NCBI GenBank assembly: GCA_030407085.1
Contig: CM059586.1
Span: 92,191,501 to 92,255,500 of the forward strand
Reading direction: 5' to 3'
Source of the DNA: Trichopria drosophilae
Taxonomy: Eukaryota > Arthropoda > Insecta > Hymenoptera > Diapriidae
DNA length: 64,000 nucleotides
Under the pieces are notes generated by a model. The model worked only from the letters and a program-made list of their open reading frames with translations. It did no database searches and had not been told where the DNA came from. Shown in pieces: positions 1 through 64,000 of the stretch (the stretch's first letter is position 1; every line of letters starts with the position of its first letter). A program made the translations under genes and the position numbers.

Positions 1-288
1 CATTACGAAACCAAAGTAATATTATTGAAGAGAATAATAAGTTGAACTATGGCTTTCATTCTGCCATTGGGAATGGAATTGCCTACCTTGTGATGTATCT
101 AGTGTGACTAGAAGGAGTGCATTTGTTGCGGCAGTTAAAAATCGTTACACGCTGTTTTAGTTTCATATTATTTTAGGTATACTTTATTTTCATTTTTGTT
201 ATAGCGCTATACATATATACAATGTTCTAATTTTCTGTATTTAAAGGCCTTCGGGCCGTTGATCCATAAATAAATAAATAAATAAATT
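1..288 (+). mobile_element. 3' end of a non-LTR retrotransposon (Jockey/CR1-like)
   Basis: The frame ending at the TAG at 158-160 gives a peptide beginning WNCLPCDV and continuing to AAVKNRYTLF. This matches the WNxLPxxV signature at the C-terminus of non-LTR reverse transcriptase ORFs. It is followed by about 100 bp of 3' UTR and an AATAAATA simple tail at about 266-286, the usual end of such elements. The 5' part lies outside the window. Only the last 30 or so codons are visible, so the clade is uncertain. Confidence 0.6.
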
Positions 289-639
289 TACTGTATGTAC
301 AGATTTGATTGTTGGGATTTTAAATTTTGATGAAATATTGCTGAAATCATGGTCAAAGAAACTCATAGGATTTCCAGATTTGAAGGAAAGGAAGCGCAGA
401 AATTACGTTGAACCGCTTCCAATCGAACTGCAACTACTGCAGTAAAGGGTGACCAAACTGGGGAAGTGTACAGCAAAGGTGGCAGAACAAGGCATTTGAA
501 TATATAGATGATGGCATTACAATCGTGGAAAAATTTTGTAGATCTTATTATAAAGCCTAGTTGTTTCTAGGCTTTATTTGTAACATAAAATATATGATTC
601 GAAAAAGAGAGAGAACTATCAAAAAAGTAGCCAAGATCT
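289..639. other. intergenic or intronic spacer with possible transposase relic
   Basis: No gene is supported. The plus strand at about 430-555 gives short broken pieces (ending EYIDDGITIVEKF) that vaguely resemble the C-terminal tail of mariner transposases (RWxKCxxxxGEYxxx), but stops and a frameshift interrupt them. A perfect 10-bp hairpin lies at 551-576. Confidence 0.25.
551..576. repeat. perfect 10-bp hairpin
   Basis: TAAAGCCTAG at 551-560 and CTAGGCTTTA at 567-576 form a perfect stem with a 6-nt loop. It may be a transposon terminus or a chance structure. Confidence 0.5.
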
Positions 640-1083
640 TTTATATTATTTATGTACTTCATTTATTGATGTTTTATCAATAAAATACTGAAATGTCAGT
701 GGGTTTTTCAATCTACTGAAATGCATCACGTTTGTTTTAGAAATATTTAACGAAAGACAATTTGCTGTACACCACTCTTCAATATTGGAAAGATCTCTTT
801 GTAATTTTGACGCACACATCGGGGTTTCAATAACATTATATAATTTGATATCATCTGCATATAATAAAACGTTTCAGAAGGAAATTACATTAATGATATC
901 ATTTATGAAAACTAAAAACAAAAGTGGACCTAAATGTGATCCTTGGGGAACACCCGATGGCACATCAAATGACACCGAAGTGACACCTTTTATGCAAACT
1001 ATCTGTGATCGACCACAAAGATATGACTCGATACAACTCAATAACGGACTCGCGATACCAACGTTACACAATTTTCTAATTAA

Positions 1084-1945
1084 CCACTTCAGTGGTAGCT
1101 GTTTAAAAGTGCCAGAAGTGGTACAGCCCTGTACTTAAGATATCGAAAAACGGTGAAACACGGGTTCCATTTTTTCCTAAAATATATCATTTAACATTTA
1201 ATTAATCACTTAAAAAATCAAGTAATATTTCACATTTATGTCGGCCATCTTGGATCCACCATTTTGAATTTTCAAAATCTGATTTCAGATTTATAACCAG
1301 CGGCCCCGAAAACCCACGAGAACCCAGTTTCATAAAGTTTGGATAATTTTTCGCATTTCGGTCGGCCATCTTGGATCCGCCATTTTGAATTTTCAAAATC
1401 TAACTTCAGATTCGTAATCAGCGACCCCGAAAACCCCCGAGTAACAATTTTCAGCAGTTTTCCATATAAAGAAAAATGTGCGCCGCACATTTTAATAAAT
1501 TTAGCAAATTTACAGCCGCCATATTGGATCCGCCATTTTGAATTTTCCCATTTTGACGACAGATTCGGATTCAGCGACCCAAAATATCTTGGTATACGAA
1601 GTTTCATGCAAATTCATTAATAATTGTAAAAGTTATTGCAAAATGTACACATATGATCCATTACCACGTTTGTCAATAATTTTTTTTGTACATACAGTAG
1701 TCCTTCCCTTATTCTAATTTTCCCCTCTCCCCCACTACTTAGATTTGCTGTCTCACTTTTGTCTCCTTTTCTTTTGTTGCACATGCGCCGTTATTTGTAT
1801 TTAGAAAATCCACACGTCAACAGATATCAGTGGAGAAAATGCGTGAGGGGAAATATTAGAATAGGAGAAGAGAAAAAATTAGAATACGGGAAGACATTAG
1901 AATAAGGGAAGGACCACTGTATATGATCCATTACCATTGAAGTGG
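1084..1945. mobile_element. TTAA-flanked non-autonomous DNA element inserted in the RT relic
   Basis: Direct TTAA repeats at 1080-1083 and 1946-1949 bound inverted ends CCACTTCAGTGGTA and TACCATTGAAGTGG (mismatch in the middle). TTAA target duplication is the hallmark of piggyBac-type transposition. Inside are about three copies of a 120-130-bp module (about 1240-1600) containing GCCATTTTGAATTTTC and CAGCGACCCCGAAAACC. It has no transposase frame, so it would need a source elsewhere. A 225-bp MITE (1695-1919) has inserted into it. Confidence 0.75.
1695..1919. mobile_element. MITE with CAGTRGTCCTTCCCTTATTC inverted ends
   Basis: Inverted termini of about 24 bp (one mismatch near the tip) are flanked by TA on both sides (1693-1694, 1920-1921), as expected for a Tc1/mariner-type element. 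It carries no coding capacity. A second member of the family is at 55363-55612. Confidence 0.75.
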
Positions 1946-2425
1946 TTAATAACAAGTGGTTCACTGAATCGAAAGCCTTTGGAAAATCGAGATAGATACT
2001 GTCTACTTGATAACTACTATCCAATGATTCGGAAATGAAAGCTGTGAATAATAATAGATTAGTTATCACCGATCGACCCTTGATGAAACCGTGTTGCAAA
2101 GAAGATATTTTTGAAAATAAAAAATTACTTAATTTATTAGTAATGATAGCGTCAAATACTTTAGGGATAACACTAATTATGGAAACTGGACGATAATTTT
2201 TAATGTTTTGCTTATCGCCTTGTTTGAAAATAGGAGTACTACAATTTTGGAAAGATCCCTTGGTTCAAAGATTTATTGAATGAACGGTTCCATCAATGAC
2301 AATTGACAATTTTTTATGAAACACGGTGGGATGCTATCCGGACCACAATTAAAACTATTATCTAATTTAGACACTGCTTCCATAAAATCCTTACAGTCTA
2401 TTGTAAAATTTGATAAAATATCGAT

Positions 2426-2828
2426 AATATTATTAAGTTACTATTTTTATTCTTACTTTTTATGAGTCACTCATTCGCTAAGAGTGAACATTTCGCCATT
2501 TTTGTATAAAATTTCCATTAAAAAATTAAATTACTTGCATATTTCACGCATATCGATGGCTGCTGCATTATTACTTAGTATTTACGTAATTAGCAAGCCA
2601 ATGAATATATCTAAACTGTAAATTTTAATTTTTATAATCTTTTATTTTGTGGAAAAAAAATACGTGGATTTTACACTTTTTCGAAGAGTGACCCAAATAT
2701 GTTAAATTCACAATGGAAATGTAAATTTATGTCAAAGGTAGAAATAAAAATACCAGTAATAATCGTAGTAATTTTACGATTGTGTAATTAAAAGAATTTA
2801 AAATATCGTTTTAATGACTAAATTTTAG
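2426..2828. other. AT-rich sequence upstream of the first visible myotubularin exon
   Basis: No open frame or repeat is recognised. It ends in a plausible 3' splice site (TAAATTTTAG before 2829), so it is probably intron of the myotubularin gene. Confidence 0.4.
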
Positions 2829-4192
2829 GATATTCATCAACAAAATCGTTTATACGGATACACAGATACTTGCCTTGCGAATATTGATACACTCTATTTA
2901 TTAACGAGTGACAAGAAACGAAAGTTAGTACCAGGTTCATTGGTACCGTCAAAAGTGAAAGGAATTTTTATAATCTGTAAAGTAAGTTGAACTGATCTTA
3001 TTAAAAAGAATATTTTCAGTAATAAATTTACTTACATTTTAGAACCTAAGGACATGGACATTTTCTTTCAAGTTTTCACCTCTCGGTGACGGTAAAAATG
3101 TTTTAACAGCGTTATTACATCATGCATTTCCAACTAGACATCAACTTCTTTTTGCATACGATTACAAGTTAGTTTCGTTAATATATTTACAAAACGAACA
3201 AAAATTATATTAAATTTTTGTTATAGAGAACCTTACTACAGTAGTATTGACAAAAATGTACAACTATTTCGTTACATTAACGATTGGCAGAAAGAGTTGG
3301 ATCGTACATTGAATGGCGCAACGCATTTAAAAAAAGGATGGCGGTTATCCATCGTAAATGAAAAATTTCAAATGTGTCCAACGTACGTATTAACAAATTT
3401 TAAAATATTAATAAATGTAATAAAAACTTGTTGCCTACAGGTTATCGGAATTTATAATTGTACCAGTGTCGGTAACGGATAACCAATTAAGAAAAGCTGC
3501 GATACATTTCCAAGGCAGTCGACCGCCAGTTTGGTCATGGTCGAATCACCTTGGAGGTGCTTTAGTCAAAATGTCCGAACTGTTGTCGACAATAACAGAA
3601 AGAACGCAAGAAAATATTATGTTAGAAAATATTCGTAAGAATCATCCTCGGAAAATACAACCAGTCATTATTGAACTTAGCAAAGATATTATTAGCATTA
3701 AGTCGATAGCGTCAAGTTTTTCAAAATTTCTCGCCTTGTGTTCGCCAGGTATTTATTCGTATTATTTAATGAATTCTTTCGATAACTAAAGTTTAATTTT
3801 TCAGAAAATCTTCGGCAATTTTTGGTTCAAGATAATAGTTTTTATTCTCTGCTTGAAAGTACAAAATGGTTAAAACATGTGTCGTATTGTTTACAAAAAG
3901 CCGTAGAGGCAAGCGAACTTTTGGGCGAAGGTACTCCTGTCATTTTGCAAGGTAATTTCTGATTTATTTTAAGTAGTTGTATTTATTAGTTAAAATAATA
4001 TGTTTGGTTTAATTTGTAGAAGGCTCAGGCAGGGATATTTGCTGTGTTATATCTAGTTTAGTACAATTACTACTAGATCCGTATTTTCGAACTTTAAATG
4101 GGTTTCAATCTCTTGTGCAAAAAGAATGGGTTTCGGCTGGACATCCATTTTGTGATAGACTTGGTCATATTAATAAAAGCGAAGCTGAAAAG
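2829..4192 (+). CDS. myotubularin exons 1-6 visible in window (GRAM end and phosphatase-like domain)
   Basis: Six closely spaced exons have introns of only 52-68 bp. The first two encode the end of the GRAM-like domain (a KGIFIICK then NLRTWTFSF segment). The third and fourth carry the linker and [10 protein letters not shown] through SRPPVWSW. The fifth ends at the split codon just before EGSGRDICC, so the dead P-loop spans an intron. The sixth carries [15 protein letters not shown] and ends KSEAEK at a consensus donor (AAG then GTAAGT at 4193). Confidence 0.88.
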
Positions 4193-7100
4193 GTAAGTTT
4201 ATGGGCATATCTCCAGAACTTTTAAACTTTCGGTTATCATACATTACGATACGTTATTGAAACATAATTTAATAAACCTTTGTGCTCTTTAAATGTATCA
4301 TGTGTTTAATAATGACTATAATAAAAGTGAAGCTGGAAAAGGTAAGTTTATATATGGGCATATCTCTAGAACTTTTAAACTTTAGGTTGTCGTACATTAC
4401 AATACGATTATCAAAAAAATTTTGAAATATAATTTAACCCTTTGCAGCGCAGTGGTAACCCAGATTACCACCTTTTTAATTCACATCTTTTCTGTCTAGT
4501 TTCAATGCTTTCGAAGCAATATTCAAAAAATCTTTTTACAGTGGTAGAGGGGGCTTTTTAATACGTAACGAAAAGGATAATAAATGCAATTACGCAAAAT
4601 TATTAACAAGTATAAATAAATAAATTTAAAAAATCGTCGATTTTTTAGAAAGAAATCGTTTTTGAACGAACTAAAAGGTAAATTAGAACCAAATTTGGTA
4701 CTCGGAGGTTTTTGGTCGCTGATTACGAATTTGAAGTCGGTTTTGAAAAATTCAAAATGGCGGATGAATTTTTAAAAATTCATCTGATTTACTTGAAACT
4801 CGTTACTCGGGTGTTTCTGGGGTCGCCGATTACGAATCTGGCCTCGGATTTTGAATATTCAAAATGGAGGATCCAAGATGTCCGATCGAAATATGAAAAT
4901 GTACCCGATATTGATGAAGCTGTGTACTCGGGGTTTTTTGGGGTCGCTTATTACGAATCTGATCTCTGACTTTTATATTTAAAATTCCGAGTACATAGAG
5001 TATCAATCTCTATCAAGTAAATTTTTACATTTATGTAGGCCATCTTGGATCCACCATTTTGAATTTACAAAATCTGACTTCAGATTCGTAATCAGCGACC
5101 CCGAAAACCCCCGCGTAACAATTTTCATCAAAATCAAGTAAATTTTTTACATTTATGTCGGCCATCTTCGAGCCGCCATTTTGAATTTACAAAATCTGAC
5201 TTCAGATTCGTAATCAGCGACCCCGAAAACCCCCGCGTAACAATTTTCAGTTGTTTTCCGTATAAAGAAAAATGTGCGCCGCAAAGGGTTAATAAAACCT
5301 TTGTGCACTTTAAATGTATCAAGTGTTTAATAATGACTATAATGCGTAGGAACCAATGAGTGTAAATGAAACTATTCGACATTTTCTTGTGAGTGACAAG
5401 GTTTGTTTTTTTTTAGTTTAAACACCATAACTTTTTTAACAAAGAATTCTATCCCTTGTAGCTTATAACATAAGTAGTTGGAGATATAAGTAAATAAAAA
5501 AGCCTTGAAACAAGGTTGTGTTACACATAGAAATTAAATTATACACCTTCAAACTTGGGGGACAACTTTTTTTTAAATTTTACAAATTAGAACTAACCTA
5601 GAATAACGTTTATAACAAAATTTCTACACGATCGTGCAACGAGATTGCATTATCCATAGAATAAGTAATTTTAACCCGAATACGAATGTGTGCCACCTAT
5701 AGATAGGCACGGTGAATTTGGACTAAGTTCAACCCAAAAGTTAATGTACATCGCAGTTTTCTTTTGGAATTACTTTAGGGTGGTAGACTGATTATTTTAA
5801 GCCCAAAATGAAAATAATTGCCAAATTCAAGAATAGTTACTTACAGTGGCGCTCAAAAATATAGAGCCACCTCTAAATGTGAAAATGAATATTGTTTTGG
5901 ATTAAGGTACTTGAGTTCCGCGCAAAGTACATTACTTAGTTGTTTTCAGACAATGGTACAGAACGTTTCAAAGTGTGTTTGCTATCGATAATCCAGTTTT
6001 AAAGACTAATACTGTTAAAATCGATTTAAAGGTTAGTAATAATTAGGGTCAAAATAATAGAGCCACTTTAAACTGTAAGCATTTTAAATATTTTTATCAA
6101 CTCTAATATATTATTTTTACTACTATTTGTAAATAATTAATCACCCACCTTCATTTACTAGCAATGTTGTTGTTGCTTTTATTGTAGATGGGGAGAGCAA
6201 AGCATACAAGTGACGATGAACGTAAACAAATATTTCAATTATATAAACATGATTTATCGATGAATAAAATAGCACAACTTTTGCATGTTTCGCGGAAACG
6301 TATTCAAAATGCGATTAAGAAATCAAAAGAAACAAAAATACCAATTGATAATCGAGGAAGACCTCGAAAAACTTGTGCACGTATGGATCGAAAAATTACA
6401 CTAGAAGTGAAAAAAGACCCATTTTTGACTGCACCACGCCTTAAAGACATTTTATTCAACGAAAACAATATAAAACTGTCAACATCAACAATAAAAAGAA
6501 GATTGTGTGATGCGAAGATTAACGGTCGCATTTCTAAGAAAAAGCCACACGTATCGAAGCAAAATATTCGAAAAAGATCAGCGTTTGCTATTGTAGTAGC
6601 TCTATTTTTTTGAGCGCCACTGTAGAACTAAATTTTTCAGTAACTCCGAAAGTTCAGACCGTCTTTTTTCACGTTCCTGATTTTTGTAAAAAAAACCCAA
6701 TGCGGTCTCGGATTTTATAGTGAGCAAGTAATTGAATCAGTTCATTCCGATTTCAAAACTATATGGACAAAATATAAAGTTTCCAATGATCACTCCGATT
6801 ACCTGACACGACTACTTTGAGCTGTTTGTGAATATAATAGTCTTCACATGATGTAAATTTTATAATTAATTTATTTTGTGATTGTTGTAATCAAATATCT
6901 AAGATAAAAAGTTAAAATCATTAAAAAAGATGAAAATCGATCGAAAAGATCGATTATTTTCTTTTTGGTCTTAAAATAATCAGTCTACCACCCCAAAGTA
7001 ATTCCAAAAGAAAACAGTAATGTAGATTAACTTTTGGGTTGAATTAAATTTAAAAAATCGCTAATAAAAGGGAAAAATCAAGTTAATTTCAGTTTCTCTC

Positions 7101-10100
7101 CACCAATTATTTTCATTTTGGGCTTAAAATAATCAGTCTACCACCCCAAAGTAATTCCAAAAGAAAACAGCAATGTAGATTAACTTTTGGGTTGAATTAA
7201 ATGTTAAAAAAACGCTAAAAAATGGAAAATCAAGATATTTTCAGTTTTTCACCCCCCATTATTTTCATTTTAGGCTTAAAATAATCAGTCTACCACCCCA
7301 AAGTAATTCAAAAAGAAAATGGCGATGTATATTAACTTTTGGGTTGAACTTCGTCCAAGCTCACCGTGTAGGGAGTACGACTTTAAAAGTTAAGTTTCCA
7401 TGCGTAACTCATTACAACAAACCATATCTAAATAGAAAATGTTAAATTTAGCCTACAAATACTTTTAACTCGGCGTAATTTTTTTTACATTATTATCAAA
7501 ACATACAGAGAAATCTTTAACTTCTACACTATTCATAAAATGTGTATACGTAATGAAATATACGAGCTCATATTCGTGAGGCATATGCTTCTTAACCCAT
7601 TAAGAAATCGCTCTTTCGAATGCCGTTGAGAAAATTTTGAAAAAACCTCACTTAACCTCACTTTTGTAAGCAAATATATAAAAAATACAGAATTTTCATA
7701 TTTTTTGATGGGAAAAGATTTTTTGTTCTTTACAAAATGAACCCGAAAAGTGATCCCGATATCTAAGGAATAAAATCATGATCGGAAAATATTTTTGTTT
7801 CAAGATGGCAGTTTCAAAATGGCGGCTTAAAGGATTGTTCTTTTTATGGATTTAAAAATTCCGGGTTTTAAAAGTTATCTTATGCATTTTGGAAGATAAA
7901 ATATCATATATATGAGTTTTTAAGGTCGTTGATCACAATTCTGATGTCAGAATTTCAAAATACAAGATGGCGAATCTCCAAAATTTTTTAAAATTAAAGA
8001 ACTGTTATAGAATTTGTCATCAAGAGTTTTTATGGATAATGGGACATAAAAAGTTCACAGTTACATTATTAGATACAGATTTTTAAATAGTGACAAAATT
8101 AATAAGTTAACTTCTTTGGTTTCTATGTGTTTCCATGGTCATATATTACTCCTAGTGTATCAAAATCAGTCAAAATATTTTGAAAGTTTAACGTGAATTC
8201 CGTAATGTTATTTATTTATCTTTTTTTTATTTATTATTACTAAACGGATCTATTGATCCTTAACAAACAAATTATACATTGCAGTGAAGCCTCACAAAAT
8301 TAAACGCATACGCAAAGTAGCACATGTAAAAGAATCGCAAACGCAGATGTACATGTTTGAGTAGACATGACGAGCATACTCTGAGTGCTTATTAACAAGT
8401 CATACATAAAAATTCTAAGTAGATATTAATTATAAAAACGATGAACAGTCCCAGAAATCCCTCGTTTAAAACTCGTAAAGGTGTTTTGGTTGCAAAGAGA
8501 TAACTCCAAATTATTCCACGCCCTTTTCAGACGAGGTACGGGGGAGTAAAATATGTAATTATTTCTCGAGGTCGATTCGATGAGAGTCCTGTGATTACGT
8601 AGATGGTAAGGTATACTTCTATTCGGAAATAGGTTTAATAAATTTGGATCTGTAGATATCTTTAGAGTACGGGAAACGGTTAATAAGTCGTGATAAATGT
8701 GCAGAGATCTAATGGTGGGAAATTTGAATCTAAAGGAGATACTATGGAAACTATGGTCGAAGCGAGACATGGGATGATCAGTCTTAAACGAGAGATATCT
8801 TAGAGCCTTCCTCTGGACTGCCTCCAACAATTCGAAGTCTGAATCCGTATATGGAGACCATATAGATGACGCGTATATGAAATATGGTAAAACTAAAGTT
8901 CGGATAAGGTACGCTACAGTCATCGAATTTTGAAAGTCCTTTGTGGTACGCTTAATAAAACCTAACATTTTGGAGGCTTTCGATTGAACATAGATTAAAT
9001 GGTCTTGAAAAGTAAAGTTATAAGTAAACAATTAATTATGGATAAGGAAAATGAATTACAATGATTTTAACAGTAGTCAAATGATTGAACATCATCTTCG
9101 ATATCAGCGACTCCAAAAACCCCCAAATATAAATTTTTATGAAAATTCAATAATTTTGTTGAAAAATAATCCGTCACATTGCATACGCCATTTTGAATTT
9201 TGAAATTTTAACATCAGATTCATTCTCAACTGCCCCAGAAACCCCGCAGATATGAATTTTTATGAAATTTCAATAATGTTTTAAAAATTAGTCTGCCATA
9301 TTGGATCCGCCATTTTGAATTTTGAAATTTTGACATCAGATTCATTCTCAACTGCCCCAGAAACTCCCAGAGATGAATTTTTATGAAATATCAGTAATGT
9401 TTTAAAAATTAGTCTGTCATATTGGATCCGCCATTTTGAATTTTAAAATTTTAACATCAGATTCTTTCTCAACGACCATAGAAACCGTAATATACCAAGT
9501 TATACGAATGTCTATCCATAGAAAAAAGTGTATGGATTTAGTAACCACCTTTATGGTAAGAAACTAGTGCGCAGGTGAGTTAACGAGGTGCAAAAATAAG
9601 TTACGCGAGTTACTTCCTATTGCTTGGGCAGTACCGAAGACAATAAAACTAGCTTCAACAATGTAACTTAAAAAAATTTATTTTTACATTTAAACTTATA
9701 AATTTAAAAGTTCTTGAGATATGCCCATATTTTAATACTAATGTATTAACCCGTTTCGTCCCAAAATGACAAAATTTGTCGCCGGCTTTCGTTCTCCGTA
9801 AGTTTATGGATATCTTTGAGATATTCTTATGAAATTTAGGTTTTTTATAGTTTTTGGGTATGCTCTTTTCGAATCTGAAGTCCGTTCTTCGATATCACTT
9901 TCCGTTTTTTAAATATGGCCACTTAAATGAAAGAAACCGTGGAAAAAGGCAAAAACTTTTTCAGTAAACTAAAATTTTTATTGCGAAGGAATTCCGAAAT
10001 CGCGTCAGGCCTCAGAATCCTGTGGCATAATGAGTTTTCCTAAAAGTTGGTCAATATTACGATATAAATTATAAAATGGCGTCTTTCAAAATGGCACTAT

Positions 10101-13100
10101 TTATACGGAATCTTTTTGTTGTTTGCGTTTTATTAAAATATTTCTAGTACCTTGACATGTATTTTGAGGAACATGTAGATTGTTTTTGAGGTGACTCAAT
10201 ACAAACCCGTTATTAAATTTTGGAAATTCAAAATGGCCGATTAAATATGACTTCGAATACATCTGTATACTAAGTACCAGACAATTTTTTTTAATTCGGT
10301 TAGCCATATTGGATTCGCCTTTTTCAATTTCCAAACTTTAATAATGAATTTGTATTCAGCAAGCTCAAGAACAATCTCGAAAAACATATTCATCAAAATA
10401 CACGATAAGATACCAAAAATATTTTAATAAGATGCAGATAACAACAAAAATCCAAAGCAATAGCGCCGTTGTGGGGACGCCATTTTGTAATTTAAATCTT
10501 AATATTGACCAACGTTTAGTAAAACTCATTATGCCACAGGATTCTGAGGATTGTCATGATCCCGGAACTCCTTCGGAATAAAAATGGCAGTTTACTGAAA
10601 ATGTTTTCGGTATTTTCCACGTTTTCTTTCATTTGAGTGGTCATATTTAAAAAATGGAAAGTGATATCGAAAAACTGACTTTGGATTCGAAAAGAGCATA
10701 CCCAAAAACTATAGGAAACCTAAATTTCATAAGAATATCTCAAAGATATCCATCAACTTGCGGAGGATGAAAACCGGCGACAAATTTTGTCGTTTTGGGA
10801 CGAAACGGGTTAACGCAGTAATTAGGTGCAGAAATATATTGTAAACACCAAAGTAAACATTTTTTCGTTATAAAGTTAATGACAGATGTTTTACAAAAAT
10901 TCTTTTGAACTCTGGTCTGATTAACACTGCAACTCTTCGTTTCTTTGTTTAGTCACCAGTGTTTCTTCTTTATCTGGATTGTGTGTGGCAATTGTGTCAG
11001 CAGTTTCCTGCAGAGTTTGAATTTTCCGAGACTTATTTAACAACGTTGTGGGATACATCGCATGTTTCGATATTCGAAACGTTCATCTTCAACTGCGAAA
11101 AAGACCGATCCATCGCTGCTACTGTAAGTAACTTTTTATTTGATTAAGTCCATTTTTTACATATAACACTATACAATAACAACACTGATTATCACTGTAA
11201 AAAATTGAAAATAACTTTGAAATCCAGATCGACTGAAAAAAATGATTAAACCTCATATTTGGGTGAATGAAACTTTCTCATTAACTCGAATAAAAATACA
11301 CTAAGAGAAATACACCAATGTCTAATTTTAGAAATTAAATATAGTGGATCCAATGTAGCTGACAAAATTGTTTAAAAACGATGATTTGTTTTGATATATC
11401 TCACATAGGGGGCAAAATTTCTCAAGTGTACCACGTCAAAAAATCAAAGTTCTCCAATTTGACCCAAAGTCGGTAAATTTGTAGTTCTATACGGCAGTAG
11501 TTCGCATATCAAAAATTATTTCGATTCGTCAAATAGTGACCGAGGTAGAGGAGGTGACATTTTTTGGCCTTTCACGAGTGTGAATGTTTTCAATCGCTCG
11601 TAACTTTGATTCTGTTGCTTTAATCAAAAATAATTTCCAAGCATTAAACTGGGTGGAACATGGAGAAAACGCCGATTTAATTATTAATTTCACTATAAAC
11701 ATTGACTTACAAAATAATTTATCATAATCAACTGAAAGACCGTGTAATCATCATCAAAAAAGTTCCGATGTACTATTTTTATTAAAGCAACAGAATCAAA
11801 GTTACGAGCGATTGAAAACATCCACACCCGTTAAATGAATTTTTTAACCTGGTACACTTGAGAAATTTTGCCCCATAGGGGTTTTTGGATCATGATAAAA
11901 TACCAAAGCTATTTGAAAGGTTTAGATGTTTTGTGCAATATTGTGCATATTTACGGCAGTAAAAAAATTCCTTCCCACGCAAATGTTTGATTAAATAAAA
12001 ATTTTTTGGAAAAAAATCATATTTCTTTTGTAATTGTTAATAAACAATTGAAAATCAAAGTTTTGGAAATTTTAAACCATTCTATCGTACCCGACAATAG
12101 TACGGTTGGACATTTTCTAAAAGATTTTTTTACTTTTTCATAAAGTTGCAGTTTTGCCCTTTTATACAGGAGTCCATTTTTTGTTGTCCGATACTTTTTC
12201 TCCTGCATTTTTCCTCAGTCATTTTTCCCCGACACTTTATGTCCGTATTTTTTTTATATTTTGTATTTTTATACTTGAACACTTGTAAGCCACCTAGTTC
12301 GATTATAAAAATGAAAACATTCGGCTGTAGAAATTGTACTAAACAAATAAAAATAAAAACTTTACATTGTTTATACTGTCGTGGTCTATATTATATTAAT
12401 AATGTCTTCCGCTGAGTTATAGTCCCCACACCTCTCTGTTAAAAAAACCAAACTTTGTGGTTTTGGTTAAACTCAGCCTGTGACAACCGCATTTGTTCAA
12501 TAGGTCATATTTTGTCCACTCCTTTTTATACCATAGGGCAGCCTTTAGGCACAATAACATCTCATTATAAACATCAACAAGAGATAAAGTGCCGGGAAAA
12601 GGAATCGTCGAAAAAGTTTCAGGGAAAAAGTGTCCAAGGAAAAAATGTTGGGAAAATAAGAGTGGTACCATATAGAGGCACGAAAATGACCCATCATCTT
12701 TCATTTGTCGTAGAAAAATTTAATTGGCTTATTATATTTTTTTTTCTTTATATATAATTTTCTTATGCATTTAAAAAAAATTAACAATTTTGTTTCCAGA
12801 AAAATAAGATTGTAAAAAATGTACATCACGTTTTTAGCGGTCTTGTACTCCCTTTTTCAATTTACGAGAAATATGATATTGCACATATGACATCAATTCT
12901 TTTGTTTAACTTTTACCGAACAAATTGCTTAATTCACTGTAACAATAATTTTACGGGTTTTCATATCATTTTAAAGTGTCGAAATATCAACTTTTGTAGA
13001 AAATGGACTCAGTATGTTTATTGATCAAGCTCTTCATAATTTATTTGTCCCTTCTAACCTAACGTTGCTATGTTTTTGGGCACTGCACATAAATCAATAA

Positions 13101-13589
13101 ATATGTTACGTGTAGGACCCAAATACTCCACTGGTGATGCGCAGCGTGTGGGATTGGCGAGAACAGTTCAACGAGCACGATATAATGTTGTTCAACAATC
13201 CTCTCTTCAATCCCCACAACATGGAGTCGCCGAGAAAATCGACGATAAAGCCCCAATATGGAATATCTTCGTTAGATTTGTGGGCACAATGTTATTTCAG
13301 GTGGATTCCGACACTTGTGATTAAACACGGTGGCCAGAGTCAGGTTGAGTTGTACGCGCGACTCCTCCAGAATGACGTGGCTCAACTACAAATGAACATG
13401 AACGGTAGCTGCAGTTCGCCTGTTTATAAGATCTCGACATATTTACTGCAATTAAATATCAATAACTTTTATCCGTTCAGCAATAAAAAGGACGGCGCCT
13501 TGGAAAGTACACCAATTATAAATAGTCCATTTAACGCGAGTGATAGTTTCACTATCGACGGGCAGAGCTTATTGACTGCACCCGACTGA
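2829..13589 (+). CDS. myotubularin-related pseudophosphatase (MTMR10/11/12 group), 3' part of gene
   Basis: Eight exons join in one frame: 2829-2981, 3043-3167, 3227-3382, 3441-3748, 3805-3951, 4020-4192, 10953-11123 and 13116-13589. They give 568 codons to the TGA at 13587-13589. All junctions are GT-AG and the phases agree. The start lies upstream: vertebrate relatives have about 700-780 residues, so the beginning of the GRAM/PH-like domain is missing. Diagnostic segments are [36 protein letters not shown] and FEFSETYL. The active-site loop of catalytic myotubularins (HCSDGWDRT) is replaced by LQEGSGRDI, so both the nucleophilic Cys and the catalytic Arg are absent. Relatives act as scaffolds for active myotubularins that dephosphorylate PI3P and PI(3,5)P2 on endosomes. 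Assignment to the MTMR10/11/12 group is strong; the exact orthologue is not decided. Confidence 0.9.
4172..5340 (+). repeat. tandem duplication of an exon-intron junction, second copy interrupted by a TTAA element
   Basis: The 148-bp unit at 4172-4319 holds the end of exon 6, its donor and the first part of the intron. It is repeated at 4320-4437 plus 5293-5340. The second copy keeps an AAG/GTAAGT donor at 4341-4342. An element with TTAA target duplication splits it, while the first copy has the same site uninterrupted. Copies differ at scattered bases, so the duplication is not very recent. Confidence 0.8.
4438..5288. mobile_element. TTAA-flanked non-autonomous element with CCCTTTGCRGCGCA ends
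   Basis: TTAA repeats at 4434-4437 and 5289-5292 bound inverted ends CCCTTTGCAGCGCA and TGCGCCGCAAAGGG. CCCTTTG is a common piggyBac-type tip. The interior repeats the same module as the element at 1084-1945 (CAAAATGG, GATTACGAATCTG, GGGTCGC, in both orientations), and its right end shares a GTGCGCCGCA stretch with that element. No transposase is encoded. Confidence 0.8.
5844..6622 (+). mobile_element. internally deleted Tc1-like transposon
   Basis: Inverted ends CAGTGGCGCTCAAAAA are flanked by TA on both sides (5842-5843, 6623-6624), the Tc1/mariner target. A subterminal direct copy of the end motif (TCAAAATAATAGAGCCAC) lies at about 6048-6066, like the IR/DR structure of Tc1 elements. One frame (6188-6613) encodes only the DNA-binding part of the transposase, so the element cannot move by itself. 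Confidence 0.88.
6188..6613 (+). CDS. truncated Tc1 transposase: DNA-binding domain only
   Basis: The frame has 141 codons without stops. Residues about 1-45 ([16 protein letters not shown] to [10 protein letters not shown]) form the first paired-like helix-turn-helix. An AT-hook-like RGRPRK follows at about 56-61. Residues about 65-125 form the second helix-turn-helix ([17 protein letters not shown]). A full Tc1 transposase has about 340 residues with a DDE catalytic domain. Here the frame jumps from KRSAFA directly into the right terminal repeat (VVALFF), so the catalytic part was removed by an internal deletion. The frame is intact. A DNA-binding-only product could in principle compete with active transposase, but expression is unknown. 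Confidence 0.85.
   Translation: MGRAKHTSDDERKQIFQLYKHDLSMNKIAQLLHVSRKRIQNAIKKSKETKIPIDNRGRPRKTCARMDRKITLEVKKDPFLTAPRLKDILFNENNIKLSTSTIKRRLCDAKINGRISKKKPHVSKQNIRKRSAFAIVVALFF
6965..7350. repeat. three direct copies of the terminal block of the 5708-7368 element
   Basis: The block from CTTAAAATAATCAGTC to CTTTTGGGTTGAA occurs at about 6971, 7122 and 7275, spaced by about 150 bp. An inverted copy forms the left end of the same element. Confidence 0.8.
7369..8206. other. intron 6 of the myotubularin gene, repeat debris
   Basis: No gene is seen. TTAACCCATTAAGAAATCG at about 7593 resembles a TTAA-element end without a partner. CAAGATGGC and CAAAATGGCG fragments at 7800-7990 belong to the module family described at 1084 and 4438. 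Confidence 0.4.
8207..9035 (-). mobile_element. 5'-truncated non-LTR retrotransposon with ORF2 C-terminus
   Basis: The minus-strand frame 9031-8426 encodes the region after the RT domain: [41 protein letters not shown], then RLKRAWNNL near the end. This is the typical C-terminal half of Jockey/CR1-type ORF2. The stop at 8426-8428 is followed by a 3' UTR ending in AATAAATAAA-like sequence at about 8210-8240, so the element lies 5'-truncated in the minus orientation, as is usual for LINEs. The 200 codons have no stop, so this copy is younger than the one at 640-2425. Confidence 0.88.
9100..9480. repeat. tandem copies of the 121-bp TTAA-element module
   Basis: GCCATTTTGAATTTTGAAAT-type units start at about 9187, 9309 and 9430, spaced by about 121 bp, with TCAACTGCCCCAGAAAC in between. 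No terminal repeats are visible around the block, so it is probably a truncated relic of the same element family. Confidence 0.7.
9750..10809. mobile_element. fold-back TTAA element with 334-bp inverted arms
   Basis: TTAA at 9746-9749 and 10810-10813 bounds ends CCCGTTTCGTCCCAAAA and TTTTGGGACGAAACGGG. The arms 9750-10083 and 10476-10809 remain mutually inverted and alignable along their whole length, with scattered mismatches. The 390-bp centre holds diverged AAAATGGC modules. There is no transposase. Confidence 0.85.
10953..11123 (+). CDS. myotubularin exon 7 (visible numbering)
   Basis: The acceptor TTCTTTGTTTAG precedes 10953 and the donor ACT/GTAAGT follows 11123; the exon is in phase 0 at both ends. 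It encodes [14 protein letters not shown], then [11 protein letters not shown], then [10 protein letters not shown], which align with the end of the phosphatase-like domain of MTMR10/12. It is 6.8 kb from the previous exon because of the transposon-filled intron. Confidence 0.88.
11124..13115. other. last intron of the myotubularin gene
   Basis: It contains a 466-bp fold-back at 11409-11874. At 12150-12680 there are low-complexity stretches (TTTTTCCTCAGTCATTTTTCC, and on the other strand GGGAAAAAGTGTCC) that look like a diverged inverted pair. No coding exon is needed: the frame runs directly from exon 7 to the terminal exon. Confidence 0.6.
11409..11874. mobile_element. fold-back MITE with GGGGCAAAATTTCTC ends
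   Basis: Inverted ends of about 37 bp (GGGGCAAAATTTCTCAAG) are flanked by ATAG at 11405-11408 and 11875-11878. A second inner inverted pair, 11585-11624 and 11781-11820, is perfect over 40 bp. There is no coding frame. Confidence 0.75.
13116..13589 (+). CDS. myotubularin terminal coding exon
   Basis: Acceptor TTACGTGTAG ends at 13115. The 157 codons begin [18 protein letters not shown] and include [22 protein letters not shown]. This is the conserved stretch that closes the phosphatase-like domain in the group. A poorly conserved Ser/Asn-rich tail leads to the TGA at 13587. A weak AATAAA at 14541-14546 could be a polyadenylation signal. Confidence 0.88.
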   Translation, partial: DPNTPLVMRSVWDWREQFNEHDIMLFNNPLFNPHNMESPRKSTIKPQYGISSLDLWAQCYFRWIPTLVIKHGGQSQVELYARLLQNDVAQLQMNMNGSCSSPVYKISTYLLQLNINNFYPFSNKKDGALESTPIINSPFNASDSFTIDGQSLLTAPD

Positions 13590-15733
13590 TTTTTGGTTGT
13601 TGATCTCTTCGAAGGGGTTGTTGCACTGATCCGATGTATATACATTGTTAAATTTCGTAGGTTGTTTTTATAAACTGCACTGGTCCGCGAAGTACACGTT
13701 CAATTCGCTGGGGCCCTCGGGCCCAATAGGGAACAAGTTTGATTATGTGAATTATTTATATGTATTTAAAAGGGGCCATTAGTAGTATCTTACGATTTTG
13801 ACGTCAGTTTTTATTGTTTGCGTGTGGAGAGTATAATGGCGTGTTTACAATTATTGTATCGCTTTTTATAAAATGTTCGTATTCAATTTATTTTACGATT
13901 CATTAATTGTTTCACTAAATAATTCCTTTAAATGCACGTGGAACAAAAGCTGCCCATCAAACTTTCCTCCGCTATATCCGTGTCTTCAAAGTAACAGTTT
14001 TTCAAACTAAAGAGATGCAGTGCGTATCCTGTAAGTATATTCCAGATCAACTCCTTGTATTTTATTTCATCAACTTTATTCCAAACTTCTTCAGTATAAA
14101 AGGAGGTAACCTAATATTCCAGATCATCAATTTTACACAAGTATCGCAAAATTAAACGGTACGTCGTCAGGGGTAATTTTTTATTACTTTTTTATTACAC
14201 TCCTAATTGTACCACGAACAATTTTGTTTCTATTATTGTTTTGAAACAAAAGTGCTGATTAGCTGATTACCAAACTGAAGTAGTCAATGAAATATGATTT
14301 CCTGAATTTCTAGACAGTTATTTATTTTGTGTGAAAAGGTAAAACACTTTATTAATTATTTTACTTGTTTCTATCTGATTTGCATTTTTTGTATTAGGCT
14401 AGACTAAAATGTTTGTAATTTTATAAAAACTTTATCACTCGTGTGATGTTTATGTAGTGAGTCGGGTTTTTTATTCTCAATATATTTTATTTGTTTTGAA
14501 CGCTTAGTTCAGAATGTCTCAGATTCTGCAAAAACGATACAATAAAATACTCTTGAAAGTAAATTATTGAACTTTTTACGTGCACAAATGGAACTGCAGT
14601 GTTTACATAATAATCTAAGCGCTCCTCAAGTATTTTGGATATGTACAGTTTTCTTTTTGTTTAAAAACAGTTTTTCTATATATTTATGCAGGATAAATAT
14701 ACATGGATTAGTCGCATTTTTATTTAACAAAAAAAAGAGTTTAAGGTATAAATCGTCGGTTTTATACTGGAAGGATATAGTTAATGATTTTTTGGATTTG
14801 TGTTTTTAGGTTTTTCGATCTTAAAAAAAGAAAAATGATGTTTTCTTCTTGTAAAACGAAGGAACAATCAATAGCATTCCAATTCTTGAATAAAAATTCA
14901 AATCGATACGTACTGTATTTTTTTTTGTTGAATATACAGTAAAGAGAAATGGAAGAATCGAAACTTTTGGCAGCGTGTTTCATCGTTCGCGTGCAAAAGC
15001 TGATTATGGCTGTATGACACAGTGTATTATACTTAATACTTGTGTGCTCGTAATTTAGTATTTAAGACGTAAAAAACGATCATTGTTGAAAAATCGAATG
15101 AATAAATGGCGATCGTTTCGAGTCGAAATTGTTGAACGTAGGCTGATAATTTGTTAATATTTATTGTACTAGTATGAGAGCTTATAGTTTGATAATAAGA
15201 AACGTTCAAATCGTGTTGAAGTTTGAAACAAAAAGTCTGTCGGGTATTTTTTTAAAAACGGGAGAGGTCGGCGTAACGCGAAATCTTCTTGTTTGCATTG
15301 CTTATTTAATAATAGTATTAATGGTGGAGTCAAGGATGGGAACCGAATAAAACGGATTCGCAAAGCGCATCGACCAATACAACTTTGAATGTCAAAGTTT
15401 TCCATTATGATTGAAAGTCTTTATCGTGCGATTCGACGAATTTTAGCGCGAATTTGCGAAATATACGAAATTGTTTACGAATAACATTGTAAATACATAA
15501 AGGAACGACATTGCGCAGAATTAAGGAATTATCTTTCATATTACACATTCCGACGAAGGATGATTCCTTTCTTTTATACGAAATGAATATTTATGCAAAT
15601 TAGTAATGTAAATATGGAAATTATAAGTTTGAATATTGCTTATGATCTTTTGAAATTATTTATCTTGCCCTTCTATCTCCTTATATTTGTTTTGTGTAAA
15701 TTTAGAGACACCCGAAGGCACATTAACCTATAT
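13590..15733. other. 3' flank of the myotubularin gene
   Basis: This is probably 3' UTR followed by AT-rich intergenic DNA. AATAAA occurs at 14541-14546 and near 14890. Open frames here are short and without recognisable content. Confidence 0.4.
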
Positions 15734-17112
15734 GGGTGATTCTCTGAAAATAGGGCATTTTCGTGTCTTTACGTTATATCTTACAAAAACTTTGACAATA
15801 AATTATTAAATTTCGATAGAAATGTTAAATAAATATCCCTGGCCCATGTTAATTTGAAAAAATAATACTTTTGTTACAAAAAACTGGTGTAAAATGACAT
15901 TTAAAGACTAAAAGTAGCATTTTTATATGTCCAAACCTCTAAGTTCCAAACTTTAAAATATTAGCGCTATTAAGAAACCGAATTATTTTAATTTATTCAA
16001 ATAATATTTCTATAGTACAGCTCAAACTGTACAATTTCTCTCTGTATAATATTTAATTAAATCAATATATATACTTATAATTATTGAAATATTAATGTCT
16101 TAAGAAATTTCTATGAGGTAACGACAATGCGTAAACTGGTATAAATGAACTGGAAATAATTAACTTTTTTACTAAAACTTATGAGAAAATCAAAGAAAAA
16201 ACACTACACTTTACTAATCCTCCATAGAAAATTGAAAAGAGAACATATTTACCTCATGAACAAGTAAAAACTGTATAAAAATACTACGTATTTTTATTAA
16301 ATTAATTGTCGTCACCCGTCCTAATTTTGGTATTTTTATACAAACAGCAATTAAAAAACGATGAAAACTTAAAGATTAAAGGAATAAACGTTACTGGCAA
16401 TTTGTTTTTTAATTTATTATTGTTTAAAATATGTAAAATTGGATTTTTTTACAAATTTTCATTGTCGTCACCTTCATTGTCGTTACCAAACATTTGGCGT
16501 ATCAGGTACGAAACAAGAACAAAGTGTAACCCGTAGCAGAAAATATTTTTCAAATCATAAATAACATTTATATTTCTCTTCCTCTTAGACATTTATTTAA
16601 ATATAATTTAAAAAACCACAAAATTAAACTTTATATTTGTTACAACGTTATGAATCAAGTTTATTATGAAATAATATTATTTATTAAAATTATGAATATA
16701 ATATTATCATTGTAGTTACTAACCAACGACACATTAACTTTAATAAATTTATTTTGTCTAAAACTTCTTCAAAAATTCGTGTGTTTTTCTTAATTTTTTA
16801 ATTATTACTTAATAAATAATTTTCATTTATTCACAAAAATGCACTAAATCAGATATGTACATTATGTTTGTGACTCTTTAGAGTTATTTTTTTCAAGTTT
16901 TTAATAAGCAATTGTTGGTTTATATAGCCGTATGAAAATGCGTCATAGTTAAAGTCTTCCCCTTTCCTTTAAAATAATTTTGTAGCGTGACTACTTTAAC
17001 AATAACTTAACTTGGTGCTAATAAGCAAGAATCCATTAAAAAAAACGAATTTACAGTAACTTAAAAAAAAAATTTTCATTCTTGAAAATGCCCTGTTTTT
17101 GGAGAATCACCC
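15734..17112. mobile_element. inverted-repeat element with GGGTGATTCTC ends
   Basis: The left end GGGTGATTCTCTGAAAA and the right end TTTTTGGAGAATCACCC are inverted and stay alike through AGGGCATTTTC (about 28 bp). ATAT flanks both sides (15730-15733, 17113-17116). The 1.38-kb interior is very AT-rich with no transposase frame; TTGTCGT(C/T)ACC words recur at about 16308, 16463 and 16480. Confidence 0.7.
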
Positions 17113-18724
17113 ATATGGGTCAATCAAACTGTTGTCGGTAAGAAATAACGTAAGTATATGACATTTTTTACATATTATTGATGAAATAAATGTATAGAAA
17201 GTGTTAAAATAATGAATATCTGAAATAGAACAAAAACATTAATTTGTAATATAATCCAATTTAGTTAGGTGCACTCATCAATTTACACGAGCTGTTAATA
17301 TTTATGGCTTCCATTACTTCATTTTTAGGATGTCATAAGAAACAGGAGAACTAAATGCAAATTATCCATGTACTGTACACTTGTAAACTTTTCACTACCT
17401 ATTTACTATCGAATTTTATTTCTTCGCACAGTTCCAAAATTTGACATAATATCTTTACAATGAAACGTAGATGCAAATGTAAAATATGTTTCTAAGTGAA
17501 ACGAATAGGTTTAATAACTTACATTAAGTGAACACAAATAAAATTTCAAAATCTATATTCTATAAATCAATATGTTTGGTATCAACAAAAATTCAGATCT
17601 TTTTGCATATCACCATTGAGGCTTTAAAGAATCGATTTCAATCGTTGATTGAATAAATTTGAAATTATTTTATCAAATAAATAAATATTCTTTCCTTAGG
17701 CACACCCCTCGCCTCCCGTAAGCGCGAGCTAGAGGTAACTTAGGTTTTCGAAAATCGCCAAAATATGTTCTTTATTCATCAACTTTATATCAGCCCTGAC
17801 GAAAATTTTCTCCAAAAACGTATGTTTAGTTTTACATCATCTTTAAAATAACTGTATCATTCAGTAATCGAGAAACATGAAGAAACTGAACGTTTAATGT
17901 AATTTGATATAATAGTATAATTAAAATTAAAAATATATATATAACTTTGCAACAAAAGAGTAACGACCCTTTTCAAAAAAGATTTTGCAGCTTTTGAATT
18001 GTAATATTAATAAAAAATAGCCAGAGATATCTGCTAAACAAATTGAAAGCTTTATTTGTGTAGTTACAAGATATCCTGTCATTCTTTCAATATCATCAAA
18101 GGATTCAGAGATATGGGCAAATCTCCAGAACCTTTAGATTTAGCGTTATTTGTATTTTATCGTCACTTAGACAAAGTACTACGACGAAGTAATCCTTAAA
18201 GTATATCGTCCATATATTTGTATTAAGTTCCATCATAGAAACTCATTACAACGCATAAAAAACTTGTCAAAATGTCGCCCTTCGTCACATGTAATTTCCA
18301 CATTTTTCTTCCGTTTAGTAAACATTATTTTTACAAACAACGCTACATTACTTTCGTATTGAAATATATTGTTCATGAAGGTTTGAAGAATTCAATGTTA
18401 TGTTTGTTAATTATATACTCTTTGTTGTAAATGAGCTGTAATATCCAAAAATTTGTTATCAAGTTTTCTTGTAGCATCCGAAATGCTCCATGGTTAGGTA
18501 CATCGCACAATGAAATTAGAATAAAACAATGGTCTTTTTAACTCACAACAAAGTATTATTTCAGTGCATCTGTGCACGAAAGCCTACAAAGATTAGAATC
18601 GCTTTTCATTCATCTTTTTGAATTTATAATAGCGAAATTACTTGCGGACAAATTCAATGTCGCCGCCGCAATCAGGTATGCTTCGTCCAAAAGATACAAA
18701 ATTAGAAAAGTAATATTTTCAAAA
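17113..18724. other. AT-rich intergenic sequence
   Basis: Nothing certain. A GGGCAAATCTCCAGAACCTTTA-like phrase at about 18115-18137 recurs in the myotubularin intron (about 4205) and inverted near 20870 and 9700, so it is a dispersed repeat. One exon-like stretch is at 18565-18675. Confidence 0.4.
18565..18675 (+). other. exon-like open stretch between AG and GT
   Basis: A pyrimidine-poor but valid acceptor (TATTATTTCAG) and a donor (CAG/GTATGC) bound 111 nt. It is open in one frame for 36 codons, reading HESLQRLESLF then AKLLADKFNVAAAI, an amphipathic-helix-like peptide. I recognise no family and see no partner exon. Confidence 0.2.
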
Positions 18725-18737
18725 GACATATAAATGT
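18725..18737. repeat. left 13-bp target-site duplication
   Basis: GACATATAAATGT here is repeated exactly at 19397-19409, immediately outside the 659-bp ribozyme-bearing insertion. Confidence 0.8.
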
Positions 18738-18744
18738 AATAATA

Positions 18745-18867
18745 ATACTGGGTTTTTATTTGGTGATCGTCTTACCAAGCAATCGCATTGTATTATTATT
18801 AATTAAAAGCGGTCAAGAAGTTAATTATTACAATTAAACATACCGTTTAATTGTATCAATATTATGA
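18745..18867 (+). repeat. left direct terminal repeat of the ribozyme element
   Basis: About 122 bp, starting around ACTGGGTTTTTATTTGG and ending ATCAATATTATGA. It matches 19274-19398 almost throughout. Confidence 0.88.
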
Positions 18868-19016
18868 TTTATTCACGGATTACAACGTTCAAAACACTAA
18901 GATCTTTAGTTTTGAACGAATTTGATTATTTTTCATTATCGGAAACAATGTCCCTTTACTTCATGATAATGAAAAATAAATATCTCGTTTTTTTCATTTA
19001 CAACATTAATTATCAC

Positions 19017-19083
19017 TGCGTCCAGGGTAAGGATGCCGAAAACCCTGCTGATGAGCACATACGGCATCCTGGTGCGAAACGCA
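19017..19083 (+). ncRNA. type III hammerhead ribozyme with kissing loops
   Basis: This is a self-cleaving RNA motif. Stem III pairs 19017-19020 (UGCG) with 19080-19083 (CGCA). The cleavage triplet is GUC, with the scissile bond after C19022. Stem I pairs CAGGG (19023-19027) with CCCUG (19043-19047). The core CUGAUGA is 19048-19054. Stem II pairs GCAC (19055-19058) with GUGC (19072-19075), followed by GAAA (19076-19079). Every invariant nucleotide is present and all 13 stem pairs are Watson-Crick. Loop I (15 nt) and loop II (13 nt) are complementary over nine contiguous pairs (19030-19038 with 19062-19070), far more than the few contacts common in natural hammerheads. The short open stem III suggests low activity as a monomer or action as a dimer, as in other metazoan retroelement ribozymes. 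Confidence 0.93.
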
Positions 19084-19273
19084 TTTCTGCAATAGTTTGT
19101 AATATTAGAATCAAATTTAAGCGCTGGAGGGACTTTATAAATTAATTAAACCCATTAACAGTCGAGTCAATTTTGGTCCATATAAGTATTTTCAGAGCGC
19201 GAAACGTTGTATTGCAATCGCAATCACGTTGTATATATATTTTTCCCCGTTTTATTTTTGTAATTGAACTTGT

Positions 19274-19398
19274 ATATTGGGTTTTTATTTAGTGACCGTC
19301 TTACCAAGCAATCGCATTGTATTATTATTAATTAAAAGCGGTCAAGAAGTTAATTATTACATTTAAACATACCGTTTAATTCTATATCAATATTATGA
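19274..19398 (+). repeat. right direct terminal repeat of the ribozyme element
   Basis: Second copy of the 18745-18867 repeat, slightly diverged. It overlaps the first two bases of the right 13-bp duplication. Confidence 0.88.
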
Positions 19399-19409
19399 CA
19401 TATAAATGT
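19397..19409. repeat. right 13-bp target-site duplication
   Basis: Exact match to 18725-18737. Confidence 0.8.
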
Positions 19410-21430
19410 GTTATTGACAAATAGGTGCTTGTACATCTCAACCACGTTTATATTTACACTTTTATTTATAAAAATTCGCAAATGTAACTGTCGCAATCCT
19501 GAATTTTGACATTCTATATGAACATTGCCCCAAATCGATAAATTCTGAACTGCCATTGTCTTATAAGTTCAAAATATTAACCGGCGAAATAGATCGTTTG
19601 AAGGAACTAAAATGGTTAAATCTACGAAGAAAACGAGAAGAAATCAGAAAATAGGAAGAGCTGAGAAATGAAATGAAAACAGATAAAAATGTACTTTGCA
19701 ACATTGGTATTTGCATTTTTACGACTGTGATGCAGCATTCTTAGATTTGGAAACCATGCCCCATTGTATATTTCGAAATCTGAAAACTGAAAACTGATTC
19801 TTTTGTTTCAGAACGTATCGTACATTTTAGTACTATTCTCTATAATATTAATCTACTAAGCCCATAAATTTCAGTCTGACATTTGACGTCAATTTCTACG
19901 AATGTCGCCCTTCCATAGGATGCCGAATTTTCAGAACTGAACTTCCACTCTGCCTGCTTCCCTCTTTGACTATATCCCTGCCTACTGCCGACTGCATTTC
20001 CCACCATAGTTCTCCATGAAATCGTCGAAATTCCGGATTGGTTGTTTATACAAATTGAAGAAGTTTAGTAGATTATCTACAGTGGTATTAGTCTATATTA
20101 ATAAGGTAAAAAAATATTTCAACTCCTAATAAGTGTTTGTCAGGAAGATTTTCCCTTTTTTCTAATGGTTTTTTTGTTGTTTTCTTTTTTCTAAACTGTT
20201 TTCTTTTTTCTAAACGTTTTCCTTTTTTCCTTTTTGCTTTGTTCCATTGATTCGATCGATCTCCCTTTCACCCTTCCCTTGCATTGTCGTTGCTTTTCCT
20301 TTTATCGTTTACCGTTCCTATATAAGGTGTTTCCCATTTGATTTCATCCAGTCTCCAACTGGTATTCTGGATAGCTCGGCAGTAACCCCTGGTCACTTGA
20401 TGCAGACTCTCCGCAGGTATTTTGGCAAAAAATATTACAGAGATCAGTTAAGAAGTACGAAATTTCTATTTCAATCATATTTAATTAGTATAATTTATAT
20501 TTAATTATATTTTTGCAAGTGCTTTGCCTAAGCCTTCGATGTTTGACCCCTCCACTAACAATAGACATGTTACGAAAGGTACAGAAAGAGAGCAACTTGC
20601 CGACGGAAATAAAGAATGTTTGAAATTTAAAGGAGATGGTTGTATAAATGTATAAAATAAGCAAAGAAATAAGCAGGGACTCGGGTGTCCTGAGCGAGCG
20701 TTAGCGAGTGAAGATATAAAGCTAGTTTAATATTAATATAACAGGCACTGGCACTCGCTTAAGAGTTGCTCATGAATAAATATCTATTTCTGAATGTATC
20801 AAGCAACGGTATAAAAAAAATCAGAAGTGTGCTTGCATCTTTATTTTTAAAAAATGTCAGCTTCAAAATTGAAAGGTTCTGAAGATTTGCCCATATGACA
20901 AGATTTGACGACATGCAAAGTATAATTTATATGTTTTATATTTTGCAACTACGTTTTATTACGCATAGATCAGAAATCAATAATCAAATAAAGGATAGTA
21001 CTAAATACTCACAGATATCGTGATGTGAAGAACTAGAACTCTTACCAATCCTTTGTCCTCTTCTCCGCGACACAAACTTAATATACAACGTCATGCAAAT
21101 TGAAAAACACACAAAATTAATATAAACAAAACAATTAAATGATTCTTTTTCTACGATTTTCTTATTTTTCTTGTTGGCCTTCTAAAATACGACCACCTCT
21201 AAACAAAGTTTCTTATAAAAAATCACACCATTACAATTTGAAAAGGGGATTCAGATAGACAAAATTCAAACGTTTAACTTGTTACAAATTGATCTGTGAC
21301 TTCACAACATATAAACTACACCGGTATATCACCATTTTCTCGTAACAAATTAAATTTGTTAAATTTTCTCCTTCATCAAACATCCTTTTTCCCATAAAAA
21401 TATCCAATCAACTATAAAACTTTATAAAAC
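19410..21430. other. intergenic DNA with pyrimidine-rich tract
   Basis: No gene is supported. 20145-20245 is a T/C-rich tract with repeated TTTTCTTTTTTCTAAAC phrases. An inverted copy of the GGGCAAATCT phrase lies near 20870-20900. Confidence 0.45.
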
Positions 21431-21665
21431 CCCTGGAAAAATGGAACGTTACTTAAGAGTGACTGTAAGAGTGTCAAAGGAGTGTGAAAAGCGTTAGAAA
21501 AGCATGCCAAAAGAGTTAACAAAGAGTGAATTTGGACAAGAAAACGCTTAACGAATTTTCGATTTTTGCCCGAAAGCTAAGGAGGGTGTTAGGCGTATCA
21601 TAAGTGTAAATTTGGACACTTTTATGCTCCCGTAACGTTTCATCAACGCTTCATTTTTTCCAGGG
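21431..21665. mobile_element. MITE with CCCTGGAAAAAATG ends
   Basis: The left end CCCTGGAAAAATGGAACGTT and the right end AACGCTTCATTTTTTCCAGGG are inverted with two differences. The interior has repeated GAGTGT words and no frame. No clear target duplication. It shares the CCCTGG tip with 25913-26792. Confidence 0.6.
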
Positions 21666-21974
21666 CATAGATAACTAATATTTTATTAGTCAAAAATAAA
21701 CTATTAGGCATTGAAATCGATTATCCTCGGAAATAACTATTTACCTTTACAGCAGGCGCAGAACATGCATCCACAACAAAGATGGGCGTCGAAATTCCTA
21801 GTTTTCGACACTAATTACAATGTCTGAAGGGTATTTTTAATTAAATATAGATCAAATGTACAATGCATAGTGATTAAAGGCCCAAAATATTGAAAAAAAT
21901 GTATATACTCAAAACCTTCCCGTCATTTGGTCGTCCCATATGTGGGGTCCATTAAACATCATTTGTAGGTAAAA

Positions 21975-23297
21975 TCGACGCCTCCTACGAAGAATGCAAC
22001 AGTTCAGATCTTCTATGAAGAACGCTACATTCCGATGTTGTTAATTGAAGAAAATATAACTATTCAAATTTTGTGGATAAGAACGCTACATTTCAGATTT
22101 CGGGACGAAGAAGGCAACATTTCAGTTTCCTTTGAGAAAGAACGGTACATTTCAAAAATTTTGATGAAGAATGCTACATTTCAGTTTCCTTTGAGAAAGA
22201 ACGCTACATTTCAAAATTTTTGACAAAGAATGCTACATTTTAGTTTTCATTGGACAAGAGTAGTATGTTTTAAAATTCACAATTAAAAAATCATTAATCA
22301 TTGACATATTACGTACACAGATATAACGAAATTGTTGCGTCAATATAACTGAATGGTCGCCCCATTCGTGGTTATCTTAAGTAACTTTTCTTTCCATGCA
22401 ATACAGACGAGCACTTAGAATACTGTTAGAATGAGATTGAATTTGGGATACAACCCATACGCAAAATAATATAATTGCAAAAATATTATTTTTTTGCCGT
22501 TTTATTATATTTTAATATAATTAATTTATATCTTTCATTTCTATTGTTGGACGTTCAATTTTTAGTTATATTGCCCAAAAGAATGTACCATAATTTTCAA
22601 GAATCAGGTATTTTTATTTGCAAAATAAAAATAATAAAATATATAAAAGAAAAATAATTATCTACTTTTTAAATTATATATTTTTCCATGGGGGAAGTTG
22701 CAGGTCGAAATTAGACCAAACTGATTGTGGTTAAAAATGATCCACAAAAAAAATATCCTCACCATTTTGTTCATTTTTTGCATATAAAAGAAAAAAATAC
22801 AAGTTAGAACTTTGTAAAACACTTAGTTCTGCTTCTTGAAACGAACCGATAAAAAATCAAAGTAGCTTGGAACGAGAACTAAAAAGTTAATTTGTTAATT
22901 AACGATTGTCCAAAAGATTTTATTTTTTATTTCTTCCTGCAGAAATTAAAGATGTGTCTAGATCCACGAATGATGAGTTTTTTTAAACATACGATTTTAG
23001 AGATGGTTAACGCAAAGTTTACCTTTAGTTCGTTTAGGAGGGAGTTAAAAGGGGATAGGGAGGGTCTGTTTGCAGACTCAACTATGTTCAAGCAAAACTG
23101 TCAAGTTTTTCGTCGAACATTTCTGAAATGTGCCGTTCTTCGTCGGACAATCTGAAATGTAGCATTTTGCGTCGGAAATTTTGAAATGTCGCATTCCTCG
23201 ACTGACAAACTGAAATGTTGTATTCTTCGTCGCAAACCAAAGTCTTACATTCTTCATAGAAGATCTGAACTGCTGCATTCTTCGTAGGAGGCGTCGA
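21975..23297. mobile_element. large inverted-repeat element with minisatellite arms
   Basis: The left end TCGACGCCTCCTACGAAGAA and its inverted copy (to 23297) match for about 50 bp. Both arms then continue as a degenerate array of GAAGAANGCTACATTTCAG units in opposite orientations (left to about 22250, right from about 23100). The 850-bp centre is AT-rich and without a recognisable gene. A target duplication could not be defined. Confidence 0.75.
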
Positions 23298-25912
23298 AAT
23301 GTTCTTCAAAGTTTTATTTGATATCTTTATTAAATCCATGTCGCCTGGAGATTAAGCAATGTGGACTAAGGTACAGTTGGGCATTCTAGTCCTGGATCAG
23401 GTAATTGTAATAAAAACATTCACACTAGATAATTTGTAAAAAGTGTTTTATTTTCCAATGATAGTTCGTAGTGTATGTATAAAACTACATTCTTGCTGTA
23501 ATCATCGCTCGAATAGTCTATGCTTCGTTTGCATCGAGAAAAATAATCTTCGCGCATTACCTTTAATTATCAGTATTTCCTCGTCGCCGTGCGTATTTTC
23601 CGTATGTATATATATGTATATATAAAAAATTCGAATTTCCGCCGCATCCTTCGTATTATCGATAAAAATACTTGAGTATCTATAATATAATATTTTATAA
23701 TATTTTTCACTTTTTAATATTACACGTCTTGAATCATACTTTTGCTTCTTTCGTCACGAAATATTTATAGCGGATGTGACAGGATTTCTAAATCTATAGA
23801 TCTATATTATATTTATATATATATATTTATATATATATATGTATAAAAATTTCAATACAGTCTGTCGCGTTTAAGCTCCTCGATTAATAATTAATTTTTC
23901 TTTTTCATTCTATTCGCACGTCGTCGTTAAAATATTGTCGTCATTGGCAAAAATCTTCATACATAAAAGTCGCACCGAATGAAACCTCGCGTTTACTGCG
24001 AAGTTAATTGCATTGTTTCGCCCCTTTCGCTTCTCTACGTAAATTTGCTTCACGAATTACTCGTCTTTTGGACGAATGATCAATTCTCGCTGCTCGAAAA
24101 TGACACAAAAAATGATCTGAAAATTGCATGTATAAGATTAGACTAAAATGTAGACATAACTATTATAAAAAATATAAACGTATAATAGTCATTTTTTCAA
24201 CAGACAAATATCTTTTCTACAACCTAAAGATGCGCAGTTTCATCTTCGATGAATCGTTAATTTGTTCACTACATTCGAATTTTTTTCAGGCACTCGACGC
24301 GGCGAAATTTTAGTAATAACTTACGCCTATTCCGTTATATTATTTACATTTACGAACTAAGTTAATTGCGCACCTGATTTATGTATATATCTAATACCAA
24401 TTCATTATGAATTATAGTAAATACTGGACAACTATCCTATTATCGATAAGGATTACACTGCACGTCGTATTGTTTCGAAGGAATATTTCATCGTCTCAAG
24501 CCGGAAAATATTGGAAAGTTGATTCTGAAAAAACTGGAATAAAAAATGATTTTTCATACATTACATTGTTGGCAACAATAATTCACATAAATTTCAGTCT
24601 AACTTATTTTCGTAGTAACGAAATGGAATAATCCTAAAATACTAAGAACAATACAATTTTTCTTATTTCTCTTTTTATGAAAAAACGTTCTAAAATTCTT
24701 TCTTAAATATCGCAAGTGTTCATAAATTCATACAAAAGTAAGTCGTGTTTACGCTATTAATCTCTTGCATTAAAAAACAGGTACAACATTGCCAAATTCC
24801 TAAACATGTAACAAAAACAAATTTAATAAACAAGTTAATTTTTTCCAGTTTTTCCAAAAAATAAGTCATTCGTAGATGACAAAAGGGACGTTTCCGCACA
24901 GCGATATTTAAGTAATAACATTAAGACAAACAAAGAAACTACTTGGCAGTTTGCTCATCTCATTGAATTGCATACGTATTCTGTTATTCACCGTCAAAAT
25001 GTGTGATAAAACGCAACCCTTTTTGAAACCGACTTTTTACGCTGCATTTCCGATCCGACCATTTGTTCTCCGAGTCGTAAGCCTTTCGCTTACGATGATT
25101 CTAGAACGCAACAACGTATAGAAGTGTCTTCGGAGTTATCATCTCGCATCTTCCAGATTATTATCTTAACAAGATAATATCGAAGATCCTGTCCTAAAGT
25201 AACAAACACTGTTGACAAGTTTATCAAAAACTGAAGGACACAATTATTTGGCGACACAACCGTCGTCTTATTATGGATTCGGTGCTTTGTGTAAAATGTC
25301 GCTTTAAGGGTGCTAAAACTGTTTTTTCATATTTTTAACCTTTTTATGAGATTTTTTTTACAAGGATTATACGTGATAGGCTTTAGACGTATTTTTAAAT
25401 CCTTAATATTTGTTTTGAAGATAAATGCATATTAAACAAATAGATTTCTCGTAAAGAAGTTCTAAAAATTTGATTTAAATAATAGAAAAAGTCTTACGGC
25501 TCAATCACGTAAATTGTTGAAAAAAAAATTAAAGATCGATGAAATGAGATGCACCTTTTTTGCAAAGGTAATCGCTTCGTTAGTAACAAAATTCTTACGT
25601 GTATAGGATTCACCGATTTGACTTTAAGTACATATTTTTCTTTTCGTAAACGAGCTACAGGAAATTATACTTTAAAACTTAAGTGATCGCAGAACGATAT
25701 GAAATACTGGTACTTAACAGTAACCGTAAACGATAAGAGTGGTCCTTTAGCGATCCACGCGTTTCCATTCATTCTCACAAACTCCTCCTATACAAACATA
25801 CACTGTTCGCGTATTGGCCCGCAAACGACTTTCGAATGCACGATTTTTTTTGTAAAAAATTTTAGTAAAAATATGTAGTGCCCATTTCAGATATAGGAGA
25901 ACTAATTTAAAA
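23298..25912. other. AT-rich DNA, possibly distal 3' UTR of Hr4
   Basis: No repeat element or gene is identified, apart from a (TA)-rich stretch at about 23800-23850. On the minus strand an AATAAA lies near 23440, so a very long Hr4 3' UTR could end here, but nothing proves it. Confidence 0.25.
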
Positions 25913-26792
25913 CCCTGGTAAAAATAAGAGCACCCTTATTTCCACATGGATTCTACTTGGGCTTTTTGTCGTTGTATATTGTGCATAGCAAAACAATGAA
26001 TAGTTAGACGCTTCGCCGCCAGATATCATCGTAAATGTCACTCTCGCTATAGAAATGAATTTTCATTTGATCGTAAGACATCCTGCCATCAAACACTACA
26101 TAACGGTTATTATGAAAACAGGTATCGACATATATGACAATCCTGAGGCATATTGCAGATAAACTTTTTACTTTGCACAATATATAACTACAAACAGTAA
26201 CGTATTGAGTTCGGGAATCCATACAAAAAGTTCACGTGGAAAATTCCCATAATCTGCACGTAGAAAATCCATACAAATCCACGAAGAAAATTGACAGAAA
26301 AATCCACGTGGAATGCACGTACAAAAACGACGCAAATCTTCGAGGAAAATTGACAGAAAAATCCACGTAGAACGTACGTAGAAAATCCTCGTAAAAAACA
26401 TTGATATTCTGCACGGACTTTGTCAATTAACCGTACACTAAACGCACTATAAGAGTACAAACTTACAACGCTTTCTTTAAGTCATTACAAGCGTAAAATA
26501 TTATTGATGAATTGAATTCTAAGAAGAAATGTCTTGTTACTTACAAGCAACTTGTTGATATTTTGTTTCCTCTGAAAATGTACGCTTTAAAGGAGCGTAT
26601 CCTCGAGACACTTTTCTTTAGATGTGCTCGTATACGCTAAAAATTTTTAAATTCATTCTCAAGAAATTATAGGGTGTTTAAATGTACCGGAAGTCTACAA
26701 TCTACTTCCGACAACACACATCGACAATACAGTCGATGAACGCTTCCTGTACACTCGATGTACATTTAAAGGGACTTTTATTTTTGCCAGGG
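25913..26792. mobile_element. inverted-repeat element with CCCTGGYAAAAATAA ends
   Basis: The left end CCCTGGTAAAAATAAGAG and the right end CTTTTATTTTTGCCAGGG are inverted with few mismatches. The interior includes a two-copy tandem repeat at about 26275-26395. No transposase. Confidence 0.65.
26228..26395. repeat. tandem repeat of about 62 bp
   Basis: GGAAAATTGACAGAAAAATC units, joined by CCACGTGGAATGCACGTAC and relatives, occur about 2.5 times. This explains the similar short frames seen in all three minus-strand frames here. Confidence 0.65.
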
Positions 26793-27037
26793 AAGAATTC
26801 TAGTCGATACATAAATACTTGACGTTCTAACCTCAAAAGTAAGCATAATTAATTCAGCATGCATTCGAAAGCCCTTTCGTAACCGAGCCCATTTGAATTT
26901 CAGTCTGGCTCTCAATCGCATCTGGACGAACACTGGACGTTACGAACATACATTAGGCCGCTTTGAAACTCCTGTATATCAAAAGCAGGAATGCAAGAAT
27001 ACAGGCCTTGTGTGGAAGCATTTTGATAAAATATATA

Positions 27038-27235
27038 CAGGGCATTCAAAAAGTCCGGAAACGGTAAAATATAAAAACGATGTGCTGCAAAATAAAATGT
27101 TTGAAATAAATGTTGTGATACCTAGAACGTCTAATGAAGGACATTTAATTTGTTCGCCTCACATATTTACACATTCTTAGTTTGCCTCAAGATTTATTTC
27201 TGTTTTAACATTTCCGGATTTTTTTGAAAACCCTG
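27038..27235. mobile_element. mariner-type MITE with CAGGGNNTTCAAAAA ends
   Basis: Inverted ends of about 30 bp (CAGGGCATTCAAAAAGTCC against CAGGGTTTTCAAAAAAATCC) are flanked by TA on both sides. It is 198 bp long and non-coding. Confidence 0.75.
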
Positions 27236-27237
27236 TA

Positions 27238-28964
27238 TGTATACATAATGCGTAAGATTTCTTAAAAATGTATATGTACATATACATGTATTATTCGCAA
27301 ATAAGCCAACTATCAGCCTAGGAATTCCTAAAATATTCCTACGGAAGTATTAACCCCTCACCATGAGCTAAACGCTAATACGGATCGCAACTTACAGTCG
27401 TTCGTTTCCTTGTTTTTCGAATTTTTAATGTTTTTATAACCACGCGATTATCGCTTCCCCACTCGCGTGAAAAGAGAATGTTTTTAAGGATTGAAAATAT
27501 TTTCACTCCAGCTAATAATCAAAATGTTTCTTTTTCAACATATTTTAAATACTTAAGCATAAAGATATTGGTTTCAATTAACCTCAAACAGTAATTTATA
27601 AAAACGCTTTTTAAGCACCTACAAACACCACCTTTTTTATTCATTTTAAACATTTCTTTAAAAACTTCTTGCACGAGTAGAAAAATAATATATTATACAC
27701 CAAGGGAGCGATTATATGTGTACCCCTAAATCCCCTCGATGTATATGATATTATATGCTATAAAGCCAGAAAAATAGAGTTTCTCCTCACTGCGAAGAGT
27801 AACTTTATTATTCTGCATATTAATAAAATCACTTTTTATTTTTTTTAAAACCGCTACCTATCAGGAACTGAAAAGGATTCTCGTCGTTCTCTTGGTACTT
27901 TTTTTAAAAAGTACTTTGAAACATTATAAAAAGTATTCAGTTAGGTTTAAAATCACACATTTGTTAAATTATATCTCCATTTTATAATATTTCACGGATT
28001 ATAAATTAGAGACATTTTTAAAGTGGTGATTAAAAGTTAAGTAATTTTCAACTAACAGAAACAAGTAAACAGCGCACTATAAAGTGGGTGTGTTCAACGT
28101 TCGTAAATGCCCGTCTATTTTTTTAAATTACTATTTTTTATACGTCGCGGTTTTAAAATTTGCAACATAATGTTTTTCGTTTCAAAATGTAACAAAGAGA
28201 CGACCGCTGCAAATTCGGGAAAAGTATGTTTTACACGATATTATCCGTCTTTTAAAGTACGATTGCAACATTTTAAATATACCGTTCTTAAACTAATTGT
28301 ACATCTAATACGTCTAATTTTTAATACTTCTCTAATTTTTATTGTGCACGTTCTATGACGTGCATTTTTATTGGCAACTTCGGATACTATTAAAAGTGCT
28401 TCGCGAAAGGCAAAAGTCAAGGTCGTTTGACGCTTATTCGGTGCCCGGAAGATAGTATCACTATTAAAATATCACGAATCCTTTTCAGTCGCGATCAATT
28501 GAACGTTAATTTTCGTCGATTTTTTTCGTTCGCCGAGAAACGAATTACAATCACTTGAGTCCCGCGATTCTTGGACCCATTGTGCACGTATTCAAGGAAG
28601 AGCGATAGTACGTTGAGCAATGCTCTATGAGCTAGACGAATCCTTATAGCGCGAAATTTCCTGCTATACATTTACTTTCAGTCAGTACGCTTACGTTTCA
28701 CCCGTTTCGCAGAGAGACTCTGTCAGTACACTGAAACGTCTTCGGACTATTATCCATCGGCAATTTATGAAACTGAAGATTTTTGAACGTTTTATTTAAT
28801 TGTTGCGCGAGGCAAGGAACGTATATACTCACGTAAAAATGATGTGCAACTAAGAATCGATTTAATGACATGTAAATTAAAAAAGGGATATCCGTAGTAA
28901 AATCAGTGTAAGCTGAGTCTTCAGTGCAGAGTTAACTTGTTTGTCTGGGTGAATGAAAAAAAAA
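27238..28964. other. 3' flank of Hr4
   Basis: AT-rich with no gene. The nearest minus-strand AATAAA (TTTATT at 28791-28796) would give a 3' UTR of about 170 nt. Confidence 0.4.
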
Positions 28965-29231
28965 TCAGTGGTCCCCTCGTAAAAGTTCCATCAGGAGATT
29001 GAAAGAACTACCCTCGCCTTCGGCACGTTTTGCACTTAGTAACTCTTTGCCGGCTTGGCATGTTCTTTGCAGATCTGGAATCCTTAGAAGTAACTCCCCG
29101 AACTTGGCAGGCATCTCAGGGTACCTTGCGATCGTATACTGCTGCAGAGCTTGCAAGGCTTTCTCTTGCGAAGCTCTTACTTTTTCAGGTTCTTTAAGTT
29201 CACTTGTGTCGGACGTCAACAACACTATAAC
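28965..29231 (-). CDS. Hr4: Hr4 exon 5: end of ligand-binding domain
   Basis: Acceptor TTTTTCAG precedes 29231; phase 0. It encodes [20 protein letters not shown], then [20 protein letters not shown], the helix 8-11 region of NR ligand-binding domains, and stops at 28965-28967. Confidence 0.93.
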
Positions 29232-32200
29232 CTGAAAAATGACGCATTTGCTTGTAAGGTTGATTAAATTTATGAATATCGAAGTTATTTGGCTAATTCA
29301 AAAACAATACCTTCATTGCGACGTATTCATACTGATCCACCCTAAGCCGCCGAAGGTTATTCGTGAAGGCTAACATCCGTTCGATACACGTAGCTAAACC
29401 AAGTTGCCTCGCTTGTTCCAGAGTAATTGACTTACCAAGGGATACACGAATCTCGCCAGGAGTGCTCATGCTTCGAAAGCAACATGAAAACAATAACAAT
29501 TCGCACCACGAATTGATCAGCAAACATATTTGATCATCGATGGAGATATTTTTGAAAAGAGGGAGGCTTTTGCACCACTTGACAATTTTATAAAGTCTAT
29601 GATCGGCGATATTGCACAAATTGGACAAGAAGTCCGGTTGCTGCGTCGAGTTATTGGTTGGGGGATTCAATACGGACGCCGGTGGCGAATGCTGATGTTC
29701 GTGGTTTGTGGATGCGGAATCTGTAGAACTTGGTCTTGGCGGCTCACTACGGTTAATGTTTCCATTGACGCTACTACTTAGGCCATTCGAACTACCACTA
29801 ATCGAATCAGCACTGCTGCTGCCACTAGGGCAACCTGAGGAATTCATTCCCTGGCCTCCTAGTCTGTCATTGTCGTTATAGTGCCAGAGATGTTCGACAT
29901 CCATGATGTCCTGCAATAACTGTGGCACTACTTGCATTTTATGGGAATGATTTGAGTGATGCTTCATCGAATGGTGATGCTCGGAGCCTGGAGGAGCGGG
30001 ACTGCATGCGCCGCTAGACAACTTATCGCCCGTCATGCCACCCGCGTTACTCCCCATAAGATTCGCTGGGAGCGTATAAGTGCATTGATAGGTACTCCTC
30101 CCTCCTCGAGTTCGATCCTCCCTTATTGCCTCGAGCTTCATTCCCATGTTCAGGCACTTGTCGAAGCGGCAGGCTGGACACTTCTTTCTCGTCGCTACTG
30201 TCACGGGACACCTTGCCCCTCTAAGGCATACGTAATTCTTACGGTTTTGTACCGTTCGTTTGAAGAACCCTTTACAAGACTCGCAAGAGAAAATTCCATA
30301 GTGGAAGCCACTAATTTTGTCTCCGCATATCGGGCACGGGCTATTTATCAACTGTTGCCTTGTTGAGATTCCGGACGGGGCCGACGGTATCCGACAGTCG
30401 TCCTGGTCGTCCAAGTGACCTTCCGATGAAACTTCGGAACCAGGCGTTGAGTAATGATGACTCGAACCTCCCGAAGACGTGGAAAGATGTAGTGGGCTAC
30501 CTTGTGGCACCTGGTGATGATGCTGAGGATGGGCGTGTCGCGGTTGCTGTACAGGTGAATGTGTAGGTGGACTAAGCGAACCGTAGCTGTAGCAACTGCT
30601 CGAAGCATCGGAATTATTTCGTGACAAGGAATGAGACAATGACAAAGACAATGATGATGTGGAATTGTTGAAACTATGACGAGACATCGACAGTGACGAC
30701 GAAGGCACTGGACTGCCAGGACCAAGAGCCGAATGCCTTGCCGCATGGGGACTCTGAGTAGGTGAACTGAATACACTATAGGCCGAGTGAATTGCTGAAT
30801 CCGGAGACGGTACCTGAGAAAAGAGTTAAAAGAAAAAGGTTCTGAAATAATCTATTTGAAAAATATTGAACTATATCGGCATGAAAAATAATACATACTT
30901 GAGATCTCGTATGGCTGTGTTTTGTGAGATGGTGTCTAGGATTGAGTACTGGGCTATGATTCGGTGTAGAACAATTATAACCACCAAGAAGCTTGCCAAC
31001 GAGTAAGGGCAGATCGCTTTGCTGTGCTTGTTCATGGCTTTCAGCACCCCGTTGCTGATGTTGCTGTCGATGCTGCTGTTGTTGAAGCTGTTGTGCGTGT
31101 GTTAAAGGTACAATGGTCTCGTTTAGTGAAGTTCCTAAAGCGAGTCCTGGACTTGACCGAAAGTCCGGCTCGGGTTTAATAGGAAATTTGTGTTCTTGAA
31201 GTCCTGGGCTCGAACTGCATACTTGGACTCCTTCCATTGACGTTTCCTCAAGGTCCTACCAAAATCAATTCACTTTTTATTGATATACAAACACAATATA
31301 AACTGCACAAATAAAACACAACGTTCTTTACAGAACAAGAAGACATGAAATAATAAGTTATTAAAATAATGATTGAAAATACCTGGTTAGTAATTGTATT
31401 GGAAGACATTTCTTGATCAGATAGCTCACCCTCCCAAGACATTGGTCTCTCTGGCTGTTGATGCATGATATCGCTACCATTTTCTTTATCGTGCGTTATT
31501 GACCTGTCTCTTTTCTTCTTTGTTCGAAGATTTACTCCGCGAAAATCAATTTTACTGATTTCTCCGTCACTATCATCGAGATCGTCGATATGAGGTGGTA
31601 CCGTCGAGTTGATGCTCGAGTCAACGGTATTCGTTGACGAACTGCAGCTCGACACAACTGATACGGTCACGCCATTTTGACCACCTAAATACTTAACACT
31701 TTTACCTAAGAACAATAATATTAATGAATTATTGGAACAAAGAAAAGTTAAATTTATAAAATAGGGAATATATGTTTAATTGCTCGTTAAACAAATTAGT
31801 TCTAGAGTTTAAATGGGTTGTTTAAAATATTTTACGGGATATTTGCATCATACAATCTTTTATTGCATAGTTCTCACGCAAGAAATTCTAACTAAAATAA
31901 TTCGACGAAGAAATTATAAACGAACGCCGTGTCGATTAGTTGACAAAGGTGCCCTAGGTATACGTTGCCTGTTTCCGGTCCCCTTGTACTTCCATCTCGG
32001 TGTGCGGAATGCGAAATTGAAAATACAACCACGGAGTTTATGCGCCTCGCTGCTTGTAATATATGCATGTGGACCGTCAAACGCGTTTCATGGCATGGGA
32101 CAGAATGGCGCAGAACGAGGAAGAAGAGAAAAGGCTAGTACTTCACGGCAGTCTGCTTTGAAGTCAGATTACGTGTTTTTTCGTGGGGTAAAGCACGCCT

Positions 32201-33630
32201 TGCAATAATTGTTGCTACCCCGCAATCGTGAACGTGCCTGGAAGACCAAACACGTGGCCCTCATATCTAGACGGTAGTGGATATGTGTGAAAATATGTGA
32301 TTGCATGTGTATATGTGGAAGCATACCCGACCCTTTGGCTAAACAACTAGCACCTTCACAGGTGTTACCGTCTTTCTAACTATTGTATTTCTTAGGTTGG
32401 ATAGTGGTTATTAATCTTGGTAAAGTCAAGTAGGTATGTCGTGGTTCTACATTTTTTCGTTTCAGTAGACTATCTAACATTTCAAGCCGATCCATGTGGA
32501 AAACAAGTGTTATTATTACATAGGTAAATAGAATTATTAAATTCGCGCCAACTAATTATTCTAAGCATCTGAATGAGGAAATAGATGACTAATGCCTATA
32601 GATTACCGGGCTTGCTTAGACTTGCTTAACCTTACTGAGGAAAAAGAACTAATCTACACACTGATGCCAGTATCACATGCGGTCACGTACTCCTAGTATA
32701 GTTTGTCCTTTCTACCGTCTTTACGCTGCAGTAGTAAATAACATTGGTAAATTCCGAATAATGCGGAGGGCAACCAAAATATACTAGCTCAACCATGAGG
32801 ATTATTTCATCTCCAATTTTTTGGTCCGAATAAAATTACATGAAATGTGATAACGGTATGTGAGTAAAGCTGGCACCGTGGCCTAGCTTAAAGAAGTTAG
32901 CCAGCGTCTTCATCTGCAGAAGAAGGATTTTTAAAAATAGATGCAGGGGACTTTTTTTATGACATTGAGGGGAGCTTGTCAATAAATGGAAAATTGTTCC
33001 ACAAAATGAAAGAAAGTACCGGCCAGGGTTAATTATGAGATACCCTCTTCCCTCATATGATCAAACGAAACCTAATTACGCGATTTACAAAATCCAATCT
33101 TATAAAATATGAAATCATCCCGTGGTACAATAAATTCTTAACCTAGGTCAGTCGCTTTATAAAGAACGCTTTCATTATACCTAGTGGTCAATGACCCTGA
33201 CACCTCTGCCTCGGTATGAATATAAGCGCAGATTGTAAAACTCCTATTAAGGGCTCTATCCCACGGAAAACGTATAAGCTGCGTAAGAAGTAGAAATGAA
33301 ATATTGTACGAGAAAGCGATATATTTATCAAGATTCCGCTTGCAACAAGGGTCTCGTCCTATAATGAAGTAATTGATTAATTTCAGAACAACCCCCCACC
33401 CCTCAGGTCGTGGGGATCCACCGTACCCTGAAGCTCTGGTAGAAGTCTCGGGAAGAAATCTGAAGAAAATTACCGTCATGCATCTCGTGCGCTGGCGGTA
33501 CGTTAATCGTCGTGACAGAGACGTTCTTCCCTGCCTCCGCGGTGCGGGTCGGCATGGTCGATTGTGACTTCCAGGACTGCGCCGGAGGCCACCAGCCCGG
33601 GCCCTCCGTAGGCCCGCCTTGCTCTGACAT
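28965..33630 (-). CDS. Hr4: orphan nuclear receptor HR4 (NR6A family), complete coding region
   Basis: Five exons on the minus strand (33630-33474, 31705-31383, 31255-30899, 30813-29311, 29231-28965) join with matching phases and GT-AG borders into 868 codons. Residues about 439-504 are a two-zinc-finger DNA-binding domain with P-box CESCKG and the HR4-typical [20 protein letters not shown] and [20 protein letters not shown]. The C-terminal extension favours binding as a monomer to extended half-sites. The ligand-binding domain begins near 674 ([20 protein letters not shown]) and ends at 868 (LMELLRGDH). Ser/His-rich and Gln-rich linkers fill the rest. In Drosophila HR4 is an ecdysone-induced repressor that times ecdysone pulses and metamorphosis. 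HR4 is preferred over FTZ-F1 and E75 from the finger and extension sequence. Confidence 0.95.
29311..30813 (-). CDS. Hr4: Hr4 exon 4: DNA-binding domain and first half of ligand-binding domain
   Basis: The 501-codon exon runs from the acceptor (CTTTTCTCAG before 30813) to the donor after EYVAMK (AAG/GTATTG). It carries a Ser/His-rich region, both zinc fingers, the HR4-specific [18 protein letters not shown] block, a Ser-rich hinge and ligand-binding-domain helices 3-7. Confidence 0.95.
30899..31255 (-). CDS. Hr4: Hr4 exon 3: N-terminal Gln-rich region
   Basis: 119 codons in phase 0 at both ends, from [13 protein letters not shown] to HTRSQ (donor CAA/GTATGT). It includes a Gln/His run ([14 protein letters not shown]) and the motif IKPEPDF, which resembles a sumoylation site (PIKPEPDF); that function is not shown. 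Confidence 0.9.
31383..31705 (-). CDS. Hr4: Hr4 exon 2: acidic and basic N-terminal region
   Basis: It starts after TTGTTCTTAG with 2 nt of a split Gly codon and ends TNQ at CAG/GTATTT. It contains Ser/Thr-rich sequence, an acidic [11 protein letters not shown] stretch and a basic RTKKKRDRS cluster that could be a nuclear localisation signal. Confidence 0.88.
31706..33473. other. Hr4 intron 1
   Basis: 1.77 kb without recognisable element or exon. The longest frame (31813-32208, plus strand) has no family features. Confidence 0.6.
33474..33630 (-). CDS. Hr4: Hr4 exon 1 with start codon
   Basis: ATG at 33630-33628 opens [14 protein letters not shown], and the exon ends HEMHDG at GACG/GTAATT. 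The single G it leaves completes the Gly codon whose other two bases begin exon 2, and the exon is 52 codons open. An in-frame TGA lies upstream of the ATG. Higher GC than the surroundings also fits coding sequence. A relation to known HR4 N-termini could not be checked. Confidence 0.72.
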
Positions 33631-34767
33631 TCTCAGCTGGCCGCGGTCCACCGCGCGCCGGCTATAATTTGCACGTCAACTCGACGTTGCCTCACGATGA
33701 CGTTGACGATTCGCGCCGAGTTTCTCAGCATCCTGAGCCGGCCGACTGACGATCCACGGCCTGCCGGACGATCAAACGATGAAGCTCGGAGACGCCGAAG
33801 GCTTTCTGTTGCTAGCTCGAAGTCTGAAACAAGAATAGAATTTATTTCATTTTTTTACATAAAACCACGACATGTAATTTCGCGACAAGGATCGAATAGC
33901 CGTTGAAAAGAACATAATAGCTAAATCTATTTGAGGAATAAAGTTCTAATCATCTTTAGATTTTATACATAGGTTAGTAATCAGAGAACTCATTTGTTGA
34001 ATGATAATCGCATAGATAAATTTTAATAAAACAAATATATAGTTTTATGACATCAATGTATACGAAGCATGCTGATTGCCCTGTGAAAAATACCCGTACG
34101 AACGACGTAATCTTTTCGTGGAATCTCGCTTTTGAATCCGACGACCACATCCGTTTCCTTTTATTCGTTTTCGTTGAAGCCGCGCTTTTATACGGTAACG
34201 AACTTCAAATATTCGGAACTATGTTATGAACGACGAAAGGTCATTTGCCAACGGTCATTTTACGATCCAGTAGAATACGAAAACGTGTTGGGAATTTTTA
34301 GGTTCATTTCAAATTCCGCGTAATCATTTTTCGACAAATCAGCAATAAATTTTCTTCATTCTGAAGGGGAGATTTAGTAGTCAACTTGATTTTTACAGAT
34401 TCTTGTAATAATAAAGCATCATGAGTTACTATTTGTTATGACCAAAAACACTTATCTATCTAGGAATTTTTAGTGGTAGCATTATCGAAATGGGTTTCGA
34501 CTAGGAACATCTGAGGTCTTTCTGGCATTCGTTAAGTGATCTAACGATGAAACTTTGTCTATACGAACGCACTACTTGCAAAAAATTCACTTTCCAGTTC
34601 ACTCTTCTGTAGTCGTTTATCGTTACCTAAGTCTTCGATGCGTAGACCACTTAATTTCTATATAAACAAAGTTAGCTATTTTGCTCCGTGTACTTCGCTT
34701 TGAACGCGTCAAATTTCCCTATACTATTGAAGACGTCAACATAGATACAATAAGAAGTAAAGTAAAT
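33631..34767. promoter_or_regulatory. upstream region of Hr4, GC-rich near the start codon
   Basis: 33631-33830 is GC-rich and CpG-containing and probably holds 5' UTR. No TATA box or initiator can be assigned with confidence. The rest is AT-rich without a gene. Confidence 0.35.
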
Positions 34768-35220
34768 GACCAAATCAGCATGTGGATTTTTAATCAATTA
34801 CTAGGATTTGAGAAATACCGCAACTTCGACTGATGGGTGTGTGGATTCAAACAGGATGTATCAGAGACGTTTTTGAAGTCCATATATGAGCTTCATAAAG
34901 CAAAGTTGGAGTTTAGCTTGTGGAATAATAAGGAAAGTATAAGGACATTGATGGACTGCAAGTAGGTAAAACAGCAATTACACCCTCATAATTTATGATC
35001 TTCTGTGAAATAGTAGCAAACAAAAACCAAATTTGATCTGGATTTATAACCAGTTACTGGGATTTAGAAATTCCTTACGTTCGCGTGATGAGTGGATAGA
35101 GTCAAACGGGGCAAGTTAAGAAGAAGTGTTAAAAGCTTGATAAGCAAGCGTTTAGCTCCTACATCGAGGAAAGTTAGAGATTAGCTCATGGCATAAGAAA
35201 AAATAGTACTGGAATGAAAG
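34768..35220 (+). repeat. two diverged tandem copies of about 255 bp
   Basis: The segment from CAAATCAGCATGTGGATT to ACTGCAAGTAGG recurs from about 35028 (CAAATTTGATCTGGATTTAT, AACCAGTTACTGGGATTTAG) to GAAAGTAGG. The copies are old and diverged, with no coding frame. Confidence 0.55.
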
Positions 35221-35689
35221 TAGGCGCCAACCCATATGGTCAGTTATTCCAGACTAATTTATGGTTTTACACTGGGACCTATATCAACAGATGGTCAGTG
35301 GTCAGACGTCGACACACTGAACCTATGACTAAGGTATAATAAGAAAGGTATCGTAAATAAGTGGATACGCAGGACACAGCTAATCACAGAGTTGAAGGAT
35401 TCCATGACGTGCGTATTGAGGTGGCCAATATTAAGGACTGTTATTGCTCTCGGTTAGAAACCTTCAACATCATGATTGGATAATGCAATTTTCTTGATCG
35501 TCCTGAGCATTGTTATGTCCGTCATTATTCTACCTTAACCAAAACAACATAGCCATTTTGGCTGAATTTTACCATGCAACTCAAAATGTGATGAGACCTG
35601 CTGTACATGGATTACCATCTATAGTTATTTTTCCTTGTTATAATTGATGAATGCGGATGAAATGATAAACGCACGCTGAAAGCGTTGAA

Positions 35690-36080
35690 CCTAAAGGAGG
35701 CAGCGCAGCGAATGTGATGCATAGTTCGGTGGGCTCTTTTCTGATGAGGAGATGGTGGGTCTAGAGAGGGGAAGGTGGAAAGAGGATGAAGCAACGACGA
35801 TCGCGGTGGGGGCGAGCTTTCCGGAGCGTGCATAACGGTCGTCTCGCAAGGCCGGCCCACTTCCGGTCCGGCGGACGACCTTCGCGCGGAAACGGACACG
35901 CACATGGTAGCTACCACTTATATGTACGATATCCCAATACGCAAGCGCGATGGAGAGCAAGTCACGACAGAGAACAGACGGAGGGTCAGACGGGCCGACG
36001 ACTAACCGGCCGGTGGACTATCGCGGCTGATGTTCGCGTGTTTATGCACGACCTACTATGTGTCGTGTCTCATCCTATCT
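35690..36080. promoter_or_regulatory. GC-rich patch 2 kb upstream of Hr4 exon 1
   Basis: A clear GC/CpG increase over its surroundings, with open frames in several phases on both strands, which is what GC-rich non-coding DNA gives. It could be a promoter or a 5' UTR exon of Hr4. Confidence 0.3.
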
Positions 36081-36226
36081 AAGCAACCAGTCAGCATTAC
36101 TTTCCAATTGTCATTATCGGTACAACTTCACAAAGATATGGACACCCTAAAAAAAATTCAATGATTTCTTACGATTATTTGACAACTTTGCAGTACCCTA
36201 ATACTTTCTCGTTCACTAATGTATGT

Positions 36227-36461
36227 CTTTTTTTTTAATATTATTTTACATGGACTTTTGTGAACCCACATGGGACTAAATCGCGACGGGACCTTCAGTT
36301 TATGAAGGTGGAATCCGAACCACCTGAGCTTTGGCGTTATTAGACACTTATAAACAAATACAGAGGTGTCCCAATGACAGATGGCAGAGGCCGGGATCGA
36401 ACCAGGGTTTTCTGATTACGAAGCCGATAATCTACCAACTGAGCCACTGCTGCTCCTACTT
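36227..36461 (-). mobile_element. tRNA-derived SINE
   Basis: On the minus strand the head (36455-36381) has a perfect A box (TGGCTCAGTTGG) and B box (GGTTCGATCC) in a tRNA-like layout with CTTCGTAA in the anticodon-loop position, tentatively Thr(CGU). A 130-bp tRNA-unrelated body follows and ends in an A-rich tail (TATTAAAAAAAAA). ATGTATGT flanks both sides (36219-36226, 36462-36469), a short target duplication. The body contains a second B-box-like hairpin (AGGTGGTTCGGATTCCACCT, 36325-36306). The acceptor and anticodon stems pair imperfectly, so this is not a functional tRNA gene. Confidence 0.85.
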
Positions 36462-36564
36462 ATGTATGTTCAATAATTTTCGGTCAAAGTTTAAGGAGTC
36501 GTCATGATCAGACTGACCAGATATGATGAGGTTTCGAAAAAACACACGTTTTTTACGCGTGCAG

Positions 36565-36722
36565 GAAAAACCGACAATCGAAAAGCCGACAGTCAAAAAA
36601 CCGATACTTAAAAAAATACTGTCCGCTTGCCGATGTGTCTATTTTGTGTGTGTCGGATTTTCGATTGTAGGTTTTTTACTATCGGTTTTTTGACCAATCG
36701 GCTTTTTGATTTGTTAGTTTTT
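36565..36722. repeat. fold-back built from AAAAACCGA units
   Basis: The left arm 36565-36606 carries three units of about 15 nt (AAAAACCGACAATC, AAAGCCGACAGTC, AAAAACCGATA). The right arm 36680-36722 is their diverged inverse. Confidence 0.65.
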
Positions 36723-36789
36723 CATCCCGCGCCCAATAAAATAAGTCTCAAACTCCTTTTTAACTCTGATGGGAACATGCTGACTACGC

Positions 36790-37240
36790 TAAGTCAATTA
36801 TTTTTAAGTCCATTCGTCTTTTACGATATTACCGTTGACATTGAAGAAAAGGCATATAACCTTTTTTCAGAGAAATGGACCGTCTATCTCTTTTTTGCAA
36901 ACGTTTTTTTATGCGCTTTGTATTGTTGAAAAAAAATGGAAAAAAGCGTTGTATTTAGTATTTCTTGATCGACCGTCTTAATGTAGTATCGATACACTCC
37001 AAAAACTGATCAAATCTACTTTGACTATGTCAAGCAAAAGCTTCGGTTCAACATTTAAATCTTCTTTTAAGTCTTTCCGTTCATGAGTTACAACGTACCC
37101 AAAATACTGTACAGGTGATTTTTTTTTTCATTTCCATTCGACTTTTAGGACATTGCCGTTGATTTTACAAAGATTATATAGTCTTTTTTGTAGAGAATTT
37201 GGTGCTTTGTCACTTTGTAGGGAACATTTGTGTGCCAATT
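36790..37240. repeat. dispersed repeat family, two units
   Basis: TCGTCTTTTACGATATTACC at 36815 and TCGACTTTTAGGACATTGCC at 37138 are each followed by CGTTGA, TATA and TTTTTT with AGAGAA(A/T)TT. Two more units lie at 47360-47560. The type of repeat is unknown. Confidence 0.5.
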
Positions 37241-39975
37241 GTCTTTTTAAAAATAAATGCAAACAACTTGTTTATTTTAGCCGGTCTATTTCGATCTATC
37301 CCAAAAACTAATCAGATGTAAGTTAGGCCATACCAAACAAGAACATCTGACCTATTTTTTATAATCCGTTTTTCCGTTTTCGAGTTATCGCGTGTACAAA
37401 AATGTGCCACATACAGACGGACGAACATAGGTAGGCTCAAGATCAGGCATAAACTTTTTTTTGTTGAAATCTATAGGGCCCGAAATGTCGACACACGCTG
37501 AAAAACTATAACGATAACTGCGACCATCATGAGCCATTGTAAGGAACAAATTGATTTTGGTTCAATTGTCACCTATACTTACTAGTGCATCGTCAATTGA
37601 TCGAAAAACAATTGATTGAAACAATTAATCCAAGAACGAAGTGGTCGAAAAACAATTTTAACCCAAGTTCAGAGAGGGCACGACTGTGCCTTATTCTTCA
37701 ATTAAACTAAACTCAGTTTACACTTAGAGAACGCGAATGGCCCCCTCTGACACTCAGAAGTAGTTTAACACTAAAAGTGAAAGATTTTTGATCATTTGCG
37801 CTTTATGATAAATTGACGTAGAGTCATACATGCCTGATTGGAGGTTAGACTGGTATTAAAAAAAGGAGGCATGCAGAAACCTCTTAGCTTATTACCTGGA
37901 GAGTTTATGATTTATTCTTTATTTCCAATGAAAAAATTCCTGACCTCGGTGGTGTTTACGTGCTGGGGACTGCGTCTCGCATCTCCTTTGTTCTAGTACT
38001 CTAACCTCCAATCGTGTGGGAATGGATGGAAATCAAATCAAAGTGATATTTTGTGTTCTTATATCTGTCAAGAAACTTTCTTCTCTTCGACATTTGGAAT
38101 TGTCATGCCTAGCAGGAACATCTTATGGGCAATTTATGAGCTGAGCCGTTTATTATGAGAGGAAAAAACGAAAAAAATCAAATCTTTTTTGTAGACAGTT
38201 TTTCGCCTCAAAGTTTTTATTCGAAATATTTTTTCGTATGATTTATTTTTTCAAAATAAAGTAGTTAATAACACGTGTTTTTTCGAAATGTCGGCCTAAC
38301 CACAACGGAAATTTTAATTAGGAAGCAAACATTAATGAGAAGCCATCATTTTCAGACTAGCCAAGTTTTTCTGAAGTTTTCAAATTCTTCTAAAGAGTTC
38401 TCAAATCCAATTTTTGATGCATTCTTTAAATTTTCTAGCACAACATAAATGATTTAGAAATATTGAAGAGTATTCAGGTTTGAATATCGCTTGCTATTTA
38501 CAATAAATAGATTAAGTTCGAACAGGAAACAACAATGGAGAAAGAAGTTCATTTCTTTCCGTAATAAGTAGAAACACTTTGGATGCGAATGTTCTGCAGC
38601 ATTCTGCATTCGTTATTAAACTATCAATTGAGACAGATTTATATGTCAACCCTGATCACTGAGAATTTAAGCACATTAGGTAATTGGTCCAGTTGTGCAT
38701 AACATCCTGTCAACTTGCCAACAATAAAAAATGAAAAGACAATTGAGAATAAGAAAGATGTATCAATTATGTCCACAACATGAAGAAGATTTCAATTTGT
38801 GATTTGTATTTAAAATTAATTTATTATCATGAGCTGCTAAAGAAAATATGTATTATATCTTGTCTAGTGATCATCCACAGCAACGATAGATTCTTGAAGA
38901 ATAGTTAAATACACTAGATAAATACTAAAATATATTGAATTGAGTGATTTTATAGGGTCACTTGTTCACGTCACAAGAAGTAAAAATTACATGTGACTAT
39001 TATTTAAACCAATAATGATTGGATTCTAATGCGATATTTGTCTACTTTTCGAAATACCGTATTGTTCCTTTATGCCTCAGATTTCTGCTATTTTTGTAAT
39101 GCAAGTTAGAGAGCACTTGAAATATATTATACATATTATACAAGCGGTTCAAGTTCAAAGCGTAATAATGTCTGGAAGAAGAGGTCGTTTGTTTGTTTAC
39201 ATTTCGAGCGTCTCTTTCGTTTCGGGATTCGCAGAATTTACCCGCCTCAACAATTCCAAAACGTACAGTCGCTATAAATAAATAATAAATCGAAAACTTT
39301 TTTCTAAAATATACCTACACATAAAATATTGTAACGTGTGTTTTGAATTTTCGTTAGTTTCACGAAATTTTTCTGTGTCTCCCATGCACAAGGGAAAAAA
39401 CAATTACTTGATTATTATTCTTTTCTTATGCCTTAGTTCTATCACATGGTCAAAATATCTACATTTTCCACGGTCAGCTTAAGTTATTATCAAAATTCAA
39501 ATAAACCAAGATTTTATTTCAGGAATGTTTTCTAGGATAAAAAAGAAATTTGATTTTTTTGTTAAATTCGATAAATATATGGCTTTGATAAGATTTCTTG
39601 CAAATTATTATCTTAAAAACCCTTTGTTAGTTCATAGGTTTTCATATGGCACATTGTATCGGTGCTGCCGGCATTGTCGATCGCAAAGTAACTATTTCTT
39701 AGTGGATAAATATTTGAAAGGAAAAAAATATACTTTTTGGAAGTGAATACCACTACACAACAACAGCGACCTCAAGGTTTTGAAGATTCAATAAGAACAT
39801 AGTTCCTAATACCTAGTAAGACAAAATTTTGTCGTAGCATAATGAGCTCGAAAAATATAATTTAGGTTCAGACATTTATTGGTTCTTTGGCATAACACTA
39901 TGAACCTATTTTGTAATTTATTTAAAAAGGAGATATCGGACGGAAAAACATTGTTTAAGAAAACTACGCGAGCTG
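37241..39975. other. AT-rich intergenic DNA
   Basis: No gene, clear repeat or RNA is recognised; short random frames only. Confidence 0.5.
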
Positions 39976-40075
39976 CAGTGTTGCCAGTTTAAGGGGATTT
40001 GAGGTTGTGGTTGTGTAAAATTTTTGTCTAGCTTCTGCCGCTATCATAAAAAATCTCCCTAAACTGGTAACCCTG
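39976..40075. mobile_element. 100-bp MITE with CAGNGTTRCCAGTTTA ends
   Basis: CAGTGTTGCCAGTTTAAGGG and CCCTAAACTGGTAACCCTG are inverted ends continuing into GATTT/AAATC. No clear target duplication. Confidence 0.6.
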
Positions 40076-42568
40076 ATGACAAGTGAGAATAAGAACTCGT
40101 TAAGCGTGGGTAATTCACCTATCACAACTCGTGGAATGCAAAAAACGAGTCTGAATTCTACACCCCACTCAGATAAAGATCAAATTTTATCTAAACTAAT
40201 CCACAAGTCTTAGTATATAAAATTTTACTCCACAAGCTATATGAACGTAACATGACTTAAGTAGATATCACTACAAATCTTTTTCCATTCTGTTATATAT
40301 TTAAAATACCAAAAGTATGTCTGGGTTTTAGGGTCTGATATATGAATTTAGTAAGAATTTTAACAATGATGGTAGAAGATTAGCCTGTTCCTAGTATTTT
40401 ACTAAATCCCGCTCACTTAGCATTACCAATTTTAGGAAGATATTTGTATCAAATAATATAGGGATGGATAACTTACGTAGAATCATCTGCCGTTCTCTGA
40501 TAAAACGCAGCTAGCCCCGTATATATCGTGCAGGGAATGCCTTCAAAGGAGTTATTAGAACGTAATTAAGAGCGGGTTGCAACGAATAAATAATCTATCG
40601 CACGTAGACTTACTAGAACATTACGGATACGTTAGTGGTTACTGCATGTTAAAAGCCAGCGAGAGTTCATTTCTGGGCCTCGTGCATTTAGCTTCGCGCG
40701 TTCGCTGGACGGCCTTGGGATGTAGACTTTCTTACAGCAAATTTATTATTATCCTGTATCGCTTATTTATGCGATACAGACATGCAACGCTACAATATTC
40801 CGCTAAGTGAAGGTGTCGGGTTACAACGATGATCGTCGTAAAGCTTTCTAAGTTTTTCTTGAGTAACCCGTGCGGTTCGCGTTCGGATGACGTAAAATAT
40901 CGCGCATTCGTATGTCATATTCAATACGGTAGCTTTCGCGTAATTGCGATTGCGTTTAACATTCTACTTTCAGAATGCGAAATATCTTAGGACTGTATCG
41001 AGTTTTTGTCTCCGCATACTGTCCACATCCAGTGGAGGTATTGTTAAAGGGAGATATACGCCTAGCAGGGTCAAAAACTGGATTTTTCTAGTTTTTCAGT
41101 TTCCTAGAGCTCCAGATCTCAAGGATGTTCTGTGAAGTTAAGTACACGGAGCACAATTTCCAACGAAATTATATGTGGCTTCCACCAGACGGTTAAATAT
41201 GTCGATTAATCATTGGATGCTTGCAACATCTTAGCGAACAATGACTGGCACCAGTCATGATGATGACTTTATGGTATCTTGGCTTTTCAATGCAGTGGAA
41301 GCGGTATTGATCGCCGAAAAAGTGGTTACTGTACAAAATTCTCAAAGACAAAAATTCCGCGACAGAATCCTCGAATTCAAAGTCTTCTACCACTAAAATC
41401 CCCACATTAAAATCGATGTTTGCTACGCGTAGAAATTATAGAGACTGAAATCAGAGTTTGTACTTTTAGGCAGACAAACTTCCGTTTTGATATTTCAAAT
41501 AGTTTCTCTTAAACAAAAATTTACTAAACATATCTTTCATCTGGTCTTGGATTTAATCAAAAAACAATGGTTTACATTTTCACTTCCGAGCTCTAATATT
41601 ACTTTGCTGTAAAGACTGTACGTATCACTGAAACCAATAATTTATAAGTCTTTCCTTGCACCAAACAGTACATCTGTTTGACGACGTCCTCAGACACTAC
41701 TCAAGACTTCAGAAAGTCTGCTTCTATCTTATTATTATTTTCTTTAAGACATTCTTAGGTTACAGGACGACAAGGAAATTAACAGGGAGACAAAAGAGAG
41801 CATCTCGATGCCCTAAAGAGCTCCTGAGGACGTCGTAGTAGAGAAAACTGGCAATACCTTTCTCAACATTCATGTATATTAATACCAATTGTCATTTTCG
41901 AAAGATATGAAATGACAATATAAGAACTTAGAAACGGCATGAATTACAAACAGATTTTTCGACCTCCGTCGTAAAAGCAGCGCGTAAAATAGGCTCATAA
42001 AATGCGCATAATGAATCATTTTATAATCACAATGAATTTAATTATTTACTCATTTGCGCGAAGTCTTTATGCAGATAATAAAGACTCTATAAACTTAAAC
42101 CTGAGTACAGAAAGAGTATAAAATGATTTCCATCTACATTAATTTCATTAGTCACACCAATAAACATGTCGTTAGTAAACTTCAATACAAATCTCGAATT
42201 AATTATGATAACATCGCGCAAAATCAACCTTCTTGCACAATTATTCTTCTTAAGTATTACTTTATAACTATGTAATGCAAATGTAATATTCCACACATTG
42301 GCGTCCGCGGTGATAGATTATTACACGTTTCTTGTTTTCTTCATCGAAAATGAATAGATCATTGGAATGGCTAATTTTTTTTCACTGCTTCTTCAAGCGT
42401 TTAAGTACGTACACGCATGGGAAAGGATTAAACTTTCGATTAACGAGTTTCAAAGTATCTCTCGCAAATCGACACTTACTTCTTTCGAAAAGATTCTTTC
42501 CTTTTACTTCGAACAGAAGCTTCAATTTATGATTCCATGATCAAGCGATTTGGCTAGTATATAAAGAT
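40076..42568. other. intergenic DNA with one dispersed repeat
   Basis: 41144-41362 is related to 61682-61893. An inverted 12-mer (CGACGTCCTCAG) occurs near 41682 and 41823. No gene. Confidence 0.45.
41144..41362 (+). repeat. dispersed repeat copy A
   Basis: CACGGAGCACAATTTCCAAC, then GCGAACAAT, TGATGATGACTTTATGG, TTTCAATG and CGCCGAAAAAGTG occur in the same order and spacing in 61682-61893. Confidence 0.6.
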
Positions 42569-42591
42569 TATATATATATATATATATATAA
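42569..42591. repeat. (TA)n microsatellite
   Basis: About eleven perfect TA units. Confidence 0.9.
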
Positions 42592-45260
42592 AGATAAAAG
42601 TATTTTGGATTTACTTAGTGATCATTTTACATTATTATTATAAGATTCAAATTATTTTTATCTATTTCGAAACAAACAATTCAACTCGACAGCAAGATAA
42701 CAAAAGAATATTAAAAGGAACCTTATTGATTTCAGGTTCACTTGATATGAAAAATACATAGAAAATCTGCCATGGGAAAAGTTTTTATTGTCGCTTTTTT
42801 GAGGCCTATGATTTAAACCGCATAGCGGCGCATCCAAGTCTTGGTGCCCCCCACCACAGTGCAGTTTCTCATGCGTTTCCCCTTCGATTCTCCCTTCCCC
42901 TTAAATCGCTCAATAAAGAGTTTGTGGCGAGAGACATAGGTGAGAGCTTCAGGGGAGTAAGAGGAATAAATTAACAGGGAATAGTTTCATCCATTTTCAA
43001 ATTTGTCTCAAATCCGGTGACATAAGTTTGCGTATGTTAAAGGTTCAATATCAGTTCCTTATTATTCCACTATTGTAGAAATATTTCTTTATGGAAATAA
43101 TTAGAACTATTCGTAAAAATTGATATTCTGCCACATTATCTAACTCAATTCGGCAAAATCTCTTAAATTCTTGTTCACCATGCACGAAAACTTATAGAGA
43201 AATGTTAAAGGAAGTTCCTAATCGATTTAAATGGACATGGGTCGTATGAAATAAGAAACAGGTTTCGTCGAATGTAGAACGCGCGAATATTCTAATGAGT
43301 GTTACTAAAATTCCATTCGCAGCGAACCATATTTGTCTACATATATATCTGCTAATAAAACTCGAAATGCATGTATACTAATGGCGATAATTAAAATGAC
43401 CCACATTTTCAAAACATGCGGTTTTACGTTAATGCAACAAATAAACAATTTGCAATAAATCGTAAGCATTTTTTTTTTGTCTGGTTGATGTGAGCGATAA
43501 AAAAACTGTCGCGTAAATAAATGCCTTTGCGCAGCGGGTGGCTCAGATCGGCAATACGAGTCTTTGCGGTGGGATTCTGAAAAGCTCCAGCACAGTCGCC
43601 TTTAGTAAAAACAACGCTCGGTAGACGGGTACTTGTTCACACGCGTGTTGCGTGTATATTGGCTTGGCTGCGACCAATTGCGTGTCTCGGCAGATTTTTA
43701 AAGCTCCTTCACGTACACGGTCAGTCGATGGATCCTGGGTACAGGTAGTTGAAAACGGGCAATATCACCGTAAGTAAATGAGTTCTCCGCCATGTATGAA
43801 TACATGCGTTAACGAACACACGCACACAGGTCGTCAAGGCGCAGGCACGCAGCTTCATAAGTGCCGTGTTGCATGGTTATTAAAGAAAAAACTTGGAGAA
43901 GGAAGCTGGGTAGAAAGAACAAACGGATAGACGGAGATAGAATATTGAAAAAAGAATGAAAAGTCTCAGACTCAGAGACGCAAAGAAATAAAAATCGACT
44001 TTAGAAGAAAGAGAAGAAGTTGGTGAGATTGGGAATAGAGAAAGGGTAGAAGAAAAGAATTTGTAAAAAGTGAACAAAACCGACTGTGAAAGGACAAGAC
44101 GAAAGCAATATTATCGTAGGATGACAACGGTTGGCAAAAATACAAAATTTTGAAAATCAGTCTACAATAATCTAGATTTCATATAGCCATGTTATCACCA
44201 GCGGAAGTTATGCATCAGTAGGTTCTCCATTTACTACCTACATGTCAAGAATTAGGCAATAGGCTTCAGATATATACCCAACATTGTTGTTTGACGTGAC
44301 CTATTGCAATTGGCAGTTAAAGTCACAAGAATGACTGATTAAAGACAGTTGACAATCACCATTATCTAGAGAATCTGAAGCTATAAACTAATTACGTTAT
44401 CAACCATTTCATGAAAAACCATCATGCGGCCCAACCAAATATAAAGAATTTAGTGTCAATAGTTAGAACATACCACATGACATCTTCAAGTTCACCGAAA
44501 ACTATGATGAGATCCACTAAACTATCAAGATCTACTTATCAACTTGGATGACAATTCCAAGTCGCTGCACCCATTCTAATTTTTATTTAGAGAACTAAGA
44601 AACTTTTTCTAGTAAAGTAAGAGTTGCAGTTAGAAACACATTTGTCATGACGCCTGAAAAGGATGTGGCGAAACGACAACCACTGAAGGAACCACTGCAA
44701 TAAGAAGAACAGGAAAGTGAGAAAAGGAAGAAAGAAAGATAAAAGCATATTAAATATTGAAAGGCAATAGAGTGAACCATAAAACAAAGGTGTGGTTACA
44801 AAAAAAAAGAAATGAAAATATACGGCACAAAAGAAAGGATGAAGAAAGAGTTCAGAATATATGCAAGGCGGTATAAAAGAATAAGAGAGGGACTTACGGA
44901 GCAACTTATGTTGTATTCAATTCACGTACCAAAGATGACGCCGCCTTTCCCGAATTCTTATGGGGACTTTCGAAGATATTATGCTCCAAACCAAGTATCA
45001 TCACGAAATGGAAAAAAAATAATGTGTTAAAGGAAATCCTACATTCTATGTACGTATAGAAAATCCGTTGTCTAATTTGTTTGTACTTCAGAGAACATCC
45101 TGAAGCTTTCAGTACACTATGGATCAGTTTGACGTTAAGGTTAGGCAGTACCGTCAGTTTTACATAATCCGCCTTGAAAATGTCAGATGATCTAGCGCAA
45201 GATCAAAAACAAATTTGATTTTTAAACCAAACTATTATTGCACCTAGTATAACTGACGGT
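42592..45260. other. intergenic DNA; possible transcription start region near 43530-43790
   Basis: 43530-43790 has higher GC, a TATATT at about 43656, and a strong donor-like ACCGTAAGT at about 43768, as a non-coding first exon might. 43880-44080 and 44600-44900 are purine-rich (AGAAAG) low complexity on the plus strand. No coding frame is convincing. Confidence 0.3.
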
Positions 45261-45640
45261 GAGAACCAACCCGGTTTGATCTGAGTTCCAAACGGATTTG
45301 GTTATCAGAACCAAGTACTTAGGTTGAGTTCTAAGGTTTACTTTTTCAACCACACTGGTTGAATCATCAGCAACCGAAATGTTTAGCTAAACAACCAAAA
45401 TTCAGATTGTGCCATTTCTAAATCAAACTTGTTTGGTTGGATCTAGTATGGTTCACGCAATTAAATGACTGTCTATGAGAACCAAACCGGTTTGATCTGA
45501 GTTCCAAACGGATTCGGTTATCACAACCAAGTACCTAGGTTGAGTTCTAAGGTTTACTTTTTCAACCAAACACGTTGAGCCACCGGCAACCGAATTGATT
45601 AGATACAACAACCAAAATTCTGGTTCTGCCAACCAAACTC
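45261..45640 (+). repeat. two-copy tandem repeat, period 216 bp
   Basis: GAGAACCAACCCGGTTTGAT at 45261 and GAGAACCAAACCGGTTTGAT at 45477 start copies that match through GGTTTACTTTTTCAACCA. The region is full of AACCAAA and GGTTTGG words, including the palindrome CAAACCGGTTTG. Confidence 0.75.
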
Positions 45641-45677
45641 ATTATTTAGCATATCTTCTTGAGCTGAGACCTCAAAA

Positions 45678-46260
45678 ATGCGACTAAACGATGAAATGCG
45701 AGAGAAAAAGTTGGTTCAGAACGAGGACGAAAAGGAGAGGAGCGAAAGAGAGAAGCATGCGGTCGATCGGTGTAGGCTTAACTTTTTCGAAATTCCGCGG
45801 ATTCAACCGTTAAGACGTACGGTGGAAGGAAAACCGCCAGCGCGGCTGTCGTCTCTGTACGCCAACGACGAGAGAAGAAGAAGACGGCTGCCGGAACCTG
45901 TTCTCGCGCTTTTTATCGATTAATAAAATAAATAGATAATCGCAGGACCTGCATTCCTACCGGACTACCTCCCCGGCCTGCCAGGCGGGTCCAACGACTT
46001 CCCGAGAAAGAAACAAGAGAGGGGAAAGGAGATGGGGAACGACATCTCTGCGGCTCGTTTCAGCCTTCCCTGGTTCCATCGGGAGAGTCGGTTATCTGGT
46101 TTGGGCGTTGCTCCAAGGCTTCCTCCTCGACAGAGATTTCTTAACCCATACGAGCACACGCACACGAGGTACAAGTACGTTTGGCGAAATGCACGCAACA
46201 AAGGAGACGTAAAAACCTGAAGGTTTTGTACGGCAAACCACGTCATCTCAGGGCTTTATG
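45678..46260. other. GC-rich patch with unproven frames
   Basis: Frames at 45678-45923 (plus; charged, REKKL and RRRRR) and 46032-46220 (plus) look like composition effects; I recognise no domain. An AATAAA follows the first at about 45926. Confidence 0.3.
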
Positions 46261-46639
46261 CGCGGACGACATAAATCCCTACCTTTGGTTTTGCTTCATT
46301 CAATTTTAAGAATGGAAAAGTAGGTTTCGGTTCTGTACCAATTCGGTTTGGTTGAGTCTCGTAAACCAAAATGCAAAACGATTTGATTTATCTTAACCAT
46401 TTAACGCCGGGACGGACACTTTTTTTCGTTCATTTTCAACTTTAATTTTCTCGGAGATTAAGAATGTAAAAAATCCTTCAGGAATCATTTCTTACGCATT
46501 TGACCTCGCTCTTTCAGAGTCTGCAATCAAAATCCCAAAAAAATGAATTTTCAAAAAGTTACAGCCATGTTTTAAAAGAAAAATCTAAATTTTTGACAAT
46601 TTTCTTTCAGAAATGATTTTTTTTTCATATAGCAGATCA

Positions 46640-47010
46640 CCAGAGCGAAATGACGAAACGTACTTTTAAAAATTTTAAGATGGCGGCTCAAAAATGTTGG
46701 CGGAAGAATTTTTTCCGCACATATATTAATAATCTGTGTATCCTTATTTTTTCAATTTTATCTTTGTATGGCGTTGAGTATCTAAATATTTCTCGGGTCG
46801 CTCATAACGAATCTGAAGACAGATTTCAAAAATTCAAAATGGCGGATCCAATATGGCGGACGATATTTTAAAAATTGTCTGGGATGTTGTGAAACTGATT
46901 ACTCTGGGGTTTTTGGTGTTGCTAATAACGAATCTGGAGTCAGATTTCAAAAATTCAAAATGTCGGATCCAATACGGCGGACGATATTTTAAAAATTGTT
47001 CGGAATGTTG
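46640..47010 (+). repeat. two tandem copies of the TTAA-element module
   Basis: ATAACGAATCTG, TTTCAAAAATTCAAAATG, CGGATCCAATA and CGGCGGACGATATTTTAA occur twice about 130 bp apart, plus a partial third. A TTAACCATTTAACGCCGGG string at 46396 may be the left end of the parent element; no right end is seen. Confidence 0.7.
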
Positions 47011-47339
47011 TGAAACTGATCCGCTGTATGATCCACCGTATGATCTGCAATCAGGATTGCTACATTTTACGAAATTACAAAACACAAAAATATTTCTTGT
47101 GGCGACCTTACGGATTGTACTGAACCAAACTGGTTATAAAAACTATTGTACTTTAAACCACCAAGAGTAGGAATTGCATGGGATGTAACCATCCTGCAAT
47201 GTGCGATATCAGAGACCCAGTATATGATGTATAATCGCAATTCATACATTTTATTCAAGCCCAAAAGTAGCGGTGTCAACCCTTCCGCCTTTGGCTCATG
47301 TACTCATCGATTGGACAGGGTTTGGTAGACCCAGCTATT

Positions 47340-47570
47340 TAATTCATTTAAATATGACCTTTCACATGACCTTTTTATAGAGAATTTGATGCTCTACCTT
47401 TTCTATTTGCAACATTTTTTAATGTTATTGGTCTTTTTTTGAATAAATGGAAAAAAACGATTCTTTCTTCATATTTATTCGTCTTTTATGAAATTATCGT
47501 TGATTTTATGAAGGAGGTGCATATGATCTTTTTTGTAGAGAATTTTATGCTCTAGCTGTTTTGTTGCAAG
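47340..47570. repeat. dispersed repeat family, two further units
   Basis: Two units with TTTATAGAGAATTTGATGCTCT and TTTGTAGAGAATTTTATGCTCT lie 170 bp apart. They are the same family as 36790-37240. Confidence 0.5.
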
Positions 47571-48535
47571 CATTTTTTGTGTGCTTCATACTTTTGATAA
47601 GAAGGGATAAAAACATGTTTCAGATTTTTTTGTTCGACCTCCCCATAATCTGGTATAGGTAGACAAATCCTTTTGGTTGGATTTTTTCTAGCTTCAACCA
47701 TGTAAATACTTGAGAAGTCTCCCGCACTATTCGAAAGAGAACCTAGGACAACCAATAATGTTATTCATTGTCATAAATAAAATTTGTTGGTCCATTGAAC
47801 TCTGAAAATTTGTATTGTAACAGGACATTTTTTAATGACATGTTAAGCTATTAATGAATAATAAAGGAACCTTGGTTAAAATTCAATAAAACTGACATAT
47901 ATAACAGCAACCAAAATTCGATTTCATTATTTTTATTCATTATTTTGTCCTAGGTTTCAATCAAATTTTAACTTTGTTTATAATGATGCTTTGATATTTT
48001 CACAACATATGCCATTTTTACATATTTCTATTCGACCATTTTAAGGATGAACCTACCAACTTTTGGTAGCAAGGACGTCCCATGTTTTGGGAGCTCTGCG
48101 CTACCGTGAGATTTGGATGCTTACCGGCAAAGTCGGAAGTCAAAATGTTCAAAGAACAGGTGTTTATATTGACATGTGTTATTTTGCACGGACCAGTTAA
48201 TCAAGATTTTCATTAAGGAGGGTGGAAGTACATTCTCTTCTTAGACACGCCACTGGTTACTTGATCACGGAAGACAAAGACACCAGACTCCATGTCAAGT
48301 CCAAATGAGGAAATTGAAAGTGGTGAAATTTAGAATGCCCAAACATAAACTTTGAAATACTTGATTTCTTACCTGAATTAAATATATAGAAACCTATAAA
48401 TTTAAAATTTAAGCCAATCAAATTAACATCACGTTATTGTCTGTGCGTTAATGAGCAAAATATCCTTTATGGTAACAAATAGATTATTTAAATCAACGTC
48501 GAATGAAATACTCGAGTATTTTAGTTGACTGAACA
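47571..48535. other. AT-rich intergenic DNA
   Basis: Nothing recognised. Confidence 0.45.
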
Positions 48536-48580
48536 ATTGACCGAACGGTCCAGGGTTCAATTCCCAGTGCATAGAATCTA
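48536..48580 (+). other. tRNA-like B-box segment
   Basis: CGGTCCAGGGTTCAATTCCC resembles a T-arm and RNA polymerase III B box, followed by a T-run at about 48598. No convincing A box or acceptor stem is present upstream, so this may be a tRNA or SINE fragment. Confidence 0.3.
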
Positions 48581-48853
48581 TCGTCTTTGGTCTTCATTTT
48601 TTTTTCTAAACATACAAAAAAAGCATCGTTACCATTATAGACGACATCTGCGAATGTTTCTATAACTAAACTATTTTTCTCTCACTTGTTCTACGTTTTC
48701 GAAAAGTGTAAAAAATAAAAAACCTATTTCAATAATTTGTAAATGTAATTTTGTCTAACATATGTGCAACTGCTATCAACAATATGGACTAGTTCCGACG
48801 TTATAAGAATATATTATTACAGACATCATATTATTAAGAAAAACATCGTTCAC

Positions 48854-48952
48854 TACTAGTGCGGGAAATGCGATTTCCCCGAGTCCAATGATTGACATAA
48901 CTCCCGTGCCTGACTTAGCTAGGCACTCGTGCGGAAGTTTCCCGCACTAGTA
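48854..48952. mobile_element. 99-bp MITE with TACTAGTGCGGGAAA ends
   Basis: The perfect 15-bp inverted ends enclose further inverted material (GGCACTCGTGCGGAAG). Nothing is encoded. Confidence 0.65.
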
Positions 48953-49931
48953 ACGAAATGTACTATTATGTATTCAGGTAGTGCATTATACTTATTAAGA
49001 AAGAGGAAACTTTTTTAACAATTTATTAAGTTATGTTAAAAATCGAAAAAATTAGTTGTACACAGCACTTAACCTCTACTCTAAATACGAACTTAAGATG
49101 TTTGAATTGTTTGAATACGTTTCTGGTTTCAGGAGAGGTATTTACATGAAGTCAAATTTCATAAATTGTTCCAATAACATCCACCTACTTGTTCACTATA
49201 AAGCAATATAACATACATAATTTTTTATGATTCCAATTAAGGTAAAATAAGCAGATCTTTAAGATGACTTTAAAGAACACTTTTTAATTTATTATTGTAT
49301 TTTAAGAACCACGATTATTTTTGTCTCACAAAGCTTCGGATTTAAATAGCCAGTGAAATTAACGTACGTTTATAAAACGAATAAATAATTGATAAAAATT
49401 AAAAGAAGCGAATCTCGCTTTGATATGAAAGTTAACACACTTTATAAAAGTGTAAAGAAATCCCTCTCGAATACAACGTGTCAATTACGAAACACAAGTG
49501 CTGTCGATGATCCATAAAGAGCCAGCTTTATTTTCACATTCCTGTGAACGGCCTCCAACGAATTCGACCGGTTTTCGTTCAAAAAAATGAATGGGAAATG
49601 GGTGGATGCGATGGCAAAATACGAAGTCTGAGAGTATTCGATCCTGAATGGCAAATACTTCAGGACGATGTCATGTTTCACCTTTCGAAAATCTCCATTT
49701 TATCGAATTTCAATTATTAAAGATACTGTAGGTATAAATAATTACAAATCAAGAATAGCATTAGATACGTACATAATGCCAGTAATTTAAATCGCATTTT
49801 TGCATTATTTATGTAATTCCTATCTGATAAGTACATAATTGAAATAAACAGTGTGTAATATCTTGTGCGTACATTTACACATGATGAAAATCATCATTTG
49901 ATATTTCTCTGCTGTAAGACAAGTTGGCATT

Positions 49932-49977
49932 ATGTAATTTCACTCGTATAATAATTATTGCACGAGTGAAATTACAT
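49932..49977. repeat. perfect 16-bp hairpin
   Basis: ATGTAATTTCACTCGT (49932-49947) and ACGAGTGAAATTACAT (49962-49977) form a perfect stem with a 14-nt loop. It is probably a minimal MITE remnant. Confidence 0.65.
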
Positions 49978-52900
49978 TGTAAATTTTAAATTTCATATTA
50001 CCCGCGCCTCGATTAATGCGTCATTTACACGGGTGGGAAAACTTCCTTTCTCTTTTCTACTGTTTCAATAATTTTCTGGTCGTCCTCTTTCTAAATCAAA
50101 TACACGTAATAATTTATAACTATTGAATCACTCTCTGGTGACAGGTAGAACGTCATTAACGGTTTAAGGATGATTCTGTTTCTTTATTTCCGACTCGCTT
50201 ATTTAGGTAATTTACTAAAAGATTTCTATTCTTTATATTACTGTACGTAGTTCAGTAAGTTCATACATAATACTGTATTATTTTTAGTTTTAAGGGCTAT
50301 AAGTTCTTATATAAAACCATAGGAATAAACCATGATGTCACGTTAGTTCTCATACGCACTACCTCGACTTTACAAGATCTCTGCTCAAAGCTAATGATTT
50401 TATTCAACCATTTTATAAAATTAATACTTAGCTCTATCTAGACATTGGACTAATTTTACATTGCGGTCAAAAGAAATAACAATATTGTTCTTTTGATTAT
50501 TGAGACACATATGTGCGGCAAGCCGTAGCAGACAGACCCATCCTGTACAACGTGGTTCAAGTTACAATTAAGGCGAAACTACTCGATGAATTTGAGCGTA
50601 TTTTTGGTTAAATAAAGCTAATAAAATTTGGAAAAAAATTGTTTAGTTAGATGTTTAAAAAACTTCACACCTCGCATTAGAAAACCCACAAATATTAGCA
50701 AAATAACAAATTTTTGAAAAAACTGGTGTTCTAATTCTTCGAATTCTTAAGTTATTTAATTAAAAAGTTGTCCTAAAAAGGGTTAACAAACAATACATAA
50801 ATAAATATATCAACATTCATATCCGTATATCAAGAATATACTTTCATCTAGAGAAATTATTTTTTATTCGCAATTTATCGTCGTATACATTGAGAAAAAA
50901 ATCCGAAGTTTAGTGAAAAATACATATTATAACCACAGGTCATTGATAAAATATCTAAAATGAATGTAGCAAAATTAAAAATGACTTTTTCTTTGTCTCT
51001 GATACCGAATTACGAAGTCAGATTTCAAAAATTCAAAATGGCGTATTATATTTGGACAACCGTGCTGATTGACTTGAGTCTTATTAAAAAATAAAAATTA
51101 TAAATTCAATATGACGAATAAATTATTCAAGGTTGGTCCAATTTGCTCGAAACTTGTTACATATGTTTTTTAAGAAAAAATTTGTAATAAAAACTGAAAT
51201 TTCCATCTACCTTATCGTACCCAGAGAAAAAAAGGATTGAACCAGGAAGAAATTGAAGAAACCATTTTAATATAATGTAAAACTAACAACATGATAGATT
51301 ATAGTAGATATTTGAGGTTACGAATGATTTAAATATCGCAAAATAGTAAATTTTATTGTTCCATTTACCATGACAGTAGTTAATTTAACTACTTTTGGCA
51401 TTGAAGCGTTTTACTATTATAAAATCACCAGCTAAATGTGGATTTTGGGTTTGGAACAAAAGTTACACCGCTGAAAGCTACGTCCAAATTTCGGACTTTC
51501 GAGACTAAAAGAGTTAAGGAGATTAGTAAAACTTCTTAGATTTTCAAAATATTTGTATTTATTGACCTCGTGCAGCTTCATAAATGTGCAGTTAGGCTAA
51601 ACTGTCAGAAACTGCTTTGTGTTCATTATTTATTTTTGCCCTCTATAATATTTTAATTTTCATATAGAGGGCACAGTTTCACATACACGTCTCGACAATG
51701 CTCTCTCCAATCGTTTTGCAATAAACGTCTTCTTGGGTACCACTCACCCGCGCCTGTTAAACTGGATTCTCTTGGCGATAACTCGATGAGGAAGGGAGGG
51801 ACGATCCCCCTGTTACTCAGACCAAGAAAAATTTATTTCTTCTCTTCTTTCACTCCTTATTCACTCTTCATTACTTACATATGCTTATGTGCAAAATGAT
51901 GTTTGCAATTCGCAACTTTCATCCTGTCTTTCCTTTCACATCTATTGTTCTTAAGTAATATACTTTGCAGATTTTATTTGGATCATTTTTTATTCGTTTA
52001 AAAGGTCCTTTAATTACCCAAAACCGCTATCCAAAAGATCGTATAAAGAAAAAAATCTTGTAAGTGGACCTAAAATTCGATTTATTATTTCAAGTAAGGT
52101 TTTAGAGCTAATTTGTAGTATTTTCAAATTTGTCATTAGAGCATCAAACGATGTAACCGACAGATCCCTATAGCATGGAATTTACTAAATTCAGTCACTA
52201 GATGGCGGTAGTACTTTAATTCTCCAACTAGAATAATCTGCAAATGCTTCAAATCTTCAACGGCTACAAATCATGCTATAATATATTTTAATGGTGGCGA
52301 CAAACAAAAGCTTTAAATGCTATAATGTTTTGTATCGAGGCTGACATCAAACGCATTGCACTATCCCTTTATTGAACAAGCAAAAATTGGCTGAAAAGCT
52401 GCCATATCTTCCAAAAAAGAATAAGAGGAAAGCGAAGACTGGATGGATAATTGTGTTATAGTCAAGGCACCGCCGATTAAAGGAAAATACTAAATCCAAA
52501 TAATTTGTCTGGCATATTGGGTTGAATATTTTGAATTTCAAAATCTTCGAAATGGTTAACCACAACCCTGAAATGTAGAGGGGCCTAATTTGATTCCTTG
52601 GCCCAAATTTTTGCTTATCTTTTACTACCTCGAAAAAATATATCATGTTTCATACAAGGCCTTCGATTTTTGAAAAATAAAAATATACACACAGCGCAAT
52701 GTAAGTCGGGATTGACAAGATGCTCGGATGTAAAATATATAAAATATTGCATCCATATGCAAATACCAAGCAGAAAGGTGTCGGCGTATTCCTCTGATCT
52801 TTGTTTCTGCTCAATAAAGTTCCCTTGCTTCATCTTGCGTTGAACAGTGATGGCGTATATATTTGTTATCTTTGTTATACATACATCGCAATCTGGGTGT

Positions 52901-54087
52901 AATTTCAAAAATGAGTAACAACCTTATAGCAATTAAGGCACGCATCATTATCAGCATATGAATTCCTCGTGATTATGGCAGCGATAATGTTGATGATGAA
53001 GACGATAAATAACGAGGGTGCTGATTGTAGAGGTCGTGACCGTCAAACGGATGAATACGAAAATAATCATATGCATTAATGCCCAGGATGTTTACAGTGA
53101 TGTTTCGATATAATTTCAAGTTTAAAGCTTCAAGGTCAACGTGTATTGTGCGATTTATATGCTTCAGAGTTGGGAGATATTTTTACGTCACCAATGTTTC
53201 GGTCAATCGTTACAAAAAATGGTCATTGCGATTGAAAAAAGTTTTGAATTTGAGGTTTCTTTTTAAAACAATTTTGTTTCTAATCACTTTTATCAATGGA
53301 TATTAATGAATTGGCTTTTATATAACTGGATAGCCAAATAGATATATAAGGTTCTATAATAGTTCCACACAAAAGTTTTAGATTTCTTCCCGAATATTCA
53401 ATCGTGACATGAGATTTGACCTTGACCGTGGCCTTGAATGCCATTTCAATGTCAAGTGTTCTTTTTACAAAGGAACACGTAGCTTTCACCATAAAACACG
53501 GGAAAATTTCACATGGCGGACATAAGTCGTAAGTAGTAGAAACCTAAAACTTTTGTCTGAAACTTGTTTCAATAAAATTGATTCCTCCAAAGTTATAAGA
53601 ATTTTTACTATTTCATTTGACTTCTTTGTTTGCATCAGTCACAAACATACCATTACATTATCTGCATTAAATGGCAAATTAATTTAATGTCCAAAAGAAC
53701 TGGTAGCAATGAGATGTATTTGTTCTAAATTATTAATTTCGCTTAAAATAGTATTATTACTACAAAAAGTAATTATTTGCTTTAAGTAAATTCAGTTTAA
53801 ATATTAGTTTATTTAAATCCCGTGAATACTTTGTTGCCACCATTACACATAACAGTTTTTTTAAAGTTTCCGTCAATTAAAAATTAAAATATAATCTACT
53901 TCAATAAATGACAATGTGACAAAAATGCTTTCATAGTTAAATATTACATAATTAAAAAATGGATAAATCTTAGAATGAAAAGTTCCAAAGTACATTACAA
54001 TCGATACTAGGTGAAACTGGTTCAATTCGGACCGTCTATTGTGTGTGGTTGAGAAAGTGTTCTGACATAACATACAGCATTTACCTA
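49978..54087. other. AT-rich intergenic DNA with module fragments
   Basis: 51005-51055 (CGAATTACGAAGTCAG, AAAATTCAAAATGGCG) is a stray copy of the TTAA-element module; 52525-52550 may be another. No gene is supported. Confidence 0.45.
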
Positions 54088-54432
54088 CACTGAGGAAAAA
54101 AATAAAGTTAAACCAACCATTTTACAAAAGTAAAATACGGAATTACAAAAAATAGTTAAATTACTATTCGTAGCAAACAAGACAATAATATTGTTCCGTT
54201 TTCTGCTTCCCGCTCGTTACATATCTCGATCCCGCACGTAACCTCAAATCTACCGCAGTTTTACCATAAAATAATCATTTAAAACATTATAAATGCTTTT
54301 AATAGTGAAATTAGTAGTAGTGAATAATAAAATAGATTTAATAAAACTGATTAAACAAAAATAACGTATTGACGTTACAACCATTTATATCTTTTTATTT
54401 ATGCTTCCATTAACTCTATTTTTCTCTCTGTG
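54088..54432. mobile_element. mariner-type MITE with CACNGAGRRAAAAATA ends
   Basis: CACTGAGGAAAAAAATAAAG and its inverted partner CTCTATTTTTCTCTCTGTG are flanked by TA (54086-54087, 54433-54434). It is 345 bp and non-coding. Confidence 0.65.
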
Positions 54433-54939
54433 TACTAAGAAAAATTACTATTTATTGTCCTTTTGCACTAAAGACAATACGGAATTACAAACACGCCATT
54501 TCAGAAACTTATGCTACAATGGGAAGAGGGAACGGAGGTAGAGTGGGCTGCGAATGTGTCGCCGACACCTGGCGGTTATTATACTAACCGCAAAGCTGGA
54601 GCGATTTCTTTGTAAGCCGAACCAGCGAGTACATTCATGGGTCTCCCTAATAATTATAAAGTATTAGCAGGTTTATAGATTCAGAATGATTGACAATTTC
54701 TCACAAAATACTACAGGAAGAATCAGAAAACAATCATCCATTTTACTAACACAAGTATTCAGAAGGATTCGAACCATCCAAGTCAATGCATCATTCGGAA
54801 TGGTGAAGAATTTGCATTATAATTTATATGCAGAAGCATAGAGAAAAATTCAAAAACAAGATAGTGATTTTTTGAAATAGGATTTAGAATGATTGATAAT
54901 TTGGAATACAACGCTCAAAAATGAATAATTTTCAATAAT

Positions 54940-55262
54940 TTTGAACAGTTTTTCGTTTATAATTAATAAAGAAGATCTTGGTATTTTTCGGTCATTATAA
55001 TTATATATACAATAATTAATATTGTAAACAATAACTTTGTAAATAATTGCGAAACTGAGATATCAGTTCACGCGACACTCAAAACTATTATTTTAATTTA
55101 TATAGCCAGAATAAAGCAGTATTATGTGTCATTAAAACCGTTAAATTATTTGCAAAGTTATTGTTTACAATATTTATTTTTGTACACTTAATTATAATGA
55201 CCCAAAAATATCAAAGATCTTCTTTATTAATTTTAAACCGGTCGAAAAGTTTTTTGAAAACA
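54940..55262. repeat. fold-back with arms of about 105 bp
   Basis: AATTAATAAAGAAGATCTT, GGTCATTATAATTA and ATTGTAAACAATAACTTTG in 54940-55047 reappear inverted in 55142-55262. Confidence 0.75.
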
Positions 55263-55362
55263 TCTATGTGACTATAAAACATAGATGAATTCTTGAATTA
55301 GTTTTTCGTTTGCTGGGAAATGTGTTTACTCCATGACGTAATATTCAAAATATACGCCAATA

Positions 55363-55612
55363 CAGTAGGACCTCTCTTATTCTAATTAGTACAGTTTTTC
55401 AAGATGGCGCCGACCTCTTTTATTCTAATTTTCCCCTTACTCCCACTTACTTTGCTTGCGAGCTTGTGATTCGTAGACAATATTTTTCGTTGACTTTTCG
55501 TGTGATAGTGGGAGAAGACTTGTGGGGGAACTATTAGAATAAGAGAGGCTGGACAATTAGAATAAGAAAGGCAATTAGAATAAGAGAGGTTCGAATAAGA
55601 GAGGTCCTACTG
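55363..55612. mobile_element. MITE with CAGTAGGACCTCTCTTATTC ends
   Basis: Inverted ends are flanked by TA (55361-55362, 55613-55614). The right end carries three extra partial copies of ATTAGAATAAGAGAGG. Same family as 1695-1919. Confidence 0.8.
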
Positions 55613-58600
55613 TACATCGTATTATATTCTAATGAAATATTGCATATAAGATGTACTAACAGACGAATACCGCTTGTCGAAAAGACGTTTGCGTTTGTTT
55701 ACATCTTGAGCGCCGAATATTGTCGGCGAATTCCTCGAAAACATCGATTCTCAGAACGCCGAGCGACTACGATCATCATAAACAAAAAATAAGTGGAATA
55801 AAACCTTTATGTAATAAATTACTTTGTGTTAAGGAATTTTCTGTAATACATGAAATATATTTGGCTCTCATTTCAAGCAATTTATATTTTCTTTGTTTTG
55901 TTTGCCTTTTCCCGATAATTAAGTTTTAATTTTGTTATTTTCTGCAAAAGTAGTCGGTTTTCCCAAATTGCAATTGTCTTTTGGAATTATCATTATAAAT
56001 TTAATAAATATTGGTAGACCGATTACAGCGTGATGCGAGCAGTTGCCTATAATTCTTTAGAGACATTTTTAATTTGACCTATTCATCATGTTGCTGAATA
56101 ACATATTCAGGTGCTTTCTTCCATGGCAACCTTGTTATTGTCATGTCATCACGCGTTGTTGCATCTTCCCTCGCATTATCTTCATCTTGTTTCATGATGT
56201 TTTCAGTCGTCGCCGTGTAATTACAGTTACCTTTATAGTACTTTCGACGCCACGTTCTTTTTTCTTGTCCACTTCAATCAACCGGTGCTGTCATACCTAT
56301 GACATAAACTAATTTGCGGTAGACATTTTGGCAGTCTTGGTTGTGCGTGCAATTAGTACACCCGAATAAGAGTCGCGGGCGTCGGTGGTCGCAAAGCCAC
56401 GAGAAGTAACAGCAGCTCTTCTCAGGCCAGTGCTAAGGTCAAGGCCCTCGGCGCCCTACCCTTATGCACCTTAGGGTCACGTGACGCTACTCAAGGTCTC
56501 CTATCCCCACCACATGGCGCGGTCACCAACACACTTGCAATGCGGTTAAAGGTATATTCCATCGCGCATGCGTTTGAACCAGACACCGCCATCACTACCA
56601 CCACCACTACACATCGCCGGATCGACGACCAAGAGGAGCGCCGATTGTTCCTGTGGTTGACAGAGACAAACACTAACGAGCCTGTGGTTTTCTCTCACTA
56701 CGAAGGTTGCTCTCCGCTCGTGTAAATGGCACTGCACACTTTCAATGCAATGCGTTGCATCGTCTGAAGCAAACAAAAAAACCATTCACTCACATCATCA
56801 GAAAAATTACATCGTTCAATATTCATGTGCGTTACTTTTTGGGTCATTTTCAACCAGTTTGCTTCCATCAAATTGATATTTTTTAAAATGAATGCATCCG
56901 ATAATTTTCAATAAAAAATTTCCATTAACAATCCCTCATACTCATGAGCTTCACAAATTTAAAAAAACGATTGTTTAATTTAAATAGCTTTTTATTTCTG
57001 ATTCATTTGTACGCGCCGCTCCTTCGTTCACAAATGAAAGACGCAATGTATACCAAGATTTGCTATAAGATCTGCAATTCACGCATCCGTTCTTTTCTCT
57101 CGGAAAGAAGTATCGACCGAACCCTTCCGTTTTTAGACCTTATGTTAAGAAGGCATTATACGGGATCTCACTTCAGACCTGCTGCATCTCTACCGATTTC
57201 ATTCAAATCGAGTTTTGTTACGTATTTGGTGTTTCGGTGAATGGTAATCGAGCAGGAAGTATTAACCTATTTGATTTTCATGAAATAGTGTGGGAAACTT
57301 GGAGCACGACAAAATTTAACTTTTGTTATCACCAACATATTCTATCCGAGAATAACGGTGAAGAATAAGATTTACAATAACAACGCCATGTTTTCACTCT
57401 TGGTTCACATGGGTGCTCCTATTTTTGTTTAGAATAAGTATAATGTATATTATTCTTTGGAGAAAGCATTTGTTGGGCCAAAGATGTCTTCTTAACAGAT
57501 ACGATCTAAATTTTATTTCTACACCGGAAGTTACTTACGTGAAACTCAGAACTGGAACTGTCATGGCTTCATCTCGCGAAGTTCATAATTTGATATTTGA
57601 TCATGTTGTTAATTTTCTGTATCGACGTGACAGGCATTAAAAACATAATAAACTAGCAAACTAACCATCTAATTTAATTGAAAGCTTAAGATCAATTTAC
57701 GATCTAGATGATGAACCTGTAATGAGTGCCCTTAAAACACTAAATAATGGAATATCGCGGAAATACTGAGAATACCGAGTGAACGCTGGAACTGTCAGGA
57801 ATGCGATGAGAAAACCCGGAATATTTCTGATTCGTTTCAATTTCTTGCCATTGACACAGCTTCAAGCAACATGATGCTGATAGATTGGCATTTGTGTACC
57901 GACGACTTGGATTTGACGCCATCCAGTGGCCATTGGAGAAGTAATGTTTGTATGTAAAATCTAGTAGTTATGTTGTACAAGAAAATAATATTGCGAAATA
58001 GTTTTAAGAAGTATAAAATATTCAAAATGACTAAAATACATAATTTGAATAGTTTGCGATTAATTTTAAACGAGTAAATTTATTTGGTAGTTAAAACTTA
58101 ATTATCTCTAATGCATTTAACAGTATGAATTGGAGCACCAATAAATTATCTCTGAATATATAATTGACCGTATAAAATCTAGCACGGTACTAAATTCTCT
58201 CCGAGTATACATTTTATTTCCCATTTGCAATTCTTATAGTGTTCCATTTTCACGTCCCGTACAATTTGTTAAAAAAAGAAAATGTAATGTAAACCAACCG
58301 CATATCGAACGATCGTCCATTTGGCGGGTTCGTTTCAGCCAAGTCGAACAAAGAGTTACGAGCGAATTGCTGCGCGAAGACGGTAAAGAAGCGTCGAAGC
58401 AGTAAGCGCGGGAGAAGGTCGCTTGACGCATGAAACCGTGAAGTATGAGAAAACGGTTTTCCCGACGACCCGCGTACTTCAAGCGGATAAAATGCTTTAC
58501 GGGCGAACCCCAATCTCATTGGCAGCGACGTTATCAGCTGCTAAAAGACGTTAACTAGTGATTATAACGTGCATAAGTCCGGTTGACAAGACCGGTTAGA

Positions 58601-61600
58601 TAAGGAATGAATAAGAGCAACTGTGGAAACTAGAAATTTTCAAGCGATAACGAAATTACGTCAGAAAAAAAGGTATGATTCAATAAAGTTGAACTTTCTT
58701 GCTTGAAATTTTGTTACGATATTTCTGGGGTATTACAACGACAGAGAGAAAATGCGACCTTTCGTAAGAAAATTAATAAACACACAACAAGGTGATAAAA
58801 GTAAAAACATCGGTGGCGAATTCGTGTGAACTACTAAATAATATCGTTATCAGACACGGATAAATCGATATAAAATATCACTTGATATATTGGCATATAT
58901 TACAATTTCGCTTATCGGCCCCGCAGCCGATAGTGCGGTGACACCAGTTTGTGGCTGATTCACAGTTTATTGTAAACGATGAAATAATCCGAGCGTTAAT
59001 CTTTTCGCCCCTTATGTGCTAATTCTTATGTTTACATGTGTTTTATAAATTGCAACATTTGCCGGAAATGCTTTTTAAATAAGTATATTTCTCTTCGGCT
59101 TGCTAAAACTGTCTATGGAAGTAGTAATTCATTGCATCTTTAGAGCTATCGGTTTATGTGCAGTTATCGTTATCGACAATTGTCGCTGACATTCACACTT
59201 CATTTAATTTGCGTGTATAAGTAAAGCCAATTCAAGTACATAAAAAAAGTTATGGTAATTGAAAATCAAGAACCCGTAAAGAAGGTCATGAACAATAATA
59301 ACGGAAAGAAGGACATTTAGCGACGGACGTAAACCCATGTGATGTAACTGCAAGTTTATTAATATTTTTTATAAATTGAAGAATAAATTCATTGAAAATC
59401 GCCAGTGATTAAACTTGGTGATCCATAATCTTAATTATCATCTTTGCATTAATGTCGTTTATGAGCAAAGCATTAACGAAGTAGACGTTTAATGAGGTCG
59501 GTAATTAACGGTAATCACAACTATCATTAATGCTTACGGAATCGGGGTAATGATGCGTAACCAACCTCTCATTTTGTGAAAGGAGCTTTACTTCAACCAT
59601 GCGAATCATCAAATATCACACACGATTGCAAATGCAATTCTGAGAAGTTTGAGTAAAGATATCCCAGGATCCCAGCTGGGCCGAATTGGATCAAATTGGA
59701 CCAATTCTACCTAGGATGTACACTTGTTCTCATTCTGGTCGATGGCTCCGACGGGACGGAGAGAAAACATATTTCTTATCGTCCAAAATCCAGTAATTGT
59801 CATTTCATCAGTTCTTTTGTTTCCGACTGATACCTTCACGCCTTAATGGTTCCACTTCCACAGCGTTACGGTAAAACTCTTTACTGGTAATTTTTCCTTC
59901 TGCGCGGTAAACATATTGGAAGATCTACGTAACCTGTTGAAGTTACGTAACCTCCACCTTCCCGTTGGCATGGTACCTTGCTGGATTTCGGGATCGTGAC
60001 GTTTCCAGAACTCCCGAAAAACAACAAACCTAAAACGTGGGTAACTTCCTACGATAGAATATACTTTGTGCTAGATAAATTGTTTTTCAATACTCCATCT
60101 GCACTTTCCTTGTGATCCTAGTATAAACAACATGTTACTAAAGTGCTGGAGTGCTACCGACCCGTCTCCAGGGAGCGAATTGTTCCTCCGTTAGTTTAAA
60201 CTGCGTAGGTCAGAATTTGGGAGCGCAGCCTTTCGAAATCGAAAAACCCGGCATCAATATCGATGGTACGGTGTCTATGATTAGCGGCCGTGGTTTCCTA
60301 TCAGGACAGAAATTCTCCCAACATATTTTCCGTGTAGAAAAAATGAGGAATACACGTAATATTTATAAACCAAATATCAAAATATCTTTGAGGCATTATA
60401 AAACTGTCAGCTGCACTGCTTAGACTATCAGACATTTTGCTAAAGCCTTTTAAGATTCTTAAAGATGCAATTCCTTTCCAGGAAGTTTTTGTCCTTCAGG
60501 AGAAGTAGATTTTTCGAATAACCATCGGCGATTTCTTGATCGGTGAAGTATCTTTTGGAAAAAAACCACGCCTTTAATGGCATACATGAGGTACTCAACC
60601 TAGTAACTATTGTTACTGGACACATTTACGTTGATTTATGTCGTTCTACGTACGGATCGATGAAAACCTTGTTTGATAAACCGTTATGCTTCAGGCCAGA
60701 GCCGGCAATGCCCAATTTATAAAGGCATACTATACATTATAGTTGTAAATGTCAGTCCACGTGACCTACCACGTATGTGTGAAAGGCGCGAAAGAGGATG
60801 CGCGAGCACAACAATTGCATGCCGTCGCCGATGGATGCGCGGGAGTACGTACAGCAGGTGGCGGGTTTGAGAGATCGACGACCGTGGATACTATTTTGAG
60901 CACCCGCGAGAAACCTCGTGTCGTCGAACGACCGTCGGGGACGCACATGTTGTGTCTCACATGTGCATCGAGAATGCGTGGATCCACCACTGATCTACGA
61001 TTTCTGCTGTCTGCCTTTTGTGTTGTTCGGTTCACCAATTGTATAACGATTGAAACACAGTCGGGAATTCAATGTCACATCCTGCCGACGCGGGAGATAA
61101 TGCTTCACTTTCTTAACAAGAGCTTCTAACAAGTTGGTAAATGTACAAGAATCCTACATTGAAAATTATATTAACAAGATAGGAAAAACGACTATTCCAG
61201 AATAGAAATTCCACATATGGAATAGTATTGTTCGATCCAGGACAAGTAATATGGTCATTTTTCGCCTCCTTGTCGGGCCGTGAAGTGACCCATGTATTCG
61301 ATAGGGACTGTGCTAAGTCATCTCACCAGAGTCATTTCACCAGATGGTAAAGAACAATTTTTCACTTTACGAATGTTGCCGTCTGGTACTCTACGTGCAT
61401 ATTCTAGTACAAAAGTTGACTCTGGAACTTAGCGAGTGAGTTGATTTACTACTTTACCACTCTCTGAATTTCGACACTTAAATGAAAGGTCGTACGTGAA
61501 GTTTTGCTTTGTGCATTTAAAATGCATCAGCGCTTTACACATCCAAATGTAAAAAGTATATGACCAAAGGTGGATGTAAAGTTATTCACCCATGAGAACT

Positions 61601-61681
61601 TTACGCATAACTAGGTACCCTCGACCGGACACTTCTCGCTCGTGCATTAAAGTGTATTTTACACGCTCGTTAGGTAATATA
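55613..61681. other. intergenic DNA with GC-rich patches
   Basis: GC-rich stretches lie at about 56350-56750, 58300-58520 and 60740-61010. Their overlapping frames on both strands show no domain. 59380-59560 is rich in TAATTA and ATTAATG words. No gene is supported. Confidence 0.4.
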
Positions 61682-61893
61682 TACGGAGAATAATTTCCAA
61701 CGAATATATCCATGGTCTGCATTATCTATTAGATGTTGATGATTCGTCACTAGATGGCTGCTAGCGAACATCTTATTTAACAATGGCTGGAAATGGTAAT
61801 GATGATGTCTCTAATGGCATATTAGGTTTCAATGTAGCGTTTAGGTATCAGTCACCGAAAAAATGTTAACCGTAATTTGTGTCATCATTAAAG
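61682..61893 (+). repeat. dispersed repeat copy B
   Basis: Diverged copy of 41144-41362. Confidence 0.6.
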
Positions 61894-63503
61894 ACTGTGA
61901 TGTCGGTAAACCAAATTATAAGTTGCGACAAAAATGTCTATATTTAATATTTGTATGAATGCTACAAAATGCTTTTTTGCAGTTTTCGCCCAACTTGTTT
62001 GCCAAATATGATGCCCAAGAATTTTTAGTTTGGCAATGGTATCCATTACATTTAGTTTCTTTTCAACATGAATTGTTTCCTGTCTGTGAATATTTTCAAG
62101 CTTTTAGCACTCTTTTGACTTATTGTATGGTATTGAAATAATGTAGATGTGATGTGATGATAGTATGGTAGAGAAAAAAAAATACACTTCAAACATTTTA
62201 CAGAATTAGAAGAAACTAGTTGATAACATAGCTTTAAAACAGGTTGAAGGCCTTTACAATCATGAAATATTAAGAAGGGGAAGAGAAACAACGAACGGAA
62301 TACCGGTTCGTAAATTGTAAGAGGAAGTCATTCGAACCCAAGCGCACAATTGGAGACTATGAAAAGCGTTGCTAAAATATTCTAAAAATACCTTAAATCA
62401 ATCGGTCTTACATCATTCTCAGCGTAACCAACCAGAAAATCGACGTTATGTGTAAAATACAAAGTTTAAAGAGTTGAAAACGTCGAAGTCGATATTATCT
62501 CGATTTTTGATGGTTGAAAATTAATCCAATTTTCTTCTAAGTATTTATGACTCCACCAAAATTAAGATATAAGTCTTTATTTAAGGATGGTAAATTGAAA
62601 ACAGACTTTAAATACCAATTTATAATAATAATAATTAATATTAAGTAATTAAATTTTGCTGTAAGAACGGATGGTAAAAATTCCTCACACTTGAGGCAAG
62701 TACATTTATGAAGCCATATCGACGTCCATTTCTATAACGGGAGCGAGATGATGGTTACGAATTCGACTAGCGGCGGCTGGAATAACTAGAAAATATGTAC
62801 TCTTTACTAAGTTACTATTTTGTGATGGCAAAGTTTACTGATTTAGTGGAAAATCATTGTAATGCATAAAAACTAACATCACATAAGATCGCGAATTTGC
62901 AAATGAAAATTTGTTATTTTGAATAGTCATTTTTTATGTTACAGTTAGCAGAATGGAAGAAAACATTTAAAAAATGGCAGTAAGTGACCCATTTTACTTT
63001 GAATATTTTAATTAGTATTTTGTGGTACTCAGATTAACGTTATTACGAAGCTCATGACAATATACTTCCGTTTACAACACGCGAGTCCCGATTATTTAAC
63101 AAGGTTATGCGTTTACTTCAACCGCAAGATCACTGACTCACAACCAAGACGATTGAAACAATGGATCGATTGTAACCCTTTTTTGCATAACGTTATCATT
63201 AGTGGTGGGGGTCGTGTTTCGAGTCGTTTTCCCTTGGTCACCCTATGTACCAAGTCGTATGGTAGCGGTCGATCTAAAGTTTATACTTGCATGCGTATTA
63301 TCCTTTCACTTACTAGTCAGGTCTCGCCGGCCACCGTTGCGCATACTTTTAATGGCTCACCGGTTCGACTGTCGGGACACTCGGTGATCTGGTGTCGATT
63401 AAAATTATTACTTGTGCCGACATATTTTTTACTTTATTGTAGGTTGCCCTTTGGGCTTAATAAAGAAAAAAAATTCCCCGATGATCAGTTTTCAAATTCA
63501 TCA

Positions 63504-63505
<2 letters not shown>
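61894..63505. other. AT-rich intergenic DNA
   Basis: No gene is supported. The 173-codon frame at 63054-63575 has no recognisable domain and ends inside the CT repeat, so I do not call it. Confidence 0.45.

Positions 63506-63559
<54 letters not shown>
63506..63559. repeat. (CT)n microsatellite
   Basis: A perfect run of 27 CT units. Confidence 0.95.
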
Positions 63560-63564
<5 letters not shown>

Positions 63565-64000
63565 CTCTACATTAAAGTAGTTTAACGTTCGTAAAATGAA
63601 CTGTCTTTAAATAGTAAAATCGCCACATTATAAAGTATTCAATAAATATCCGGCACAAACCCACTGCAGCAGAATATCTACTATTTTAGACGCTTATCAG
63701 CATTCATTTTTCTTTGGTGAATTATGTACCAAAAAATTGTCGCTGCAATAACAGCAGAAGCTACCGCTGTCAAACCGATAAGGCAGTAGTTTGAGCGATT
63801 GTGTGGCTTTCACATTAAACAAATATTTGTATTTAATAATTTTCGTATATTCAGATAGTTTAAAAGCACCAATTTGTTTGGTTTCTTTAAAAAACACACC
63901 ATAAAACGCTTCTAACTATCATACAGTTTTGGCGCTACTGCTTTGTAAATTGAATAAGTATCTCAGTATAATATTTACAGGAGTGCAACTTTCTTTGATT
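63560..64000. other. AT-rich sequence at window end
   Basis: Nothing recognised. Confidence 0.5.

Follow-up and report, generated by a model that had tools for sequence, protein, structure and literature searches.

Hammerhead ribozymes in which stems I and II are joined by base pairing have been described before. Perreault et al. (2011; PMC3088659) predicted pseudoknots between these stems in ~40% of hammerheads, with lengths given in the available text as four or more, five or six pairs, and reported that mutation of a hammerhead pseudoknot lowered cleavage while compensation restored it. In the wasp Trichopria drosophilae a comparable link between the two stems is predicted, but with 9–12 pairs instead of four to six. 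The crystal structure of a pseudoknot hammerhead (PMC11300833) also has stems I and II joined by base pairing, although, according to the available text, with another connectivity: the 6-bp pseudoknot takes the place of helix II. De la Pena (2021; PMC7936874) reported insect-associated type III hammerheads, their loops 1 and 2 in Watson-Crick contact, from delta-like RNAs and from the genomes of a termite, Drosophila pseudoobscura and other dipterans. In the available part of that article the contact comprises approximately four pairs (GCCR with YGGC) and is made by an internal loop within an extended helix I, whereas the 9–12 pairs of the wasp lie between two terminal loops; its structure-based searches are stated there to have turned up nothing similar in some related insects, among which hymenopterans are named.

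Small mobile elements that carry hammerheads are also known. Metazoan non-LTR retrozymes (Cervera and de la Pena, 2020; PMC7229834) resemble the wasp elements in being small low-GC hammerhead repeats, found as dimers to multimers, that are non-autonomous, are flanked by target-site duplications of more than 4 bp and have a proposed circular RNA intermediate. As far as the available text describes them, they differ in having type I hammerheads and demonstrated circles of ~170–400 nt, while the wasp elements have type III hammerheads and units of 496–529 bp known from DNA, and the 9–12-bp loop-loop helix is a feature of the wasp elements, unlike the type I group. Because its hammerhead is type III and not type I, the wasp element is a variant of the described metazoan retrozymes and not a member of that group. 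Plant LTR retrozymes, in the accounts available, share with it the type III hammerhead, the non-autonomous nature and a similar unit size (circles of 600–800 nt), but their features include LTRs, duplications of 4 bp and a loop II of 4 nt that makes non-Watson-Crick contacts; the wasp element lacks LTRs with 4-bp duplications and has 10–17-bp duplications, a hammerhead outside the terminal repeats and long pairing loops. The pDo500 repeat of Dolichopoda cave crickets (PMC2837043) is likewise an insect repeat of ~500 bp with a hammerhead, but it was described as satellite DNA, and the words kissing, pseudoknot and tertiary have 0 occurrences in the available text. Loop-loop pairing and animal retrozymes are already known, and what is new here is a long-helix type III variant of both. 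The literature that we searched, with subscription journals and preprints mostly outside it, gave no report of a 9–12-bp loop helix and no type III hammerheads in hymenopteran retrozymes, and the available text of the T. drosophilae genome paper (PMC11192535) has 0 occurrences of the term hammerhead.

A type III hammerhead and its copies in the genome

Direct reading of the window, the whole 64,000-nt stretch of T. drosophilae DNA that we analysed (C5:92191501–92255500), revealed a complete type III hammerhead at positions 19017–19083, with all invariant core bases and three perfect stems. GUC (RUH), CUGANGA, GAAA, stems I–III and an open stem III are present in the window motif and in alignments A1 and A2; it is the opening of the helix at stem III that makes the motif type III. 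Nine bases of loop I are perfectly reverse-complementary to nine of loop II, so that the original prediction of an invariant core, three perfect stems and nine-base loop complementarity was borne out in full. The parts of the motif are the following:

19017–19083, + strand: type III hammerhead ribozyme (sequence; 311 pattern places against 3 in the control)
19017–19021, + strand: 5' strand of stem III, TGCGT, with partner ACGCA at 19079–19083 (sequence)
19020–19022, + strand: GUC, with predicted cleavage after C19022 (sequence)
19023–19028, + strand: 5' strand of stem I, CAGGGT, with partner at 19042–19047 (sequence; alignment A2)
19030–19038, + strand: loop I strand of the loop-loop helix, AGGATGCCG (sequence; alignment A2)
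19042–19047, + strand: 3' strand of stem I, ACCCTG (sequence)
19048–19054, + strand: core CTGATGA (sequence)
19055–19058, + strand: 5' strand of stem II, GCAC, with partner GTGC at 19072–19075 (sequence; alignment A2)
19062–19070, + strand: loop II strand of the loop-loop helix, CGGCATCCT (sequence; alignment A2)
19072–19075, + strand: 3' strand of stem II, GTGC (sequence)
19076–19079, + strand: core GAAA (sequence)

The same prediction had taken a few non-canonical contacts to be the usual link between hammerhead loops, which holds for many hammerheads but not for the large share with predicted Watson-Crick pseudoknots, and had called a nine-pair loop helix unusual, which stands for its length but not for Watson-Crick loop pairing itself, already known at least from the available text of the same study (PMC3088659).

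We then scanned the 936-Mb genome (509 contigs) for the motif. The relaxed pattern CGTCN{14,40}CTGATGAGN{12,38}GAAACG (in short form, CGTC...CTGATGAG...GAAACG) occurred at 311 places against 3 for the reversed control, the narrower pattern GCGTCCNGGG...CTGATGAG...CGAAACGC at 147 places against 0, and a pattern with the GTCC kind of stem II at 200 places against 0. The last of these partly overlaps the relaxed pattern, so the three counts are not to be summed. The scan that had been proposed for this assembly thus uncovered many copies with a conserved core.

The Rfam models were far less sensitive. Rfam 15 gave no match of any kind in the window at the gathering threshold and no hammerhead match around the motif at E values up to 5, and the motif falls short of the gathering score of RF00008, a model with short loops, although its core and stems are intact. 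Genome-wide, RF00008 produced 8 matches, 0 of them over the cut-off (68 of 124,751 candidates scored). In an all-Rfam scan of 20 loci, 5 matched RF00008 below the cut-off and 15 had no match at E values up to 1, each of these 15 having a hammerhead by our own parse.

Several subfamilies could be told apart among the copies. One (L002, L004–L007) has the core CTGACGA and the loops GGGCCCGC / GCGGGCCC or near variants, and Rfam detects only this subfamily plus L001, L003 and L008. The frequent GTCC-stem subfamily has the loop II AAACGGGATCCT; its relative L001 has the loop I AGGGATCCTCGTTC, which could pair via a one-base bulge. Subfamilies with TGTC in stem III turn up among the GTCC-stem pattern matches.

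Complementarity and covariation of the two loops

From the matches listed for the narrow and relaxed patterns, about the first 100 of each, we took 86 distinct sequences, of which three of unusual size were dropped. With G-U pairs allowed, contiguous loop pairs numbered at least nine in 48 of the remaining 83 distinct sequences among the matches listed and at least eight in 55. The other 35 of the 83 had fewer than nine loop pairs and are read here as decayed copies; loop I of the L072 unit is a decayed variant too. The commonest family among the matches listed has 12 loop pairs, formed by AGGATGCCGTAA with TTACGGCATCCT. Different loop I/loop II partners were found in other copies: GGCGATCAAG/CTTGATCGTC, GGCTGCCAG/CTGGTAGCC, GGGTCACCATA/TATGGTGACCT, GGCTGTTGG/CCAACAGCC, GGTGGTTGG/CCAACCACC, TCCTCTATG/CATAGAGGA and TGAGTGTGCA/TGCACACTCA. 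Stem I also differs between subfamilies (CAGGGT, CTGGGC, TAAGAC, TGAGGC), as does stem II (GCAC, GCAT, GTCC), and intact copies keep 9–12 complementary loop bases though stem I, stem II and both loops vary.

In 50 distinct sequences taken from the narrow-pattern matches listed, the longest stretch of pairing between the two loops (G-U pairs included) had a mean of 8.6 and reached at least nine in 29; when loop I was shuffled in the same sequences the mean run fell to 4.1 and 0.125% reached nine. We also compared partners between groups, using 15 representatives chosen by hand as intact. Pairing with their own partner was 9–12 in these, against a cross-group mean of 4.1, with 2 of 178 cross pairs reaching nine, and when partners were permuted among nine groups none of 3000 permutations attained the observed sum of 88 (highest, 76). 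The pattern controls, the loop I shuffles and the partner permutations together reject chance as the source of the loop complementarity.

Covariation was measured on alignment A2, made of 12 chosen rows; A1 was not used for pair counts because MAFFT had put five of its 15 subfamilies out of register in the loops. In A2, 96.8% of the cells pair, compared with 88.9% after shuffling. Nine pairs are altered on both sides (shuffled, 5.1; 2 of 500 shuffles reach nine), namely 6 of the 10 loop pairs, two stem I pairs and one stem II pair, and the cells altered on both sides amount to 25, against a shuffled mean of 7.2 and with 0 of 500 shuffles reaching that number. Further pair types in A2 showed no excess over the shuffles (15 vs 15.1). 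Sliding the partners by 1–3 columns lowered pairing to 26–40%. The eight loop pairs of columns 14–21 are intact in all 12 rows, while the outer loop pairs are not. Since stems I and II also have pairs altered on both sides, the hammerhead fold itself is maintained. The loop pairs hence covary between copies, the outcome on which the original prediction had staked itself.

A comparison search with long-loop-II hammerhead patterns yielded 36 and then at least 120 stretches from IMG/VR and 41 from GTDB genomes, which were parsed for type III hammerheads only (stem I at least 5, stems II and III at least 4). Among these listed matches were 33 distinct type III hammerheads, from bacteria or viruses, whose longest loop runs were 1–5.

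Possible kissed and nested forms of the loop-loop helix

The same loop pairs can form either a kiss between the two loops of the hammerhead or a nested hairpin that is incompatible with stems I and II, and covariation cannot separate the two because both topologies use the same base pairs. The original prediction had offered both readings, a lock on the active fold and a competing hairpin. In ViennaRNA, which folds nested structures only and gives the kissed fold no score, the hairpin beat the unkissed hammerhead by 11.1–16.5 kcal/mol in 13 sequences and was the minimum, or within 0.6 kcal/mol of it, in 12 of the 13, L003 falling 2.2 kcal/mol short. The loop duplex alone is worth 12.2–19.5 kcal/mol; when this energy is added to the hammerhead the two states come to lie near each other, before any steric cost. 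When three natural units of the element described below were folded as circles, the loop helix had a probability of 0.97–0.98 and stems I and II of 0.00.

These values favour the view that the helix serves solely to switch the ribozyme off, the nested hairpin blocking it, for instance in a circle, while the active fold uses other contacts. Two further observations point the same way. The helices reach 12 bp, more than a kiss requires or readily accommodates, and bases 2.1 and 10.2, which pair only in the hairpin, form a Watson-Crick pair in 79 of the 83 wasp sequences among the matches listed, compared with 11 of the 33 other type III hammerheads among the matches listed there (17 of 33 with G-U), a weak contrast because the wasp shows essentially two states that could go back to one event. 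Against a purely inhibitory helix, stem I/II pseudoknots stabilise the active fold of other hammerheads, as the available text of PMC3088659 describes, and the loop pairs conserved throughout A2 form a helix of a length that a kiss could hold. By A-form strand geometry, eight pairs make 0.73 turn and 12 pairs 1.09 turns, so the eight conserved pairs suit a kiss, whereas twelve, in a 13-nt loop, would exceed one full turn and need threading; the whole 12-bp helix may therefore be absent in the kissed state. We regard a role in inhibition only as unlikely.

Two lines of evidence speak for the kissed hammerhead: stems I and II are conserved together with the loop helix, and mutations of a hammerhead pseudoknot affected cleavage in published work. 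A partial or full kiss likely drives cutting during transcription. A switch combining both topologies is a more tentative proposal, which we think possible but rather doubtful: one helix of 9–12 pairs would kiss and permit cutting in transcription and would later form the nested hairpin that protects the closed circle. At that stage stems I and II would be removed and the core trapped, sparing the circle from being cut again. Selection for the hairpin state would explain a helix far longer than a loop-loop contact needs, and self-pairing through this same loop helix offers a simple candidate explanation of how a circle might escape its own ribozyme.

The insertion that carries the ribozyme

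The hammerhead sits within a 659-bp insertion bounded by a 13-bp target-site duplication, GACATATAAATGT; the mobile element and its duplication were both absent from the original prediction. Its features are:

18725–18737, no strand: left target-site duplication GACATATAAATGT, identical to 19397–19409
18738–19396, + strand: retrozyme-like insertion, 659 bp, ~1.25 turns of a 529-bp unit (duplication, terminal repeats, genomic relatives)
18745–18856, + strand: terminal direct repeat copy 1 (family D1), same part of the unit as 19274–19385
19274–19385, + strand: terminal direct repeat copy 2 (family D1)
19294–19348, + strand: GACCG ... AGCGGTCAAGAA block, which can form a stem near the 3' end of the element (four-family unit comparison)
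19397–19409, no strand: right target-site duplication GACATATAAATGT, identical to 18725–18737

The terminal direct repeats are 112 bp long, 96% identical and 529 bp apart, a spacing that gives the insertion a 529-bp unit with one hammerhead, repeated ~1.25 times. Elsewhere the unit length is 496 bp (in a five-copy head-to-tail array at L069), 499, 512 or 517 bp; like retrozymes, these are small tandem repeats with one hammerhead per unit. In a comparison of four unit families, the only stretch outside the hammerhead that exceeded a 60% invariance cut was a block, AGCGGTC(A/G)AGAA, whose CGGTC can pair with the conserved upstream GACCG.

We next looked at the ends of the insertions at 30 loci, which represent 27 distinct insertions. 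Target-site duplications of 10–21 nt were found at 13 of the 27 (12 without the repetitive L016) and at 0 of 300 controls; at 13 bp, the duplication of the window surpasses the 4 bp that those of metazoan retrozymes exceed. L014, L022 and L029 each have an inverted piece inside one target-site duplication. In 17 of the 26 other distinct copies the right ends share one unit position (reference 650–663; 126 for L021), while the left ends vary in unit position. A preferred right end combined with variable left ends is what target-primed reverse transcription starting at a favoured 3' site leaves behind. All 26 aligned copies are contiguous across the predicted cleavage site, which differs from the preferred 3' site. 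The RNA that was copied was therefore probably a closed circle or, failing that, an uncut multimer; uncut linear multimers could have templated the insertions of more than unit length.

The hammerhead is less diverged than the rest of the element in 24 of 26 copies (means, 5.3% vs 9.7%; Wilcoxon p = 1.7e-4, the copies not being independent), the exceptions being L028, which is without most of the ribozyme, and L032. Ranked among 599 windows of 67 nt, the ribozyme takes 70th place for divergence, a rank that is lowered by L028, and the pairwise test is the stronger one.

We consider it probable that this hammerhead serves as the self-cleaving domain in a non-autonomous family of retrozyme-like elements in the Trichopria wasp, with the following RNA-circle cycle. 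Tandem copies would be transcribed into multimeric RNA, in which each type III hammerhead would cut after its own GUC, with stems I and II held next to each other by the long Watson-Crick helix between loops I and II. The resulting monomers of ~500 nt would then be closed into circles, and the circles would be copied to DNA at new sites by a reverse transcriptase presumably made elsewhere, giving rise to target-site duplications of 10–17 bp.

Ordinary tandem satellite DNA, spread by DNA-level recombination with the ribozyme as a passenger, would account for head-to-tail arrays such as the five 496-bp units at L069, but not for single or partial copies that are dispersed and flanked by target-site duplications, with a favoured 3' end and 5' ends that vary, nor for the inverted pieces within one duplication at L014, L022 and L029, and we hold it to be very improbable. 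The least probable explanation, the integrated remains of an infectious delta-like or viroid-like circular RNA, is suggested by the type III hammerheads with loop 1/loop 2 pseudoknots that the available text of PMC7936874 describes in toad and termite delta-like RNAs, but units of ~500 bp lie far under the ~1,500–1,700 nt of delta-like agents and, at the loci scanned, the motif is on one strand only of each unit.

Other features were noted around the insertion and elsewhere in the genome. Inverted arms of 31 nt, 90% complementary and ~2.7 kb apart, lie around the retrozyme-like insertion at 18111–18141 and 20866–20896, and they may be the termini of a DNA transposon that received the insertion. 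Minisatellites at 22079–22246 and 23106–23236, ~1 kb apart and with periods of 29 and 58–59, have units that look like mutual reverse complements. Pfam matches identified a reverse transcriptase fragment (1827–2264, minus strand), a Tc3-like transposase fragment (6188–6613, plus strand) and a nuclear hormone receptor exon with zf-C4 and ligand-binding domains (29293–30825, minus strand), which we take to resemble insect HR39. On the chromosome contig C1 there is an uninterrupted bacterial-type COX1 (L073, G000:C1:729170–730507), presumably Wolbachia-like, which is either a symbiont gene transfer or an assembly join. A bacterial or viral origin of the window was rejected; the genome spans 936 Mb and contains wasp COI insertions, one nuclear copy of mitochondrial COI matching the COI of Trichopria (taxid 543384) with 100% identity over 400 residues.

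Taken as a whole, these elements widen the range of the hammerhead loop-loop contact from a few contacts to a 9–12-pair helix kept by covariation, and they extend animal retrozyme-like elements to ones with type III hammerheads, here in a hymenopteran, in a genome where hundreds of hammerheads are missed by current Rfam models. They also provide a set of naturally occurring subfamilies whose loop pairs are interchangeable, which makes the escape of a retrozyme circle from its own ribozyme directly testable with simple mutants.
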